From: Paludisphaera rhizosphaerae
Lineage (GTDB): Bacteria > Planctomycetota > Planctomycetia > Isosphaerales > Isosphaeraceae
Assembly: GCF_011065895.1 (NCBI RefSeq)
Contig: NZ_JAALCR010000010.1
Span: forward strand, 186,001-250,000
Direction: 5' to 3'
DNA: 64,000 nt
Every line of letters starts with the position of its first letter. Positions within the stretch are counted from its first letter, which is position 1. The position numbers and the translations under genes were made by a program. The notes beneath the pieces are model-generated. The model did no database searches and was not told the DNA's origin. It saw only the letters and a list, made by a program, of their open reading frames with translations. Shown piece after piece: positions 1 to 64,000 of the stretch.

Positions 1-472
1 TATCCAGCGAGAGATCCCGGCCGCTCGACGCCTTGCGGATCATGCCCGCGAAGGCCGGAGCGAGAAGCGAAAGGATCGTCGAGGCGCTCGACGGCTTCAC
101 TCCCGCATCGTCCGCGACAAGGTTCGACACGCGATCCAGCTTGTCTCCCAGGATGGAGCGAAGCATGGAATAGCCATGCTTGGCGAGCGACTCAAGAGAA
201 CCACTCTTGAGCATCTCGTGGAGGAGCCCCGGCGAAGCCGAGAGGTTGTCGAGCCGCGCCAGTTCCTGAGGCTCGCGTCGAAGCGAGTCGAGCAGGGCGG
301 AACTGTCACGCGCGCCGGTCAGCATGTGCAGCAGGCCGGCGAGGATGGAGGAACCCCCGATCGAGATCGCCCGTTCGACGCGGTCCGGCGCTTCCTCCAG
401 CGTCCTGGCGATGTCGTGAACGACGTCGCTGTTGAAGATCCGCTTGACCTGATTCAGGAGGTCGATCGACAT
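1..472 (-). CDS. DUF937-like protein, C-terminus cut by window edge
   Basis: The reverse strand is open from an ATG at 472 to the left edge, giving about 157 residues without a stop. The protein begins MSIDLLNQVKRIFNSDVV and continues with a helical, Ala/Leu/Ser-rich sequence (for example SIGGSSILAGLLHMLTG and LLAPAFAGMIRKASSG). This pattern resembles the DUF937 family of small helical proteins, which are sometimes fused to OmpA-like domains; the visible part ends before any such fusion could be seen. The function is unknown. The family assignment is from motif resemblance only. Confidence 0.6.
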   Translation of the reverse strand, partial: MSIDLLNQVKRIFNSDVVHDIARTLEEAPDRVERAISIGGSSILAGLLHMLTGARDSSALLDSLRREPQELARLDNLSASPGLLHEMLKSGSLESLAKHGYSMLRSILGDKLDRVSNLVADDAGVKPSSASTILSLLAPAFAGMIRKASSGRDLSLD

Positions 473-609
473 GATGCGTACTCCATCAGATGGCGGCCCG
501 TCGGACGCACGCCCGATTGGGCCGGTCGAGGAATCACCGCCAGAGACCTTCCTGCTTCTCCGGCATGAGAGGGGAGCGTTCCCAACCGAGTTGCAGCAAT
601 CCGCATGCC

Positions 610-640
610 GCGTCCGCCGTCGATGAACGAAGGCGGACGC
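610..640 (-). terminator. hairpin downstream of the subtilase gene
   Basis: A perfect 9-bp inverted repeat, GCGTCCGCC (610-618) and GGCGGACGC (632-640), lies just beyond the stop of the reverse-strand subtilase. There is no clear T-run after it on that strand, so it could be a weak intrinsic terminator or simply an mRNA 3' stabilising hairpin. Confidence 0.45.
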
Positions 641-658
641 AGCCGCGGCTGGGCGAGG

Positions 659-2650
659 TCAACCGATGAACAGGCCGTTCAGCAGGGCGTTGGGTCCGCC
701 GGTGTTGGCGATCCGGAAGACCACCTTGCCCGACAGGGCCCAGGAGAGATAGACGCCGTTGGAGAAGGAACTGATCGACCGCGAGTCGAGCACGGCCCCG
801 GTGCTCGCGTCGAGAACGTCGACCTGTTGGTTGCGGTTCGAGCCGTCCCAGTCGAGGAAGTAGAGGGCGACGTTCTTGGCGGTCGAGCCCAGGTCGAGCG
901 TGACCGTGAAGGCGGAGTTCGAATACCAGACGGCGGCGACGCGGTTAGAGGAGCCCGGAACCTGGAGGGCGCGGGAGTCGCTGGAGGCATCGCTCCAGAT
1001 GTAGGAGCCCGCCCCTGCGACGCCGAAGCCGTAGGAGGCGTCAAGGTTGGAGGCGGAGCCGGCCAGGGTATATCCGGAAGCTCCGTAGGCGGAGGTCCAG
1101 GTCCCCTGGGTCGTGGCGTCTGTCCCCAGATAGTTGGCCGTCGCCGCCGCGCCTGAGGGTCCGCCGATGAACAGGCCGTTGAGCAGGGCGTTGGGTCCGC
1201 CGGTGTTGGCGATCCGGAAGACCACCTTGCCCGACAGGGCCCAGGAGAGATAGACGCCGCTGGCGAAGGAGCTGATCGACCGTGAGTCGAGCACGGCTCC
1301 CGTGCCGGCGTCGAGAACGTCGACCTGTTGGTTGCGGTTCGAGCCGTCCCAGTCGAGGAAATAGAGAGCGACGTTCTTGGCGGTCGAGCCCAGGTCGAGC
1401 GCGACCGTGAACGAACCGCTGGAGTACCAGGCGGCGGCGATCCGGTTGGAGGAGCCTGGAGTTTGCAGGGCGCGGGAGTCGCTGGTGGCGTCGGTCCAGA
1501 CGTAGGGGCTGGCTCCTGCGACGCTGAAACCGTAGGACGAGTCGAGGTTGGAGGCGGAGCCGGCCAGGGCGTATCCGGAGGCTCCATAGGCGGAGGACCA
1601 GGTCCCCTGGGTGGTCGTATTGTTCCCCAGGTAATTGGCCGTCGCCGCCGCGCCCGACGGTCCGCCGATGAACAGGCCGTTGAGCAGGGCGTTGGGTCCG
1701 CCGGTGTTGGCGATCCGGAAGACGACCTTGCCCGACAGGGCCCAGGAGAGATACACGCCGCTGGCGAAGGAGCTGATCGACCGCGAGTCGAGCACGGCTC
1801 CCGTGCCGGCGTCGAGAACGTCGACCTGTTGGTTGCGGTTGGAGCCGTCCCAGTCGAGGAAGTAGAGGGCGACGTTCTTGGCGGTCGAGCCCAGGTCGAG
1901 CGCGACCGTGAACGAACCGCTGGAGTACCAGGCGGCGGCGATGCGGTTGGAGGAGCCCGGAGTTTGCAGGGCGCGGGAGTCGCTGGTGGCGTCGGTCCAG
2001 ACGTAGGAACCGGCCCCGGAAACGCTGAAGCCGTAGGACGAGTCGAGGTTGGTGGCGGAGCCGGCCAGGGCGTATCCGGAGGCTCCATAGGCGGAGGACC
2101 AGGTCCCCTGGGTGGTCGTATTGTTCCCCAGGTAATTGGCCGTCGCCGCCGAGCCTGAGGGGCCGCCGATGAACAGACCGTTCAGCAGGGCGTTGGGTCC
2201 GCCGGTGTTGGCGATCCGGAAGACCACCTTGCCCGACAGGGCCCAGGAGAGATACACGCCGTTGGCGAAGGAGGAGATCGACCGCGAGTCGAGCACGATG
2301 CCCGTACCGGCGTCGAGGACGTCGACGCGTTCGGAACGGTTGGAGCCGTCCCAGTCGAGGAAGTAGAGAGCGACGTTCTTGGCGGTCGAGCCCAGGTCGA
2401 GTGCAACGGTGAACGAACCGCTGGAGTACCAGGCGGCGGCGACGCGGTTGGAGGAGCCCGGAACCTGGAGGGCGCGGGAGTCGCTGGAGGCGTCGGCCCA
2501 GACGTAGGAACCGGCCCCGGAAACGCTGAAGCCGTAGGACGAGTCGAGGTTGGAGGCGGAACCGGCCAGGGCGTATCCGGAGGCCCCATAGGCGGAGGAC
2601 CAGGTCCCCTGGGTGGTGGTGTTGCTCCCCAGGTAATTGGCCGTCGCCGT
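659..2650 (-). repeat. four tandem 501-bp in-frame repeats in the subtilase gene
   Basis: The marker GATGAACAG occurs at 665, 1166, 1667 and 2168, an exact period of 501 bp (167 codons) three times in succession. Long stretches between the markers are nearly identical at the DNA level. The fourth copy, N-terminal in the protein, ends near 2650 where the proline-threonine linker starts. Constant length and high DNA similarity suggest recent duplication or gene conversion. Confidence 0.95.
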
Positions 2651-4156
2651 TGGAGTCGGCGGAGGGGTCGTGGTCGGCAGAGCCGCGCCAAGGTTGAGTT
2701 CACCGCCGGTAGCGACCTTGCCGGTCAACGACGCGAGAGGCTTGGCGGTGCTCAGGATCTGGTTGACGATCTGGGTGTAGGTCCAGTCCGAATGGGCGGT
2801 GGCCAGCAGGGCGGCGGCTCCCGTGACGAACGGGGTGGCCATGGAGGTCCCGCTCATGTAGCCGTAGCTGTTGCCAGGCAGCGTGCTGTAGATGTTTCCG
2901 CCTGGGGCGGCGATGTCGACGGTGGTCGCCCCGTAGTTTGAGAACCAGGAGAGGGAGCCGTCGGAGTCGATCGACGCCACCGAGATCACGTTGGGCTGCG
3001 TGGAACCGGAGGGAGACGAGGGCGAGACGTCTGTGTTCGTGCTGCTGTTGCCCGCGGCGGCCACGAAGACGGAGCCGGCCGACGCGGCGGCGGCGATGGC
3101 GTTGTCGAAGGTCGAACTGATGGTTCCGCTGCCGCCGTAGCTGTTGTTCGAGACCTTCGCCCCCATGGCCGCGGAGTAACGGAGGGCGGCGGCCGCCGCC
3201 GTGTCGGTGCCGTTGCCGGCGGAGTTGAGGATCTTCAACGGCATGATCTGGACCTGCCAGTTCACGCCGGAGACGCCCACGCCGTTGTTTCCCGTCGCGC
3301 CGATGATTCCCGAGACGTGGGTGCCGTGGCCGTTGTCGTCGAATGGGTTGTTGGTGTTGCTGACGAAGTTCCAGCCGACGATGTCGTCGACGTAGGTGAC
3401 CCCGTTGATCGCGCCGTCGTTGCTGATGCCGTCGGCCCAGCCGCCGGTGCCGTTGTCGACGCCGTTGGTACGACCCATCGTGACCAGCAGGTCGGCCGCC
3501 GTGATCCGGCCGTCGCCGTTCTGGTCGGTGATCTTGCCGATTCCCTGGTTGGGCTTGGAGCCGTCGGCGGCCTGGTAATTCAGGTCGTAGAAAGTGATCT
3601 TGCCGTCGCCGTCCTCGTCGATCAGGTTGGCCCTTCGCGAGGCCGGGATCTCGCCCTGGTTAATCCAGATGTTTTGATAGAGGTCCGGGTGATTGTAGTC
3701 GACGCCCGTGTCGATGACCGCGACGGTCGTCTTCGTCGAGCCCGTCGACGTGTTCCAGGCCGTCGGCGCGTTGATCCCGTACGTCCCGTTCAACCCCCAC
3801 TGAGTCCCGTCGGAATACTGAGGATCGTTGGGGGTGGCGTCGATGCTGAAGGTCTGGCGAGGCTCCGCGTATTCGATCCCGGGGATCGCCATGACGCGCT
3901 TCTGAAATCGAGACAGCGCGAGATACGACCCAAACGCCTGAATGACTCCCTGGACTTCTGAATCGGCCAAGGTCGCGCCCAACCGCTTCGCCTGCGCCGC
4001 CACGTCGGCCTCCGAAGCTCCCCCCAGGCCGACCAGGAGCGAGCCCGTGTAAGTTCCCGAACTCAGGACCGTACGGCGCTCCAGATGTTCGAGTCCCATC
4101 CCCAACGTAAACGCGCGACGCGCGCGAGCCAGCCGCTTCATTGGCCGAGTTATCAT
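659..4156 (-). CDS. secreted subtilisin-like serine protease (S8) with four C-terminal repeats
   Basis: A 1165-residue protein. The N-terminus carries GLEHLERRTVLS (residues 21-32), a planctomycete surface-protein signature of the LExLExR type. A subtilase domain follows with the full catalytic triad: Asp149 in AVIDTGVDYNHPDL, His277 in DNGHGTHVSG, Ser438 in SGTSMATPF, and the oxyanion Asn370 in AAAGNSS. Two calcium-loop-like inserts (DEDGDGKIT near 180 and DQNGDGRIT near 211) interrupt the domain between the catalytic Asp and His. After a short TTTPPPTPT linker, four 167-residue repeats fill the C-terminal half; they are Gly/Ser/Ala-rich, each with the core NVALYFLDWDGSNR, and look like beta-sandwich modules. 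Likely an extracellular or cell-surface protease; the substrate is unknown. Confidence 0.9.
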   Translation of the reverse strand: MITRPMKRLARARRAFTLGMGLEHLERRTVLSSGTYTGSLLVGLGGASEADVAAQAKRLGATLADSEVQGVIQAFGSYLALSRFQKRVMAIPGIEYAEPRQTFSIDATPNDPQYSDGTQWGLNGTYGINAPTAWNTSTGSTKTTVAVIDTGVDYNHPDLYQNIWINQGEIPASRRANLIDEDGDGKITFYDLNYQAADGSKPNQGIGKITDQNGDGRITAADLLVTMGRTNGVDNGTGGWADGISNDGAINGVTYVDDIVGWNFVSNTNNPFDDNGHGTHVSGIIGATGNNGVGVSGVNWQVQIMPLKILNSAGNGTDTAAAAALRYSAAMGAKVSNNSYGGSGTISSTFDNAIAAAASAGSVFVAAAGNSSTNTDVSPSSPSGSTQPNVISVASIDSDGSLSWFSNYGATTVDIAAPGGNIYSTLPGNSYGYMSGTSMATPFVTGAAALLATAHSDWTYTQIVNQILSTAKPLASLTGKVATGGELNLGAALPTTTPPPTPTATANYLGSNTTTQGTWSSAYGASGYALAGSASNLDSSYGFSVSGAGSYVWADASSDSRALQVPGSSNRVAAAWYSSGSFTVALDLGSTAKNVALYFLDWDGSNRSERVDVLDAGTGIVLDSRSISSFANGVYLSWALSGKVVFRIANTGGPNALLNGLFIGGPSGSAATANYLGNNTTTQGTWSSAYGASGYALAGSATNLDSSYGFSVSGAGSYVWTDATSDSRALQTPGSSNRIAAAWYSSGSFTVALDLGSTAKNVALYFLDWDGSNRNQQVDVLDAGTGAVLDSRSISSFASGVYLSWALSGKVVFRIANTGGPNALLNGLFIGGPSGAAATANYLGNNTTTQGTWSSAYGASGYALAGSASNLDSSYGFSVAGASPYVWTDATSDSRALQTPGSSNRIAAAWYSSGSFTVALDLGSTAKNVALYFLDWDGSNRNQQVDVLDAGTGAVLDSRSISSFASGVYLSWALSGKVVFRIANTGGPNALLNGLFIGGPSGAAATANYLGTDATTQGTWTSAYGASGYTLAGSASNLDASYGFGVAGAGSYIWSDASSDSRALQVPGSSNRVAAVWYSNSAFTVTLDLGSTAKNVALYFLDWDGSNRNQQVDVLDASTGAVLDSRSISSFSNGVYLSWALSGKVVFRIANTGGPNALLNGLFIG

Positions 4157-4525
4157 GGGTGCGTGTTCCTGGGGGAAGGTCGAAGCTTCGAGCCGAGGCT
4201 CGGCAAGGCGGATGTCGGGCGGCCGAAATCGGCCGAAAACCGATGATGTCGGTGACTTGCGAGACCTTTCCAGACGTGACCCGCCATCGATGAGTCGAAA
4301 TGCACGCCGTCATGGTCGTGCGGCGGTTCGCATCTGGATGCGCCTGGATTGTTCCTTCAATCCTCATCATTTCGCAAGGGTGCAGGGGGGCCTTGTCGCG
4401 AGAATCCTTGTCGACGCGGACGATTCCATCGGGTCGATTCGCGGGATATCCTGGAGAACGAGCCGTCCCCGCCCCGTTCATGTGGGGAGCGGCCGCGTTT
4501 CCCTGGACTCTCGGGGTCGAACTCG
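4157..4525. other. divergent intergenic region
   Basis: About 370 bases separate the divergently transcribed subtilase and DUF4886 genes and must hold both promoters. I found no convincing -35/-10 pair and no gene. Open frames that extend upstream from the DUF4886 start lack a ribosome binding site and signal peptide and were not accepted. Confidence 0.5.
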
Positions 4526-5545
4526 ATGAAGCGTCTGGAAGGTGCATCTTCGGCCTGGCCTCCGCTGGTTCTCGTCGCGGTACTGCTCGGCCTGCCGTTG
4601 GGGGGGCGGACGTCGGCTCAGACGCCTGGGGGGCGGACTCCCACGACGGTGCGGTTGCTCACGGTCGGCAATAGTTTCTCGCAGGACGCGACCCGCTACC
4701 TTCCGGACGTCGTCAAGGCTCAGGGGGACGTTCTGGTACATCACCAGGCAGGGATTCCCGGCGGCACGCTCCAGCAGCATTGCGAGAAAGCCGACGCCCA
4801 CGCCAAGGATCCGGCCGACCCTCGCGGCCTCTACGTCAACTCCAAGCTGAGCCTGGTTCAGGAGTTGAAGGCCGAGCCCTGGGATTTCGTCACGATCCAG
4901 CAGGCGAGCATCCGCAGCCACGACTACGCAACCTACCAGCCGTTCGCCGATCGCCTCGTCGCGATCATCAAGGAACTGGCCCCTGGCGCGCGCATCGTCG
5001 TCCACGAGACCTGGGCTTACCGTCGAGACGACCCGCGCTTCGATCCGAAGAAGAAGCCGGCCCCCGGCGAACCGGCCGATCAGGAGGCCATGTATCACGG
5101 GCTGGCCGAGGCCTACCACACTCTCGCCGGCCACCTGGAGGCCCCGATCATCCCCGTGGGAGACGCCTTCCACATCGCCGACGCCGACGCCAAATGGGGA
5201 TATCGGCCCGATACGAAGTTCGACCTGGCGGCCGCCGTCATGCCCGCGCTGCCGGACCAGACCCACTCGCTGCACGTCGGCCGGAAGTGGGTCAAGCAGG
5301 AGGACGGGAGCTTCAAGATGACCATGGACGGGCACCACTCCAGCGTCGCCGGCCGATACCTCGGGGCGTTGACGTTCTATGAGTCGCTCTACGGAAAGTC
5401 GGTCGTCGGCTGCACCTTCCGGCCGAACGGCGTCAACGCCGAGTACGCCGCGTTCCTCCAGGAGTCGGCCCATCAGGCGACGGCCGCCCTCAAGGGAACG
5501 TCGTTCCAGATCCCGCGTGGAGTTCCGGCGTCGGCGTCCCGCTGA
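4526..5545 (+). CDS. secreted DUF4886 (SGNH-hydrolase-like) protein
   Basis: A 339-residue protein. The start at MKRLEGASSAWPPLVLV was chosen because it gives a clean signal peptide ending near GGRTSAQ; the frame stays open further upstream but codes for no signal. Directly after the signal come VRLLTVGNSFSQDATRYL, the GNSFS block typical of DUF4886 and similar to block I of SGNH hydrolases (GDS-like Ser), and later HETWAYRRDDPRF and DGHHSSVAGRYLGALTFYE, which would supply the His of the triad. The reaction is probably hydrolysis of an ester on a glycan or lipid; the substrate is not evident. Confidence 0.8.
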   Translation: MKRLEGASSAWPPLVLVAVLLGLPLGGRTSAQTPGGRTPTTVRLLTVGNSFSQDATRYLPDVVKAQGDVLVHHQAGIPGGTLQQHCEKADAHAKDPADPRGLYVNSKLSLVQELKAEPWDFVTIQQASIRSHDYATYQPFADRLVAIIKELAPGARIVVHETWAYRRDDPRFDPKKKPAPGEPADQEAMYHGLAEAYHTLAGHLEAPIIPVGDAFHIADADAKWGYRPDTKFDLAAAVMPALPDQTHSLHVGRKWVKQEDGSFKMTMDGHHSSVAGRYLGALTFYESLYGKSVVGCTFRPNGVNAEYAAFLQESAHQATAALKGTSFQIPRGVPASASR

Positions 5546-5557
5546 GGGGCGTCGGCT

Positions 5558-6142
5558 TCATTTGGGCGACGCGGGAGTCTCAGGCCCGCCGATCTCGACG
5601 GCTTCGACGGTGACCGTCACCCCGGCGTCCGCATAACGGGTCACGGATTTGAGCAGGCGCCCGGGGACGTCGTCGGACATCCAGGTTCGGGCGGTCCACT
5701 TCAGGCCGCCGTCCCCCACGCCCTTGGTATCGAACCAGATCGCCTTGAATTCCCTGCCGGAGACGGTCAACTTCTCCTCCCCCTGAGCGAGGGCGTCGGT
5801 CGGCTTGCCGACGTCTTCCTTTCGCATTTTGCCGATGAGGGGGAAGAGCCGATACTGGTCGCGCCTCTCGGGAGGCGACTCGACGAGCGAACCCGTGGCG
5901 TCGCTCACCTTGAGGGTTTCGAGCACGACCTTCTCCGGCTTGACCGCCTTGAGGGTCGTGGTCGTCGTCGTTGTGAGGACTCCCCCCTTCGACTCCGAAC
6001 GGGAACGTGTGACGACCCTCGTGCCGAGCGGCTGTTTGGCCCAACTCAGGTAAGTCGGATGGTCGACGTTCTCGGCGTTCGCCGTCGGAGCGACGGCGAC
6101 CAGGGCGGCCTGGACGAACAGGGCGACGAGGGGCTTGTTCAC
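5558..6142 (-). CDS. secreted protein of unknown function
   Basis: A 194-residue protein read from a GTG at 6142, preceded by GGGAGG eight bases upstream. The N-terminus MNKPLVALFVQAALVAVAPTANA is a signal peptide. The mature part begins ENVDHPTYLSWAKQPLGTRV and contains the threonine run GGVLTTTTTTTLKAV and, near the end, WTARTWMSDDVPGRLLKSV. The sequence is consistent with a small lipoprotein-carrier-like or beta-sheet periplasmic protein, but I do not recognise a family. It converges with the DUF4886 gene, whose stop is 12 bases away. Confidence 0.7.
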   Translation of the reverse strand: MNKPLVALFVQAALVAVAPTANAENVDHPTYLSWAKQPLGTRVVTRSRSESKGGVLTTTTTTTLKAVKPEKVVLETLKVSDATGSLVESPPERRDQYRLFPLIGKMRKEDVGKPTDALAQGEEKLTVSGREFKAIWFDTKGVGDGGLKWTARTWMSDDVPGRLLKSVTRYADAGVTVTVEAVEIGGPETPASPK

Positions 6143-6488
6143 GAGCGGGCCTCCCGGACGGCGAAACCACGCCGACCCCGAGGACCATCCCAACGGGCGA
6201 CGACGCGGCCGAATCCTATCCCGTCGGAGTTCGCGCCGACAACGCGCCGTGCAGGAATTCACACGTTCTTCCCTGATTCGACCTTGATCTAAGTATTAAG
6301 GAGATCGATATATCGATTTCCGAGTCTTCATTCATGATCGATGGTTAGAGATATTTTCGTCAAACATTCTCCTTGGCTTGTGGGTCGTCTTCGCGCTTCG
6401 TGCCTAACCTGGCCGCGGCCGACTGGTCCCGAGGCGGGACTGATCCGAGCCTTACGACCTTCACACAACTGCAAGGAGATCGTCGACC
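6143..6488. other. intergenic region with AT-rich promoter-like stretch
   Basis: About 346 bases between a reverse-strand secreted protein and a forward DUF1559 gene. The stretch 6285-6365 is markedly AT-rich for this genome (for example CTAAGTATTAAGGAG and GATATATCGAT) and is the likeliest place for the two promoters. No gene was recognised. Confidence 0.4.
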
Positions 6489-7637
6489 GTGAGCGCCCCC
6501 CGTAGGCCCATCGCCCTCCGCACGGGCTTCACCCTGATCGAATTGCTCGTCGTCATCGCGATCATCGCCGTGCTCATTGCGCTGCTCTTGCCGGCCGTGC
6601 AATCGGCTCGCGAGGCGGCCCGCCGGATGCAGTGCACCAACAACCTGAAGCAGATCGGGCTCGGCTTCGCCAACTTCGAGAGCGTCAACGGCCACCTGCC
6701 GCCTGGGCCGTACGACGGCGACCCCGACGCCGTCGACCTCTCCGGAAATCCGGACTCGTCCCGCCGGAATTACGACGAGGACTGGAAGAACGGCGGATAT
6801 GAGACCTCAACCTGCTGCCGGGCCGACCACCCCAACGGCTTCAACCAGTTCTTCAAGATCCTGCCCTTCATCGAGCAGGCCACGGTCTACAACCTCGCGA
6901 ACTTCGCGGCGCCTCCCATCAATTCCAACCTCGCACGAGGGTCGGATTACGCGGGCGAGGACAGCGTCGCCCGGGCTGTGATCGCCACCTATTTCTGCCC
7001 CACTCGTCGCTCGCCGTCCGCCTACCTCTCTGGCGCGGTCAGCAGCGCCTCGAACGCCGTCGCCAAGAACGACTACGCCGGCTGCGCAGGGATGTTCCAG
7101 GGCGAATCCTACGAGTGCCAGGATCGGAGCAACCGCTGGGTCCCGGCTGCACCGGACGGTTCGTCGCCGATCGCCAACGAGCGAGCCGCCATCAATCAGG
7201 GGGACACGGGCGGCCGCAAGGGGGCGATTTCCCACGGCGTCCGCAGCAAGCGACGTCTCGCCGATTTCACCGACGGCACGTCCAACTCGATCGTGGCGGC
7301 CGAGAAGTCGCTCCCCTGGGCTCGGTTCGCAACCGACGGCGGCGACAACGAGCGCTGGAACAACGCCGGCTGGGACGAGGACGTCGTCCGGTTCCACTTC
7401 GTGCCGGTGGCGGACGCCCAGGCTCCGCCGCTGAACGGCCTGTGCAGCAGCCCCTCGTCGCCGAACACGGGCTCGACCCTTTGGCGGCGGATGTTCGGCG
7501 GTCCCCACCCCGGCGGCGTCAACGCAGTCCTTGGCGACGGCTCGGTGCGCTTCATCAAGTTCAGCGTTAATCCGAGCGCCTTCCGTCGCCTCTCCGTCAT
7601 CGACGACGGCGAGGTCCTCAGCTCCGATTCGTACTGA
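6489..7637 (+). CDS. DUF1559 protein with type-IV-pilin-like N-terminus
   Basis: A 382-residue protein starting at a GTG with AAGGAG eight bases upstream. The N-terminus has the prepilin processing motif [20 protein letters not shown], then [17 protein letters not shown], which is the pseudopilin helix found in the planctomycete DUF1559 family. The large C-terminal domain ends with [18 protein letters not shown] and the terminal GEVLSSDSY, both family hallmarks. Such proteins are probably processed by a prepilin peptidase and displayed in the envelope; their exact role is not established. A small lipoprotein gene follows 38 bases downstream. Confidence 0.92.
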
Positions 7638-7675
7638 CCACATCGGCCGCTCCGAGCCGAAAAGGTGAACCTCCG

Positions 7676-7885
7676 ATGTCAAGGTCCTGGACCGTCGTCG
7701 TACTCCTGCTCGCTGCCGTCGCGTCACCTGGTTGCGACTCCGGCGGAACGCCTCCCAGTGAGGCCAGGAAGGTCGAGCTGAGCGCGGAGCAGGCCGCCGA
7801 GATCAAGAAGGCGGACGCACAGGTCGACGACGAAGAGCAAGGTCAGAAGATCGTCCAGCCCTCCAAGGGCGCCAGGAAGAAGTGA
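7676..7885 (+). CDS. small lipoprotein
   Basis: A 69-residue protein with a classical lipoprotein signal, SWTVVVLLLAAVASPGC, the lipobox Cys being followed by DSGGTPPSEARK. The remaining 50 residues are highly charged and helical (KVELSAEQAAEIKKADAQ) and end in a basic tail GARKK. AAAGGTG lies 9 bases upstream of the ATG. It follows the DUF1559 gene closely and probably shares its transcript. No function is known. Confidence 0.75.
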   Translation: MSRSWTVVVLLLAAVASPGCDSGGTPPSEARKVELSAEQAAEIKKADAQVDDEEQGQKIVQPSKGARKK

Positions 7886-7893
7886 GACCGGTC

Positions 7894-7917
7894 GCCGGGG
7901 GGCTTCGACCCCCCGGC
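7894..7917. terminator. hairpin between convergent genes
   Basis: GCCGGGGGG (7894-7902) and CCCCCCGGC (7909-7917) form a perfect 9-bp stem with a 6-base loop, nine bases after the lipoprotein stop and before the convergent sulfatase stop at 7943. It has no T-run but can serve both directions. Confidence 0.5.
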
Positions 7918-7942
7918 GCTCGTTCGGATCAAGCCCGGCCCA

Positions 7943-9319
7943 TCATTCGGCTGCCCCGGCACCGCTCTTGACGGGCGGCGCATCGGTCTTGGGGAACCAC
8001 TTCGCCAACTCGGCCTTTCTGGCGGCGTGCTTGGGGTCGGCGGCGAGGTTGGTCCATTCGTAGGGGTCGGCTCCCTCGTCGTAGAGTTCCTCGCCGCCGT
8101 CGGCGTAGCGGATGTACCGCCAGCCTTCGGAACGGACGGCGTGATTGCCTGCGCCGAAGGTCGTCAGAGCGGGGCGGTCCCACGCGGCGTTCGGGTCTTT
8201 CAGAAGGGCCTTGAAGCTGGGCCCCTCGACGTGCTTCGGCGTGGCGACGCCGCAGAGGTCGGTCAGGGTCGGGTAGACGCTCATGAAGTCGACGGTCCGC
8301 GAGCAAACGCCGCCGGGCGAGGTCAGGCCAGGGACGACCCAGATCATCGGGGCTCGCGTCGCCTCTTCCCACAGGGCGAACTTCCGCCAGTGGGACTTCT
8401 CGCCCAGGTGCCAGCCGTGGTCGCCCCAGAGCATGATGATCGTCTTGTCCTTGTCCGGCGAGCGGTCGAGCGCGTCGAGCAGCCGGCCGACCATGGCGTC
8501 GGCGTAGCTGATCGCGGCCAGGTACGCCTGCACGGCCTCCTTCCAGCGGCCCGACTCAACCATCTTGCGGTGGTCGCCGTTGGGCTTGGCCATCTTCACG
8601 CCGGCCGGCGGGACGTCGGCCAGGTCGTCTTCGCGGAAGGGGGGGAGCTGGATGGAGTCCAGCGGATGCATGTCGAAGTACTTGCCCGGGACGTTCCAGG
8701 GCATGTGCGGCTTGTGGAGGCCGACGGTCAGCAGGAACGGCTTGTCGTGCGACTTCCCAAGCTCATAGATGCCGTACTGGACGATCTTCCATTCGCGGAG
8801 GTCTTCATCCTTCGCCCCGTCGAGCCGGGCGAACTTGATCCCGCCCTGGCCGCCGACGCCGTCGTTGCCGGTCGGCTTGGGGTCCTTCCCCTCGTTCTTG
8901 AGGTAGTCGTCCCACTCAGAGCGGCGGGCGTAGGCCTCGTGGTAGATCTTGCCCGAGCCGAGGACCTCGTAACCCGCCTTGCGGAACGTGGTGGGCAAGG
9001 TGAGATCCGGCGAGACCGCCGGCCGCCAGTCCTCCTCGTTCTTGTAGACGCCCGTCGTGGACGGCCGAAGACCGCTCATCAGGGCGGCTCGCGACGGGTT
9101 GCACAAGGGCGCGGCGCAGTAGGCGTGGGTGAACCGGACGCCCCGCGCGGCGAGGCGGTCGATGTTGGGGGTGATCGTCTGGGGGTTGCGACCGAGGTGG
9201 CCGACCCAGTGGTTCAGGTCGTCCAGCGCGATGAAGAGGACGTTCGGCCGATCGTCGCCGCGGGCGGGCGCCGTCGCGAGCGCAAGGCTCGCGACGGCCG
9301 CCAGGAGGGTGAATCGCAT
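7943..9319 (-). CDS. secreted sulfatase, iduronate-2-sulfatase-like
   Basis: A 458-residue protein. The start at 9319 gives the signal peptide MRFTLLAAVASLALATAPARG followed at once by DDRPNVLFIALDDLNHW, the metal-binding start of the sulfatase fold. The catalytic Cys73 lies in LCNPSRAALMSG, the C-x-P-S-R motif matured to formylglycine. Other expected blocks are present: GSGKIYHE, TVGLHKPHMPW, and the second metal site WGDHGWHLGEKSHWRKF. The combination LDDLNHWVG and GLHKPHMPW is typical of iduronate-2-sulfatase-like enzymes. It lies 37 bases downstream of another sulfatase gene on the same strand and probably forms an operon for desulfating polysaccharides. Confidence 0.93.
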   Translation of the reverse strand: MRFTLLAAVASLALATAPARGDDRPNVLFIALDDLNHWVGHLGRNPQTITPNIDRLAARGVRFTHAYCAAPLCNPSRAALMSGLRPSTTGVYKNEEDWRPAVSPDLTLPTTFRKAGYEVLGSGKIYHEAYARRSEWDDYLKNEGKDPKPTGNDGVGGQGGIKFARLDGAKDEDLREWKIVQYGIYELGKSHDKPFLLTVGLHKPHMPWNVPGKYFDMHPLDSIQLPPFREDDLADVPPAGVKMAKPNGDHRKMVESGRWKEAVQAYLAAISYADAMVGRLLDALDRSPDKDKTIIMLWGDHGWHLGEKSHWRKFALWEEATRAPMIWVVPGLTSPGGVCSRTVDFMSVYPTLTDLCGVATPKHVEGPSFKALLKDPNAAWDRPALTTFGAGNHAVRSEGWRYIRYADGGEELYDEGADPYEWTNLAADPKHAARKAELAKWFPKTDAPPVKSGAGAAE

Positions 9320-9356
9320 GGGTGAGGGTCCTTGAGGGGTGCGTCGATCGGTCGCG

Positions 9357-10745
9357 TCAATCGCCCTTGCCGCCGCCTTCCGGACCCCAGAGGGGCTTGG
9401 CGAGCTGGGCGTCCCAGCTTTCCCACGCGGCGAGGAGTTCCTTGACCTTCTCGGGGTTCTGGGTGGAGAGATCGCGGGCCTCGCCCGGATCGTCGGCCAG
9501 GTTGTAGAGCCGGAAGGGTGTGACGACCACGTTCGCGGCCCGCGACCGCGTCCCGGGATTGTCGAGCGTCGAGTCATAGCGGACGAGCTTCCAGTCCCCC
9601 TTGCGGACGGCCGCCTGTTCGCCCATTCGCCAGAAGAGGACGTCGTGCGGAGCCGCGGCGTTCGCCCCGGTCAGGTAGGGGAGCAGGTTCACGCCGTCGA
9701 GCTTCCACTCGGGCTTCGACTCGACTCCCGCCGCCGCCAGCGCGGTGGGGAGCATGTCGAGCTGGATCACCGGCTTGCCGTAGACAGTCCCGGCCGGCAG
9801 CTTCCCCTTCCAGCTCAGGAAGAACGGAACGTGGATGCCGCCTTCGAGCGAAGTCCGCTTCGAGCCCCGGAAGGGGGCGTTGCTCGACCCGTTCACGGTG
9901 GTCCCGGGCATCGTCGGGCCGCCGTTGTCGTTGAAGTAGACGATCAGCGTGTCGTTCTCCAGCCCCGACTCCCGGACCTTGCCGACGATCGCGCCGACGG
10001 CCTCGTCGAGGGCCGTCAGCATGGCGGCGTACTTGCGGCGGGTGGGATCGGCGATCGAGGCGAACCGCGCCAGGCGGTCGTCGGTGGCGTCCATCGGCGT
10101 GTGGACGGCGTTGAAGGTGACTTCCAGGAAGAACGGGGATGAGTCGGCCTTGTGGCGGTCGACGAACGCCACGGCCTCGCGGGCGAAGGCGTCGGTCAGG
10201 TACTGCTTCTCATGGACGATCTCGTTCCCGCGGTAGACGTTCTCGGTCGTCTCCGCGAAATACGTATGGGCACCGCCGAGGAAGCCGAAGAACTCGTCAA
10301 AACCCCGCTTCTGGGGATGCAGGTCGGGCGTCCCGCCCAGGTGCCACTTGCCTACCAGGCCGGTGGAGTAGCCGGCGGTTTTGAGCCGGTCGGCGATCGT
10401 CGTCTCCGACTTCGGCAGGCCCCCCTTGCCGCTTGGGTTCCACTCGTGGCCGAACCGCTGCTGGTATCGACCGGTCAGGAACCCCGCGCGGGTCGGGCTG
10501 CAATACAGGCCGGAGACATAGCCCTCGCTGAAGCGGACGCCGCTCGCCGCCAGGGCGTCGATGTTCGGCGTGGGGAAGTCCTTGTTGCCGTTCACCCCCA
10601 GGTCGGCGTAGCCCATGTCGTCCGTGATCAGGACGACGATGTTGGGCTTCTTCTCCGCCGCCACACCCTCTGAGGCTCCGAAAACCAGCCCCAGCAAGGC
10701 CGTCGCGGCCAGCCGTCCCCACACGTTTCTCGCCGTCATTCGCAT
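9357..10745 (-). CDS. secreted sulfatase, arylsulfatase A-like
   Basis: A 462-residue protein with the signal peptide ending near GASEGVAA. The mature protein starts EKKPNIVVLITDDMGYADLG, which carries the first metal-binding aspartates. The catalytic Cys82 lies in YCSPTRAGFLTGRY (C-x-P-T-R), and LVGKWHLGG is the second sulfatase signature. HTPMDA and YFNDNGGP complete the site. It is the first gene of a two-sulfatase operon. Activity requires a formylglycine-generating enzyme or anaerobic maturase encoded elsewhere. Confidence 0.94.
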   Translation of the reverse strand: MRMTARNVWGRLAATALLGLVFGASEGVAAEKKPNIVVLITDDMGYADLGVNGNKDFPTPNIDALAASGVRFSEGYVSGLYCSPTRAGFLTGRYQQRFGHEWNPSGKGGLPKSETTIADRLKTAGYSTGLVGKWHLGGTPDLHPQKRGFDEFFGFLGGAHTYFAETTENVYRGNEIVHEKQYLTDAFAREAVAFVDRHKADSSPFFLEVTFNAVHTPMDATDDRLARFASIADPTRRKYAAMLTALDEAVGAIVGKVRESGLENDTLIVYFNDNGGPTMPGTTVNGSSNAPFRGSKRTSLEGGIHVPFFLSWKGKLPAGTVYGKPVIQLDMLPTALAAAGVESKPEWKLDGVNLLPYLTGANAAAPHDVLFWRMGEQAAVRKGDWKLVRYDSTLDNPGTRSRAANVVVTPFRLYNLADDPGEARDLSTQNPEKVKELLAAWESWDAQLAKPLWGPEGGGKGD

Positions 10746-11002
10746 CCTGGTCGCTCCCTGGATTTTCGAACCATCGACCCGTCCGTCGATTCGGACTATT
10801 CAACCCGATCCGCCCCCTGAAGTGGCGAAGCTCGGCCAAAATACCGATTTCCTACTAAGTCGGTCAAGGTTAGTGAAAATCAATGTTGACAAATTCGGTA
10901 GGCAAAGGGAATATTGGCTGCGGCTGAGGGTTGAAGGCGGTCGATACGGGAAGCCAAGGCCGTCAAGGAGTTGTTCGAGAGGTTACCTGGGAGATCGGGA
11001 CG

Positions 11003-11944
11003 ATGCGGGATTCAGGGCGGATTGACGGTGGGCAGGGGAGCCGCGGGTTCACGTTGATCGAGTTGCTGGTGGTGATTGCGATCATCGCCGTCCTGATCGC
11101 CTTGTTGCTGCCGGCGGTCCAGTCGGCCCGCGAGGCGGCGCGTCGGATCCAGTGCACGAACAACCTGAAGCAACTCGGTCTGGCTCTGCACAACTACCAC
11201 GACGTCCACGGCCGGTTCGCCCCGGGCTCGATCACGGTGGCCGTGACTCCGTCGCGGGATTACCGCCAGCCGTTCATCACCTCGCTGCTGCCGTTTGTGG
11301 AGCAGGGGGCTCTGGCGAGCAGCTTCAACTTCAACCAGTCGTTCCAGACGAACCACAATGACACGACCCGGCTGACGCGGGTGGCGGTGTTCGATTGCCC
11401 CTCGGATCAGCAGATCCTCTTCATCAACGACGCCGGCACGAATCCGGACGTGAAGGGGAGCTACGGGATCAACTGGGGGACGAACACGTTCGGCGACCAG
11501 GGGCTGGTCGGGCCGTTCGCCCTCAACTACGGGTCGTCGATGGCGGAGTTGACCGACGGAACCAGCAACACCTTTCTGATGGCCGAGGTGCTCCAGCTTC
11601 CCGCTCCGACGGGCCAGCCGTCGGACGTGGTCGACCGTCGGGGACGGATCTGGACCGACCAGTCGACCTCGTATCACCTGACGACCCGGAACGGGCCGAA
11701 CAGCCAGGTTCCCGACTTCGGCGTCTGCGGCGAGCAGACCGACCCGCGCCTGGCGCCCTGCACCCGAAAGACCGGCACGCCCACCAACCACTACATCTCC
11801 TCGCGGAGCCGGCATCCCGGCGGCGTGAACGTCCTGCTCGGCGACGGCTCCGTCCGGTTCATCAAGAATTCAGTCTCGATCGCCTCCTGGCGGGCCCTGA
11901 GCAGCAAGGCCGGCGGCGAGGTCCTGAGCGGAGACTCCCTCTGA
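11003..11944 (+). CDS. DUF1559 protein with type-IV-pilin-like N-terminus
   Basis: A 313-residue protein. I chose the ATG giving [20 protein letters not shown] because it has GGGAG upstream and the normal short leader; an upstream in-frame start would add 24 residues. The prepilin motif [17 protein letters not shown] and the helix [17 protein letters not shown] follow. The C-terminus has [18 protein letters not shown] and [10 protein letters not shown]. Its TGA overlaps the ATG of the following lipoprotein gene by one base, so the two are translationally coupled. Confidence 0.92.
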
Positions 11945-12411
11945 TGTCGCGCCCGACCGCCTCGCTTCGATCGCTCGCCCTGCTGACGGCCCTGACCACT
12001 TCGCTCGCCCTGACCGGCTGCGGCGAAAGGGAGCCGGAGCGACACCCCGTCGCCGGCAAGGTCTCGCTCGACGGCAAGCCCCTGGCGACGGGGAAGGTAA
12101 CCTTCGTCCCCCTGGACGGCCCGACGGCTTCCGTGGCCGAAGTCCGTGACGGCGTCTTCCAGGTGGACCGGGCTTCGGGGCCTGCGTCGGGCCGCTATCA
12201 GGTCGAGATCGTCGCCGTCGCCCTCACCGGCAAGAAGATCCCGAACCCGGACGTCCCCGGCCGATTCCTCGACGAGGAACGCGACCTCGTCCCCGAGCGT
12301 TACAACCTCAAGTCCGAGCTGATCGCCGAGGTCGCCCCCGGCGCTCAGAACGCCTTCGAGTTCGCCCTCTCCTCCGAACGTCCCGCCGGCAAGAAGACCC
12401 GCCGCCGCTGA
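11944..12411 (+). CDS. lipoprotein with transthyretin/carboxypeptidase-regulatory-like fold
   Basis: A 155-residue protein. The signal ends in LALTGC, a lipobox. The body begins HPVAGKVSLDGKPLATGKVTF, continues VRDGVFQVDRASGPASGRYQVEI, and thus has the pattern of the carboxypeptidase-regulatory-like beta-sandwich seen in many planctomycete lipoproteins beside DUF1559 genes. The start codon overlaps the stop of the upstream DUF1559 gene (TGATG). Likely envelope-anchored; its role is unknown, perhaps a partner of the pseudopilin-like protein. Confidence 0.85.
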   Translation: MSRPTASLRSLALLTALTTSLALTGCGEREPERHPVAGKVSLDGKPLATGKVTFVPLDGPTASVAEVRDGVFQVDRASGPASGRYQVEIVAVALTGKKIPNPDVPGRFLDEERDLVPERYNLKSELIAEVAPGAQNAFEFALSSERPAGKKTRRR

Positions 12412-12434
12412 GAACCACAAGAAGTCCTCGAACG

Positions 12435-12467
12435 GCCGACGTCCTCCGGGGCGTCGGCTTCGTTTTT
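12435..12467 (+). terminator. intrinsic terminator after DUF1559-lipoprotein operon
   Basis: GCCGACG (12435-12441) pairs with CGTCGGC (12452-12458), followed by TTCGTTTTT. The hairpin begins 23 bases after the lipoprotein stop and has the expected U-tract. Confidence 0.75.
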
Positions 12468-13038
12468 GGCTTCGGTCGCACACCGGGTGGCGAACGTAAA
12501 GCCTTTTGCCGGCGAATCTTTGGGGCCGCCAGCCGGCGGCTTCGTTCGCGCTTCCTCGCATTCACCCGCGGCGATTTCCACGATCCAACCGGATTGTCAA
12601 AGAGCGTCCCGCGAAGCCGTCGCCTATTCCGACGGGCGGGCGCGGCATTCGATCTGTCGCGAACTCTGTGTCCTGGCCTGGGAGCCGGATCGTCTCCGAC
12701 CTGACACTGAGTCGGTGTTGCGCAACCTGGCGATTAGGTTCGAGGCGGCTTCGTTCGTTGCCGCCGCGGGTGGCCTTCGTGCGTTGTAAACGTCTTGGTT
12801 CATGGCGGTTGTGTTCGATCGAGGCGGCGGCTTCGTTCGGCGAGAAGTCGCGAGTCGCGGGAGTCGATCCAGCCCACTGTGCACGGTGAGCGCGGAGCCT
12901 TGCGCGGAATGCACGGACCTTGGCCCACTCCAGGTCTCTCTACGGATATTGTGGGACCGGAACCCAGACCTCGGACCTGGAATATCGCCGCTGCGTCGAC
13001 ATTGGCGTTCGGGTTAGGTCGTCCGCGACGGGGAGTGG
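12468..13038. other. long noncoding stretch with a thrice-repeated 14-mer
   Basis: About 570 bases without a convincing gene. The 14-mer GGCGGCTTCGTTCG occurs at 12535-12548, 12744-12757 and 12826-12839. An inverted repeat CCAGGTC (12930-12936) and GACCTGG (12974-12980) lies near the right end. No tRNA cloverleaf was recognised. It may be degenerate coding remnants. Confidence 0.5.
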
Positions 13039-13479
13039 TCAATCCTCCCGGGGGTATTCTTCGAGGTGCGAGGACTCGACCGACGGGTTGGGAACGACTG
13101 GTTTCCTCGGGCGTCGCTCGCAGGCGATTTTCGCGAGCTTGAGGGCGACGACCAGGACGAGCCAGTCGAAGACCAGCGTCATCGGTTGGAGTCTGTCGGC
13201 GTGGAACCTCATCCCGGTGATCAAGCTGAACCAGCAGGGAGAGAGGGGCCAACCGCGAAAGAACATGCCTTTGGTGACGAAATCCAACTCGGCGGGAAGT
13301 CTGGAGACGCCGATGTCTCGCTTCCAATCGGTCGGCCGCAGGTTGGCCCAGATCCAGAGCCCGGTGAGCAGGGCGAGGACGATGGTGGCGGTCAGATGGG
13401 CGGGGCGGGGTCGTCTTTGGACGACGACGTAGGTGAGAAGGGCGACCGCCGCGACCAGTACGTCGACCATGTCCGGCAC
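13039..13479 (-). CDS. small membrane protein of unknown function
   Basis: A 146-residue protein with three hydrophobic segments: MVDVLVAAVALLTYVVV, LTATIVLALLTGLWIWANL, and MTLVFDWLVLVVALKLAKIAC, separated by a cytoplasm- or periplasm-facing loop containing TKGMFFRGWPLSP. The C-terminal tail is polar and ends HLEEYPRED. The start is either a GTG at 13479 or an ATG at 13470; GAGG lies just upstream of both. I do not recognise the family. Codon use resembles that of its neighbours. Confidence 0.6.
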   Translation of the reverse strand: MPDMVDVLVAAVALLTYVVVQRRPRPAHLTATIVLALLTGLWIWANLRPTDWKRDIGVSRLPAELDFVTKGMFFRGWPLSPCWFSLITGMRFHADRLQPMTLVFDWLVLVVALKLAKIACERRPRKPVVPNPSVESSHLEEYPRED

Positions 13480-13742
13480 GACCTCTCTGGGGACTCGAAA
13501 GCCTCAAGCCCGATCTGACCTTGGCTTGAAAGAAAGATAGCCGAGGGCGGCTGTCCCACATCGATGAAGAGGTGGATTCCATGATGGCTTGGCCTGGCCC
13601 GCGATTTTACGCTCACTTTCGTCCGTTGGAAACGATTGCCACGTTTTGATTCCAATGATGACGCGATTCTGGTCGGCGTCCGGGTCGATCTTGGGGGACC
13701 GACAAACTGGTAATGTTGGCGAATGCCGATCGAGGAGGAGAC

Positions 13743-14144
13743 ATGGGAAATGTTGATTCCGACGGCGATCGCGAGGAGGGGCCGGGTCCTTACCTCGCGG
13801 TGCTGCTGTTTCTGCTGCTCGGCTTCTCGGCGCTGACGTTTCTGGCGACGTCGAGCGGCTCGCCCGGCGACGTCTCGTCCCGGCCGAGGCTGCTCACGAC
13901 CCTCGCGACGATCACGGGGCCGTTCACGGGCGCAATCGCCAGAGGGGGGCAGTCGTGCTGCCTGGCGAATTCTTGGGCCCTCGCCCTATGGCTCGCTCCG
14001 GCGTTGGCGGTCGGAGTCGCCGCGCCGTTTGCCCTGCCGGGGCGCGGGGCCATGGCGAGGGCCGCCCGAATGTCGCTCTGGACGATCGGCTGGCTCGCCT
14101 GGCTCGTGGGGGGGCCGATCTCGTTCCTGCACGCCCTGAACTGA
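13743..14144 (+). CDS. small membrane protein of unknown function
   Basis: A 133-residue protein; the ATG at 13743 has GAGGAG five bases upstream. After a short acidic N-terminus (GNVDSDGDREEG) come hydrophobic segments YLAVLLFLLLGFSALTFLA, NSWALALWLAPALAVGVAA and MSLWTIGWLAWLVGGPISF. Three to four membrane passes are likely. Its final bases overlap the 3' end of the truncated toxin gene on the other strand. No function is known. Confidence 0.6.
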   Translation: MGNVDSDGDREEGPGPYLAVLLFLLLGFSALTFLATSSGSPGDVSSRPRLLTTLATITGPFTGAIARGGQSCCLANSWALALWLAPALAVGVAAPFALPGRGAMARAARMSLWTIGWLAWLVGGPISFLHALN

Positions 14145-14289
14145 CGTCAGGGAACTGGGCGTGGATTCGGGCGAGTGAGATGAATCGATCGATGAGGTGG
14201 TCGGCCGCCTGGACGCTTCTCGCGGCGATGTAATCCCACGCCTCATCGAGGTCGGCCTGGGCCGTCGGGCTGATAGCCGGCTCGACCAC
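14140..14289 (-). pseudogene. truncated ParE/RelE-type toxin gene
   Basis: From a GTG at 14289, three bases after the antitoxin stop, the frame gives MVEPAISPTAQADLDEAWDY then IAARSVQAADHLIDRF and HAQFPD. This matches the first helices of ParE toxins (SPxAxxDLxEIWxYIA). After about 50 residues the ParE-like pattern stops, just where the convergent membrane-protein gene begins in antisense, and the missing half (the strand with the GLRxFPVGxYLIFYR-type block) is absent. The toxin is therefore probably inactive. Confidence 0.6.
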
Positions 14290-14292
14290 GAG

Positions 14293-14571
14293 TTATGAGC
14301 CGGCCTTGCGCGCCGCGAGTCGTTCTCGCCCGCGCTTCTTGGCGTCGCTGGCCCATTCATCGGAAAGAGGCTTGGCCTCGCCGCGGTCGGCTTCGTCGAT
14401 CCCGACCTGAACGTCGCGGCGGAGTTGGACGAGCTTCTGTTCGTCCAGCTCCACTTGCTCCTTCAGGAGTCGCAGCCCCTCGCGAACGACCTCGCTGACC
14501 GTCTGGAAACGGCCGCTCTCGATCTCGCCCTCGACGAATCGTTCGAGTTCCGGCGGCAGGGAGACGTTCAT
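14293..14571 (-). CDS. ParD-type antitoxin
   Basis: A 92-residue protein starting MNVSLPPELERFVEGEIESG, followed by RFQTVSEVVREGLRLLKEQ. This is the ribbon-helix-helix N-terminus of ParD antitoxins, with a charged C-terminal half (DEADRGEAKPLSDEW) that normally wraps the toxin. The ParE-like partner lies directly downstream but is truncated, so this is probably an orphan antitoxin. It would act as a DNA-binding autorepressor. Confidence 0.85.
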   Translation of the reverse strand: MNVSLPPELERFVEGEIESGRFQTVSEVVREGLRLLKEQVELDEQKLVQLRRDVQVGIDEADRGEAKPLSDEWASDAKKRGRERLAARKAGS

Positions 14572-14662
14572 GGGCGTTCCTCTTCCAGGTTCGCGTCTGT
14601 CTCAACCCTAGCACGGTCGTCGACGACTCGCAATTCAGGGCGTCGCTCGCGGTTTCGTCCGC

Positions 14663-17002
14663 TTACTCGGGGCGGGCCAGGGTCGGCATGGCGAAGTCGG
14701 AGGTGAAGGTCAGCGAGGTGGCTCCGCCCTTGGCGAGCTTGATGGTGTTGGAGAGGAGCCGCATGGCCAGGGGGTCGCCCTGGCGGCTGTGGAGGACGGC
14801 GATTTCGGAGGCCGACCAGTCGTAGTCGGTGATCCGGATCGTGATCGGATCGCCGTACTTCCAGACGATTGGCTGGGAGTAGGTGTAATCCCAGATGGGT
14901 CGCGTCGTATTGGGGATGACCGGCGAGGGGCCGTAGGTCGCGCCGGCGACTTCCAGGGTCACGCCCAGGTCGGGGCCGCCGCCGGCCAGGTATTTCCCGG
15001 CCGAGTTGGGGACCTCGCCCCGGCGCAGGGTGACGCGGTAGTTCTGGGGGACCGAGATCTTGTCCCACCAGTCGAGGTATCCCTTGGCGGACTCGGCGAA
15101 GCGGCCGTCGGGGTGGTCGCGAAGGTAGTCGCGGAGGAGTTGCGCGACCTCGACGACGTCGTCGGGGTGTCCGGCGGCGTGATCGTACGCCTGGCGGTAG
15201 GCGTGGGCGTCCCAATCGCGGAGGATCCGGTCGCGGGCCTCGATCGCCTCGCTGACGAACCGACCGCCGGCCTGATGGGCCTTGAGGTAGTCCTGATACT
15301 TCTCGATCCGCGCGGCGAAGCTCGTCGGCTGGCGCTGGGAGAACTCGCGGGCGCGGGCGATGTCGCGATCGTCCTGGCGGCGGGCGTATTCTTCGAGCCG
15401 GCCCTGGACCTCCTGGCGGAAGGGGCTGTCGGGATGCCCTTCCAGGAAGCTCCGCGATCGTTCGATCAGATCCGTGAGCGAGGCGTTGGGGAGCGTCTCC
15501 GACCGGATGATGTCGTCGACCAGCCGGCGTTCCACGGCCGAGGCCCGCGTGGCCAGCTCGGCCTTGAGGGCCTGGGCCAGTTTGAGGGCGTCGGGACGCT
15601 TGGCCGAGTCGGGGAATTCGCGCAGGAAGGCGTCGATCGCGGCGAGCGCCTTGGCCGGGTCGTCGATGGCTTGCAGCGAGTTGACCTCGGAGTAGACCTC
15701 TTTCCAGCGCTCGTCGTGGCGGACCTGTTCGCGGGTTTTCTCGACCTCGCGGATTGCCGGGGCAAGCTGGGGCGCCTGGGTCCGCGCGGCTTCGAGCTTG
15801 GCGTCGAGATCGGGCACGACGGCACCGGCGGCGACCTGCACGCCGCTGGCCTTCACGGTCCACTCGGCCTGCTTGTTCTGGGCCTCGCGAGCGTAGCGCG
15901 GGAGCAGGAACGGCATTGTGGGGTGGCTGGCCAGCAGTTCCGACCACCGCGAGGCGACGGAGGTCGCCGAGTTGCCCGGATCGCGCTCGAAGGCCGCGGC
16001 CCGTTCATAGCCCCAGACGTCGTAGCCGACCGTCAGCCCCGCCAGAACGGCGGCGGCTCCCGCGACCTTCCCCAACCGCCGCAGCGTTCGGCCTCGTTCC
16101 AGGGCCTTCAGGCGGTCGCGGAACTCGTACGTCCGGTTCGAGCGTGGGTAGCGCTTCTCATAGGCGTCCAGGCAGCGGTGGAGGCGCGGCAGGTCGTCCT
16201 GAGCCGACTCCCAGAGCAATTCCATCTGGGCCCGGTCGCGGACTTCCAACTGCTCGGCGACCCAACCCAGCGGGCCTTCCAGCCCCATCGGATGGATCTC
16301 CGACGGCGGTCGGTTCCCCTGCGATCCCGTGCCGAACGAGCTGACGGCGAAGATGACGCCGTCGGGGGCGTGCTGCTGGAGGGCGTGGCGGGTCATGCCG
16401 TACTGCCGATCCACCAGCCGCTCGACGAAGTTCTCGTCGGCCGTCGAGCCCCCCTCGCGTTCCAGAACCCGGTCGAACTTCGTCAGCAAGAGTGCGACGG
16501 GGCGATCGGTGCTGATGTCCTCGGACTTCTCGATGTACCGTTCCAGGAGGCTCTCCACCTCCTGCTGCCGCCTGCGCCGCTCGGCGGGATCCTGCGAGCC
16601 CTCGGGGTCGAGGCAGAGGAAGACGGCGTCGCAGCCGGCGAAGAACTCCTGGATCGGCTCGTCCGTCCCCAGGGTGACGTGCTCCCCCTGGTAATCCTTG
16701 ACGATCAGCTCGAACCGCGCGGGGCCGTGGTAGAGCCGCAAATGCAGCTCGGTTTCCGAGAGCGTGCCCGAGGTCGCCTCGCCGGACTCGATCTGGGCGA
16801 TCTTCTCCGCGAGGTACTCGGCGGTGGGGGCGTCGGCCGCGGCCAGCCGAACGCCGGGCACCAGCCCGCCGGCCGCCTGGCGATAGAACATCGCCAGCAA
16901 CGTCGTCTTGCCGACGTTCCGATGCCCGAAGAGCGCAATCTTCTTGGGGCCGGTCAGCCGGGCCTCCAGGGCGTCCAGTCGCGTCGTACGGCGGTTTGAC
17001 AC
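14663..17002 (-). CDS. large TRAFAC-like GTPase with helical repeats and C2-like C-terminus
   Basis: A 779-residue protein read from a GTG at 17002 with GAGGA and AAAGGAG upstream; an upstream TTG is possible but lacks support. The GTPase domain has the P-loop GHRNVGKT (26-33), a G3-like DYQG (103-106) and a G4-like TKFD (174-177), so nucleotide binding is likely. A hydrophobic segment (VAGAAAVLAGLTVGYDVWGY) near residue 330 could anchor it in the membrane. The middle is a long helical region of TPR-like spacing (AIDAFLREFPDSAKRPDALK, LRDYLRDHPDGRFAESAKGY). The last 120 residues (YRVTLRRGEVPNSAG, WDYTYSQPIVW, ITIRITDYDW) resemble a C2 beta-sandwich. Function unknown; possibly membrane-associated remodelling or transport. 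It follows a membrane-protein gene in the same orientation. Confidence 0.8.
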   Translation of the reverse strand: MSNRRTTRLDALEARLTGPKKIALFGHRNVGKTTLLAMFYRQAAGGLVPGVRLAAADAPTAEYLAEKIAQIESGEATSGTLSETELHLRLYHGPARFELIVKDYQGEHVTLGTDEPIQEFFAGCDAVFLCLDPEGSQDPAERRRRQQEVESLLERYIEKSEDISTDRPVALLLTKFDRVLEREGGSTADENFVERLVDRQYGMTRHALQQHAPDGVIFAVSSFGTGSQGNRPPSEIHPMGLEGPLGWVAEQLEVRDRAQMELLWESAQDDLPRLHRCLDAYEKRYPRSNRTYEFRDRLKALERGRTLRRLGKVAGAAAVLAGLTVGYDVWGYERAAAFERDPGNSATSVASRWSELLASHPTMPFLLPRYAREAQNKQAEWTVKASGVQVAAGAVVPDLDAKLEAARTQAPQLAPAIREVEKTREQVRHDERWKEVYSEVNSLQAIDDPAKALAAIDAFLREFPDSAKRPDALKLAQALKAELATRASAVERRLVDDIIRSETLPNASLTDLIERSRSFLEGHPDSPFRQEVQGRLEEYARRQDDRDIARAREFSQRQPTSFAARIEKYQDYLKAHQAGGRFVSEAIEARDRILRDWDAHAYRQAYDHAAGHPDDVVEVAQLLRDYLRDHPDGRFAESAKGYLDWWDKISVPQNYRVTLRRGEVPNSAGKYLAGGGPDLGVTLEVAGATYGPSPVIPNTTRPIWDYTYSQPIVWKYGDPITIRITDYDWSASEIAVLHSRQGDPLAMRLLSNTIKLAKGGATSLTFTSDFAMPTLARPE

Positions 17003-17123
17003 GCTCGTCCTCGAACTCCTTTGACGATCGCCCAGGTCCCGGGCGTTCCTTCCTGGAAGACGCCCGGTTGCGACGGTTGCTCCGATTCTATGTTCTATAC
17101 ATCGACGTTTCAGCGTCAACGAT

Positions 17124-18107
17124 TCAGGCCGGCCGCCGCAGGACGACGCGACGGAAGAACCAGACGGTTCCGGTGACGGGACGCAGCATCGTCCGCAACG
17201 GGAACCCCAGGACGACCAGAAGCGCCCCGATCGCCACGAGGCCCGCCAGGATCGCCCCCAGGCGACGGAAGATCGGGAAGTCCACGCCGTAGTTCGAAAG
17301 CGTTTCGCCGATGGTGGTTTCCAGCCCCTTCACGACCCCGCCGCCGACGGCCGTCGCCAGCGTGACGCCGGCCTTCGCGAACTCGCGGGCCGCGTATTCG
17401 GTCGCCCGGCCGGCGTAGTCGACGAAGGCGTCGGGATTGGCGTAGAAAGCCGCCAGCACGCCGGCCGCCGCCAGCTTCTTCTTATGAGGAAGAACCTGGG
17501 TGGTGAAGAACTCCCAGCCTCCTCGGCCCGTCTTGCGCAGGACGCCCAGGCTCTCCGGCCCTTCCTTGACGATGACCTCGGCCACGTCGTCGCCGAACGC
17601 CCGGACGGCCGTCAGCCCCTCGGGGCCAAGCTGGCGGATCATCGCCTCGGCTTCCTGAGGATAGCGCTGGGCGATCCGGCGGGCCGATTCGCCCATCTCG
17701 ACGACGACCCGCTTCTCGGCGGGCTTCAACGCCTTGAACGTCTTCATCGCCTCGGCGTCACGGCCGACAAGCTGGCGGAACTCGGTTTCCAGCAACAGCT
17801 CGCTCGGGTGCTCAACCCGCCGAGCCGCCGTGGCCAGCTCGTCGGACTGCTTCACCAGGGTCTCCAAACCCTCCTCAGACCCCCTTGTGAACAGCTTGCC
17901 CACGCCGCGGGCTTCCGCCGTGGCCGCGTCGCCGCCGCGGATGATCGCCTTGCTCCCGCGAGCCTCAACGATGATCTGCTGTACGACCTCGTCCAGCCAC
18001 GAGAACGGGCCGGCCTGCACCGGGGTCGTCGCGAAAGCCGTCGTCACCAGAACGATCGCCCATGCCAGGGGCCGGAACGGTCGTCGAGTTTGGGAGGGTG
18101 CGTGCAT
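17124..18107 (-). CDS. exported membrane protein, probable partner of the GTPase
   Basis: A 327-residue protein. The ATG at 18107 was preferred because AAGGA sits nine bases upstream and a signal peptide follows (PLAWAIVLVTTAFATTPVQA). The middle is helical and charged (SEEGLETLVKQSDELATAARR, GESARRIAQRYPQEAEAMIR). The C-terminal part has hydrophobic segments, KLAAAGVLAAFYA and LGAILAGLVAIGALLVVLGF, ending in a basic tail VWFFRRVVLRRPA. It lies about 120 bases upstream of the GTPase start in the same orientation and is probably co-transcribed. No known family was recognised. Confidence 0.7.
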   Translation of the reverse strand: MHAPSQTRRPFRPLAWAIVLVTTAFATTPVQAGPFSWLDEVVQQIIVEARGSKAIIRGGDAATAEARGVGKLFTRGSEEGLETLVKQSDELATAARRVEHPSELLLETEFRQLVGRDAEAMKTFKALKPAEKRVVVEMGESARRIAQRYPQEAEAMIRQLGPEGLTAVRAFGDDVAEVIVKEGPESLGVLRKTGRGGWEFFTTQVLPHKKKLAAAGVLAAFYANPDAFVDYAGRATEYAAREFAKAGVTLATAVGGGVVKGLETTIGETLSNYGVDFPIFRRLGAILAGLVAIGALLVVLGFPLRTMLRPVTGTVWFFRRVVLRRPA

Positions 18108-18224
18108 CTGTTGCGGTCCTTCCACGCCAGTCTCGGGCCACACGGGGGCGATTCGTTCGCCACGATCTTGTTATTGTATCGCCCGATCGCGATTCGGCGG
18201 TGAAGAACGACGGAATCGTGCGAT

Positions 18225-18845
18225 TCACCCCCCATTCGGCGAGACGTCCGACGCGGCCGGGTAAAGTTTGTGGGCCGCGATGTACGCCTGGACCGGTTTG
18301 GGGATCATGTAACGCACGCTGTGGCCCTCAACCATCCGCCGGCGGAGATCCGAGGAGGAGATCCCAATGGGGGGGATCGTCACGTGCTGGAAGGGGCGAG
18401 AATCTGGGCCGAAGACGGAGGATGGAGGAGTTTCGGGCGTCGATCCAGGGCGATTGGCGACCACGATCGTCGCCATCTGGGCGATCCGATCGGGCTCGCG
18501 CCAGGTGGGAAGGTCGACGAGGCTGTCGCCGCCGATGAGGAAAAACAACTCGTCGTCGGGACGCTCAGCCTGGATCTGGGAGAGAGTGTCGACGCTGTAT
18601 GACGGCCCCGAGCGCTGGGCCTCGATCTCCGAGACCTCGAACGACGAGTCGCCGGCGACGGCCAGGCGGGCCATTTCCAGCCGGTGATGCACGGCCGTCC
18701 GCTGGATCCCCCGCTTGTGCGGCGGCTCCTTGGCCACGACGATCCAGACCTTGTCCAGCCGACAAGCCTCGCGACACTGCTCCGCCAGGATGAGGTGCCC
18801 GATGTGGATCGGGTCGAACGTCCCCCCGAACAACCCAAGTCGCAT
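18225..18845 (-). CDS. nadD: nicotinate-nucleotide adenylyltransferase
   Basis: A 206-residue protein, the usual length for NadD. The N-terminus LGLFGGTFDPIHIGHLI holds the nucleotidyltransferase motif GxFDPxHxGH. Also present are EPPHKRG, which binds the nicotinate mononucleotide side, FFLIGGDSLVDLPTW, and ISSSDLRRRM, the ISSTxIR motif. It transfers AMP from ATP to nicotinate mononucleotide in NAD synthesis. The gene is divergent from priA across a 123-base gap. Confidence 0.95.
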   Translation of the reverse strand: MRLGLFGGTFDPIHIGHLILAEQCREACRLDKVWIVVAKEPPHKRGIQRTAVHHRLEMARLAVAGDSSFEVSEIEAQRSGPSYSVDTLSQIQAERPDDELFFLIGGDSLVDLPTWREPDRIAQMATIVVANRPGSTPETPPSSVFGPDSRPFQHVTIPPIGISSSDLRRRMVEGHSVRYMIPKPVQAYIAAHKLYPAASDVSPNGG

Positions 18846-18916
18846 CGGCCCGCAAACCCCCTTCGATCCGCAATCTGATCGCCTGGACAAAGGTATAGAA
18901 TCGTCGGGCGTCGGCG

Positions 18917-18922
18917 TATAAT
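18917..18922 (+). promoter_or_regulatory. -10-like TATAAT upstream of priA
   Basis: A perfect TATAAT lies 46 bases before the priA start in the nadD-priA divergent region. No well-placed TTGACA-like -35 was found, so this is a weak assignment. Confidence 0.4.
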
Positions 18923-18968
18923 ACACCGAGGCAGCCGACGGCCCGAAACCCGACGATAGGTCCGCCCG

Positions 18969-21326
18969 ATGAGCGTTGTCAATGAGGATCAGGACGGCGA
19001 GGACTCCCGACCCCGGAGGAGGCACGTTCGTCCTCCGTCGTGGTTCGGAGGCGAGGACGAGACCCCGGCGGTTCGAGGCGGGATCTTCGTGGAGGTCGTC
19101 GTCAACCGGGCCTTCGACCAGGCGTTGACGTACCACGTTCCCCGCAAGTTCGTGGCTGGGGTCCAGCCGGGTGTGCGCGTCCGCGTCCCGCTGGGCAAGC
19201 GCGGGGGGCTGGTGACGGGCTACTGCGTGTCGATCAGCCTGATCCCGCCCGAGGGCCTGGAGCCAGGCCGGATCAAGGACGTGGCCGAGGTTCTGGATCC
19301 CGTCCCCCTGATCGACTCCAAAATGCTGGAGCTGACCCGGTGGATGGCCGGTTACTACCTCTGCTCGTGGGGCCAGGCGCTCGACGCGGTTGTGCCGGCG
19401 GGGGTTCGGAAGCACGCGGGGACGCGGATCGGCACGTTCCTGGTCGTCCCCGACGAGACGCTCAAGACCTGGCGCGACGGAACCCTGGAGAAGAAGCTCA
19501 CCGCCAAGCAGACCGCGGCGCTCGACGCCCTTGTCCGCGCCGAGGGGGCTCCGCTGACCGTCGCCGACGTCTGCCGCCGAGCGAAATGCGGGCCGGGCGT
19601 CGTCGACGGCCTCCGCAAGGACGGCGTGATCCACACGGTCAAGCGTCGCCTGTCGCTCGACGAGTCGCGAAAGTCCCCAGACGACGAGGCCGCCGCACCC
19701 GCTCCGATCGAGCCGAAGGCCAAACCGTCCCTGACGCCCGAGCAGCAGCAGGCTCTCGACGCCATGACGCCGGCGCTTCAGGGAGACGCCTTCGCGCCGT
19801 TCCTGGTCTTCGGCGTCACGGGGAGCGGCAAGACGGAGGTCTACCTGTCGGCCATCGAACAGGTGGTGGCGAGGGGCCGCGAGGCGATCGTGCTGGTGCC
19901 GGAGATCAGCCTGACGCCCCAGACGATCCGGCGGTTCAAGCGGAGGTTTTCGCGCGTGGCCGTGCTCCACAGCCACCTCAGCGACGTGGAGCGGCACCGG
20001 CACTGGCGGAGCATCGCCTCGGGGGAGGTCGACGTGGTCGTCGGCGCGCGCTCGGCCATCTTCGCGCCGACGCGGCGGCTGGGGCTGATCGTCGTCGACG
20101 AGGAGCACGAGAGCACGTTCAAGCAGGAGACGGTCCCCCGCTACCACGCCCGCGACGTGGCCGTGAAGCGCGCCCAGCTTGAAGGCGTGCCGGCGCTTCT
20201 GGGCTCGGCGACGCCCTCGCTGGAGTCGTGGTCGAACGCCGAGCGGGGTCGTTACACGCGGATCGCCATGCCCAGCCGGGTCGAGGGTCGGCCGATGCCG
20301 GCCGTCGAGCTGATCGACCTGCGCCGCGAGAAGAACATGACCGGCGGCCTCAGCGATCCACTCCGCGACGCCATCCACCGGGCGCTCGACGACGACGGGC
20401 AGGTGATCCTGCTGCTGAATCGCCGGGGGTACAACACGTTCGTCATCTGCCCCAAGTGCGGCGAGGTGGTGAAGTGCAAACACTGCGACGTCGCGGCGAC
20501 GTTCCATAAAAGTCGTCGTATGTTGATCTGCCATATGTGCGACGCCGAGCGCGCGTGCCCGCCGGCCTGCCCTTCGTGCGGGGCGGGCGTGCTGCATTAC
20601 GGCGGGATCGGGACCGAGCGGCTGGAGCGCGAGGTCCGCATGGAGTTCCCCTTTCATGAGGCCCGGCGGATGGACTCCGACACCATGCGCCGGCACGGCA
20701 GCCATGAGGAGGCGCTGGCGGCGTTCAAGAGCGGCGACGTGCGGATTCTGCTGGGGACGCAGATGATCGCCAAGGGGCTGGATTTCCCCAACGTGACGCT
20801 CGTGGGCGTGGTCGACGCCGACGTGGCCCTGCATCTCCCCGACTTTCGCGCCGCCGAACGGACGTTCCAGCTTGTCGCGCAGGTCGCCGGCCGGACGGGA
20901 CGTGGCCAGAGGCCGGGCCGGGTGCTCGTCCAGACGTATTCGCCGGAGAGCCCCGCGATCCTCCACGCCGCCCGACACGACTACGAGAGCTTCGTGGCGC
21001 AGGAACTCCCCCAGCGCGCGGCGGGGCTCGCCTCACCCTACGGCCGGATCGTCCGGTTGCTGGCCAGGGGTCGCGAGGAGGCCCGCGTGAAGGGGTATCT
21101 CGACGACCTGACCGCCGCGCTGCGGTCGAAGGCGGACGCCTCGGTCCGGTTTTGGGGGCCTTGCCCGGCGCCGGTGTTGAAGATCAAGGAGGAGTTCCGC
21201 TTCCACCTCCAGTTGCGCTGCGCGACCGCCGCGCCGTTGCGGGCGCTCCTGCGCGACCTCTCGCATCCGCCCCTCCCTCCACGAGTTGAACTTGCGGTGG
21301 ACGTCGACCCTGTTGTGATGCTCTGA
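18969..21326 (+). CDS. priA: primosomal replication restart helicase PriA
   Basis: A 785-residue protein, close to the usual length. The N-terminal 3'-DNA-binding domain begins near VEVVVNRAFDQALTYHVP. The helicase has Walker A GVTGSGKTEVY (about 282-292), Walker B VDEEHE (about 376), and helicase motifs such as LLNRRGYN, GTQMIAKGLDFPNV and QVAGRTGRGQRPG. The zinc-binding block has paired cysteines CPKC, CKHC, CHMC and CPSC between about 494 and 540. PriA reloads the replisome at stalled forks. The first 30 residues are charged and may be a lineage-specific extension. Confidence 0.96.
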   Translation: MSVVNEDQDGEDSRPRRRHVRPPSWFGGEDETPAVRGGIFVEVVVNRAFDQALTYHVPRKFVAGVQPGVRVRVPLGKRGGLVTGYCVSISLIPPEGLEPGRIKDVAEVLDPVPLIDSKMLELTRWMAGYYLCSWGQALDAVVPAGVRKHAGTRIGTFLVVPDETLKTWRDGTLEKKLTAKQTAALDALVRAEGAPLTVADVCRRAKCGPGVVDGLRKDGVIHTVKRRLSLDESRKSPDDEAAAPAPIEPKAKPSLTPEQQQALDAMTPALQGDAFAPFLVFGVTGSGKTEVYLSAIEQVVARGREAIVLVPEISLTPQTIRRFKRRFSRVAVLHSHLSDVERHRHWRSIASGEVDVVVGARSAIFAPTRRLGLIVVDEEHESTFKQETVPRYHARDVAVKRAQLEGVPALLGSATPSLESWSNAERGRYTRIAMPSRVEGRPMPAVELIDLRREKNMTGGLSDPLRDAIHRALDDDGQVILLLNRRGYNTFVICPKCGEVVKCKHCDVAATFHKSRRMLICHMCDAERACPPACPSCGAGVLHYGGIGTERLEREVRMEFPFHEARRMDSDTMRRHGSHEEALAAFKSGDVRILLGTQMIAKGLDFPNVTLVGVVDADVALHLPDFRAAERTFQLVAQVAGRTGRGQRPGRVLVQTYSPESPAILHAARHDYESFVAQELPQRAAGLASPYGRIVRLLARGREEARVKGYLDDLTAALRSKADASVRFWGPCPAPVLKIKEEFRFHLQLRCATAAPLRALLRDLSHPPLPPRVELAVDVDPVVML

Positions 21327-21735
21327 ACCTCCCCGGCTTTCGGCCGGAAGAAGTTCAGTGAAAATCCGACAAACCGGCCGAACTCGCGTTTACACGATTG
21401 GCGACCCGGAGTATTCTCCCCGCCGTTGGCTCACATCGGACGACGAGGCGACGAGACTCATGGTGGAGTCTTCTGCGGAGGCGGGCATGGATGCGATCGT
21501 TTTCCGCTCTCATCCCTTCCCCTCATCCTGCATTAGGCTCAGCCGGCGTCTCACAGACTCCCATGCCAGGGAGGTCCGCCTGGAGATCGTCTGAGTTGTG
21601 GCCTCTGAATCTCGCGAAGTCTGCGTCGCTCCGCATCACCTGGACGGGGCGAGGCCGTCACGACGCGAGTCGCATCGTTCGACCGAGGAACTGGGATTGC
21701 GTCGTGACAATCCTAATCTTGTTCAGGAGGAAGAG
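21327..21735. other. intergenic region without a recognised gene
   Basis: About 410 bases between priA and the PEP-CTERM gene. A small hairpin CCGGC-TTTCG-GCCGG follows the priA stop and may contribute to termination. A short open frame from 21358 has unusual composition, no ribosome binding site and no recognisable family, so it was not accepted. The promoter of the downstream gene should lie near 21640-21720. Confidence 0.4.
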
Positions 21736-22386
21736 ATGAGCATGACGACCGGGTTGACGAGGCTGCGTTCCGCGGTCATCGCCCTGGGGCTGGTCGCCTG
21801 CGCCGGAAACAGCGCTCAGGCCACCGCGATCCTCACTTACCAGACGGCCACCGCGATCGACCTGAGCACCGGGATCACCGGGCCGAACCTTGTCAGCTTC
21901 ACCCCGGCCTCCGCGGCGGGCGTGGATCTGGCGTCCGGTTCGGTCAACGCCGGGCTGGGGACGTTCGTCGTCGCCCCGCCGGCCGCGGGCTCGTCGACGA
22001 CCTACGACAACGTGAAGTTCGCTATCACGTTCCTGCCCCAGACCCTCAACGGCGACCCGATCAGCGGGCAGTCGACGGTCATCACGGGCGTGCTGAACGG
22101 CGTGGTGGACAGCGCCTACCACTCGACCCTGACGGCCTCGTTCGACACCCCGTCGACCAGCCTGGACCTGGGTTCGCAGACGATCTCCTTCAGCTTCCCG
22201 AAGGGCGACAAGCTGCTGGTTCCCTCGCAGTCCAACGGCGGCCTGACGACGGCCGAGACCCTGATCACCTCCTCCGGCGGCGAGTCGCCGGTTCCTGAGC
22301 CCAGCACCATCGCCCTGGTCCTCACCACCATCGGTGGTCTGGCCCTGCGGCAGCGGGTCTCCGGCCGGCGTAACGCCGCCGCCTGA
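21736..22386 (+). CDS. PEP-CTERM-sorted secreted protein
   Basis: A 216-residue protein; the ATG at 21736 has AGGAGG five bases upstream. The signal peptide LRSAVIALGLVACAGNSAQA is followed by a Ser/Thr/Gly-rich beta-structured body (for example LASGSVNAGLGTFVV and STSLDLGSQTISFSFPKG). The C-terminus carries a PEP-CTERM signal: VPEPSTIALVLTTIGGLAL, then a basic RQRVSGRR. Such proteins are recognised by an exosortase and released to the cell surface or matrix. The function of the body is unknown. Confidence 0.88.
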   Translation: MSMTTGLTRLRSAVIALGLVACAGNSAQATAILTYQTATAIDLSTGITGPNLVSFTPASAAGVDLASGSVNAGLGTFVVAPPAAGSSTTYDNVKFAITFLPQTLNGDPISGQSTVITGVLNGVVDSAYHSTLTASFDTPSTSLDLGSQTISFSFPKGDKLLVPSQSNGGLTTAETLITSSGGESPVPEPSTIALVLTTIGGLALRQRVSGRRNAAA

Positions 22387-22417
22387 CCCGGAACGAGCGA
22401 CGCGACCTACTATTCCG

Positions 22418-22453
22418 AACCCCCGGCCGATCCTCTGATCGGCCGGGGGTTTT
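22418..22453 (+). terminator. strong intrinsic terminator after PEP-CTERM gene
   Basis: A perfect 15-bp stem runs from 22418 to 22432 (AACCCCCGGCCGATC) and from 22437 to 22451, with a 4-base CTCT loop, ending in TTTT. It begins 31 bases after the stop codon. Confidence 0.88.
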
Positions 22454-22632
22454 CATGCGCGCGCCAGGCCGTGACTTGTCGAGGGGCCTGGTCGACCCCA
22501 TGATTAAATATGGTGGTCCCCAATCCGCCGGAGTGGAGCGGAGCAGGGGAGGTTTTCGGGACGACCTCGGTCCGACAGGGGCCAAGGCGTCGCCTAGGTA
22601 GATTAGGTGGACGTGAGGCGAGGCGACCTCTC

Positions 22633-23301
22633 ATGGCCGACGGCCCGATCGAGTTGCTTTCCAGGGCCCGCGCCGGGGAGACCGAGGCGCTCGGGGAACT
22701 CTGCGCACTGTACCGGAACTACCTGCGAATGGTCGTTCGGACCGGCCTGGGGCCCCGGCTGCGCGAGCGGTTGGAACTGTCGGACGTGGTCCAGGAGGCT
22801 TTGGTCGAGGTCGTTCGCCAGTTTCCCCAGTTCACCGGCCAGAATGAGGCCGCGCTGGTGGGTTGGCTGCGGCGGCTGGTCGGGCAGAAGCTCGCCGATC
22901 TGGGACGGTATCACAGCCGGACCAAGCGGGCCGGCGGAGTTGCCGCCGTCCCGCTCGACGCCCCCTGGGAAGGGGCCGGCGGCGACGACGGGATCCGTCC
23001 CGGCGCGGGGAGGCTGCTCGACGTTCTGGCCCTGAGCCAGACCAGCCCCAGCGAGGTCGTCAGCCGTCGCGAGTTGATCGTCCTGCTGGCCGACGCCCTG
23101 GCCGCCCTGCCGACCGAGGAGGCTGACGTTCTCTGGCTCTACCACGCCGAGGGCCTCTCGTTCGAGGCGATCGGCGATCGAATGGGCCTGACTCGCAAGT
23201 CGGTCCGCGGCGTCTGGGCCCGCGGCCTCAAACGACTGAAACGCTCGCTCGAAGGCCCTCCCGGCGGCTCCCTGAGGTACGACGATGGCTCCACAGGCTG
23301 A
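22633..23301 (+). CDS. ECF-family RNA polymerase sigma factor
   Basis: A 222-residue protein. Region 2 has LCALYRNYLRMVVRTGL and ELSDVVQEALVEVVRQFPQF with the DxVQE core; region 4 has ALAALPTEEADVLWLYHAEG followed by LSFEAIGDRMGLTRKSVRGV, a helix-turn-helix for -35 recognition. The start at MADGPIELLS was chosen because homologous proteins begin here; the frame is open further upstream. It overlaps the kinase gene by 17 bases, so the pair is one operon. The kinase likely controls the sigma factor or responds with it. Confidence 0.92.
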   Translation: MADGPIELLSRARAGETEALGELCALYRNYLRMVVRTGLGPRLRERLELSDVVQEALVEVVRQFPQFTGQNEAALVGWLRRLVGQKLADLGRYHSRTKRAGGVAAVPLDAPWEGAGGDDGIRPGAGRLLDVLALSQTSPSEVVSRRELIVLLADALAALPTEEADVLWLYHAEGLSFEAIGDRMGLTRKSVRGVWARGLKRLKRSLEGPPGGSLRYDDGSTG

Positions 23302-26300
23302 CGACCAGAGCTTTGACGTCGCCCCTGTCGACGAAGACGAACGCCTGGGCGAGGCCGTCGAGGTCTACCTCGAACTGGTCGAACGCGGCGAGGCCCCGTC
23401 CGCCGACGAGTTCGCCTCGCGCTACGGCGATCTCGCCGACGACGTGCGGTCGGCGCTCGAGGGCCTGGAGCTGGTCCACGGTCTGGTCGGCGGCTCTTCC
23501 AGCGGCGGCGGCGGTCCTGGTCGGAACCTGGAGTCGGGCCGGCGGATCGCCGGTTACCGGATCGTCCGCGAGCTTGGCCGCGGCGGCATGGGAACCGTCT
23601 ACGAGGCCGTCCACGTCGGCCTCGACCGCCCGGTCGCGTTGAAGGTGCTGGGGACGATGGCCGCCCCCGACTCCTCCGCCCGCCGTCGCTTTCTCAATGA
23701 GGCACGCACGGCCGCGGGGTTGCACCATACGCACATTGTCCCGGTGTTCGACGTCGGTCAGGTGGGCGGGCTCTGCTATTACGCCATGCAGCGGATCGAG
23801 GGGAGCGGGCTCGACCGCGTCGTCCGCTGGCTGAGGCGCGAACGGGGGAACGCCTCCGGGAGGTCGTCCGAAGCGGTCGGCCGTCGCGGCGGCTCCTCGT
23901 CGTCCAAGATCGGCCGGGCCTGGTCGCGGGCTTCCTCGCATCTCCCCTGGCCTCTACACGCCCCGGCACCGCCACGAAGGGCGCTGCCGGCGCCGAGTCT
24001 GGAGGACCCCACGCCCGCCTGGTCGGGGGATCGCAGCCTCCTGAGCCTCTCGCGGAATACCGGAGGGCTCGACCCGGGGCTGGGCCGGGTCGACGAGGAC
24101 GCCCTTCCGCCGTTCGAGCCCCCTCGCGGCCAGGCTTACTTTCGCTGGGCGGCGAGGGTCGGCATGCAGGCGGCGGACGCTCTGGCGCACGCCCATCAGC
24201 ACGGCGTCATTCACCGCGACGTGAAACCGTCCAACCTTCTGATCGACGCCGACGGCTCCATCTGGGTCGCCGATTTCGGCCTTGCCCGCCGACTGGCCGA
24301 CCCGGGTTTGACGCAGCACGACGGGATGATCGGCACGCCCCGATACATGAGCCCCGAGCAGGGCCGCACCGGCGTCATCGACGGCCGGACCGACGTCTAC
24401 AGCCTGGGCGCGACCCTCTACGAACTCATCACGCTCCGCCCGCCGTTCGACGGCGCCACGGCTGCGGAGCTGCTCGACCAGATCGCCGGTCGCGAGCCGG
24501 TCGCTCCCCGTTCGATCGACCCCAGGCTCCCCCGCGACCTGGAGACGATCGTCCTCAAGTCGCTCTCGAAGCGGCCGGCCGAGCGCTACGCCTCGGCCGC
24601 CGAGCAGGCCGCCGACCTGGGCCGGTTCCTGAACCGCGAGCCCGTCAAGGCGCGCCGGATCAGCCTGGCGGGACGAGCCTGGCGGGTCATGCGACGGCAT
24701 CCGGGGATCAGCTCGGTCTCGGCCGCCGCCGCCCTGATCATCATGGCCGTGGCCGGCTACGCGTATCATCGCGTCGATCGAGCCCGTCAGGTGGCCATTC
24801 ACGAGCGCGACCTGAAGGATGCGGCGCTGGATCAGGTCGCCGCCGCCCTTCAGCGGACCGAGGAGGCCGTCCGCGAGTCCGAGGCGGCTTACCGCACCGA
24901 GCTTTGGCGTCGCGCCGAGCTGGTGCGCCGCACGGAAACCCCCGACCGTCGCACGGTCGGGCTCGATCTGCTGAAGGCGTCGGCCTCGAAGGGGCCGGAC
25001 CCGGAGATGAAGGCTCGGCTGCGGGACGAGGCGGTCGAGTTCCTGCTGCTTCGCGACATCGAACCCCGAATCGAACTGGCGACGGGTGCGACGCGGGACG
25101 TGCTTCTGGGCACGACCGGCGCCCGGCTGACGACGTTGGGGGTGGCGGACGGTGAGGAAGTGGCGTTCTGGGACGTCGCCTGCCGTCGCCGGACCGACGG
25201 CGTCACGCTGGGTCGGAGCCTCTTCCGCGAGGAGGGCCCGATGGGTCGGGGCGGTGGGCCGGGAGGCTCTGGAGGCCGGGGGGGAGGCCGCGGCTGGATC
25301 TTCGGCGAGCGGTTGGTCGCCTGCGGTCCGAATCTGGCCGTCGCCCCGTTGAACTCCGGGACGATCCAGATCCTCGACGCCTCGACGGGCGCGCTCATTC
25401 GTGAATTGCCGCGCGAGATCGGCCGTAGCATCACGCTCGTCGGCGAGCCCACGGGCAAACGCCTGGCGGCCGTCGAGGTCGGTTTCGAGCCGATGCCGCT
25501 CGCAGGCGACCGGCCCTCGCCGGGCGAGTTCGCCTGGCGGACTGTCGGCCGAGTCGTGCTCTGGGATCTTGAACACCCGGACGCTCCGCCCAAGGTCCTC
25601 GCACCGCAGGTCGAGCTGAAGTGGCTGGAACGCCCGCTGGCGGCCCTCTCGGCCGACGGCAAGATCGCGGCGACGACGATCACGGGGTCGACGGCCATCC
25701 ACCTGTTCTCCGCCGAGGACGGACGGGCGACGCGCACCATCGATTCCCCGTCCGAAGTGAAGGCCCTGGCTCTCGGCGACGACATGTTGGCGGCGGCCTC
25801 TGAGGGAACGATCCAGCTCTGGAACCTCTCGGGAGTAGGGAAAGACGCCGGGGGCTACGTCGCCGGGCTGTCTTCTTCGCTGAGTCCGGTCGGCCGCCTT
25901 CAGTTCAATCCGCAGGGGAATCTATTGGCGGTCGTTTCCGCCAGCGACATCTATCGTAACGAGGTCGCGATCGCTTCTCGCGTGGAGGTCTGGGACACGG
26001 TGACGCATCGACGCGTCGCGATTCTCCCCGCCGCCGAGGCTGTGTCGGACGTCGCCTTCTCCGGGGACGGTCGGACGCTGGCCGCCAGCGGTCAGCGGGT
26101 GTCGACGTCGATTTGGCGGTTCCGCGACTCCAGCGTTCGAACCCAGGTCGCCGGACTCACGAGTCGCCCTCTCTCGATCGCCGTTCGGGAGGACGGTCTG
26201 CTGGCGTTCACCGACATCGGCGGGGACGTCTGGACCTGGCGCGAAGGGAGCGGGGCTGAGCCCCCCGAACGGGTCGCCACGCCCGAGACCGGCCCTCCCA

Positions 26301-27271
26301 GGGATCTTGCCGCTCGCAAGGACGATCCTCGCCCCCCGATGCTCGACGCCGGTCCGGGGGGGCGCAATCGGTTCGGAGGCCGACCCTCGCCTCCGGGCGC
26401 GGCGTTCACCGCAGCCGGCGACCTGATGATTCACGATGCGCGGGGGTTGGAGCTTCAACCCGCTTTGGTCGCCGCCGACCACAAATCGACTCGCGTTGAG
26501 ATCCCCTCCCCGCAACCGATGGGTCGCGGGGGTATGGGGCCGATGATCGTCGGCGGGCCTTTGGCCCGTAGTGAAGACGGCCGCATCCTGGCCTTCAGCC
26601 GTGGCCGCAACGTGTACCTCTGGGACGCCGACCATCCAGACAAGGCCATCCCCGTGATCGTCGACGAGCCTCATCGCCGAGGCGGCGACCGCGGCTTCTT
26701 TTTCGGGGTGCGCCCTCGTACTCTGCTGGTCTCCCCGAACGGCGACCGCCTCTACATCTTGAATGAGGAGCCCCAGTCCGTTCAGGTTTGGAGCCTGCAT
26801 CGGGGGGAAGGTCGAGTTGCCGCGACGATCGAGCACTGGGTCGACGGCCCGCCGGAGCGTCCCCTGATGTCCTCCTCGGCGATCGCGCTGAGTCCCGACG
26901 GCAGCCTGTTGGCGATCGTAGAGAACGGGGGCGCGGTCATCCTGTACGACGCCCTGCAGTTGGCCGCGCTAGGCCGGATCGAGCCCAGGGCCGACGAACC
27001 GGAGACGCTCGCGACGACGTTGGCGTTCTCGCCCGATGGCTTTCGACTGGCCGTCGGATCGCAGCAGGGGGCCGTCCGGCTCTGGGACCTCTCCAACCCG
27101 GAGTCGCCTGAGCTTGCCCTGCGACTCCCCGGCGAAGGCGGGAAGACCGTGGCGCTGGCGTTCCGGCCCGACGGCCGCCGGCTGGCCGCCGCCTGTCAGG
27201 ACTCGTTGATCGAGGTCTGGGATCTCGCCGCGCTGGACGACGAGCTGCGGCGGCTCGGTCTCGGCGAATGA
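23285..27271 (+). CDS. Ser/Thr protein kinase with WD40-like C-terminal repeats
   Basis: A 1328-residue protein. The kinase domain has the Gly-rich loop ELGRGGMGTVYEA (near 96), the VAIK-like Lys in RPVALKVLG, HRDVKPSN (His310), DFG (Asp330) and a SPE instead of APE (RYMSPEQG). Between the N-lobe and the catalytic loop there is an insertion of roughly 100 low-complexity residues, including SGRSSEAVGRRGGSSSSK. One membrane helix follows near 478-495 (VSAAAALIIMAVAGYAY). The rest is a WD40-like propeller region with repeats such as AVRLWDLSNPE and LIEVWDLAALD. The start codon lies inside the upstream sigma-factor gene. Probably a membrane sensor kinase with an extracytoplasmic propeller. Confidence 0.93.
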   Translation: MAPQADDQSFDVAPVDEDERLGEAVEVYLELVERGEAPSADEFASRYGDLADDVRSALEGLELVHGLVGGSSSGGGGPGRNLESGRRIAGYRIVRELGRGGMGTVYEAVHVGLDRPVALKVLGTMAAPDSSARRRFLNEARTAAGLHHTHIVPVFDVGQVGGLCYYAMQRIEGSGLDRVVRWLRRERGNASGRSSEAVGRRGGSSSSKIGRAWSRASSHLPWPLHAPAPPRRALPAPSLEDPTPAWSGDRSLLSLSRNTGGLDPGLGRVDEDALPPFEPPRGQAYFRWAARVGMQAADALAHAHQHGVIHRDVKPSNLLIDADGSIWVADFGLARRLADPGLTQHDGMIGTPRYMSPEQGRTGVIDGRTDVYSLGATLYELITLRPPFDGATAAELLDQIAGREPVAPRSIDPRLPRDLETIVLKSLSKRPAERYASAAEQAADLGRFLNREPVKARRISLAGRAWRVMRRHPGISSVSAAAALIIMAVAGYAYHRVDRARQVAIHERDLKDAALDQVAAALQRTEEAVRESEAAYRTELWRRAELVRRTETPDRRTVGLDLLKASASKGPDPEMKARLRDEAVEFLLLRDIEPRIELATGATRDVLLGTTGARLTTLGVADGEEVAFWDVACRRRTDGVTLGRSLFREEGPMGRGGGPGGSGGRGGGRGWIFGERLVACGPNLAVAPLNSGTIQILDASTGALIRELPREIGRSITLVGEPTGKRLAAVEVGFEPMPLAGDRPSPGEFAWRTVGRVVLWDLEHPDAPPKVLAPQVELKWLERPLAALSADGKIAATTITGSTAIHLFSAEDGRATRTIDSPSEVKALALGDDMLAAASEGTIQLWNLSGVGKDAGGYVAGLSSSLSPVGRLQFNPQGNLLAVVSASDIYRNEVAIASRVEVWDTVTHRRVAILPAAEAVSDVAFSGDGRTLAASGQRVSTSIWRFRDSSVRTQVAGLTSRPLSIAVREDGLLAFTDIGGDVWTWREGSGAEPPERVATPETGPPRDLAARKDDPRPPMLDAGPGGRNRFGGRPSPPGAAFTAAGDLMIHDARGLELQPALVAADHKSTRVEIPSPQPMGRGGMGPMIVGGPLARSEDGRILAFSRGRNVYLWDADHPDKAIPVIVDEPHRRGGDRGFFFGVRPRTLLVSPNGDRLYILNEEPQSVQVWSLHRGEGRVAATIEHWVDGPPERPLMSSSAIALSPDGSLLAIVENGGAVILYDALQLAALGRIEPRADEPETLATTLAFSPDGFRLAVGSQQGAVRLWDLSNPESPELALRLPGEGGKTVALAFRPDGRRLAAACQDSLIEVWDLAALDDELRRLGLGE

Positions 27272-27300
27272 CCCCGCCCCGGGTTTTCCGGGGCGGGGCG
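27272..27300. terminator. hairpin between convergent kinase and oxidoreductase genes
   Basis: CCCCGCCCC (27272-27280) directly after the kinase stop pairs with GGGGCGGGG (27290-27298), with two further inner G-C pairs and a GTTTT loop. Both convergent genes could use it. Confidence 0.6.
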
Positions 27301-27307
27301 CTTTGGT

Positions 27308-28645
27308 TCAGACGACGATCTCGTACCCCGCGCGCTGGGGACGCGAGAGGAACGAGTTGGCCTGGTCGTCGCCGACGATCTGCTCCTTCACGGGGTCCCA
27401 GGTCAGCTTGCGGCCGCCCAGGCGGATGGCGATGTTCGCCAGGTGGCAGGTCGTCATGGCGCGGTGGTGGCTCCAGACGTCGGAGGCCGGCTTGCCGCGG
27501 TCGTTGCAGCAGGCGAAGAAGTTCTGGAAGTGATCGTCCAGCCCCTTGCCGTGCCGCAGATCCTCAAGCAGGGCCTCGGGGAGCGGGTTCTTGTATATGG
27601 AGGCGACTGCGCCGCCTTCCAGGTCGATCCGGTCTCGGGTGACGAAGATCTTGCCGCGCTCGCCCTCGAACGTCACGCCGTTGGGGGTGTCGTCGCGGAT
27701 CTCCAGCGGAGTGCCGTCGGCGAAAGTCGCCTTCACCAGGAAGGTCGTCGCCGTGTTGTACTGGTCGTCGACGGTCGGCCAGCCGTCCTTGTATGAGACC
27801 GGCAGATCGGCGCGGACGACCTCGATGGTCGTCGGCCCGGTCTGGTCCTTGCCAAGGCCCCAGTGCGAGACGTCGACGTGGTGCGCGCCCCAGTCGGTGA
27901 GCTTGCCGCCGGAGTATTCGTACCACCAGCGGAAGTTGGCGTGGCAACGCTCACGGATGTAGCCGACCTTGGGCGCCTGGCCGAGCCAGAGGTCCCAGTT
28001 CAACTCCGAAGGGGCGGTCTCCTTGGCGAACGGCCCGCCGCTGGGGGCGCCGCCGATGGCCGCGGTAACCTTCTTGATCTTGCCGATCCTTCCGTCGCGA
28101 ACCAGGGCGACGGCCATCAGGAAGACCTTGTTGTGGTCGCTGCGCTGCTGGGTGCCGACCTGGAGAATCCGCTTGGTATTCTCGACCGTCTCGATGATCT
28201 GCTTCCCCTCGTTGATGGTGAGCGTGAGGGGCTTTTCGCAGTAGGCGTCCTTGCCGGCCTTCATGGCCTCGATGACGATCTTGGTGTGCCAGTGGTCGGG
28301 CGTGCCGATGACGACGGCGTCGACGTCGTTGCGGTCGAGGACCTTGCGGTAGTCCTCGTAAACCTCGGCCTTCTTTTTGCCGATGCGGTCGCTGTCGCGC
28401 GCCTTCTCCGCGTGAAGCCGGTCGACGTCGCACACGGCCACGAAATCGCCGAATCGGGAGGCGCTTCGGGCGTCGCCCGACCCCTGCCCGCCGGCGCCGA
28501 TCAGGGCGAGCCGCGGCCGGTCGTTCTTGGCCTGGAACGCCGCCCCCCGGGCCGTTTTCGGCGCCTCGCCCAGCGCGGCGGCCGCCGCGCCCGCCGCCCC
28601 GATCCGCAAGAACTCCCGTCGATTGCCGCCGGTCCGCACGATCAT
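27308..28645 (-). CDS. Tat-exported Gfo/Idh/MocA-family oxidoreductase
   Basis: A 445-residue protein from an ATG at 28645 with GAGG upstream. The N-terminus RREFLRIGAAGAAAAAL is a twin-arginine signal. The Rossmann domain starts RLALIGAGGQGSG, continues FVAVCDVD and VVIGTPDHWH, and the motif YCEKPLTL supplies the catalytic-site lysine of this family. The second domain has WWYEYSGGKLTDWGAHHVD. The enzyme is expected to bind NAD(P) and oxidise or reduce a sugar or inositol in the periplasm; many planctomycete paralogues are known, so the substrate cannot be inferred. Confidence 0.9.
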   Translation of the reverse strand: MIVRTGGNRREFLRIGAAGAAAAALGEAPKTARGAAFQAKNDRPRLALIGAGGQGSGDARSASRFGDFVAVCDVDRLHAEKARDSDRIGKKKAEVYEDYRKVLDRNDVDAVVIGTPDHWHTKIVIEAMKAGKDAYCEKPLTLTINEGKQIIETVENTKRILQVGTQQRSDHNKVFLMAVALVRDGRIGKIKKVTAAIGGAPSGGPFAKETAPSELNWDLWLGQAPKVGYIRERCHANFRWWYEYSGGKLTDWGAHHVDVSHWGLGKDQTGPTTIEVVRADLPVSYKDGWPTVDDQYNTATTFLVKATFADGTPLEIRDDTPNGVTFEGERGKIFVTRDRIDLEGGAVASIYKNPLPEALLEDLRHGKGLDDHFQNFFACCNDRGKPASDVWSHHRAMTTCHLANIAIRLGGRKLTWDPVKEQIVGDDQANSFLSRPQRAGYEIVV

Positions 28646-28743
28646 CGCCGCGCCTCGCTTTCGCACAGGGTGGACAAGTCTCCAACACCTGGCGAACATA
28701 CTCCGCGCGAGGGCGCGGCTCAAGGAGGAGCCGGCTCCAGACG

Positions 28744-30243
28744 TTACTCGACCTCGTGGACGAGCAGGGCGTTGTGGCTGGGGTTGTCGGGGATGACGCC
28801 GCGGACGACGACCAGGCGGTCGCCGGTGTTGATCAGGTCGCTGCGGCGGCACCATTCGTCGGCGAAGGCCAGCACCTGGCCGGTGTCGAACAGTTCGGGG
28901 ATGTGCAGCGGGGTGACGCCCCAGTACAGGGCCATCGCCTGGGCGACCTCGGCGTCGTCGGTCAGAGCCAGGGTCGGCGTGGCGTTGCGCTGCTTGGAGA
29001 GCGCCAGGGCCGTCCTTCCCGAGTGCGTGGCCACGACCATCAGCGCCGCACGGAGCCTGGAGGCCACATGGCTGGCCGATTCAACGACGGCCTCAGTGAT
29101 CGGCAGCACCTGGCCGGCGCGAGAGACCGGCCGGCTCGGGCCGCCGGGAGCGTCCTTGCGGACCGCCAGCCAGTCGCCGAAGCCCTCCTCATAGCGGGCG
29201 AAAATCAGGTTTTCGGCCTCGTGAGCGATCTGGCTCATCATCGAAACGGCGTCGACGGGGTACTGACCGATCGCCGTCTCTCCGGAGAGCATCACGGCGT
29301 CGGTGCCGTCGAGCACGGCGTTGAAGACGTCGGACGCCTCCGCGCGGGTGGGGCGGCTGGACGACTCCATGCTGTTGAGCATCTGGGTGGCCGTGATCAC
29401 GGGCACTCGCGCCTTGTGGCAGATCTCGATGATCCGCTTCTGGACGGCCGGAACCTTGGCGACGTCGATCTCCACCCCCAGATCGCCGCGGGCCACCATG
29501 ATGCCGTCGGATTCGGCGACGATCGATTCCAGGTTGGCGACCGCCTGGGGCTTCTCGATCTTGGAGATGATCCGGGCCCGGCTGCCGCGCGCTTCCAACT
29601 CGGACCGTAGCCGCGTCACGTCGGCCGCGTGGCGCACGAACGAGAGGCCGACGTACGAGACGTCGTGCTTGGCCGTCCACTCCAGGTCGGCCAGGTCCTT
29701 GTCCGTCAGGGCCGAGACGCTCAGGGCCGCCCCGGGGACGTTGATCCCCTGGTTGGACCGGATCCGCCCGGGGAGCGTCACCTTCATCCGGACCCAGGCC
29801 GGCCTCTTCTCAAGCACCGTCATGCCGACCGTGCCGTCGGCGAAGAGCACCACCTGGCCCACGTCCAGGTCGTCGGGCAATTCCTTGTAGGTGCAGGTCA
29901 GCTCGTGAGGGTTCTCGGGCTCGGTCGGCTTCGACGTCAGGACGAACTCAGCATCCAGGTCGCACGCCACCACGTCGCCGGCGATCGTCCCCAGCCGGAT
30001 TTTGGGTCCGCAGAGATCCTGAAGAACGGCGATTTGACGGCCCAGGTCGCGTGCGACCTCCTGGATCGCCTCGAACGTCGCCGAGTGCTCGGCGTGCGAG
30101 CCGTGCGAGAAATTAAGCCGGAAGACGTCCACTCCCGCCTCGGCCAGACGCCGCAGCATCGCCGGATCGCGCGACGCCGGGCCCAGCGTGGCCACGATCT
30201 TGGTTCTGACTTTGCCGACCGGCTCGACCTGGGCGTTCGACAT
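28744..30243 (-). CDS. pyk: pyruvate kinase
   Basis: A 499-residue protein with the expected length. The N-terminus KVRTKIVATLGPASRDPAML is the start of the TIM barrel; FRLNFSHGSHAEH supplies substrate and metal ligands, and KIEKPQAVANL the catalytic Lys region. MVARGDLGVEIDVAKVPAVQ is the metal-binding signature, and VITATQMLNSMESSSRPTRA follows as in the family. The C-terminal domain begins near the SASHVASRLRA stretch. It converts phosphoenolpyruvate and ADP to pyruvate and ATP in glycolysis. Confidence 0.97.
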   Translation of the reverse strand: MSNAQVEPVGKVRTKIVATLGPASRDPAMLRRLAEAGVDVFRLNFSHGSHAEHSATFEAIQEVARDLGRQIAVLQDLCGPKIRLGTIAGDVVACDLDAEFVLTSKPTEPENPHELTCTYKELPDDLDVGQVVLFADGTVGMTVLEKRPAWVRMKVTLPGRIRSNQGINVPGAALSVSALTDKDLADLEWTAKHDVSYVGLSFVRHAADVTRLRSELEARGSRARIISKIEKPQAVANLESIVAESDGIMVARGDLGVEIDVAKVPAVQKRIIEICHKARVPVITATQMLNSMESSSRPTRAEASDVFNAVLDGTDAVMLSGETAIGQYPVDAVSMMSQIAHEAENLIFARYEEGFGDWLAVRKDAPGGPSRPVSRAGQVLPITEAVVESASHVASRLRAALMVVATHSGRTALALSKQRNATPTLALTDDAEVAQAMALYWGVTPLHIPELFDTGQVLAFADEWCRRSDLINTGDRLVVVRGVIPDNPSHNALLVHEVE

Positions 30244-30558
30244 GTGACATCCTGTATCGTGTTTGTCGCCGTGTGTGGGTGTGCGCCCCGTCGCCGCACA
30301 TTCAGGAGCCGGAGAGGTTGGTCGATTTTAGGGAATCGTTCAAGCCGTGCCCAGAGTCTCGGCGATGAGACTCCCCGGCTCGACCCGCTCAATCGGTTAG
30401 GTCCATCAACGAGGACGTGGTCAAGGTCCGGGCGGAATTGACGAATCCCCGATCGTCGCGGACAATTGCATGGACCGTCGGGGAAGGGGGGCCGACCGGC
30501 CCGGGAACCTCGGCAACGGGCCGCAACGTCCCCCCCCACAGCGAGGCCGGCGTCAACT
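30244..30558. other. divergent intergenic region
   Basis: About 315 bases between pyruvate kinase and a forward gene of unknown function. An in-frame extension of the forward gene upstream of 30559 exists but lacks a signal peptide. No clear promoter hexamers or structural RNA were seen. Confidence 0.4.
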
Positions 30559-32502
30559 ATGAAGCGTACGTTCGCGGTCGTCGTCTTATTGGCTGCGCTC
30601 GGGGTGATGGTCAAGCTGGCCGTCAAGCCCGCCGCCCTTCCTCCGCCGCGCGCCGATGAGCCGGCCGCGACGGTCGCGCCGACCGTCTCCGAGGAAGACG
30701 CCCTCCTCGCCCGCTACGCCGGCTCCTCGCCCGAGGATCGGGCATTGGTCGCCCGGGTCGTCGAGCGGTATCGCCTCAACGCCGTGGCGGTTGAACGCTC
30801 GGACGGAATCCGCGGGCTGAAGTTGCTGGACCGTCTGGACCTGGAAGCGATCTTCCTCCACGAGAAGCATCCCACAGAGTTCCGTCGGCTTCGCGACCTC
30901 CTGGACGACGCCGCTGCGGCCGACCTTTTGCTGCACTGGCGTGAGTATTTCGGGATGAAGCGGGCCGACGACACCGACCGCACGATCCTGATCGACGAGC
31001 TGGAGAAGCTCACGCCCACCCAGCGTCGGCTTGCCTCGAAGCATCCCTCCGCGCTCCCCTTGATGCTGGCCGATCCCGAGGGCGTGGCCGAGATGATGGC
31101 CTCCGCCGAGGACGACGCGACGCTCATCGATCGCCTGGTCGTCCTCAACATGGTGACTCTGGAGCACGGCGCGGCCGACCTCCGCGCGGCGATTCGGACC
31201 CTCGACGCCCACCCGACGCTGGCGCTCGACGCCTTCCGGCTCGACGGTATGGAAGGCTTCGCGCTGGTGAGTCTTTACGGTCCGGTGCTCGAGAACATCG
31301 GCCCGGCCGTTCCGCTCGACGAGAGCCTGATCCTGCTGCGGGTGAACACCGATTTCGTCGACGAGCAGTTGCAGACCCACCGTCCTGAGACCGTCGCCCG
31401 GCGACTCGCCCACGTCAAGGCGGCCGGTCTGGTGAAGGAGGTGGGGGGGAGTCCGAACGGGCTCCGGCTGTCGGTGGAGTTCGGCGAGCTGGGCGATAAG
31501 GCGCTCGCGAAGGCCGGGGCCGACGCCGCCGACGTGGTCTTCGACTCCTTCGCCGACCCGGTTCTGCGTCGTCAGGCGGCCTCGGCGCTGGCCGACCACG
31601 GGACGATGGCTCTGGCGATGCTCGCCAAGTATTCGACCGATCCCGACTTCCGCGACATCCTCCGCTCCTATGGCGGGGCGGTGATCCCGGCGATCGCCCG
31701 GGCCGACGCCGGGCCGGAGACGTTGACCTACCTTCAGGCCAAGGATCAGCGGTCGTTCAAGGAGAACCTCGCCCGGACGGCGCTTTACCTGGCCGGCGAC
31801 GATGGCCAGTCGGTGATCCGGACGATCCGCAAGGACGGCCTGGAGCGGGTCGCGAGCCTGTCCGACTCCGACCTGCGGTTCCAGCAGTTCCTTCCTCTCT
31901 ACGACGTGATCCACCTGAGCGACGTCCTCCGCCGCGGCTACACGCCGACGACCGGCGAGGCGGCCTGGGCCTTGCTGGACGCCTGCTTCATCGTCACCGA
32001 CGTCCTCAGCCTGGCGGCCGCCCAGCCTGAAGGCGTGGTCGCCATGGAGGCCGCCCGATCCGAGGTGAAGGCGGCCGTCCGCGAAGGCTCAAAGTCAGCC
32101 GCTCGCGAGGCCGTCGAGACGAGCGTCGAATCGGCCGCGAAGGCCGCCGCCCGCGAGACCGGCGACGAGGCGGCCCAACGCGTGGCCCGCTGGTGGGCCG
32201 TCCGCTCGGCCGGCGGCGTTTTCCAGGTCCTCCGCCGCACCCCGGAAGCCCTCGCCCGCATGACCCTCGGCCAGCTCGCCGACGTTGCCCGCCCCCTCTG
32301 CACCAAGGCCGGCCTCCGCCTGGCCTCGTGGACTCCCGTCCGCCTCGTGAAAGACGGTGCCGAGGTCGTCCTCAAGATCCCCCCCGAACGCGGCCTCAAA
32401 TACGTCGGCGCTCAACTCGCCCAGGCGACCGTCGGCGTCGTCGGCTTCCGCAAGATGGAAGAACACCTCAGCTCGCGAAGGCCGCAAGGCCAGCAGCAAT
32501 AA
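30559..32502 (+). CDS. large membrane-anchored helical protein of unknown function
   Basis: A 647-residue protein. The start at MKRTFAVVVLLAALGVMVKL gives a signal anchor; upstream in-frame codons have no such feature. The body is almost entirely helical, with short units such as RLALIxxLGxxAxAM-like patterns (for example ADHGTMALAMLAKYSTDP and SYGGAVIPAIARADAGPETL) that suggest HEAT-like or other alpha-solenoid repeats. Near the C-terminus come two runs of alanine- and charge-rich residues (SAAREAVETSVESAAKAA). No catalytic motif was recognised. A protein with similar helical composition is encoded next to the GTPase at 17124-18107. Confidence 0.7.
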   Translation: MKRTFAVVVLLAALGVMVKLAVKPAALPPPRADEPAATVAPTVSEEDALLARYAGSSPEDRALVARVVERYRLNAVAVERSDGIRGLKLLDRLDLEAIFLHEKHPTEFRRLRDLLDDAAAADLLLHWREYFGMKRADDTDRTILIDELEKLTPTQRRLASKHPSALPLMLADPEGVAEMMASAEDDATLIDRLVVLNMVTLEHGAADLRAAIRTLDAHPTLALDAFRLDGMEGFALVSLYGPVLENIGPAVPLDESLILLRVNTDFVDEQLQTHRPETVARRLAHVKAAGLVKEVGGSPNGLRLSVEFGELGDKALAKAGADAADVVFDSFADPVLRRQAASALADHGTMALAMLAKYSTDPDFRDILRSYGGAVIPAIARADAGPETLTYLQAKDQRSFKENLARTALYLAGDDGQSVIRTIRKDGLERVASLSDSDLRFQQFLPLYDVIHLSDVLRRGYTPTTGEAAWALLDACFIVTDVLSLAAAQPEGVVAMEAARSEVKAAVREGSKSAAREAVETSVESAAKAAARETGDEAAQRVARWWAVRSAGGVFQVLRRTPEALARMTLGQLADVARPLCTKAGLRLASWTPVRLVKDGAEVVLKIPPERGLKYVGAQLAQATVGVVGFRKMEEHLSSRRPQGQQQ

Positions 32503-32722
32503 CGGCTTGCGGATCTCCATGAAACCCATGAATCCCGCGATTCTGCTGCATTTCCCGGGGATTTGCTGCAGGAATGCTGCATCCAGGGATTCGCGATTTT
32601 TGATTTAACGTCGGGGCGGAGGGGCCGTCGTCGCGGTTCTAGGCCGTCGACCTCGCCGGACGTCGACGCCGGCTCCTTCGGTCGGTCGTCCGTGTGGCTT
32701 ACTCCCTCCGGGAGGGTTCCAT

Positions 32723-33001
32723 ATGAACACTGACGAAGCGACCAAGGCCCTGGCCGAAATCTACCTGACCGGCGAGTCGGACACGCGGGCGGAGCGTGAG
32801 GCAGAGTGCCACCTCTGGCAAGCCCGCGAGCGGGCCGAGGCCGAGGACTGGGACACGGCGGATTACTCGCTCGACGCCGCGTACCACGCCCTGGGGGCCG
32901 AGTCGCATCCGGAGGCCACCGCCGACGACCTGAGCCGGAGGAAGCATTCGATCCGCGTCGAAGCGGAGCGGTTGTCGCGGGACGCGTTTGGGGAGGAGTG
33001 A
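32723..33001 (+). CDS. small acidic protein of unknown function
   Basis: A 92-residue protein with GGGAGG upstream of its ATG. The sequence is helical and rich in Glu, Ala and Asp (TGESDTRAEREAECHLWQAR, DWDTADYSLDAAYHALGAES). No hydrophobic segment or known motif is visible. It ends just before the retron-like noncoding region and has the high-G+C codon use of the chromosome, so I infer that it is not part of the retron module. Confidence 0.6.
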   Translation: MNTDEATKALAEIYLTGESDTRAEREAECHLWQARERAEAEDWDTADYSLDAAYHALGAESHPEATADDLSRRKHSIRVEAERLSRDAFGEE

Positions 33002-33025
33002 GGGTTGGCTTCCTCCGATCTCCCA

Positions 33026-33258
33026 GCACGCGCTTGACCGCCACTTAAACTCATGGTTTAATTCCGGAAGTCGATCGAAGCTTCCAAGCCCGCTGCAGAG
33101 CGGAGCCCTTCGGGGCCTGAAACGGTGCGTTCGTTCGGAGTGGCCCGCCTAACACACGGGGCGGTCCGGGCAAGGGGCGCATCGCCGGTTGGAGAGAGCA
33201 GAGGCCGATCCGCGAGCCACCCCGTGTGGTTGGGCGGGACCAAGGCGAAGCGCCGTGC
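33026..33258 (+). ncRNA. candidate retron msr-msd noncoding RNA
   Basis: The gap between a small gene and the retron-like operon holds an ordered set of inverted repeats. A possible a1 GCACGCGCTT (33026-33035) pairs with a2 AAGCGCCGTGC (33248-33258) with one bulged C. Inside are short hairpins: TTAAAC/GTTTAA (33045-33061), GGAAG/CTTCC (33066-33085), CCGCT/AGCGG (33090-33103) and GCCC-TTCG-GGGC (33105-33116). Then a long imperfect stem pairs 33141-33165 with 33216-33242, broken by two single-base bulges, one C-A mismatch and G-U pairs. This is the a1-msr-msd-a2 layout of retrons. The branching guanosine cannot be assigned, and boundaries are approximate. Confidence 0.55.
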
Positions 33259-33328
33259 AGCACTCAGCTGGCGGCATGATGGAGGGACCGAAGGTCGGTT
33301 CCTAGTCGCGTCCTTGGGAGTTGATTCC

Positions 33329-33574
33329 ATGAGTGAATTTAATCGATCGACCGCCAGTAGTTCCGACCTTCGGTACGACGCTGAGATTGGGCTTCTCGCC
33401 GAATTTTGGAGTCGTCTCCGGATCGAGGACGAGCTGGGTGCGACCACATGGGGTGTCTTAGAACCCCTGGAGCGGGAAGTGACCGAGGCATTGCGAAGTG
33501 ATCCGCCGGACATCCGACGGGCCGACGACGCAACCGCCAAAGCCATGTTCCTCATCTCCGGAATCGAGTTCTAA
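33329..33574 (+). CDS. small retron-associated protein of unknown function
   Basis: An 81-residue protein with GGGAG about ten bases upstream of the ATG. It begins MSEFNRSTASSSDLRYDAEI, then has amphipathic helices (LLAEFWSRLRIEDELGATTW and VLEPLEREVTEALRSDPPD). No membrane segment or known domain is seen. It is the first gene of a tight operon with an XRE protein and a reverse transcriptase, and starts about 70 bases after the candidate ncRNA. By analogy with other retrons it may be the effector or part of it; this is inference. Confidence 0.65.
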   Translation: MSEFNRSTASSSDLRYDAEIGLLAEFWSRLRIEDELGATTWGVLEPLEREVTEALRSDPPDIRRADDATAKAMFLISGIEF

Positions 33575-33602
33575 GACACCCCCTCCACTTACGGAGGAGG
33601 AC

Positions 33603-33920
33603 ATGGGCATACCACTAGGAAAGACGTCGCTCTATCTCCGTAACTGCCTCGAACTGAAGCAGAAGGAAATGGCCGAAGCGTTGGGCATCTCGGTCGTCCA
33701 CTACTGCAACATCGAGAACGGGAAATCCGTCCCTTCCGCCGAACTCGTCGACCGATATCGCGATTTGTGGGACGTGGACCTGCACGTCCTGGGTTGGAGT
33801 ATGTTCGGGGACGTGAGCAAGCTGCCCCGCCCGCTCCAGGAATCCGCGGCTAAGCTGGCCGAGCAATGGAAGCGAGAGTTGGCCAAGAAGACCGTCCTAC
33901 AGCGGAGCGGCAACGACTGA
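33603..33920 (+). CDS. XRE/Cro-CI-type helix-turn-helix protein of the retron module
   Basis: A 105-residue protein; the ATG at 33603 follows GGAGGAGG closely. Residues 10-60 form a Cro/CI-type HTH: LYLRNCLELKQKEMAEALGI followed by SVVHYCNIENGKSVPS. The C-terminal 40 residues are a charged helix (PLQESAAKLAEQWKREL). It precedes the reverse transcriptase with only one base between stop and start. It may repress the operon or serve as the toxin or effector that the msDNA controls; some retron types carry HTH accessory proteins. Confidence 0.85.
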   Translation: MGIPLGKTSLYLRNCLELKQKEMAEALGISVVHYCNIENGKSVPSAELVDRYRDLWDVDLHVLGWSMFGDVSKLPRPLQESAAKLAEQWKRELAKKTVLQRSGND

Positions 33921-33921
33921 G

Positions 33922-34914
33922 ATGCTCAACGTCCGGTCGGAGAGATGTCTGGCCGACATATTGGGCGTCACCGTTCACGCGCTGAAGGTCGACCTCGGGC
34001 GCTTGAACCGGGATGTCCGCGAGTTCCAACTGATCGACCCCGCCAGACCGGACAAGGTGCGGGAGGTAATCCAGATCGTCGGGGCCTGGCGCAGACATCT
34101 CGACAGGTTGATGGAGCGGTTGCTCCTGCCCAGGATCACGCCCTCCATCCATAATCACGGAGGGGTGAAGGGTCGGTCGATTTTCACGAACGCATCGGCC
34201 CACGCCGAAAACGTTTACGTCTACACAGCAGACGTTAGAGACTTCTTCCCTTCGATCCATCACCGGCGCGTTTACAGGCTCTTCTTCGGTCGCTTCGGCT
34301 GTTCGCCGGACGTCGCGAGCATCTGCACCCGGCTTTGCACGCACAACTATCACTTGGCGGTCGGACTCCCCTCGAGCCCGCTGCTCGCGGACCAAGCGAT
34401 GCGAGAGGTCGACGAGCGAATCCACGGTGCTTGCCAGTCTGCGGGGCTGACCTACACGCGATTCGTCGACGACCTGACGATCTCGGGAGGATTCGACTTT
34501 GCGGGCAGCGGGTTCCTGAAACTCCTTCCGCGTATCCTCGAGAAGCATGGCTTTCGCTTGAATCCCAGAAAGATCGAGATCGGCCGTCTCGACGACGGGC
34601 CTCAGGTGACGAAGCTGTGGGTCAATAGGGGGCGGCCTGACGTCGCGCGAGAGTTCATTCAAAGGCTTATGGAGCAGATGGAGGACGCCGAACGATTGGC
34701 CAACGGCGGTGATTTCGTGGGCCCATACTTCACGCCGGACCAAATCTACGGTCGCGTTTGCTTCGTACGCTCTATTCGATGGGGCCGAGGCAGAGACTTG
34801 ATGCGACGCTATCGATCGGTGCAGTGGTCGAAGGTCGAAGCGGAAGCCGGGCGTCTCGGGCTCGTGGCAGAGCGGAAGCGCCTCATCCCGAAGCCAAAAG
34901 AAGAAGCCGGTTGA
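33922..34914 (+). CDS. retron-type reverse transcriptase
   Basis: A 330-residue protein, typical for a retron RT without fused domains. SIHNHGGVKGRSIFTNASAH (75-94) matches the retron HGFxxGRSIxxNAxxH block, including the diagnostic NAxxH. VYTADVRDFFPSI gives the first catalytic Asp (104); GLPSSPLLAD is the GxPxSPxxSN-like motif; YTRFVDDLTISG gives Asp183 and Asp184 of the YxDD box, with F in place of Y. The usual VTG triplet, which contacts the msr, reads VTK here (229-231). There is no maturase or integrase domain, so a group II intron protein is unlikely. It is expected to copy the upstream ncRNA into msDNA. Confidence 0.92.
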   Translation: MLNVRSERCLADILGVTVHALKVDLGRLNRDVREFQLIDPARPDKVREVIQIVGAWRRHLDRLMERLLLPRITPSIHNHGGVKGRSIFTNASAHAENVYVYTADVRDFFPSIHHRRVYRLFFGRFGCSPDVASICTRLCTHNYHLAVGLPSSPLLADQAMREVDERIHGACQSAGLTYTRFVDDLTISGGFDFAGSGFLKLLPRILEKHGFRLNPRKIEIGRLDDGPQVTKLWVNRGRPDVAREFIQRLMEQMEDAERLANGGDFVGPYFTPDQIYGRVCFVRSIRWGRGRDLMRRYRSVQWSKVEAEAGRLGLVAERKRLIPKPKEEAG

Positions 34915-34950
34915 ATCGCTCGAACCTAGCCTCAAAGGGCTTCGACCTCA

Positions 34951-35054
34951 GCCCAGTCGGGTCCACTGGGCGGACCTTGTTAGGTCTCATCAGGGTGAAA
35001 AAGTAAGTTCCACCCGGCAAGTACGCCCGACGGAAGTCGGGCATCGCGAGACCT
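34951..35054 (+). terminator. hairpins downstream of the reverse transcriptase
   Basis: GCCCAGT (34951-34957) pairs with ACTGGGC (34965-34971); GCCCGAC (35025-35031) pairs with GTCGGGC (35036-35042) around a GGAA loop; and AGGTCTC (34982-34988) pairs with GAGACCT (35048-35054), enclosing the second hairpin. A run of five A but no T-run is present. They may terminate the retron operon or mark its right boundary. Confidence 0.45.
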
Positions 35055-35126
35055 GATCTTTCGACTGGTCCGCGGTGCAGACCCTATTCCTACTTGCAAT
35101 CGGGGCGGGTTGGTTCTGTCTGTCTC

Positions 35127-35882
35127 TCAGTCGGTGCGGACGCAGGTGTAGCAGTCCTGGTGGCGGTCCCATCCTTCCTCAACGGCATGGACAAGCTGGA
35201 GGCCCTGGGAGTCTTCGATTCGGCGGCTCACCCAATTCAGGGATGAGAGGCTCGTGCCGTAGTTCCAGTCCAGGCCGGTGTAGCGGCCGTAGGCGAAGCC
35301 GTTTTGGTCGTAACCTGTCGTCAGCGCGTCGAGTTCGGCGTCGCTGTGGCCGTAGGTCGCTCCGCGACGCTTCATGTTCTTGCAGGCCTTGTTGCCGTGC
35401 GTTGTGAAGACGAGCACGCCCCTCGGGCGGAGCGCGCGGCGGAACGACTCCAGGAAGAGGTCCCACTTCGGCGCGTCGACGTGCGTGAAGAGCGAACCGA
35501 CCCAGATCAGGTCGAAGTGGTCGACGGGCAGGGGGAGTTTCGAAGGGTCGTCGTTGGAGTGGAGCGGGATCGCGTCGAACGTGGCGGCGCAGAATTCAAC
35601 GCCTTCGCGCTCGAGGTCGGACGCCGTGATCCGGGCCTGGGGGAATCCCCGGCGCAGGTGGCGCAGGACTCGTCCCTGGCCGCAGGGCAGGTCGAGGATC
35701 GTCCAGACGCCGTAAGGGGCTCCGTCGAAGCCGACTTCGGGTCGGCCCGCGGCGCGAAGGCCGTCCTCAATGCACGCCAGCGCCGACTGGCCCGCTTTCC
35801 AGTAATGCTCCATGCCGCAGAAGCTCATCTGCTCGCGGGGGGACAGCGTGCAATTCAGCGTTCCCTGGACTCCCAGGCTCAT
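35127..35882 (-). CDS. class I SAM-dependent methyltransferase
   Basis: A 251-residue protein. Motif I is TILDLPCGQGRVLRHL (residues 61-76), followed by the acidic ribose-binding position in ITASDLEREG (Asp89) and, after a hydrophobic strand, FDLIWVGSLFTHVDAPKWD, then LRPRGVLVFTTHGN, which are motif IV- and V-like. The fold is a Rossmann-type methyltransferase; the acceptor could be a small molecule or glycan-biosynthesis intermediate. The protein ends CYTCVRTD. It converges on the retron module but has the chromosome's codon use. Confidence 0.85.
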   Translation of the reverse strand: MSLGVQGTLNCTLSPREQMSFCGMEHYWKAGQSALACIEDGLRAAGRPEVGFDGAPYGVWTILDLPCGQGRVLRHLRRGFPQARITASDLEREGVEFCAATFDAIPLHSNDDPSKLPLPVDHFDLIWVGSLFTHVDAPKWDLFLESFRRALRPRGVLVFTTHGNKACKNMKRRGATYGHSDAELDALTTGYDQNGFAYGRYTGLDWNYGTSLSSLNWVSRRIEDSQGLQLVHAVEEGWDRHQDCYTCVRTD

Positions 35883-36106
35883 CGACCGCGCCCTCCTTCG
35901 TCCGACTTCAGCCCCGGAAGGTTACTTCCCTCCCCGGAAATCGCACGAAAGGTAGCGAATCAACCAATGCGAGCAAGGCCGAAAATCACTCGTTCCTCCC
36001 TGTGGACAGACGATGACCGTTGTTCCAGGGTTGGACGTACAGGAGAGGAGAACGGGGGCCTGGCGAACGTCCGGCCTCGATATGACGACGGCCCGTAAGG
36101 GCGGAA

Positions 36107-36132
36107 CCCCCGGCCGACGATGCGTCCGGGGG
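36107..36132 (-). terminator. hairpin downstream of a DUF1559 gene
   Basis: CCCCCGG (36107-36113) pairs with CCGGGGG (36126-36132), 19 bases past the stop of the reverse-strand DUF1559 gene. The T-run is short, so this is a moderate-strength candidate. Confidence 0.4.
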
Positions 36133-36151
36133 CATGGCTTCGGGGGGAGGA

Positions 36152-37231
36152 TCAATATGCGTCAGAGGAGACGACTTCACCGCCGGCACGGGTGGCGAGG
36201 GCCATGTAGACCGCCGGCGAGATGGAGTTCTTGAGGAACTTGACGCTGCCGTCTCCCATCAGGGTGTTGACCCCGCCGGAGTGGTAGCTCGACGCCTTGG
36301 CGTAGGTCGCCTGGTCGGGCCAACCGCCCGTGGTCGACCGGCAGGCTCCCCAGGGATACTGGGTCGAGTTCGGAGTCACGATCGTGTTGAACATCGTGAT
36401 CCCGTTGGACCCCACCTCCCAGAAGATGCCCCGGCGGTTGTTCAGGTTGCCGCTGTTCGTCTGGTAGTTCTTGTTGCAGTTGGCCAGCCCGGTATTGATC
36501 GCGGCCGGGTTCGAGTTGGCGTCGAGCATCTGGTCGGCCGTCCCCCCCGTGTTGACGATCGAGGTGCCCGGGAACCCCGCCGTGGCCGACGCCCCGCCGA
36601 CGAGCCCCTCGGAGAAGGCGATCGTGTTGCTCGTCCCGTCGATGCAACTCCGGATGCCGTAGCTGACCCAGTACCAGAAAAGCCCGGTGCTCCCCTGAGA
36701 CCAGGCGTTCGCGGTGGTGGGCATCGCCGCGTTAGGCGAGAGGGTCGTCGTGCCGATGCTCGCGGCGTAGCTGTTGTCGAGCGTGAAATTGACGTTCACC
36801 CCCCCGCGCGGCAGCGCCGTCTGGACGCTCCCGCAGTTGGCGTCGGACGGGCACATGAACGACTTGATCGAGGTGTACGTCGCCGTGACGTTCATCGAGT
36901 ATCCGGGGTCGACGTTGTTGCCGACCATGAAGTTGATCGCGCTGTACAGCGAGTTCTGCTCGATCATCCCGAGCATCTGCGCCTGGGCGCTCCAGGTGTC
37001 CCAGTGGAAGGCGGTCGTGGGGGCGAAGTTGGTGGCCCCCATCGGAAACGCGTCGTGCACCGAATGGTAGTTGTGCAGCGCGAGTCCGATTTGCTTCAGG
37101 TTGTTCACACACTGGGCGCGGCGGGCCGCCTCGCGCGCCGCCTGGACGGCCGGCAGCAACAGGGCGATCAGGACCGCGATGATCGCGATCACGACGAGCA
37201 GCTCGATCAGCGTGAATCCACGGCGCTTCAT
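36152..37231 (-). CDS. DUF1559 protein with type-IV-pilin-like N-terminus
   Basis: A 359-residue protein read from an ATG at 37231 with GGAGG five bases upstream. The leader is only MKRRG before [20 protein letters not shown], and the helix [17 protein letters not shown] follows. The body is Asn- and Thr-rich, and the C-terminus reads [20 protein letters not shown] and [10 protein letters not shown]. No lipoprotein gene accompanies this copy; a terminator-like hairpin follows instead. Confidence 0.92.
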
Positions 37232-38124
37232 GAGGCCTCCGGGAAAAGACGGCGTCGAAAAAGAATCGGCGGCACTTCGACCCACGTTTGCGAGACGACG
37301 GCTTCGACCTTTCCGCCGCCATCGGTCCAAGAGCATCAAGACGACGCCTCACGGCGTCGGCGGCGCCCCAGCCGCCAGGTCATTCTGGCGCTCGAGAGCG
37401 GGCTCCCAGAGACGGTTGATCGGCGGTTCGGAATCCTGTCACGCCTTCCGCGCGACGAAGGTGGGGCGGAACACCCCCCAGATGCACGACTTGTCGACGA
37501 GGGCGATGCGAAAGAAGGCTGCTTCCTCCCCCGTCGTCGGGCTTGATTCTACGTTTCGATGGATTCAGGATGAATAGAGAATCACGAAAAGAAGTTCATT
37601 CCGAGCACGACCTCTCACGCCCTCCTCGGGTCAACTGCAAGCAGGCAACCGCGCCGATCACCCCTTGCCGATGACCTTCGCCTCACGGCTCTGAACCCGC
37701 CCCCCCGCGCGATCGACGGGGGAATCCGGCGCGAGGGGGAGGTTTTCCCACTTTCCGCGCGCCGAATTCAGGATCGTGCGCCACGGTATCCCAATAGAAG
37801 GACCGGGCCTCCACGCGAGCGGTCGACGGTCTGAGTGGATCGTCCATAGGGGGGTGGCGATCACGAAAACGGTCGATCAAAGCCATTGGCGGGGCGTCGA
37901 GTTTTGTCGCAACCGATATTTTCGTAGGGCTTTGCGCTGCGTGGTCGTCGCCCCGCACGGGCGCGATCAAACCCAAACGGAGCCGACGGCCACGGCGAGG
38001 GTCGGAAGTCGGGGCGGGGAGGATCGCGGGGCGCTTGCGGAGGGGGACGGTGGCCGGGAGAATGGGTCGCCCTTTCTCCTCGGGTCGTGCGCTTCGGGCC
38101 TCCATTCATCGCTAGGGAACTATC
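37232..38124. other. 893-base region with no convincing gene
   Basis: Both strands are open in places, but the reading frames show no ribosome binding site, no hydrophobic or catalytic motif and mixed codon use (for example a reverse frame over 37683-38105). The region must hold the promoters of the flanking divergent genes. No repeat or RNA gene was recognised. Confidence 0.5.
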
Positions 38125-38985
38125 ATGGCCGTTGAACAAGCCTCGCTGGGGCGTCGGTGTCTGGCGGAGTTCGTCGGGACCTACATCCTGATCTTCATTG
38201 GTTGCGGTGTAGTGCTCACCTCGGTCATGACCGGCGCGCAGAGCGGGATCTGGCAGGCGGCCATTGTGTGGGGCGTGGGGGTGATGGGGGCGGTGTATAC
38301 GATCGGCGGGATCAGCGGCGGGCACATCAACCCGGCCATCAGCGTGGCGATGGCCGCCTGGGGCCGGTTCCCGTGGCGCGAGGTCGTCCCGTACTGCCTG
38401 TCTCAAACGGCCGGGGCGTTCGTCGCGGCGGCCGTGCTGTTCGCGCTGTTCAATCCGATGCTGAAGGAGCGCGAGCGGCTCAAGGGCGTCGAGCGCGGGA
38501 AGCCGGGGAGTGAGATCACCGCCATGTGCTTCGGCGAGTTCTTCCCCAGCCCAGGACCGATCTCGAACTCAGCCGGACCGTACTCGATCGAGGAGCACGA
38601 AAAGGCCAATGCTCTGGTCACGGAGCAGACCGCCTTCATGTGCGAGGTCCTGGCGACGATGGTGCTGGCCATGGTCGTGATGGGGGTGACCGACGACCGC
38701 AACCCCGGCGGGCCCCCGTCCAAGTCCGGGCCGTTGTTCATCGGCCTGACGGTCGCGGCGCTGGTGTCGATCATGGGGCCGCTGACACAGGCATGCTTCA
38801 ACCCGGCGCGCGACTTCGGGCCCCGACTCTTCACGATGCTCGCCGGCTGGGGGACCGCCGCCCTGCCGCGCGGGGCGGGCGTCTTCACGGTCTACATCCT
38901 CGCGCCGATCCTCGGGGCGGTGATCGGCGTCGGAATCTATGATCGAGTCCTGAAGCCGGGCGGCGAGTTGGGGGGCGTCGATTGA
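38125..38985 (+). CDS. MIP-family channel, glycerol facilitator-like
   Basis: A 286-residue multi-pass membrane protein. The two pore half-helices carry GGHINPAIS and ACFNPARDFGPR; the second reads NPARD, as in glycerol facilitators (GlpF), rather than NPARS as in strict aquaporins. The N-terminal transmembrane helix AEFVGTYILIFIGCGVVL is typical. A loop of about 50 residues around SEITAMCFGEFFPSPG is longer than usual. The stop overlaps the start of the following transporter gene by four bases. Confidence 0.9.
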   Translation: MAVEQASLGRRCLAEFVGTYILIFIGCGVVLTSVMTGAQSGIWQAAIVWGVGVMGAVYTIGGISGGHINPAISVAMAAWGRFPWREVVPYCLSQTAGAFVAAAVLFALFNPMLKERERLKGVERGKPGSEITAMCFGEFFPSPGPISNSAGPYSIEEHEKANALVTEQTAFMCEVLATMVLAMVVMGVTDDRNPGGPPSKSGPLFIGLTVAALVSIMGPLTQACFNPARDFGPRLFTMLAGWGTAALPRGAGVFTVYILAPILGAVIGVGIYDRVLKPGGELGGVD

Positions 38986-39983
38986 CTTCTAGGAAGCCGA
39001 AGCGGTTCGACTGGTTCCTGGCCGGGATGGGAATCGCGGTCGCCCTGGCGTTCGCGTTCCCCGACCCGGGCGCCGACGGCGGATGGCTCCACCCCGACCT
39101 GCTCACCAAGGCCGGCGTGGCGCTGATCTTCTTCCTCCACGGCGTCGCGATGTCGTTCGAGGCCCTGAAGGCCGGGGCCTCGAACTGGCGGCTGCACGTG
39201 CTGGTGCAACTCGCCACGTTCCAGCTTTTCCCGCTGCTCGGCGTGATCCTGCTGCACGTCGCGGGGGGCCTGGTCTCGCCGGGCCTGCGCCTGGGTTTCT
39301 TCTACCTCTGCGCGCTGCCGTCGACGGTGTCGTCCTCGGTCGCGATGACCTCGGCGGCTCGGGGGAACGTGGCGGGGGCCGTGTTCAACGCCACGCTCTC
39401 CAGCCTGATCGGGGTCGTCGCCACGCCGGCGCTGGTGTCCTGGTACATGGGGGGCTCCCAGGCGACGGGCGGTCATTCGCTGGGCGACGTCGTCATCGAC
39501 CTGCTGATCTGGCTGGTGCTGCCGCTGGTGGTCGGTCAGATCGCGCGGCGATGGCTGGCAGGATGGGCGTCGCGGAACAAGCGGACGATCGACTCCGTGG
39601 ACAAGGGGACGATTCTGCTGCTGGTCTACACCTCGTTCTGCGACTCCGTGAAGATGCGGATCTGGACGGGCCACGGAGCCGACGCCGCCTGGACGCTCGT
39701 GGGCACCCTGATCCTCTTCTGGCTGGTGATGGGCCTCGTCTGGGCGACGTGCAACTTGCTGGGGTTCTCGATTGAAGACCGCATCACGGCCGTCTTCTGC
39801 GGCTCGAAGAAGACGATGGCCTCGGGCGTCCCCATGGCCCAGATCATGTTCGGCGAGAGCCCCGAGCTGGGCCTGATCCTGCTGCCGATCATGATCTACC
39901 ACCCAATGCAACTCCTGATCTGCGGAGCCCTCGCCGGCCGCTGGGGGAAGCGGTCTCCCACGCCGCCTCCCCCCAGCCCCTGA
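38982..39983 (+). CDS. SBF-like bile acid:sodium symporter family protein
   Basis: A 333-residue multi-pass membrane protein. The start is a TTG overlapping the preceding TGA (TTGA); no internal ATG precedes the first helix. The pattern fits the SBF-like (SBF7-type) branch: GVALIFFLHGVAMSFEALK, FYLCALPSTVSSSVAMTSAARGN, and late TAVFCGSKKTMASGVPMAQ. Such proteins take up organic anions with sodium. Coupling with a GlpF-like channel suggests shared control, but the substrate pair is unknown. Confidence 0.9.
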   Translation: MTSRKPKRFDWFLAGMGIAVALAFAFPDPGADGGWLHPDLLTKAGVALIFFLHGVAMSFEALKAGASNWRLHVLVQLATFQLFPLLGVILLHVAGGLVSPGLRLGFFYLCALPSTVSSSVAMTSAARGNVAGAVFNATLSSLIGVVATPALVSWYMGGSQATGGHSLGDVVIDLLIWLVLPLVVGQIARRWLAGWASRNKRTIDSVDKGTILLLVYTSFCDSVKMRIWTGHGADAAWTLVGTLILFWLVMGLVWATCNLLGFSIEDRITAVFCGSKKTMASGVPMAQIMFGESPELGLILLPIMIYHPMQLLICGALAGRWGKRSPTPPPPSP

Positions 39984-40123
39984 CGACTTCGGAATCAATG
40001 CGCTTCGATTAGCGCTTGCCTGCCTCTGACGACTGTCGTATGATCGCTCCGCTGAGACGCAGTCTCATCGCGAGCGGCTGTAGAGCCGTTGCGAACCTCT
40101 GAATCGAAAGTCGGGAGGCCGTC

Positions 40124-41227
40124 ATGAAGCAGGGGTGGTTGATCGTCGAGGCGTGGTTGTTGGCGTCCGCCCTGGTGATCAGCGGTTCCTCGGCGCCGGC
40201 CGAGGAACCAGCGGCGACGAAGGAGTTCGAGATCCGCGACAATCGCCCGTTTCTGGGCGGGAAGCCGGTGGATCTCTGGGGACTGCGCTGCGGCAACGGG
40301 CTCTACAGTACGGCCGTCACCGAGCGGCTGATCAACGCTCTCGACACGATGACGGCGCACGGGATCAACCTGGTCGGCGTCTACATCCAGGGGCCGAACG
40401 CCGGCTGGCCCGATCCCGAGATCGGCTTCGACGGCTTCCGGCGCGACGGTCGGCTCAAGCCCGAACTGGCTGGCCGGCTGGAATGGCTGATCCGCGAGGC
40501 CGACGCCCGGGGCATGGTCGTTCAGGTCGGTCTGATCTCCCCGCGTAAGGATCAGACGTTCTACGACGAGGACTGCATTCGTCGCGCGATCCAGGAGACG
40601 GGGAAGTTCCTCACGGACCGAAAGCTCAAGAACGTGTTTGTGGACCTCGTCCATGAATACGACCACCCCGAGCGGATCGACCACGAGATCCTCCGCGAGC
40701 CCGACGCCGCCGCCAAGAAGGCCAGGCTGACGAAGTGGTTCAAGGAGGCCGCTCCGGACATCGAGGCGGGCGTCTGCCAGAACTTTCCCGCCGAGTCGAC
40801 CGACGTCTACCCGGGGCAGGAGGTGCGGATCATCGAGAAAGGCGCCGCCATCCCGAGCGACGGATTCGTCGTCAACGTGGAGATCACCCGCCAGGACGTC
40901 TTCGAGAACGACGGCGTCTTCCTCCCCGCCGCCGTGGACAAAATCCTGGCGACCTGCCAGGACTACCTCGACGCGCCCCACGCCGTGATGATGTTCCACA
41001 GCGCGTACTCGCAGGGGGTGACCAACAAGAGCGGCACCGCCCCCCATCCCGAGCCCGGCGGCTACGGCACGGGCCCCAACGACCGCGGCGTCCGCTTCTA
41101 CTTCGACTGGGTCCGCGACCACGTCGGCCGCTACGAATACCCCAACCACGTCAAGGACGCGTCCTCGGCGGGTCGACCGGCGCCTTTCAAGCCCCTGGAT
41201 GCGAAGACTGGAGGAAAACGGCCATGA
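40124..41227 (+). CDS. secreted TIM-barrel glycosidase-like protein
   Basis: A 367-residue protein with a signal peptide ([21 protein letters not shown]). The mature part reads [20 protein letters not shown], then [40 protein letters not shown] and [12 protein letters not shown], the strand-helix alternation of a TIM barrel with acidic residues at strand ends. This resembles glycoside hydrolase-like proteins of the family seen in planctomycetes, but I cannot name the family or fix the catalytic pair. The stop overlaps the start of the following DUF1559 gene (ATGA). Confidence 0.65.
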
Positions 41228-42252
41228 GCGAGCGTCATCGCGGATTCACGCTGATTGAGCTGCTTGTCGTCATTGCGATCATCGCAATCCTGATCGGCCT
41301 GTTGCTGCCGGCCGTCCAGGCGGCGCGGGAAGCGGCCCGGCGGATTCAGTGCACGAACAACATGAAGCAGCTGGGTTTGGCCATCACCAATTACGAGCAC
41401 ACGCTGGGCGGGCTGCCTCCCTCGGCGATCGTCGTCAACGCCGCGGGCGGGGCGCTCTGGACGAGCGACTTCGGCGGCCTGGGCCGGATCCTGCCGCACC
41501 TGGAGCTGGGCGCGATCTATAACTCGATCAACCTCAACTCCAGCTACGGCGACCCGGGGAACATGACCGCGACCGCCCTGACCATCGCCCCGTTCATCTG
41601 CCCCAGCGAGATCCGCAACGACCGCGAGAACAACGGCACCTTCGGCATCGTCGGCCCGACCAACTATGGGTTCTGCCTCGGCGACTGGTTCGTCTGGGCC
41701 GGGCCCAACGGCGGGGCCGTAACGCGGAGCGCCTTCGGCCCCAATCTGAGCCGGTCGTGGTCCGCGTTCACCGACGGGACCAGCAACACAATGCTCATGT
41801 CCGAGGTCAAGAACTGGCAGGTGAACATCCGCGATTGCGGCGTCCTGTCCAAGATCAACGATCCGGCCAACATCCCGAGTCCCTACGCGGACCCGAAGAC
41901 CGTGGCCCCGGAATACGAAGGCTCGACCTGCCTGGTGAAGATCGAGGGGCACTGCGAGTGGCCCGAGGTCGCCGTGCATCACATCGGCATGACCACCGCC
42001 TGGCCGCCGAACAAGAGGACGCCCGGCGGTCCCGGCTACTCTCTGCCGGACGTCGACCTGAACAGCCGCCGCGAGCGGATCGGCGGGCCGACCTACGCCG
42101 CCATCACCGCCCGCAGCTATCATCCGGGGGGCGTGAACGCCCTGCTGGGGGACGGCTCCGTCCGCTTCGTCAAGCAGGCCATCGACGGCCTCGTTTGGCG
42201 TGCGCTGGGGACCGTCGCCGGCGGCGAGGTGATCAGCTCCGACGCCTACTGA
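41224..42252 (+). CDS. DUF1559 protein with type-IV-pilin-like N-terminus
   Basis: A 342-residue protein; the ATG at 41224 overlaps the upstream stop, indicating translational coupling. The prepilin motif [20 protein letters not shown] and the helix [17 protein letters not shown] are present. The C-terminus shows [19 protein letters not shown] and [11 protein letters not shown] lipoprotein gene follows 16 bases later, giving a three-gene operon glycosidase-like/DUF1559/lipoprotein. Confidence 0.92.
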
Positions 42253-42268
42253 GACGGAGGACGCCTCG

Positions 42269-42658
42269 ATGCGGACGACGCCGATCATCCTGGCTCCGGC
42301 CCTCGCTCTCGTCCTCGCCGCCGGCTGTGGACGAGAGCCCGAGGGGAGTGGCGCTCCGTCCTACGACTCCGACCAGGCCAAGACGACCCTCGTCGCCGCG
42401 CTCGACGCCTGGAAACAGGGCCAGGCGAAGTCGCTGCCCCGCCGCAAGCCGCCGATCCGATTCGAGGACGACGACTTCGCGGCCGGGTTCAAACTGACGG
42501 ACTACGAGCTGGAGGAACCCGATGCGACGATCGGTCTTCATCAGGACGTCCCCGTGTTTCTCTCCCTGCGCGACAAGAAGGGGGACGTCGTGAACCGCAG
42601 GGTCCTTTATCAAATCTCAACCACGCCTCAAATCGCGGTTCTTCGCAGCGATCGGTGA
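42269..42658 (+). CDS. small lipoprotein
   Basis: A 129-residue protein with lipobox LVLAAGC after a hydrophobic signal (PIILAPALALVLAAGC). The body is soluble: YDSDQAKTTLVAALDAWKQG, then FEDDDFAAGFKLTDYELEEP, DVPVFLSLRDKKG and RRVLYQIST. It follows the DUF1559 gene on the same strand. A role as an envelope partner of that protein is inferred from the repeated arrangement in this window. Confidence 0.8.
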   Translation: MRTTPIILAPALALVLAAGCGREPEGSGAPSYDSDQAKTTLVAALDAWKQGQAKSLPRRKPPIRFEDDDFAAGFKLTDYELEEPDATIGLHQDVPVFLSLRDKKGDVVNRRVLYQISTTPQIAVLRSDR

Positions 42659-42727
42659 TCGGAGCGTTCGGCATCCGATTCGCGTCTCCCTCGACTTGTC
42701 GGGAAGGTCGTCGGGGAGGATGAAGCC

Positions 42728-43381
42728 ATGGGGCTGAAGCTGGGCGTCTTCACTGTCGTCTCGGTCGTCGCCTATCTGGGGCTGGCCGTCCTGGGCTGGG
42801 GAGGACTCCACCCTTTCTTCAGCCACCCCGCGCTGGTCGCGCTGACGGTCGTGCTCTTTGGTCTGACGGCGGCGTCCTTCTTCACGGCCGGCAACCTGAG
42901 CCCGGGCGAGAAGGAGGACCGCGGCAATCGCTGGGTTCTCTGGGCTTTCGGCCTCATCGGCGTGTTGCTGGGGTGGCTGCCGGCGTACACCGATCGGACC
43001 GAGTTCCTGACCATCGACGGCGACCTTGCACGATGGGCGGGGGTGGCGCTCTTCGCCGCCGGCGGGACGCTCCGGTTGTGGCCGGTCTTCGTCCTGGGTC
43101 GACGCTTCAGCGGCCTGGTTGCAATCCAGCCGGGGCACGAACTGGTCACGACCGGAATCTACCGGGTGATCAGGCATCCCAGCTATCTGGGCCTGATCCT
43201 CAGCACCCTGGGCTGGGTCCTGGCGTTCCGATCGGGCGTCGGCGCGGCGCTGACGGCGATCATGATGATCCCGATCGTCGCGAGGATCCGATCGGAAGAA
43301 CGGCTCCTCGGCGACCAATTCGGCGCTGTCTATCAAGCCTATCGCGACCGCACCTGGCGTCTGATTCCCGGCGTCTATTGA
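42728..43381 (+). CDS. isoprenylcysteine carboxyl methyltransferase-like membrane protein
   Basis: A 217-residue membrane protein with several hydrophobic helices (LGVFTVVSVVAYLGLAVLGW, LVALTVVLFGLTAASFFTAG). The C-terminal half carries GHELVTTGIYRVIRHPSYLG, the conserved block of the ICMT/PEMT-like superfamily that binds S-adenosylmethionine, and the late SEERLLGDQFGAVYQAY with its conserved EE pair. It is likely a membrane-embedded methyltransferase; the acceptor is unknown in bacteria. Confidence 0.85.
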   Translation: MGLKLGVFTVVSVVAYLGLAVLGWGGLHPFFSHPALVALTVVLFGLTAASFFTAGNLSPGEKEDRGNRWVLWAFGLIGVLLGWLPAYTDRTEFLTIDGDLARWAGVALFAAGGTLRLWPVFVLGRRFSGLVAIQPGHELVTTGIYRVIRHPSYLGLILSTLGWVLAFRSGVGAALTAIMMIPIVARIRSEERLLGDQFGAVYQAYRDRTWRLIPGVY

Positions 43382-43405
43382 GGAGACGTCCTCAACGAGA
43401 GCGAT

Positions 43406-43873
43406 TCAACGACTCCCCCGCCTCTTGCTCTCCGGCCCGGGCGAAGCCACCTTGAACGCCAACGGCTCCTTGGGACCGCCGGGAGGGATCTCAGCCTTCA
43501 GGGTCGTGGCCGCGTTGAAGTTCTTGGAGACGATGTTGGCCGTCTCATCGACCTGGATCGACGGGTCGTCGGAGCTGGGGATCTTCTTCCCCGTCGGCTG
43601 GATGCTGTAGACCTCGACTCGGTAGGCGCCGGGGCTGAGGCCTTCGGTCGTGGGGATGCTGAAGGCGCCGTCGACGACGTTGGCCGTGCCGGCGGCGCCG
43701 TCGCCGCCGGGGAGGAACGTGATGACGCCCGTCTTCAGAGGCTTGCCGTCGTGCTCGACCGTCCCCTGGACGGCGAAGCGCTGATAGCCGTCGCCGGCAC
43801 CGCCGCACCCCCAGCAGGCCGCCAGGGCGACCAGCCAGATTCGGAGCGATCCCCTCGCGTCAGTACGAGTCAC
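43406..43873 (-). CDS. lipoprotein with carboxypeptidase-regulatory-like fold
   Basis: A 155-residue protein. A GTG at 43873 lies inside the end of the upstream DUF1559 gene (14-base overlap) with GGGGAGG about nine bases upstream of it. The signal [12 protein letters not shown] provides a lipobox. The body [20 protein letters not shown], then [20 protein letters not shown] and [15 protein letters not shown], resembles the lipoprotein at 11944-12411 and shares its GKKIP motif. Together the two suggest a conserved partner of DUF1559 proteins. Confidence 0.8.
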
Positions 43874-44816
43874 TGGAGATGACCTCCCCGGCCGCGCTGG
43901 TGCTGAGGGCCTGCCAGGTCGGGATCGAGATCGAGTTCTTGAAGAACCGGACGGAGCCGTCGCAGAGCAGGCTGTTGACGCCCCCCGAGTGCTTGCTCCG
44001 CGACCCGAGGTAGAACAGGTTGGTGTTCGCAGTGTCGTTGATGCAGGGGAGCTGGTTCGCGAGGTCGTTGACGCAGGTGGAGTAGTCGGGCACCCGGCTG
44101 TTGGGTCCGAAGCGGGTCGAGACCTGGTAGCAGCCGCTGTCATCGTTCCACATCCGCGCCCGGCGATCGGCGGCGGACGGCGAGCCGTTGGGGGAGATCG
44201 CCTGGATCAACTCCATCAGGGCCATCGTGTTCGACGTCCCGTCGGTGACGTCCGCGATCTTCGCTCCGTAGGAGATGTAAAACGGAGCATATTTGTTCCC
44301 GGGGCCTGCCCCCTGATCATAGAAGGCGTTGGTCCCCCAGTTCACGCCGTAGTTCCCCTTCACGTCGCCGCTGACCCCCGTGGTGCCGCTGGGCTGATTG
44401 AAGACCTGCGGGGTGTCCGACGGGCATTGGAGGGTCGTCAACTTTGTCTGACGCGTCGTCGCATTGGAGATGTCGTTGAACGAGAGCGTGGCGTTGTAGC
44501 TGCTGAACAAGGCCCCTTGCTCCACGAACGGCATCACCGCCGGGATGAACGGCTGCCGGTTTTGTTGCGGCGCGGCGTAGTAGAGGCCCGTCGCCGGGTT
44601 CCGGCCCTGCGCTCCCAGGGGGAACTGGTTGTGGACGTCGTGGTAGCTGTGCAGCGCCAGGCCGAGCTGCTTCATGTTGTTGACGCACTGGATCCGCCGG
44701 GCGGCCTCGCGCGCCGCCTGCACGGCGGGGAGCAGCAGGGCGATCAGGACCGCGATGATCGCGATGACGACGAGCAATTCGATGAGCGTAAACGCCTTGC
44801 GGGGCATCCTGGACAT
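43860..44816 (-). CDS. DUF1559 protein with type-IV-pilin-like N-terminus
   Basis: A 318-residue protein read from an ATG at 44816 with GGAG eight bases upstream. The leader MSRMPRKA is followed by [20 protein letters not shown] and [17 protein letters not shown]. Its C-terminus has [20 protein letters not shown], where Cys replaces the usual Gly, and [11 protein letters not shown]. The following lipoprotein gene overlaps its end. Confidence 0.92.
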
Positions 44817-45195
44817 GGCGGACTCTCCTCAAACCAACGGGTCTGGGGACCGCTCGCGGAACACCGCGGACGGTGTAGGCTCCGACTCGGCGCACGACAG
44901 AACAGCGAAGGGACGCTTCGCTTGACGGAAAGACGTAGGACCTACCCTCAGGGTCGAGGTCGCTGAAACCGGAGCGGCACGAATGAATAAATTCGGAATG
45001 ATGTCGGCAAAACCTGTTGATTCAACTCGCGACTGAGAATCATGACTGTGCCGATCAGCCCTGTCAACATCGGCGTGCAAGCCTTGATGATTTCAGAAAT
45101 CATCGCATGCGAAGCCGGCCGGATCGGGGTCGGTGCGCGAACGGCGATCCCTCTTTCTCAGGACGGCAGCCCGGCGTCGCAGCGGCCGGCTCCGC
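44817..45195. other. upstream region of a DUF1559 gene
   Basis: About 380 bases between the DUF1559 start and the stop of the preceding GT-C-like gene on the same strand. It should hold the DUF1559 promoter. The stretch 44980-45050 is richer in A+T than its surroundings. No gene was recognised. Confidence 0.4.
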
Positions 45196-47061
45196 TCACT
45201 TGTCGACGTCCGGAATGCGGCGGCGGATTTCGATCTCGCCGAAGCGGGCGACGGGGACGTAGCTGCGATCCAGAGTTTCACGGGTGCGTGTCAGTCGCCG
45301 GCCAAGGTTCCCCTCCACGTACTCGGCGTCGCAGATCACGACGGTTTCGGACGGCTGTTCTCGCATCGTGGTGGCGACCAAGTCGTCGAAGTCGATATCC
45401 GGCAACCAATTGACCAGAATCACCGACTCGATTGGGAGCGGGGAGATGCGGCCGATGGCGGCGTTGATCGAGGGGTAGGGGAAGTGGGTTAGCAGATTCG
45501 CCACCGGGGTCGATGCGTCGGTGTGCTGACGCAGGTATTCAAGAGTCGCCTGGTAGTCGCCCCAGGTGTAGACGGCTCCCCCTCCTCGGGTGCTGGGGAA
45601 GGCATGGATCGAGCCGGGGGGGGATTGCTCGGGGACTGAGCGTGTCGTCAATGATTTGATCGCGGAGACGTCCGCCCTGACATCGCAGTACGGGTTGCCC
45701 CAGGGGAAGGCCAGATCGAACAGGATGATGAGCACCCCGAACCGAAGCAGGGCCGTTCTTCGTGCGACGATCGCGTCGCAGGTGACGGCGTCGACGATCG
45801 CAACGATGGCGAGAGCCTGGAAGAGCACGAGCGGTTGCGTCAGGTAGTTGTGGTCGACCGGATGCATGGGCCGATAGAGCAACGCGCAGGCGTTCGCCGC
45901 GAGCAAGATGGCGGCGAATCGCCGTGACGCAGGCGACGTCGCGAGCCAGGCCACGGTCAGCAGCGCCGAGCAAACGGACAGCGTCCAGACGTCCCGCAAC
46001 TCGCCCGTGAAGAGCCTCCACGACCGGGAGAGCGATCCGCCGCCGTAGAACTCGCCGGAGTGGCTCACGGTGCGTAGCGCGCGGAGGAAGTCGCCTGTGA
46101 GGCCGCTGAAAAAGACCGGCGAGAACATCGCCAACAGTCCCGCTCCCAGGACGCTGAGCCAGAACAAGATCCCCTTCCAGCCGGCCGCCGCTCCACGGGG
46201 AGGGAATATCAGCGCGACGACGAACGCCGGAAAGAAGACGACGGCATGCGGTCGGATCGTCATCGCGGCGGCGTAAAGCAACGCCGAGACGATCCAGGTC
46301 CATCGCGAGCCCCCCAGGGCCAGCAGCATCAGAGCGATGGCCACCAATTCCGCCGTATGCCAGTCTCTCTGGGCGACCAGTGTGAACGGAAGCGTCGTGT
46401 AATAGCCGACGATCCACAGGCAAGCCGTCAGTCCGGCGAGCCAGCGGCCGAGGCACGTCCGGCACGAGGCGGCGACCGTCGTCAGCAGGGCGCAGAGGAG
46501 GGCGAAATCCGCCGCGTAGAACGAAAGACTAGAACCCCACCCGAAGACCCGCCCCAGCACCCAGAAGAATTCGATCTCTCCGGGGAACTGGAACCCGAAC
46601 TGGTCTCGCCAGGGGAGCCTTCCACGATCCCAGCCCAGGGCAAGCGAGGCGATGAAGTCGTGGTCGGTCCAGTACGGCCAGGTCAGGTAGTGAGGGGCCC
46701 ATGACGCCAGGATGATCGCCAGCGCCGAGGCGATCGCGATCGTCGGGCGTTTCCCGGCCAGGGCCCACTCCGCAGAGGACTCGGCGAACGCGGTCCATCT
46801 TTCGAGGCGACTTCGGAGCATCGGCTCGACCCAGGGCAGACGCGCCGCCCATTTGGCCGCTTCCAGAACCGCGACGATCCCAATCACAATGGCGACGTCC
46901 GTACGTTTCGGGGGCCAGTAGCCTGTCAATTCCAGGTATTCGAGCAGCACCATGCCCAGGCATGCCAGGCACGCAATCGCAGCGGCGATTCCCGCAAGCC
47001 TGACCGGGCGAGAAACGCCGGATGAGGGGGTAGAGGTGGAGGGTTCGCTGAGTTCCATCAT
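45196..47061 (-). CDS. multi-pass membrane protein, GT-C glycosyltransferase-like
   Basis: A 621-residue protein with about ten or more hydrophobic helices. The first loop after the membrane start carries WPYWTDHDFIASLALGWDRG; an acidic pair in the first extracytoplasmic loop is the hallmark of GT-C enzymes (family 39-like PMT and ArnT types). Further on come LTLVAQRDWHTAEL-type segments and a soluble C-terminal tail (TVVICDAEYVEGNLGRRLTR). It probably transfers a sugar from a lipid carrier in the envelope; donor and acceptor are unknown. Confidence 0.7.
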   Translation of the reverse strand: MMELSEPSTSTPSSGVSRPVRLAGIAAAIACLACLGMVLLEYLELTGYWPPKRTDVAIVIGIVAVLEAAKWAARLPWVEPMLRSRLERWTAFAESSAEWALAGKRPTIAIASALAIILASWAPHYLTWPYWTDHDFIASLALGWDRGRLPWRDQFGFQFPGEIEFFWVLGRVFGWGSSLSFYAADFALLCALLTTVAASCRTCLGRWLAGLTACLWIVGYYTTLPFTLVAQRDWHTAELVAIALMLLALGGSRWTWIVSALLYAAAMTIRPHAVVFFPAFVVALIFPPRGAAAGWKGILFWLSVLGAGLLAMFSPVFFSGLTGDFLRALRTVSHSGEFYGGGSLSRSWRLFTGELRDVWTLSVCSALLTVAWLATSPASRRFAAILLAANACALLYRPMHPVDHNYLTQPLVLFQALAIVAIVDAVTCDAIVARRTALLRFGVLIILFDLAFPWGNPYCDVRADVSAIKSLTTRSVPEQSPPGSIHAFPSTRGGGAVYTWGDYQATLEYLRQHTDASTPVANLLTHFPYPSINAAIGRISPLPIESVILVNWLPDIDFDDLVATTMREQPSETVVICDAEYVEGNLGRRLTRTRETLDRSYVPVARFGEIEIRRRIPDVDK

Positions 47062-47178
47062 TGGCCGTCGGTCTGTGTGGTCGATCGTCGTCGGTTCGCT
47101 TCCATCGATGCAATATACCCGGTCGACGGCGCATTTCCGACCCGAGGCGGCGATCGGCTCGAATCCAACGGTCAGGCT

Positions 47179-48483
47179 TCAGAGATGTTCCGCAGGGGAT
47201 GCGTCCCCGATGGGACGGCTTGGGTCGACGAGCAGCCAGGAGGCGGCGCCGAGGAGGTACAGACCGCCGGCGATGCAGAGCGGGATGGCCGGGTTCGCGA
47301 AGTGGGGGAAGATGATCGGGCTGATGAATGCTCCCACCTGGCCGGAGGTGTTCATGCAGGCCGCGACCAGCGCGGCGTGCGGGCCGGCGACGTCCTGGCA
47401 GACGCTCCAGCAGGCGCCCAGCAGGAAGCTCGCCGCCGCGCCGGAGAGCGTGATCAGCAGGGCCGCGGCGAGAGCGTCGGGGACCGTCGCCCCGGCCATC
47501 ATCGCCAGGCCGGCGACCACCAGCGAAGCGCATCCCAGCCCGCAACGCCCAATCCAGCGGCCTCGGGCGCGGACGAGCCGATCGGAGGTCAGACCGCCGG
47601 CGACGTCGGCCACGGCGCTGACGATCAGCGGCAGCCCCGCCAGAACTCCCGCCAGCAGGCCGAGGCGTTCGGGCGTCAGTCCCCGGTCGCGCGCCAGGTA
47701 GGTCGGCAGCCAGGTGATGTTGAAGTAGAACCCGTACGCCTGGGTGAAGTACATCAGGCAGAGCGCCAGCAGGCTGCGGTTGGACGCGATGGTCGTCAAG
47801 GCGGCGAGGTCCAGGCGGTGCGGCTTGCTGGGGGACCGGCCGGACTCGATGTATTCCAACTCCTCCGGGCTCACGGACGGGTGTTCCGAGGGCTCGTCGC
47901 GGAACCATGAGTACCAGGCCCACGCCCAGACGAAGCCGATCGAGCCGAAGACCACGAAGATCCATCGCCAGGGGACGAAACCTAGAAGTATCGAGACGAG
48001 GATCGGGGAGAGCCCGCCCCCCAGATGGGCGCCGGCGAAGAAGAACCCCTGCGCCGCGCCTCGCTCGGCCGTGGGGAACCATCGCGAGAGGGTCCGGGCC
48101 ACGTTCGGGAACGCCCCGGCCTCGCCGGCGCCGAAGAGAAAGCGGACCGCCAGCAGGGAACGCAGGTTGAAGGCCGCCGCCGTGGCGATCGTGAAGGCCG
48201 ACCACCAGGCGACGATTCGCGTCAGCACCCGACGCGTCCCCACGCGATCGCCCCATGCGCCGGTCGGGATCTCGAACAGGGCGTAGGCCAGCGTGAACGT
48301 GCTGAAGACCACCCCCATCTGCTTGTCTGAGATCCCTAACTCCTCCTTGATCGACGCCGTGACCCCCGCGTGCGAGAGGCAGACCCGATCCAGGTACGTC
48401 AACGCTCCCAGGGCCACGGTCATCGCCAGCACCTTGCGGCGGATCATCGTGGGCGTCCCGGACGGGTCGGCCTGCATGCTCAT
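47179..48483 (-). CDS. major facilitator superfamily transporter (ACS family-like)
   Basis: A 434-residue protein with twelve predicted hydrophobic segments. TYLDRVCLSHAGVTASIKEE and LFEIPTGAWGDRVGTRRVLT include the MFS loop 2-3 motif; AGEAGAFPNVARTLSRWFP is characteristic of the anion:cation symporter branch that moves hexuronates, sugar acids or similar organic anions. The motif GDRVGTRR recurs as the second-half counterpart SDRLVRARGR. It may import acids released by the polysaccharide-degrading enzymes nearby. Confidence 0.9.
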   Translation of the reverse strand: MSMQADPSGTPTMIRRKVLAMTVALGALTYLDRVCLSHAGVTASIKEELGISDKQMGVVFSTFTLAYALFEIPTGAWGDRVGTRRVLTRIVAWWSAFTIATAAAFNLRSLLAVRFLFGAGEAGAFPNVARTLSRWFPTAERGAAQGFFFAGAHLGGGLSPILVSILLGFVPWRWIFVVFGSIGFVWAWAWYSWFRDEPSEHPSVSPEELEYIESGRSPSKPHRLDLAALTTIASNRSLLALCLMYFTQAYGFYFNITWLPTYLARDRGLTPERLGLLAGVLAGLPLIVSAVADVAGGLTSDRLVRARGRWIGRCGLGCASLVVAGLAMMAGATVPDALAAALLITLSGAAASFLLGACWSVCQDVAGPHAALVAACMNTSGQVGAFISPIIFPHFANPAIPLCIAGGLYLLGAASWLLVDPSRPIGDASPAEHL

Positions 48484-48689
48484 GGTTCGTCGCCGCCTCG
48501 CAGTTTGGTCGGACGTCGGCCCAGATCGGCGCGACGAGGGCGTCCATACCTACCAGCGGGGAGACCCGAAGTCGACGACCCGGCGCTGAAATCCCGAGAC
48601 GCATTCGGACTCCGCGCGATCGGGGGCCTACATTCCAGGCGGGGGACGTCGCGGAGACGAACCCCGCGAGGCCCGCTCTGGATCCGCCG

Positions 48690-49493
48690 ATGTCCCACGA
48701 TGCACCGAAGACATCCCGACTGGCCGTCCTCATCGACGCCGAGAACATCGGCTCTCGACACGCCGCAACGCTCTTTCAGGAGATCGCCGGTCTTGGAGCG
48801 GCGACGACGAGACGCATCTACGGCGATTGGAGCCAGCCCAACCTGGCTCCGTGGCGCGGTCCGATCGATTGCTACGGGTTGTGTCCTGTGCAGCAGTTCT
48901 TGTTGAGAGCCGGTAAAAACGGGGCCGACGGCGCGCTGATCATCGACGCCATGGACCTGCTGCACTCGGCTCGTTTCGACGGCTTCTGCATCGTTTCCAG
49001 CGACGGCGATTTCGCAAGGCTCGCGCGCCGGATCCGGGAGTCGGGCCTGCTCGTCTTCGGGTTCGGCCAGAGCCAGGCCTCCCAGTCGTTCGTCCGATCC
49101 TGCGACCGATTCTTCACGTTGACCGCCGACGTCGTCGAGCCGCCGTCGCTCAAGCTCGCCGCGATGCCCCCATCGCCGGCCGGGGTGAGCCCCGCCCTCG
49201 CGAAACTGGCCCGAGACGCCTGCGCGGCCGCGACGGCGGGAGACGGTTGGGCTCCCATGTGCAACGTCGGCGATCGGATACGCAAGGCCTCGCCGGGATT
49301 CGACCCGCGAACGTTCGGCTACAAGACCCTTGGTGATCTGATTGCGGCTGTCGGAATGTTCGAGATCAAGAAGGTCCCAAATCCCAAGGACGCCCCATCA
49401 CAGACCTGGTACATCAAGGCGAAACAGCCAGGAGCCTCCAGGTCGGACGTTCCTGTCTCGCCGTCGACGGTCGTTTCCGTCGGATCGAATTAA
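48690..49493 (+). CDS. NYN-domain nuclease-like protein with LOTUS/OST-HTH domain
   Basis: A 267-residue protein. The N-terminal NYN (PIN-like) domain has [15 protein letters not shown] with the first acidic residue, [32 protein letters not shown] and [20 protein letters not shown], the acidic cluster expected for metal-dependent RNA cleavage. The C-terminal part ([19 protein letters not shown]) looks like an OST-HTH/LOTUS domain. It probably acts on RNA; its target is unknown. Confidence 0.88.
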
Positions 49494-49603
49494 AAGGCTG
49501 CTTGCTTCGTCGCGTCGGCTCGGCGATGCTCGGGCGTCGGACCCAGGGGCCGGGCGAGCGTCGTCCGGCGGGGGCCAGGCGCACGAGAGGAGGGGAGCAG
49601 CTC

Positions 49604-50959
49604 ATGGCCGACGAGTCGACGATCAGCCCGACGCGCGTTTCGAGGCGGCGGTTTCATCAAACTGCCGCGCTGGCCCTGGGCGCGTTCGCAGCGCCGGCGG
49701 TGGTGCGGGGACGGAACCTCAACGAGAAGCTCGACATCGCCTGCATCGGCGTCGGCGGGCGCGGGGCGTCGAACCTGAAGGACGTCGGCGGCGAGAACAT
49801 CGTCGCCCTCTGCGACGTCTACGACGCGGCCGTCGCTCGGGCCGCCGACAAGCACCCCGGCGCGAAGCAGTACCGCGACTTCCGCAAGCTGTTCGACGAC
49901 CTCAAGAGCTACGACGCCGTCGTGGTCAGCACCACCGAGCACACTCACCCCTTCGCCACGCTGCCGGCCCTGCAACTCGGCAAACACGTCTACTGCGAGA
50001 AGCCTCTCACCCACGACGTCTGGGAGGCCCGGATCATTCGCGAGGCCGCCGCCAAGGCCAAGGTCGCCACCCAGATGGGGACCCAGATCCACGCGAGCGA
50101 CAACTACCGACGCGTCGTCGAGCTGGTCCAGGCCGGCGCGATCGGCCCGGTGAAGGAAGCCCACGTCTGGGTCGGCCGCGCCTGGGGACGGCAGTCGCCC
50201 GAGGACGCCGCCAAGAACAAGGACATCGTCTCCGTCCTGGAACGTCCCTCGGGCTCGTCGCCGATCCCGACGGGGCTCGACTGGGAACTCTGGCTCGGCC
50301 CCGCGCCGGCGCGGCCGTTCCACGAGGTCTACTTCCCGGGGCCGAAGTGGTACCGCTGGTGGGATTTCGGCAACGGCACGATGAGCGACCTGGGGAGCCA
50401 CTGGATCGACCTGCCGTTCTGGGCGCTCAAGCTCAACGCCCCCAGCACGATTGAGGCCTTTGGACCGGCCGCGCATCCGGAGATCGCCCCGGCCACTATG
50501 AAGACTGTTTACGAGTACGAAGCCAAGGGAGAGCAGCCGGCCGTCAAGGTGACCTGGTACCAGGGAGCGATGAAGCCCGAGCCGTGGACCGCAGGCGAGA
50601 TCCCCAAGTGGGACAGCGGCGTCCTCTTCGTCGGTGAGAAGGGGATGCTCGTCTCCGACTACGGCCGCCACCTCCTGCTGCCCGAGGAGAAGTTCCGCGA
50701 CTACAAGCGGCCCGAGCCCACGATCCCCAAGTCGCTCGGCCATCATGCGGAGTGGATCCACGCCTGCAAGACGGGCGCTCCGACCACCTGCAACTTCGAC
50801 TACGCCGGCCGGCTCACCGAGGCCAACCACCTCGGCAACGTCGCCTACCGCGTGGGCAAGAAGCTGATCTGGGACGCCGAGGCCCTCCGCGCGACCAACG
50901 CGTCCGAGGCCGACCCGTTCCTGCGTCGCGACTATCGCCCGGGGTGGTCGCTCTCCTGA
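49604..50959 (+). CDS. Tat-exported Gfo/Idh/MocA-family oxidoreductase
   Basis: A 451-residue protein; the ATG at 49604 has AGGAGG about 10 bases upstream. The Tat signal [22 protein letters not shown] precedes a Rossmann domain ([40 protein letters not shown]) and the catalytic-region motif YCEKPLTHD. The second domain has [20 protein letters not shown]. It is expected to use NAD(P) with a sugar substrate in the periplasm. It is separate from the paralogue at 27308-28645, with low overall resemblance outside motifs. Confidence 0.9.
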
Positions 50960-50966
50960 CCCAACG

Positions 50967-51017
50967 AAAAAAGGCCCCGGTCGCGCCTCCCCCGTCGAGG
51001 AGGACGCGGCCGGGGCC
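50967..51017 (-). terminator. terminator for the lipoprotein gene at 51040
   Basis: A 13-bp stem, 50973-50985 with 51005-51017, contains one G-T pair. On the reverse strand it is followed by TTTTTT (50967-50972), so it is a good intrinsic terminator for the reverse-strand lipoprotein gene; it also follows the oxidoreductase stop on the forward strand. Confidence 0.75.
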
Positions 51018-51039
51018 CGGATTCACGTCGGTCGGAGGC

Positions 51040-52797
51040 TCAATAGAGCCCGAAGCGCGAGCCTCCGATGACCGGCAGATTCTGGGACGTGGGCAGCACC
51101 TGCGGCGAGGGCATGGGGACGGCCTGGGGCGTCGCCTTGACGCTCGCCTCGCAGTCGTGGCACTTCCCGCCCTTCAGCGCCGCCTTGAAGTCCTTGATGT
51201 GCCGGCAGATGTGCTCTTCCTTCCAGGCCTTGATCCGCTCGACCTTGCCCTTGAGCTTCTCGACGAGCCAGCACGGGGCCTTGTCGGCGACGGCCTCACA
51301 CTCGTGCGAGTGGGCCGTGGCCTGCGGCGAGGCCATCGGGAACCGTTCGCTCGGCGGGCAGGGCTTCAGCGGCTTGGCCCAGTAAGACTCATACGACGAG
51401 GGGAACGTGGCCGGCGGCAGGTGCGCGGGCATCGACTGCGGCGAGGCGTACGTCGAGCCCCCCTTGGACCCCTTCCAGTTCCAGAACGACCACCGCTTGG
51501 CCTTCGAGGGAGCAGCCTCCGCGACGACCATCGTCGGCACATACGTCTGGGGCTGGGCGACGGGGATCTGAGCGACCGGCGCGACCGGGACCTGAGCCAT
51601 CGGCGCGACCGGCGTCTGGGCGACGGCCGACGGCGCCGTGGCGTCCTCGACGGCCAGGGCCGGAGTGAACGGCGGAGGCGGAATCGTGGGCTGAGCCTTC
51701 GGCTGGGGGGGCGTGGGCACGGGGAACGACTCGACAGCCGGTGGCGGGGGCGGGGCGACCGCCGGCTCGACGGGCTTCACGGGTTCTTCCACGGGCTTGG
51801 GCGCGGGGGCCGGCTCAGCGGGCTTCGCGGGCGCCTCCTCGGCGGGCTTGGGCGCGGGGGCCGGCTCGACGGGCTTCGGCTCCTCAACGGGCTTGGGGGC
51901 GTCGGCCGGCTTGGCCGGAGCCTCCTTGGGGGTGTCGAGGGGGACGACGGGCGCCGCCGGCTTCTCAGGCTCAACGCCGCCTCCCGGAAGGGGACGGATC
52001 GGCGGCGGCGGCGGAAGCTGGGCGGACCGCAGCAACTCCTCGTCGGCCGCGGGATCGGGTCGAGCGGCCTCCTCGTTGCGCTCGGTCATTGCAACCCGCT
52101 CCGGAGGGGCGGCCGGCGCTGGTTCGCGCTTTGCTTCGATGGGGCTCCTGCGAATGGTCGCCGGTACGGCGGGATCGAGCAGGAGGCTAGGGGCGTCGTC
52201 AGGGACGCGCGGGTGGGGCTCGTCCACGACGACGGCCGGGCCGGACTCCGGTTCAGCGGCGAGCGCTCCAGGCAGTGGAATGGGCCTGTAGAGGGCGGAT
52301 GAGCTTTCCGAATCGCCCGCCGTGGGGGGGTCCTGGAAGTCGGCGGAATCGCCGCGGACCGGCATGATTCGATCGTCGTTCTTGCGAGCCCGCACCATCC
52401 GGGCGATCGCCTCGTTGGCCTCGGCCGCGGTCATCTTCGACTGCGACTCCGGCGTCGTCGTGTTTCGGCTGAAGATGGGGGCCCGTTCCGGCTGCCGTGT
52501 GACCCACGGCGGCTTTGAGAACTGGTAGATCGCCGGCCACCCTCCGCCCGACGGCGCGGACGCCGGCCAGGCGTTGGCGGGGACGGCGAACCCAGGGGCC
52601 GACCCAGCCGTCGTCTGGTAGGCCGTCCCTCGATGGAACTTCCGGGACCACCATGCCCGGATCCCCCCGGCCGAGGGCGCCGCGGTCGTCGCGACAGGCC
52701 CCTCCGCGGTCGCGGCTGGGCGATGGTGGAGCCCCGCGCAGCCGGAGACTCCCAGCAGCAAGCAAACCGCCAAGCCTGCAACCCGCGACGTCCTCAT
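51040..52797 (-). CDS. large proline-rich lipoprotein
   Basis: A 585-residue protein. The ATG at 52797 has GGAGG seven bases upstream; a signal with lipobox LLLGVSGC follows. The central part (about 270-380) is a proline/lysine/glutamate-rich tract with repeated units such as KPVEEPKPVEPAPAPKPAEE, likely an extended spacer reaching away from the membrane. The C-terminal 130 residues hold seven or more cysteines (KPCPPSERF, HECEAVADKAPCW, HICRHIKDF, KCHDCE), suggesting a compact disulfide-bonded or metal-binding domain. I do not recognise the family. Confidence 0.7.
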   Translation of the reverse strand: MRTSRVAGLAVCLLLGVSGCAGLHHRPAATAEGPVATTAAPSAGGIRAWWSRKFHRGTAYQTTAGSAPGFAVPANAWPASAPSGGGWPAIYQFSKPPWVTRQPERAPIFSRNTTTPESQSKMTAAEANEAIARMVRARKNDDRIMPVRGDSADFQDPPTAGDSESSSALYRPIPLPGALAAEPESGPAVVVDEPHPRVPDDAPSLLLDPAVPATIRRSPIEAKREPAPAAPPERVAMTERNEEAARPDPAADEELLRSAQLPPPPPIRPLPGGGVEPEKPAAPVVPLDTPKEAPAKPADAPKPVEEPKPVEPAPAPKPAEEAPAKPAEPAPAPKPVEEPVKPVEPAVAPPPPPAVESFPVPTPPQPKAQPTIPPPPFTPALAVEDATAPSAVAQTPVAPMAQVPVAPVAQIPVAQPQTYVPTMVVAEAAPSKAKRWSFWNWKGSKGGSTYASPQSMPAHLPPATFPSSYESYWAKPLKPCPPSERFPMASPQATAHSHECEAVADKAPCWLVEKLKGKVERIKAWKEEHICRHIKDFKAALKGGKCHDCEASVKATPQAVPMPSPQVLPTSQNLPVIGGSRFGLY

Positions 52798-53089
52798 GGC
52801 GTATCCTCCCGCCTGGAGCGGCGCGATCCACGCGACCGCGGCCCTTCTGGCATCCTTGCCGGACCGTTCCGGAATCATCCGACCGTTTCCATCGGCATTC
52901 GCGACCGGCCGTCTCGGGCGATTCCAACCCCTCCGGACGTCCCCCCGAGGGTGCGACCCCGCTATCGCGGAGAATCGCTTCAGTCGACAAAGTCTGCCGC
53001 GGGCCGCAGAATTTGAACTATCGGGGCGAAGACGATACGCTGAAGCCCCAAGTGCGAGGCGTGCGCGACGGATGGAGGAAGGACGGACG

Positions 53090-53620
53090 ATGATCAACGC
53101 CGAAGCCGCAGAACGGTTCATGGCCGCCCCCTGGCTCGAATCGACCGAACGCGAGATCAAGCACCAGATTCTTGAGTCCCTGGCTGAGGAACGAGCGCAC
53201 AAGGGCGCCACCCTGCTGGCGCAGGGGCAGCCGAACGACCACCTCGCGTTTCTGATCGAAGGGACCGCCGAGATCGTCCGCCGCTCGGAGACCGGCCGAA
53301 CCGACCACATCACGACGCTGAAAGCCCCGGCGGTCTTCGGCACCACCTCGTTCTTCCGACCGAATCCCCCCCAGGTCACCGTCCAGGCGACCTCCGACGT
53401 CTGGGTGCTGACCCTCCATCATCCGGCCTACAAAACGCTCCGCCGCGACCACCCCCGCGCCGCGGAGGCTCTCGCCGTCGCCGTCCTCCGGGCCGTCTCC
53501 GAACGCTTCGACCTCCTCGACCAGCTCTTCGCCGACTACCTCCGGCAACACCCTCACGCCGAGGACGTCTCCGAGTGGTCCCGGTTCCGCACCCGGCTGT
53601 TCGAGGAGCACTCCATTTAA
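53090..53620 (+). CDS. cyclic nucleotide-binding domain protein
   Basis: A 176-residue protein; the ATG at 53090 follows AAGGA by seven bases. The first helical part (INAEAAERFMAAPWLESTER) leads to the cyclic-nucleotide-binding-like beta-roll: GATLLAQGQPNDHLAFLIEG, then TAEIVRRSETGR, and APAVFGTTSFFRPNPPQVTV. The phosphate-binding cassette (usually GExAL with Arg) is not clearly conserved, so ligand binding is doubtful. It lacks a DNA-binding C-terminal domain and may be a signalling module. Confidence 0.8.
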   Translation: MINAEAAERFMAAPWLESTEREIKHQILESLAEERAHKGATLLAQGQPNDHLAFLIEGTAEIVRRSETGRTDHITTLKAPAVFGTTSFFRPNPPQVTVQATSDVWVLTLHHPAYKTLRRDHPRAAEALAVAVLRAVSERFDLLDQLFADYLRQHPHAEDVSEWSRFRTRLFEEHSI

Positions 53621-53709
53621 AGCCGGATCCGGAAGGCGGCGCGGTCTATGATCCCTGGAAGCCTCGAGGTATCTGCCCCGGTCCTCACAGTCCTGCGGAG
53701 CCGACGGCC

Positions 53710-54240
53710 ATGCCCGCTCCCCTGCGACGGCTGAGTTTCGCCGACACGATGATGCTCGTGGCCGCCGTCGGCGTAGGAGTTGGCGCGACGCAACTCAGCC
53801 TGCGGGTGATGCCGGGCATGTCCCGAAGCTTCGCCGCCAGGCTGACGATTATCCTCTTCGCGCTCGCGCTGACGATCGTCCTCATCCCGTTGCGGCTTCG
53901 CCGGCCGCGGCCTCGTCGCATTGGCCGTCTGCCGGGCCTGGCAGCCTGTGACGCCGTGGCCCTGAGCCTGGCGTTCATCGTGGTTGAACAGGCAAACGGA
54001 TGGCTCAGGCCCGAGGTCCAAGCAAGGCCCGCCGAGCCGTACTTCTGGGCGATCGACCTCATCTTCAGCGTCGCGCGGATCGATTTCTACAGCCTCGCCG
54101 TGGCCGTATCGTGGCTGACCCTCGCCGTCAGTGGGCGGTGGCGACCCGAGCCGGATTTGATCGACCGTGCGGGCCGAATGCTGGGCGTCTTGTGGATCCT
54201 CTCACCCTTCCTCGTTACCTGGATCGAACTGATTCTTTAG
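53710..54240 (+). CDS. membrane protein of unknown function
   Basis: A 176-residue protein starting MPAPLRRLSFADTMMLVAAV. Hydrophobic segments include DTMMLVAAVGVGVGATQLSL, RLTIILFALALTIVLIPLRL, FYSLAVAVSWLTLAVSG and MLGVLWILSPFLVTWIEL, giving four or five passes. The N-terminal RRLSFADTM block resembles short motifs starting other planctomycete membrane proteins. The function is unknown. Confidence 0.65.
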   Translation: MPAPLRRLSFADTMMLVAAVGVGVGATQLSLRVMPGMSRSFAARLTIILFALALTIVLIPLRLRRPRPRRIGRLPGLAACDAVALSLAFIVVEQANGWLRPEVQARPAEPYFWAIDLIFSVARIDFYSLAVAVSWLTLAVSGRWRPEPDLIDRAGRMLGVLWILSPFLVTWIELIL

Positions 54241-54279
54241 ACTCTCCGAAGGAACAATCCTGCAACGAAGGAGTCGCAG

Positions 54280-55695
54280 TCACTTGCCGTCAGGGGCCGC
54301 TACGGGCTTCAGCTTGATATAGCGGTCGGCGAAGGCCAGGAACGTGGGCCAGTTGGGGCCGGTGGTATGCCCGCCCTTGTGCTGACGGAAGCTGAGTTCG
54401 CCGTCGGTCAGGGCGGTCTCGACTTCGGGGAACTCCGAGGTTCCCAGGTCCTTCCGGCCTAGCAGCCGGAAGACCGGTCCCGCGGCGACGGCGGCCTGGA
54501 AGCTGCCGCGTTGGTCGAGCCACTGGCCCTCGGCTCCAGGGCCGGACGACGCCCCATAGCTGATGAACGTGGGTCGAGGCGCGCACAGGGCGATCAACTC
54601 ATGGGCGTCGACCGGCAGGTCGTCCGGGGTGAGCGGCCCGCCATATTTAAGGAAGTTGCCGGCCATCCAGTGGTACTCGCCGGTGGCCGTCAGATTCTCC
54701 ACCAACTCGCCGAAGTTGCGACGGTGGAGCTTGGCCCCTCCTTCTCCCGAGGAGCCGATGAAGCCGATCGCGAATCGAGGGTCGTAGGCCATCGCCACCA
54801 GCGCGGCCTTGCCGTACCGAGAGAGGCCCTCAATCCCCACCTGTTTAGCGTCGACGACGGGATCGGTCTCGAAGTAGTCGAGGACGCGGCTCGCTCCCCA
54901 GGCCCAGGCGCGGAGCGCTCCCCAGTCGTCGGGCTTGCGGGGCTTCCCCAGGTTGCAAAGTCCGATGATCCCCTGGGTCAAGCCGCCGCCGTTGTCGGCC
55001 TGGATGCTGTTCGGTACGACCACGGCGAAGCCCCAGCCTTTCGCCAGCACCTGTTCCCGCGACGACGGGCCGCTGCCAAACCCCGGCGGGGCGGCCTTGG
55101 GCGCGGCCCCCTTCGCCGTTGGGCCTCCCGGACGAGGGCCGAAGGTGCCGAACCCGAATTCGAGCATCACCGGGACGGGGCCCTTGGCGTCGGCGGGAGT
55201 CGTCAAAGTAAGCTGGATGGCGACCTCGATCTGCGGCGCTCGCGAATTATCCACTCGACCCGCCAGCCGTTTGACGACGGCCGGGATCGCGCCGACCTTC
55301 TCCTCCTTCGTCTCGACGACTTCCCACTTCACCGCGGGGACGTCCGCCGGGACCCGGCCGTAGACTTCGCGGTCGAAGTCCTCGACGATCTCGGGCCTGC
55401 GCTTCTTCCACCACTCGTCGGGAGTGGCGACCTTCGTGCCGTCCTTGCAGACGAGCGGATCGGGGAGCGTGAACGAACGAACCTTGGACTCGTCGTAGTT
55501 GACGGCGTTCGGCCCATTGCCGCGGGAGTCGGCCCCAGGTCGCAGAGACTTGATCCCCAGGGCGTCCATCATCTGGCGGTGGTCTTCCTGCGCCGTCGGC
55601 CGGGAAGGAGTGGAACCGGCAGGCTTCGGCTCCTGGGCGACGCTGGAGGCGGCGAACAGCACGAAGCACAGGGTGGAAAGCGTCGTCTTCGGCAT
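54280..55695 (-). CDS. secreted CE15-like glucuronoyl esterase
   Basis: A 471-residue protein from an ATG at 55695 giving the signal peptide TTLSTLCFVLFAASSVAQ. The nucleophile motif GLSRYGKAAL (about 288-297; G-x-S-R-x-G-K) is the signature of 4-O-methylglucuronoyl methylesterases of family CE15. Later GSSGEGGAKLHRRNFGELVE can supply the acidic residue, and HKGGHTTGPNW (about 440) the catalytic His. It probably cleaves ester links between glucuronic acid of hemicellulose and lignin or related esters. It is divergent from the deacetylase gene. Confidence 0.85.
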   Translation of the reverse strand: MPKTTLSTLCFVLFAASSVAQEPKPAGSTPSRPTAQEDHRQMMDALGIKSLRPGADSRGNGPNAVNYDESKVRSFTLPDPLVCKDGTKVATPDEWWKKRRPEIVEDFDREVYGRVPADVPAVKWEVVETKEEKVGAIPAVVKRLAGRVDNSRAPQIEVAIQLTLTTPADAKGPVPVMLEFGFGTFGPRPGGPTAKGAAPKAAPPGFGSGPSSREQVLAKGWGFAVVVPNSIQADNGGGLTQGIIGLCNLGKPRKPDDWGALRAWAWGASRVLDYFETDPVVDAKQVGIEGLSRYGKAALVAMAYDPRFAIGFIGSSGEGGAKLHRRNFGELVENLTATGEYHWMAGNFLKYGGPLTPDDLPVDAHELIALCAPRPTFISYGASSGPGAEGQWLDQRGSFQAAVAAGPVFRLLGRKDLGTSEFPEVETALTDGELSFRQHKGGHTTGPNWPTFLAFADRYIKLKPVAAPDGK

Positions 55696-56100
55696 GGGAG
55701 GGGGCCCCGAGGAGGCTTGGGATCTCGACGCGGCGACGCCATCGAGTTGTAGCAGTCGCCGGCGCCCGGAGGAAGCCGCCGGCGGTTGTGGAATCGTCGA
55801 GCCGCAAGGTTGCTTCGAGTAGACGTCGGTTGACGACGCCGAGGGGCCGATGCACAATGAAGGGGCGAGGCGCAGACCGCGACGCCTTTCACGGCGGGAA
55901 GCCGCCTTTGGGCGGAATCCCACCGGACGCCCCGTCTCACGACGACCTTCGGCGCGACGCGCCGATCCGCCCCGCGCCTCCCCCAGACCATCGACCGCAG
56001 CCGACCGACCCCGTCCAGGTCGAGCCGTGGTCCCGCCTCACCCGTGGGCGTGGTTCACCGAGCCGAAGAATCCCGGACGAAAGCTCATTCAAACGCAGCC
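55696..56100. other. divergent intergenic region
   Basis: About 405 bases between the CE15-like esterase and the LmbE-like gene, which are transcribed apart. In-frame upstream extensions of both genes lack ribosome binding sites. No promoter hexamers, RNA gene or repeat was recognised. Confidence 0.4.
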
Positions 56101-57072
56101 ATGAACAATTCATCGCCGACGAGGCACCCTGAGTTCGACGGCCTTCTCCGCGCGGCCACGACGTCTGGAGCCCATGGCCAGCTGGTCGACGTCCGGGAGG
56201 TTCTCCGCACTGCGCTGGGGCCGAACCGCCCGCTGGTGATGCTCTGCCCCCACGCCGACGACGGGGCCATCACGGCCGCCTGCCTGCTGCACGAGTACGC
56301 CGTCCGCCGCGGCCATCCGGTGATCGAGGTTCTGGTCTTCGCCGGCGAGCGCAACGTCGCTGCGCCCTGGTTGAACGACCAGAAAAAGATCACGATGCGC
56401 GAGAACGAGTTCCTCCTGGAGTGCAACGTCCTGGGGGCCGAGGCCGTCTGCTGGAACCTGGAAGGCTACCGTCAGCCCGGCTACCAGCCGACCGACGGCG
56501 ACGTCCAGAAGGTCGTCGACTGGTTCTCGAAGCGTCGCCCCGGCGCGATCATCGTCCCGCCGGTCAACGACGCCCACGCCGCCCACCGCGTCACCCGCGC
56601 CCTCGCCGCGGTTGGCCTCCTCGGCGCTGGTCTGCACGACACCCTGGTCATGACCGGCTGGACCCCCTGGGGCCCGCTGCCGCAGCCCAACGCCTATTTC
56701 GCCTACGATGGCGAGTCCGAGCGCACCAAGGAGTGGGCGATCCACTGCCATGCGTCGCAGATTCTGCTGACGGACTACACCCAGTATTGCTCCCACCTGG
56801 GCCGGGCTTACGCCGCCCTGACCCGTGAATGGGCCGAGGGCCACAGCCTCTCCGGCCGCGCCCACCGGACCGACGATCGCTTTGTGGGGGTCGAGCTGTT
56901 CGAGCTTGAGACCTACAACCCCTGCCGCGCGACCAACAACCCGCCCGACCCGATCCACCAGGCCCTCGGTCTGCTTCGCGAGCGGGCCGCCGCGGCTTCC
57001 GCTCCGGCCCAGGCCGCGCCGCTGGCCGTCGAGCCTCCGCGAGCCGTTCCGGCCAAGGCCCCCTCGGCCTGA
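56101..57072 (+). CDS. LmbE/PIG-L family deacetylase
   Basis: A 323-residue protein. MLCPHADDGAITAACLLHEY holds the metal-binding core of the LmbE family, normally AHPDDE; here it is PHADDG, so the acidic residue after DD is missing, although the His-Asp-Asp metal set is kept. NDAHAAHRVT provides the second His-x-x-x-His ligand. It is expected to remove N-acetyl groups from amino sugars. The nagB gene follows 56 bases later, so a joint role in N-acetylglucosamine breakdown is likely. Confidence 0.85.
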   Translation: MNNSSPTRHPEFDGLLRAATTSGAHGQLVDVREVLRTALGPNRPLVMLCPHADDGAITAACLLHEYAVRRGHPVIEVLVFAGERNVAAPWLNDQKKITMRENEFLLECNVLGAEAVCWNLEGYRQPGYQPTDGDVQKVVDWFSKRRPGAIIVPPVNDAHAAHRVTRALAAVGLLGAGLHDTLVMTGWTPWGPLPQPNAYFAYDGESERTKEWAIHCHASQILLTDYTQYCSHLGRAYAALTREWAEGHSLSGRAHRTDDRFVGVELFELETYNPCRATNNPPDPIHQALGLLRERAAAASAPAQAAPLAVEPPRAVPAKAPSA

Positions 57073-57128
57073 CCGTCTCGGTTTGGTCCGCCCTCTGAAT
57101 CCGTCACCCCGCAGCGAGCCCGTCGCCG

Positions 57129-57926
57129 ATGCCCGCCGAACGTACCCTGCACGTCGCTGACTCGACCGTGATCGTCTTCCCCGACGCCGCCGCCGCCAGC
57201 CGCGCCGCGGCTGATCGGATCGCCCGCGTCGTCGCGGAAGCGGTCCCCGCCCGCGGCAAGGCGATCCTCGGCCTGGCCACCGGGGCGACGCCCGAGAGGG
57301 TCTACGACGATCTCGCCGCGCGGGTGAAGGCTGGCTCGCTGTCGTTTCGGGACGTGGTCAGCTACAACCTGGACGAGTATTACCCGATCCAGCCCCTCGA
57401 CCCGTTGAGCTACCGGTACTACATGCACCGGAACCTCTTCAGCCGGGTCGACCTGGCCCCGAACCGCGCCCACGTCCTCGACGGCACGGTTCCCGAATCG
57501 GCCGCCGCCGATCACGCCGCCGAGTTCGACCGCTGGATCGAAGCCGACGGCGGCCTTGACGTTCAACTGCTGGGCATCGGCCGCAACGGCCACATCGGCT
57601 TCAACGAGCCTTCCGAGCTTTCCCCGGCCGAGTTCGCCGCGCTCCCCACCCGGATGGTCGACCTGCATCCGATCACCAAGGCTGACGCCGTCCGCGAGTT
57701 CGGCTCGGCCGAGGCCGTCATCCCCCGCGCCTTGACGATGGGCGTCCGCCAGATCCTGGCGGCGCGCTCGATCATCATGCTCGCCACCGGGCCCAAGAAG
57801 GCCCCGGTCGTGACCCAGGCCCTCAAGGGGCCGATCACGGCGTCCCTCCCCGCCTCGCTGCTGCGGACGGTCGCCGACAAGGTGGTCTGGCTCCTCGACG
57901 AGCCCGCCGCCGCGGAACTGGGCTGA
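57129..57926 (+). CDS. nagB: glucosamine-6-phosphate deaminase
   Basis: A 265-residue protein of normal family length. LGLATGATPERVYDDL is the phosphate-binding start; SYNLDEYYPI holds the conserved aspartate, and GIGRNGHIGFNEPS is the NagB signature. The late AVIPRALTMGVRQIL matches the allosteric-helix region of the family. It converts glucosamine-6-phosphate to fructose-6-phosphate and ammonia. It sits downstream of a LmbE-like deacetylase and likely shares its transcript. Confidence 0.94.
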   Translation: MPAERTLHVADSTVIVFPDAAAASRAAADRIARVVAEAVPARGKAILGLATGATPERVYDDLAARVKAGSLSFRDVVSYNLDEYYPIQPLDPLSYRYYMHRNLFSRVDLAPNRAHVLDGTVPESAAADHAAEFDRWIEADGGLDVQLLGIGRNGHIGFNEPSELSPAEFAALPTRMVDLHPITKADAVREFGSAEAVIPRALTMGVRQILAARSIIMLATGPKKAPVVTQALKGPITASLPASLLRTVADKVVWLLDEPAAAELG

Positions 57927-58095
57927 AACGCAGTCGTCAGATCCACGGATTAAGAAGGCTTAGCTGTCGAATTCTCGTCGGACGGCGTCGCGTCCTATAG
58001 TCGACCGTACCGGCCGTTGCAAGACGTCGTGGAGGGGCCGTCCTCTCCTGTCGAGACGTCTTCACGCGCCGCGTCGACCTCAAAAAGGACGCACC

Positions 58096-61041
58096 ATGAC
58101 GACGCCTCGCCCCTTCCGACGTCCGCGGACGACTTCCGAGAACTCGACCATTCGTCGCTCGTCGCGAACGCCCATAGGGAGAAGCGTCGAGATCCTGGAA
58201 GACCGGCGGCTCCCCGCCTCGTTCGCGGTGACGAGCCTGGCCGCCTCGGGGGAGGGGACGCTGCGGTGGGCGATCCAGATGGCGAACGCCCATCCCGGGG
58301 CGGATGAGATCGACTTCGAGGTCGCCGGGACGATCAACCTCAACCGCAAGGCGAGCCTCCCCGCGATCACCGACCGCGTGACGATCGACGGCTCCTCCGC
58401 GCCGACGTTCGCCGGATCGCCGGTCGTGACGGTGAACTTCCAGGGAACGAAGGGGGTCCGGTTCGCGGCTGGCAGCGACGGGTCGACCTTGACCTCGCTC
58501 TCGATCGTCAAGGCCGGCAACGCCGGAGTGACGCTTGAGGCCTCGCGGATCACCGTGCAGGGGAACTACATCGGGCTCCTCGCGAACGGTTCGACGGTCG
58601 CCGGCAACCGGGGCGACGGCGTGACGATCGCCGCCTCGTCGCACGACAACCTGATCGGCCGCGTCGACCCGGTCACGGACGTGACCTACTACAACACGGA
58701 CTCCGTGAGCATCCAGCCGGTCACCGGCTGGCAGGGGATCCGGGCCTCGAGCGTCGCCGGCAACTACCTGATCTCCGGCACCTCCGGCAGCAACGGCCTG
58801 CTCTACGACGGACCCATCAGCGGCCAGGGCGGGACGAGCTACCTGGTCAACTACCCCGGCGCGGCGACCACCAGCGTCTACGGGCCCGACCTCCTCAGCG
58901 ACGGCAGCGTGCGGCTCGTCGGCAGCTATCGGACCGGCGAGGACACGGTCTCGGGTTTCGTCTTCCAGGGGACGACCGCCGAGTTGACGGACGCCTCGCA
59001 CTATCAGTCGATCGCCTATCCCGGCGCGCAGTTCACCTACGTCCACAGCACGATGGGAGACCTGGCCGTCGGCAATTACGACAGCTCGAACTCCACCGGC
59101 GCCCCCCTCGACGCAGGTCACGCCTTCATCTACAACCTGGCGACCAGCACGTTCGTCACGGACGTCGTCTATCCCGGCTCGGTCAGCAACACGGCCTACG
59201 GCATCTGGGACAACGGCCGTTCGCATTACACGATCGTCGGCGGGACCACCCTGCCGGCGACTCCCGGGCGTGATACGCCGCTCGGCATGGGTTACATGGT
59301 CGACTACGACGCGACGACCGGCGTGTTCTCGAACTGGAAGACGTTCGCCTATCCCGACGGCCCCGCCGGCGTGGAGTTGCTGACCCACTTCGAGGGGATC
59401 AGCAGCGTCGAGGACGGCGTCTATACGCTGGCCGGCATGTCCGCTCAGATCGGCGGCGGCGCCTTCAGCGAGGCGGCCCTCGTGACCGTCAAGCGCAACG
59501 CGGACGGGACGTTCGGCGACGGGACGTGGGTCACCGTGAAGGTGCCCGGCGCCAGCGGCATCACCACGTCGGACGCGGTGATGGGCAATCAGGTGGTCGG
59601 GATCGCGGCCTCGACGGAGGGGACCGTCTCCTATCAGGCCACGGTCAATACGGCCTACCAACTCTCCAACGTCATCTCCGGCAACGGCGGCGAGGGGATC
59701 GGCGTCTACGGCTCGAACAACAATCGGATCGCCACGAACTACATCGGGACCGACATGACCGGGACCCAGAAGCGCGGCAACGGCCGCAACGGGATCCTGA
59801 TCACGAATGGGGCCCGGGGAAACATGATCGGCGGGACGGACTCCGGCGGCAACGATCCCACGGCGGGTGTGATCGTCCGTCCGCCGCAAGGGAACCTGAT
59901 CTCGGGCAACCGGGCCAACGGCGTCCTCATCACCGGCGGCGCGACGGGGAACACCCTGAGCGGCAACTTCGTCGGCACCGACGCTTCAGGGAACTCCGCG
60001 CTGGGGAATCGCAAGGACGGCGTGGCGATCGACCGGGCCGACGGCAATTCGCTCATCGGCTGCACGGTCCAGAACAGCCCGTTCGTCTATTACAATGTTC
60101 TCTCGGGCAACGGCGGCAACGGCCTGCGGGTCACGAACTCCAACGACATCACCGTGCACGCCAACTTCATGGGCGTCGGCGCCAACAACGCCGTGATCGT
60201 GGCCAACGGCGGCGACGGTCTCCTGATCTCGGGATCGTCGCGGAACACTCAGGTAGGCGGGATCATCCCGCTGGGGAACGTGATCTCGGGGAACAACCGC
60301 AACGGCATCGAGGTCAAGGACCGGGCCAGCGGCTTCGTCTCGTTCAACACGTTCGGCGGCGTCTTCGCCTTCGGCGGGGCCGCCCCCAACCGTGGCGACG
60401 GCATCCTGATCACCTCGACGGGCGGGAACAACCTGGTCCGGACGTCGATCATCTCGGGCAACTACGGCAACGGTATCGAGCTGGGCGGCCAGGCGACCGG
60501 CGTGGAGATCACCGACACGGCCACCGGGACCAACACGGCGATCAACGCCCCCATCCCCAACCGCGGCAGCGGGATCAAGATCTCCGGCCGAGCCCACGGC
60601 AACGCCGTCGGCGGATACCAGCCGTCCATCGAGCCCCGCGACACGTCCTCGGCCAACGGCCGATATGGGATCGAGATCGTCGGTTCGGCTCGCGACAACG
60701 TCATCTACAACACATACATCGGCACCGACGCCCGAGGGACCAGCGCCCTGGGCAACCTGCTGGGGGGCGTCTACCTCGGCCCCGGTACGTCGAACAACTC
60801 CATCGGCGGCGCCGAGGACGGTCAGGCCAACCTGATCGCATACAATCTCGCCAATGGCGTGCTGATCAAGTCGGCCCGCAACGGCCGGGTCGCCAACAAC
60901 CGGATCCAGTCGAACGCCGGCTACGGCCTGCAGGCGATCGGAAACGTCGCCGTGACCGTGGTTCGCGACAACACCATCGAGGACAACGCCCTCGGCAACG
61001 TCGACACCTCGAAGGCCACGGGGATCATCGTGGAGTCGTGA
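58096..61041 (+). CDS. beta-helix surface protein with inserted domain
   Basis: A 981-residue protein. The N-terminus has VEILEDRRLPASFAVTSLAA, a planctomycete LExRxLPA-type surface signature. The start of the right-handed beta-helix is TLRWAIQMANAHPGADEIDF, and the helix repeats units such as NLISGNRANGVLITGGATGN and GVAIDRADGNSLIG, as in Nos D-like proteins. Residues about 190-520 do not follow this pattern (for example SYLVNYPGAATTSVYG and YVHSTMGDLAVGNYDSSN) and look like an inserted propeller-like domain. Likely a cell-surface or extracellular adhesin- or polysaccharide-binding protein. Confidence 0.85.
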   Translation: MTTPRPFRRPRTTSENSTIRRSSRTPIGRSVEILEDRRLPASFAVTSLAASGEGTLRWAIQMANAHPGADEIDFEVAGTINLNRKASLPAITDRVTIDGSSAPTFAGSPVVTVNFQGTKGVRFAAGSDGSTLTSLSIVKAGNAGVTLEASRITVQGNYIGLLANGSTVAGNRGDGVTIAASSHDNLIGRVDPVTDVTYYNTDSVSIQPVTGWQGIRASSVAGNYLISGTSGSNGLLYDGPISGQGGTSYLVNYPGAATTSVYGPDLLSDGSVRLVGSYRTGEDTVSGFVFQGTTAELTDASHYQSIAYPGAQFTYVHSTMGDLAVGNYDSSNSTGAPLDAGHAFIYNLATSTFVTDVVYPGSVSNTAYGIWDNGRSHYTIVGGTTLPATPGRDTPLGMGYMVDYDATTGVFSNWKTFAYPDGPAGVELLTHFEGISSVEDGVYTLAGMSAQIGGGAFSEAALVTVKRNADGTFGDGTWVTVKVPGASGITTSDAVMGNQVVGIAASTEGTVSYQATVNTAYQLSNVISGNGGEGIGVYGSNNNRIATNYIGTDMTGTQKRGNGRNGILITNGARGNMIGGTDSGGNDPTAGVIVRPPQGNLISGNRANGVLITGGATGNTLSGNFVGTDASGNSALGNRKDGVAIDRADGNSLIGCTVQNSPFVYYNVLSGNGGNGLRVTNSNDITVHANFMGVGANNAVIVANGGDGLLISGSSRNTQVGGIIPLGNVISGNNRNGIEVKDRASGFVSFNTFGGVFAFGGAAPNRGDGILITSTGGNNLVRTSIISGNYGNGIELGGQATGVEITDTATGTNTAINAPIPNRGSGIKISGRAHGNAVGGYQPSIEPRDTSSANGRYGIEIVGSARDNVIYNTYIGTDARGTSALGNLLGGVYLGPGTSNNSIGGAEDGQANLIAYNLANGVLIKSARNGRVANNRIQSNAGYGLQAIGNVAVTVVRDNTIEDNALGNVDTSKATGIIVES

Positions 61042-61051
61042 TCCAGCCGTA

Positions 61052-62233
61052 TCAGAGGTCGAAGTACAGGAACGGGGCGGGCGTCAGAAACGCGTGCTGC
61101 TCGAAGAGGCTCCAGACGCCTCCCCACGAGGTGTACTGCGAGAAGAAGATGACCAGCACGTAGATGACGGCCACCGGCACGATGGCGAGCTTCCCCAGCA
61201 GCCGGAAGAACCAGTGACTCCGCCGCTCGCGCCGGAGCGACCGCGCGTAGGCCCAGCCGACGAGCAGTCGCGCCGGTGCGAGGAAGACCACGAAGACCAG
61301 CCCCGGCAGCCACGCAGCCTCGCGGGGGATCATCTCGATCTTGAGCAGGTGGAGCGGGATCGAGGCCGCGAGCAAGACGAAGAGCGCGAACGCGAAGGCC
61401 CAGGGCGCGTGTCGGAACCGCTCGCGGGCCGCCCTGCGCCCGAACAGCGCAGACGCCTTCCCTTCCACGGCATAGCTCGTCTGAAGGAACGGGATCACAG
61501 GCGCGACGATCGCCAGGCAGAGCATCCCGATCGGCCCCAGCAATGGGAACCGCGTCGTCCCGGCGATCATGGCCGACGGTAGGGCGATCCAGGCGAACGT
61601 TCCCACGAACCCCACGAATCCCAGCCGGAAGTAATAGGCCGGCCGGAACCGGGCGAGGAACCCCCAGAAGCCGTCGGTCGACTCTGCAAGCAGGCCCCCT
61701 TCGCGGAGCTTCCGCTTGAGCCAGAACGGACCGCCGAACGGCCAGAGGAAGGAACGCAACCGCCCTCCGCGCAGGAAGGCCGTCAGGACGTGCCCGCAAG
61801 ACAGCCCCCAGACGGCGATCGTCGCCAGCCGCAATCCTCGCGCCGCCGGCCCCCCCGGATCGATGACCGCCGCCGAGGCCGCATACGACGAGACCAGCCA
61901 GAGCGGGACCATCGAAACGACCGTCCCCAGCGCCATTCCGCCGACCCGGCCCGCCAGTCGAACCCCGAACACCCCGTCCCGCAGCCTCCCGCTCCGCGCG
62001 ACCCTCGCCGACGACTCCAGCAAGTACCCCAGGCTGAGGAACTGCAAGACGGGCGTCGACGACAGCACCGCCAGCCCCAGCACCAGCGAGACCATCCCGA
62101 AAACCCACCCCACCGCCGACGCAATCCCACGCATCAGCCACATGAACAAGCGCGGAACAAGCCGCCTTCGAGGCGGGACCTCGAAACGGCTGACCTCAGC
62201 CGGCGCTTCGTCGAGCAGGATGGCGGTGTCCAT
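61052..62233 (-). CDS. multi-pass membrane protein, DUF4013-like
   Basis: A 393-residue protein with about eight hydrophobic helices. The block TPVLQFLSLGYLLESSARVA resembles the conserved core of DUF4013-type membrane proteins. Other segments include GIASAVGWVFGMVSLVLGLA, MIAGTTRFPLLGPIGMLC and KLAIVPVAVIYVLVIFFSQY. It lies convergent with the beta-helix gene, whose stop is ten bases away. No catalytic or transport motif was seen. Confidence 0.75.
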   Translation of the reverse strand: MDTAILLDEAPAEVSRFEVPPRRRLVPRLFMWLMRGIASAVGWVFGMVSLVLGLAVLSSTPVLQFLSLGYLLESSARVARSGRLRDGVFGVRLAGRVGGMALGTVVSMVPLWLVSSYAASAAVIDPGGPAARGLRLATIAVWGLSCGHVLTAFLRGGRLRSFLWPFGGPFWLKRKLREGGLLAESTDGFWGFLARFRPAYYFRLGFVGFVGTFAWIALPSAMIAGTTRFPLLGPIGMLCLAIVAPVIPFLQTSYAVEGKASALFGRRAARERFRHAPWAFAFALFVLLAASIPLHLLKIEMIPREAAWLPGLVFVVFLAPARLLVGWAYARSLRRERRSHWFFRLLGKLAIVPVAVIYVLVIFFSQYTSWGGVWSLFEQHAFLTPAPFLYFDL

Positions 62234-62410
62234 AAATGGAGATACCGAAAGGCGAGGCGATTGGTTTCACGCCTCTTCGTCATCGTCCCACCATCCAGCC
62301 GAATCGTCAACGAGGCTGCCTTGACGTATCAGCGCCGTGGCTTGTGACTCCTCCACCCCCGTGTTACGATCCGCCGGCCGTCGTATCGAGAAGCCACGGG
62401 GGGATTTGCG

Positions 62411-63661
62411 ATGAGAGAACCGGCTTTCGACTCGATCTCATCCCGGAGGCGGTTCCTCGCCCAGACGGCGGGGCTCGCGGGATTGGCTCTGACAGGCGCA
62501 GGGGCGCGGGCGGGAGGATCGGACTTCATTTCGTCGATCTCCCGCGAGGTCGCCATCCCCGGCCGACCGGGGACGCCCGCCTGGTTCCATCCCAGGGCCT
62601 GCCTGGTCCCCGGCGGCCAGGAGAATGAGGTCCTGGCGACCTTGCAGACGATCCACGGCTCGGACGTTTTCGGCCCGATCCACTGGACGGCCTCGCGCGA
62701 CCTCGGTCGGACGTGGACCACACCCGCGGCGATTCCCGGCCTGGGGCGATCCCCGTTCACCGACGGCCTGGAGGCAGGCGTCTGCGACGTCGTCCCCGAG
62801 TTCCACCCGGCCACGCGCACCGTGCTGGCGATCGGCCATGACGTTTTCTATCGCAACAACGTCCTGGCCCGACCGCAGCCGCATCGCAAGCCCGTCTACG
62901 TCGTTCGTTCGGCCGACAGGACGTGGTCTGCTCCCCAGCGGCTTGAATGGGACGACCCTCGCGCCTCGGCCATCCACTCCTGCGGTTGCTCGCAGCGGAT
63001 CATGACGGCCGACGGCGACGTCCTGATCCCGCTCACGTTTGGATCGGAAAACCGCGAGGACCGCCTGGTTACGTCGGTTCTCTGCTCGTTCGACGGTCGT
63101 TCCTTGCGGATCCGCCGCGTCGGCGCGGTGCTCGAACTTCGGGCCAAGCGCGGCCTGCTGGAACCCTCGTTGACGACCCTCGACGGCCGCTATTACATGA
63201 CGATCCGCGCCGAGGACGATCGCGGTTACGTCGCCACGTCGCCCGACGGCCTGGCCTGGGAGCCGATGCGGCCCTGGTGCTGGGACGACGGCGAGCCCCT
63301 CGCCATGAGCACCACCCAGCAGCACTGGCTGACGCACTCGGACGCCCTCTTCCTCGTCTACACCCGCAAGACCGACGAGAACGCCAAGGTCGTCCGCTGG
63401 CGGTCGCCTCTCTTCCTGGCCGAGGTCGACCGCTCAAGCCTCCGCCTGATTCGCTCGACCGAACGCGTCGCCCTCCCCATCGTCGGCGACGCCCGCGCCG
63501 AGCCCGCTCGCATCCCGCTGATGGGCAACTTCCACGTCGTCAACGCCTCGCCCGAGGAATCGTGGGTCACCGTCGGCGAAAACCGACCCAAGGAAGCCTG
63601 GTGGGGCGACTTCCTCCTTGCCCGCATTCGTTGGTCGCGGCCGAATCGGCTGGTGGGGTGA
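62411..63661 (+). CDS. Tat-exported sialidase/BNR-like protein
   Basis: A 416-residue protein. The Tat signal SRRRFLAQTAGLAGLALTGA is followed by a mature part with repeated Asp-box-like elements: SRDLGRTWTTPA, SADRTWSAPQRLEW, and TSPDGLAWEPM, each the SxDxGxxW pattern seen in sialidases and other BNR propellers. It is likely a six-bladed propeller hydrolase or lectin in the periplasm. Whether the sialidase catalytic arginines and tyrosine are all present cannot be settled by eye. Confidence 0.8.
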   Translation: MREPAFDSISSRRRFLAQTAGLAGLALTGAGARAGGSDFISSISREVAIPGRPGTPAWFHPRACLVPGGQENEVLATLQTIHGSDVFGPIHWTASRDLGRTWTTPAAIPGLGRSPFTDGLEAGVCDVVPEFHPATRTVLAIGHDVFYRNNVLARPQPHRKPVYVVRSADRTWSAPQRLEWDDPRASAIHSCGCSQRIMTADGDVLIPLTFGSENREDRLVTSVLCSFDGRSLRIRRVGAVLELRAKRGLLEPSLTTLDGRYYMTIRAEDDRGYVATSPDGLAWEPMRPWCWDDGEPLAMSTTQQHWLTHSDALFLVYTRKTDENAKVVRWRSPLFLAEVDRSSLRLIRSTERVALPIVGDARAEPARIPLMGNFHVVNASPEESWVTVGENRPKEAWWGDFLLARIRWSRPNRLVG

Positions 63662-63783
63662 ACGTGGGGAATGGTCGGGACGGCGGCGCGTCCTGACTGG
63701 GCGTCCGCCGATGGACGGCCAGCCGGATGGGCCGTAAGCTGAAGTTCGTCCCGACGCCTTCGAAACCCAGCACCCGGTATTTC

Positions 63784-64000
63784 ATGACCGAGCCCTCGCC
63801 AGAAAAACCGAAGCGTCGGGTCCGTTACCTCGGCCGGAATCCACGCCACTTCCATGAGAAGTACAAGGAACATCAGCCCGATCGCTATCCGGACGACGTG
63901 GCGAAGGTGATCGCCGGGGGTAAGACCCCGGCCGGGACGCATCGGCCGATCATGGCGGCCGAGATCTTAACGATGCTCGAGCCCCGATCGGGGGAGGTTG
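63784..64000 (+). CDS. rsmH: RsmH-like 16S rRNA methyltransferase, cut by window edge
   Basis: The open frame runs to the right edge, so only the N-terminus is visible. It reads RRVRYLGRNPRHFHEKYKEH, then GKTPAGTHRPIMAAEIL and LEPRSGEV. The HxPxMxxEVLxxLxPxxGE pattern is that of RsmH, the enzyme methylating N4 of C1402 in 16S rRNA; an N-terminal extension before it is common in planctomycete members. The start is uncertain: ATG at 63784 or at 63727 in the same frame; neither has a clear ribosome binding site. Confidence 0.65.
   Translation, partial: MTEPSPEKPKRRVRYLGRNPRHFHEKYKEHQPDRYPDDVAKVIAGGKTPAGTHRPIMAAEILTMLEPRSGEV

What the first reader, a model, noticed from the sequence alone, without database searches (positions are those of the whole stretch)
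33026..33258. Candidate msr-msd RNA with a1/a2 arms and a long msd hairpin
The intergenic region shows nested complementarity: GCACGCGCTT (33026-33035) with AAGCGCCGTGC (33248-33258), four short hairpins between, including an AT-only TTAAAC/GTTTAA stem that stands out in this genome and a GCCC-TTCG-GGGC hairpin, then a long stem 33141-33165 with 33216-33242. This order is that of retron ncRNAs and the element sits directly before the operon.
Basis: seen in the sequence. Interest (0 to 1): 0.82.

Follow-up and report, generated by a model that had tools for sequence, protein, structure and literature searches.

The report
Retron RNA leader, arms re-drawn
In front of a bacterial retron (a reverse-transcriptase system of the anti-virus kind) lies a conserved folded RNA whose real closing arm appears to be the ribosome-binding site of the first gene, so the template RNA and protein synthesis may switch each other off.

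Summary
The operon downstream is a type VI retron: small protein O1 (33329-33574), HTH_VI (33603-33920), RT_VI (33922-34914). Reader-type arms do not co-vary (15357 of 20000 permutations as good). The arms that do are 33079-33088 with 33313-33322; the 3' arm contains the Shine-Dalgarno of O1 (0 of 20000; control windows not significant). A covariance model found two leaders outside its training set; it scored three others weakly and two not at all. msDNA and the branching G are untested. Boldest reading: the a2 arm is the ribosome-binding site, coupling msDNA synthesis to translation.

The parts
33034..33039 (+). -35-like box TTGACC
   Evidence: TTGAC at this position in 12 of 13 leaders, window included; the generic consensus scan lists no promoter here
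33045..33061 (.).
   Evidence: dyad score summed over 13 promoters 75 vs 60.7 sd 3.0 with the spacer shuffled, 0 of 2000; window alone p 0.117
33057..33062 (+). -10-like box TTTAAT, 17 nt after the -35; RNA start predicted near 33069
   Evidence: the start site is inferred
33079..33088 (+). a1 arm AGCTTCCAAG
   Evidence: pairs with 33313-33322; probability 0.84 or more for 9 of 10 pairs, 0.335 for the outermost; permutation test 0 of 20000
33090..33103 (+). hairpin 1 (CCGCT-GCAG-AGCGG)
   Evidence: 4 of 5 pairs changed on both sides among 8 leaders; covariation score of hairpins 1 and 2 together 0.571 vs 0.223 shuffled, 0 of 500
33105..33116 (+). hairpin 2 (GCCC-UUCG-GGGC)
   Evidence: 96.9% of cells paired among 8 leaders, little variation
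33117..33125 (+). conserved CUGAAACGG after hairpin 2
   Evidence: exact in 5 of 13 leaders, a similar 9-mer picked by eye in 7 more, not found in L045
   Evidence: minimum-energy fold of 33069-33331 and pair probabilities; no covariation test possible
33283..33303 (+). last hairpin AGGGACCGA-AGG-TCGGTTCCT before a2
   Evidence: best hairpin in this stretch of 13 leaders: summed score 249 vs 169.2 sd 10.2 (maximum 199.5) in 300 mononucleotide shuffles; window alone p 0.017
33313..33322 (+). a2 arm CTTGGGAGTT, containing the Shine-Dalgarno GGGAG of O1
   Evidence: six bases before ATG 33329
33329..33574 (+). O1, small protein of 81 aa, predicted three-helix protein
   Evidence: tblastn E below 1e-6 in 8 of 14 homologous loci, by position only or weakly in the others; model mean pLDDT 82.3
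33603..33920 (+). HTH (XRE-type) protein, 105 aa, PADLOC HTH_VI
   Evidence: E 5.1e-11; Pfam HTH_3
33922..34914 (+). Reverse transcriptase, 330 aa, best PADLOC model RT_VI
   Evidence: E 2.3e-52; FVDD and NAxxH

Best explanation
The leader 33069-33326 is the msr-msd RNA of a type VI retron and at the same time the 5' untranslated region of its operon (O1-HTH-RT). A promoter at 33034-33062, probably repressed by the operon's own HTH protein through the palindrome (inferred), makes one transcript. Its 5' end (a1, 33079-33088) folds back on the stretch just before the O1 start codon (a2, 33313-33322). This closes the RNA; hairpins 1-2 and CUGAAACGG form the msr-like recognition part, and the hairpins of 33122-33303 the template (msd). 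The RT would bind this fold and copy back from just 5' of a2 (inferred from retrons in general, recalled). Because a2 contains the Shine-Dalgarno of O1, an RNA folded as template cannot start O1 translation (inferred). Supported by comparison: promoter, hairpin 1, a1/a2, last hairpin, operon. Not shown: msDNA, branching G, translation control, defence.
For: PADLOC RT_VI and HTH_VI; all 10 RTs of A1 match RT_VI, as they do other retron RT models; all 8 HTH proteins of A7 match HTH_VI. a1/a2 complementarity over 13 leaders: summed score 282.5 against 199.4 sd 12.0 when 3' ends are exchanged between leaders, 0 of 20000 as good; two control windows 4195 and 6515 of 20000. The exchange keeps a Shine-Dalgarno in every control. 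Own partner is the best of 13 in 7 leaders. The arms were written down, before L053, L054, L079 and L092 were fetched; these rank 1, 1, 2 and 1. Hairpin 1 shows compensatory changes. Model R1 (8 leaders) found two leaders outside its training set in the right place: L079, E 1.3e-5 in 350158 bases, and L086 (same place as L092), E 1.7e-7 in 23460 bases. Fold z-scores of the 13 leaders -1.69 to -7.07.
Against: Own 3' partner ranks only 2-5 of 13 in 6 leaders (L045 and L079 2, L041 3, L042, L044 and L047 5). With a wider window L042 and L045 have better a1 partners about 28 and 26 nt before the ATG, clear of the Shine-Dalgarno, so a2 need not be the ribosome-binding site everywhere. Single folds do not show a significant enclosing helix (3-21 of 60 shuffles as good). 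R1 scores L047, L044 and L045 weakly (E 0.12, 0.94, 4.9) and lists nothing for L048 and L049 at E up to 10; in the class scan it missed 5 of the 9 genomes that have the RT. The msd stem cannot be aligned. No G follows a1 consistently (by eye). Four phage type VI-like loci and a Riemerella plasmid locus show no such arms or motif. The generic promoter scan is empty.
Confidence: 0.7

Rival explanations
1. The leader is only a cis-acting translation switch: a1 masks the Shine-Dalgarno of O1 and the hairpins tune it; the retron's template RNA is elsewhere.
For: The a2 arm contains the Shine-Dalgarno; no reverse transcription is shown.
Against: The order a1 - short conserved hairpins - variable long hairpins - a2 is that of msr-msd RNAs (recalled). 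The two strong R1 matches outside training stand directly before the same gene set. No other candidate was seen, but only Rfam and R1 were used to look elsewhere in the window, and both would miss an unknown template.
Confidence: 0.17
2. One reading: the RNA is 33026-33258, closed by GCACGCGCTT/AAGCGCCGTGC, with the TTAAAC/GTTTAA hairpin inside the RNA.
For: It is the minimum-energy fold of that exact stretch, and if the RNA began at 33026 its arms would be favoured over the new ones (p about 0.4 against 0.09).
Against: The arm overlaps a conserved -35 box; reader-type arms do not co-vary (15357 of 20000; the window's own pair ranks 7 of 13).
Confidence: 0.05
3. The fold is a by-product of a GC-rich genome with no function as RNA.
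For: GC-rich leaders fold well anyway; window z only -2.70.
Against: Compensatory changes in hairpin 1 and exchange-tested arms across homologues whose RTs are 31-54% identical.
Confidence: 0.04

Closest known systems
Type VI retrons (PADLOC RT_VI and HTH_VI; [quoted passage not shown]
   Same: RT, HTH gene and small-protein gene in one operon
   Different: Leaders of this group have hairpin 1, GCCC/GGGC hairpin 2, CUGAAACGG and an a2 arm on the Shine-Dalgarno; such arms were not found in four phage type VI-like loci
msr-msd RNAs of classical retrons (recalled: Ec86 and others)
   Same: a1/a2 inverted repeat, short msr hairpins, variable msd hairpin, upstream of the RT operon
   Different: No constant branching G seen right after a1; a2 coincides with a ribosome-binding site; no Rfam family matches
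Type VI-like locus on Riemerella anatipestifer plasmid pRCAD0416RA-1 (L101)
   Same: small protein - HTH - RT gene order
   Different: leader not matched by R1 (best 4.6 bits, wrong strand, in L101 2000-3400)

Membership tests
Retron type VI | RT of the type VI clade | tested here: met
   RT_VI is the best of 70 PADLOC families at E up to 0.01 for the window RT; no tree was built
Retron type VI | HTH gene beside the RT | tested here: met
   HTH_VI E 5.1e-11; 8 of 8 HTH proteins in A7
Retron type VI | small auxiliary protein gene (as described in PMC8541194) | tested here: met
   O1 and its equivalents; sequence match in 8 of 14 homologues, the rest weak or by position; broken frame in L048
Retron | RT motif NAxxH (recalled) | tested here: met
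   NASAH at N90-H94 of the window RT
Retron | RT motif VTG (recalled) | tested here: inconclusive
   VTK in the window RT, ITG in several relatives
Retron | a1/a2 inverted repeat enclosing msr and msd | tested here: met
Retron | conserved branching G near the 3' end of a1 (recalled) | tested here: inconclusive
   no constant G at the a1 boundary in the 13 leaders listed, judged by eye
Retron | production of msDNA by the RT | not testable with these tools
   needs an experiment
Retron | phage defence | not testable with these tools
   needs an experiment

The most novel reading that the evidence does not exclude
The retron template RNA is a bistable switch: a2 is the ribosome-binding site of the first gene, so while the RT holds or copies the folded RNA the small protein (and by coupling the HTH protein and the RT) is not made; when a phage destroys or displaces the RNA-DNA complex, the freed or newly made transcript is translated. 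The HTH protein adds a second, transcriptional loop at the promoter palindrome.
Probability: 0.3. Interest if true: 0.75.

Novelty: new variant of a known kind. Interest (0 to 1): 0.52.

Why it matters
If right, the leader gives a concrete template-RNA model for type VI retrons in this bacterial group, with ends that can be cloned and assayed for msDNA, and a simple link between reverse transcription and translation that compensatory changes in the two arms can test.

Tried and rejected
Rfam: no match at gathering score in the window; three chance-level matches in 33000-33340 (E 0.71, 3.2, 3.9). Whole-leader MAFFT alignment of 12 leaders: too divergent in the msd region for a covariation test. 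A4 held 11 leaders and misaligned L047; A5 kept 8 of them (L047, L048 and L079 dropped); L044 and L045, with longer hairpins, were in neither. The arm test used 13 of 15 leaders; L048 (contig ends in the leader) and L049 (no promoter or motif found) were dropped. L051 and L052 (RT 50% identical) lie at contig ends and have no leader. Other RT loci without the HTH or O1 match (L001, L055-L057, L059, L060, L080-L083) were left out.

R1 in 397 genomes of the class: 6 genomes with a match at E up to 0.01. Four (G000, G011, G633, G736) stand before type VI RTs, and all four are training leaders; the other two (G488, G706) have no RT or O1 nearby, only a 17-residue weak HTH stretch in G706, and are taken as chance. 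Five genomes with an RT match (G540, G589, G675, G679, G740) had no R1 match. R1 in 339 genomes of the phylum at E up to 0.001: three; G000 and G186 are training leaders, G259 (E 9.4e-4) has no RT or O1 match nearby, only a 28-residue weak HTH stretch. O1: in Pfam 11 families each matched by 1 of 13 members at E 0.024-0.096, none convincing; no PDB fold match at E up to 0.001 (best 2.3). Phage type VI-like loci L105-L108: best arm helix no better than shuffles (98-465 of 500). L102, L103, L104 and L109 were fetched; the first, third and fourth showed other gene sets, L103 has no annotation; none was used.

Papers: Mestre 2020 and Khan 2024 are not held and are only recalled. Passages were seen of PMC12548924, PMC8934634, PMC12262390, PMC8541194 and PMC13405049. 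Library searches (listings) showed no description of this leader; that says little, since the main papers could not be read.

Full report
Setting. The genome (G000) is unnamed; its gene content suggests a planctomycete (inference, recalled). Downstream of the finding lie three close genes: O1 (33329-33574), an XRE-type HTH protein (33603-33920) and a reverse transcriptase (33922-34914) (starts refined). PADLOC gives RT_VI as best model for the RT (E 2.3e-52) and HTH_VI for the HTH protein (E 5.1e-11); O1 matches nothing at E up to 0.01 in PADLOC, Pfam or NCBIfam. [quoted passage not shown]

Homologues. RT searches of family, phylum, order and class, of other families and a class and of viral contigs gave the relatives used here; nine in alignment A1 are 31-54% identical to the window RT. 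Fifteen loci, the window included, carry RT and HTH and a small ORF before them. O1 is matched by sequence (tblastn E below 1e-6) in 8 of the 14 others (L041, L042, L044, L049, L050, L053, L079, L092), weakly in L047 (E 0.026), and in L043, L045, L046, L048 and L054 only by position. In L048 the small ORF stops after 56 aa; in L054 it is fused to the HTH protein, which suggests that the two act together. O1 is predicted as three helices (pLDDT 82.3) with no PDB match.

Promoter. 12 of 13 leaders, window included, have TTGAC at the same place, with a -10-like hexamer, judged by eye, mostly 16-17 nt on; L092 has TTGCAG and L054's -10 is doubtful. The generic scan, which demands A at position 2 of the -10, lists none in 32900-35100. 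In the window this is TTGACC 33034-33039 and TTTAAT 33057-33062. A palindrome centred there exceeds chance over the 13 promoters taken together (75 against 60.7 sd 3.0; 0 of 2000), but alone it reaches p below 0.05 in only 4 of 13 (L044, L045, L046, L092) and is 0.117 in the window.

Arms. With the RNA started at 33069, the minimum-energy fold closes 33073-33077/33322-33326 and 33080-33088/33313-33321. The 3' arm holds the GGGAG before the O1 ATG. If the RNA is started at 33026 instead, the new arms fall to p 0.06-0.09, so the case rests on the promoter and on comparison. Since the leaders share a purine-rich Shine-Dalgarno, the control exchanged 3' ends between leaders: observed 282.5, permuted 199.4 sd 12.0, 0 of 20000. 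Controls: a1 against 60-90 nt before the ATG, 4195 of 20000; 100-138 nt after the -10 against the last 30 nt, 6515 of 20000; reader-type arms, 15357 of 20000. Own partner ranks first in 7 of 13 (window, L043, L046, L050, L053, L054, L092), second in L045 and L079, third in L041, fifth in L042, L044 and L047. The arms were proposed from seven leaders, before L053, L054, L079 and L092 were seen; the exact windows were set, before L092. With a wider window L042 and L045 prefer partners about 28 and 26 nt before the ATG. In single folds from 12 nt after the first base of the -10, an enclosing helix is no rarity in shuffles (3-21 of 60 as good).

Inner part. In A5 (8 leaders) hairpins 1 and 2 are 94.4% paired against 79.7% shuffled; 12 cells change on both sides against 4.2; covariation 0.571 against 0.223 sd 0.052 (0 of 500). 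4 of 5 pairs of hairpin 1 change on both sides; hairpin 2 varies little. Slid versions reach at most 60.6% paired and 0.187. The hairpins were noticed before the alignment was made, so the test is not fully independent; by my reading L042, L046 and L050 pair best in a slightly shifted register, and L050's hairpin 2 may be a longer one. R1, built on A5, found L079 (E 1.3e-5; this leader had been seen and left out of A5) and L086 (E 1.7e-7; not seen before). L047, L044 and L045 score E 0.12, 0.94 and 4.9; L048 and L049 are not listed. CUGAAACGG follows hairpin 2 exactly in 5 of 13 leaders (window, L041, L044, L079, L092) and in a variant form, picked by eye, in 7 more.

msd part. This region differs in length and sequence between homologues and could not be tested by covariation. 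A last hairpin stands before a2: summed score over 13 leaders 249 against 169.2 sd 10.2 in mononucleotide shuffles; alone p is below 0.05 in 7 of 13.

Reach. Three-gene type VI-like loci also occur on a Riemerella plasmid and in phages (in L107 and L108 the small ORF is not annotated). Their leaders showed no R1 match (L101) and no such arms (L105-L108), so the arrangement is so far seen only in this group of loci.

Verdict. A retron-type leader RNA with corrected ends is the best reading (0.70). On rechecking I lowered it from 0.72 and raised the translation-switch rival from 0.15 to 0.17, because R1 missed five of nine RT-bearing genomes and two leaders prefer arms clear of the Shine-Dalgarno. 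Reverse transcription, the branching G and the coupling of template folding to O1 translation are inferences to be tested.

Noticed in passing
L054:1723-2328: The O1 equivalent and the HTH protein form one 201-aa frame (TTG start), a natural fusion that hints at joint action.
   Followed up: partly
L048:3041-3211: The O1 reading frame stops after 56 aa: a broken gene or a sequencing error.
   Followed up: no
L049:3722-4023: Type VI RT, HTH and O1 are present, but no matching promoter or RNA motif was found upstream.
   Followed up: partly
G000:C51:20202-20828 (L030) and G000:C4:292407-293372: Two further RT matches in the window's own genome (E 1.6e-25 and 3.7e-21; the second with one TGA inside).
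   Followed up: no
L101:2748-4159: Type VI-like small protein-HTH-RT set on a Riemerella anatipestifer plasmid, next to an IS4351-family transposase and floR.
   Followed up: partly
L107:1569-1715 and L108:502-756: Unannotated small ORFs before the HTH gene in Shewanella phage MuM16-1 and Burkholderia phage KS5, matching the type VI three-gene layout.
   Followed up: no
L041, about 2429-2743: An ORF made largely of Cys-Pro repeats lies upstream of the homologous retron.
   Followed up: no
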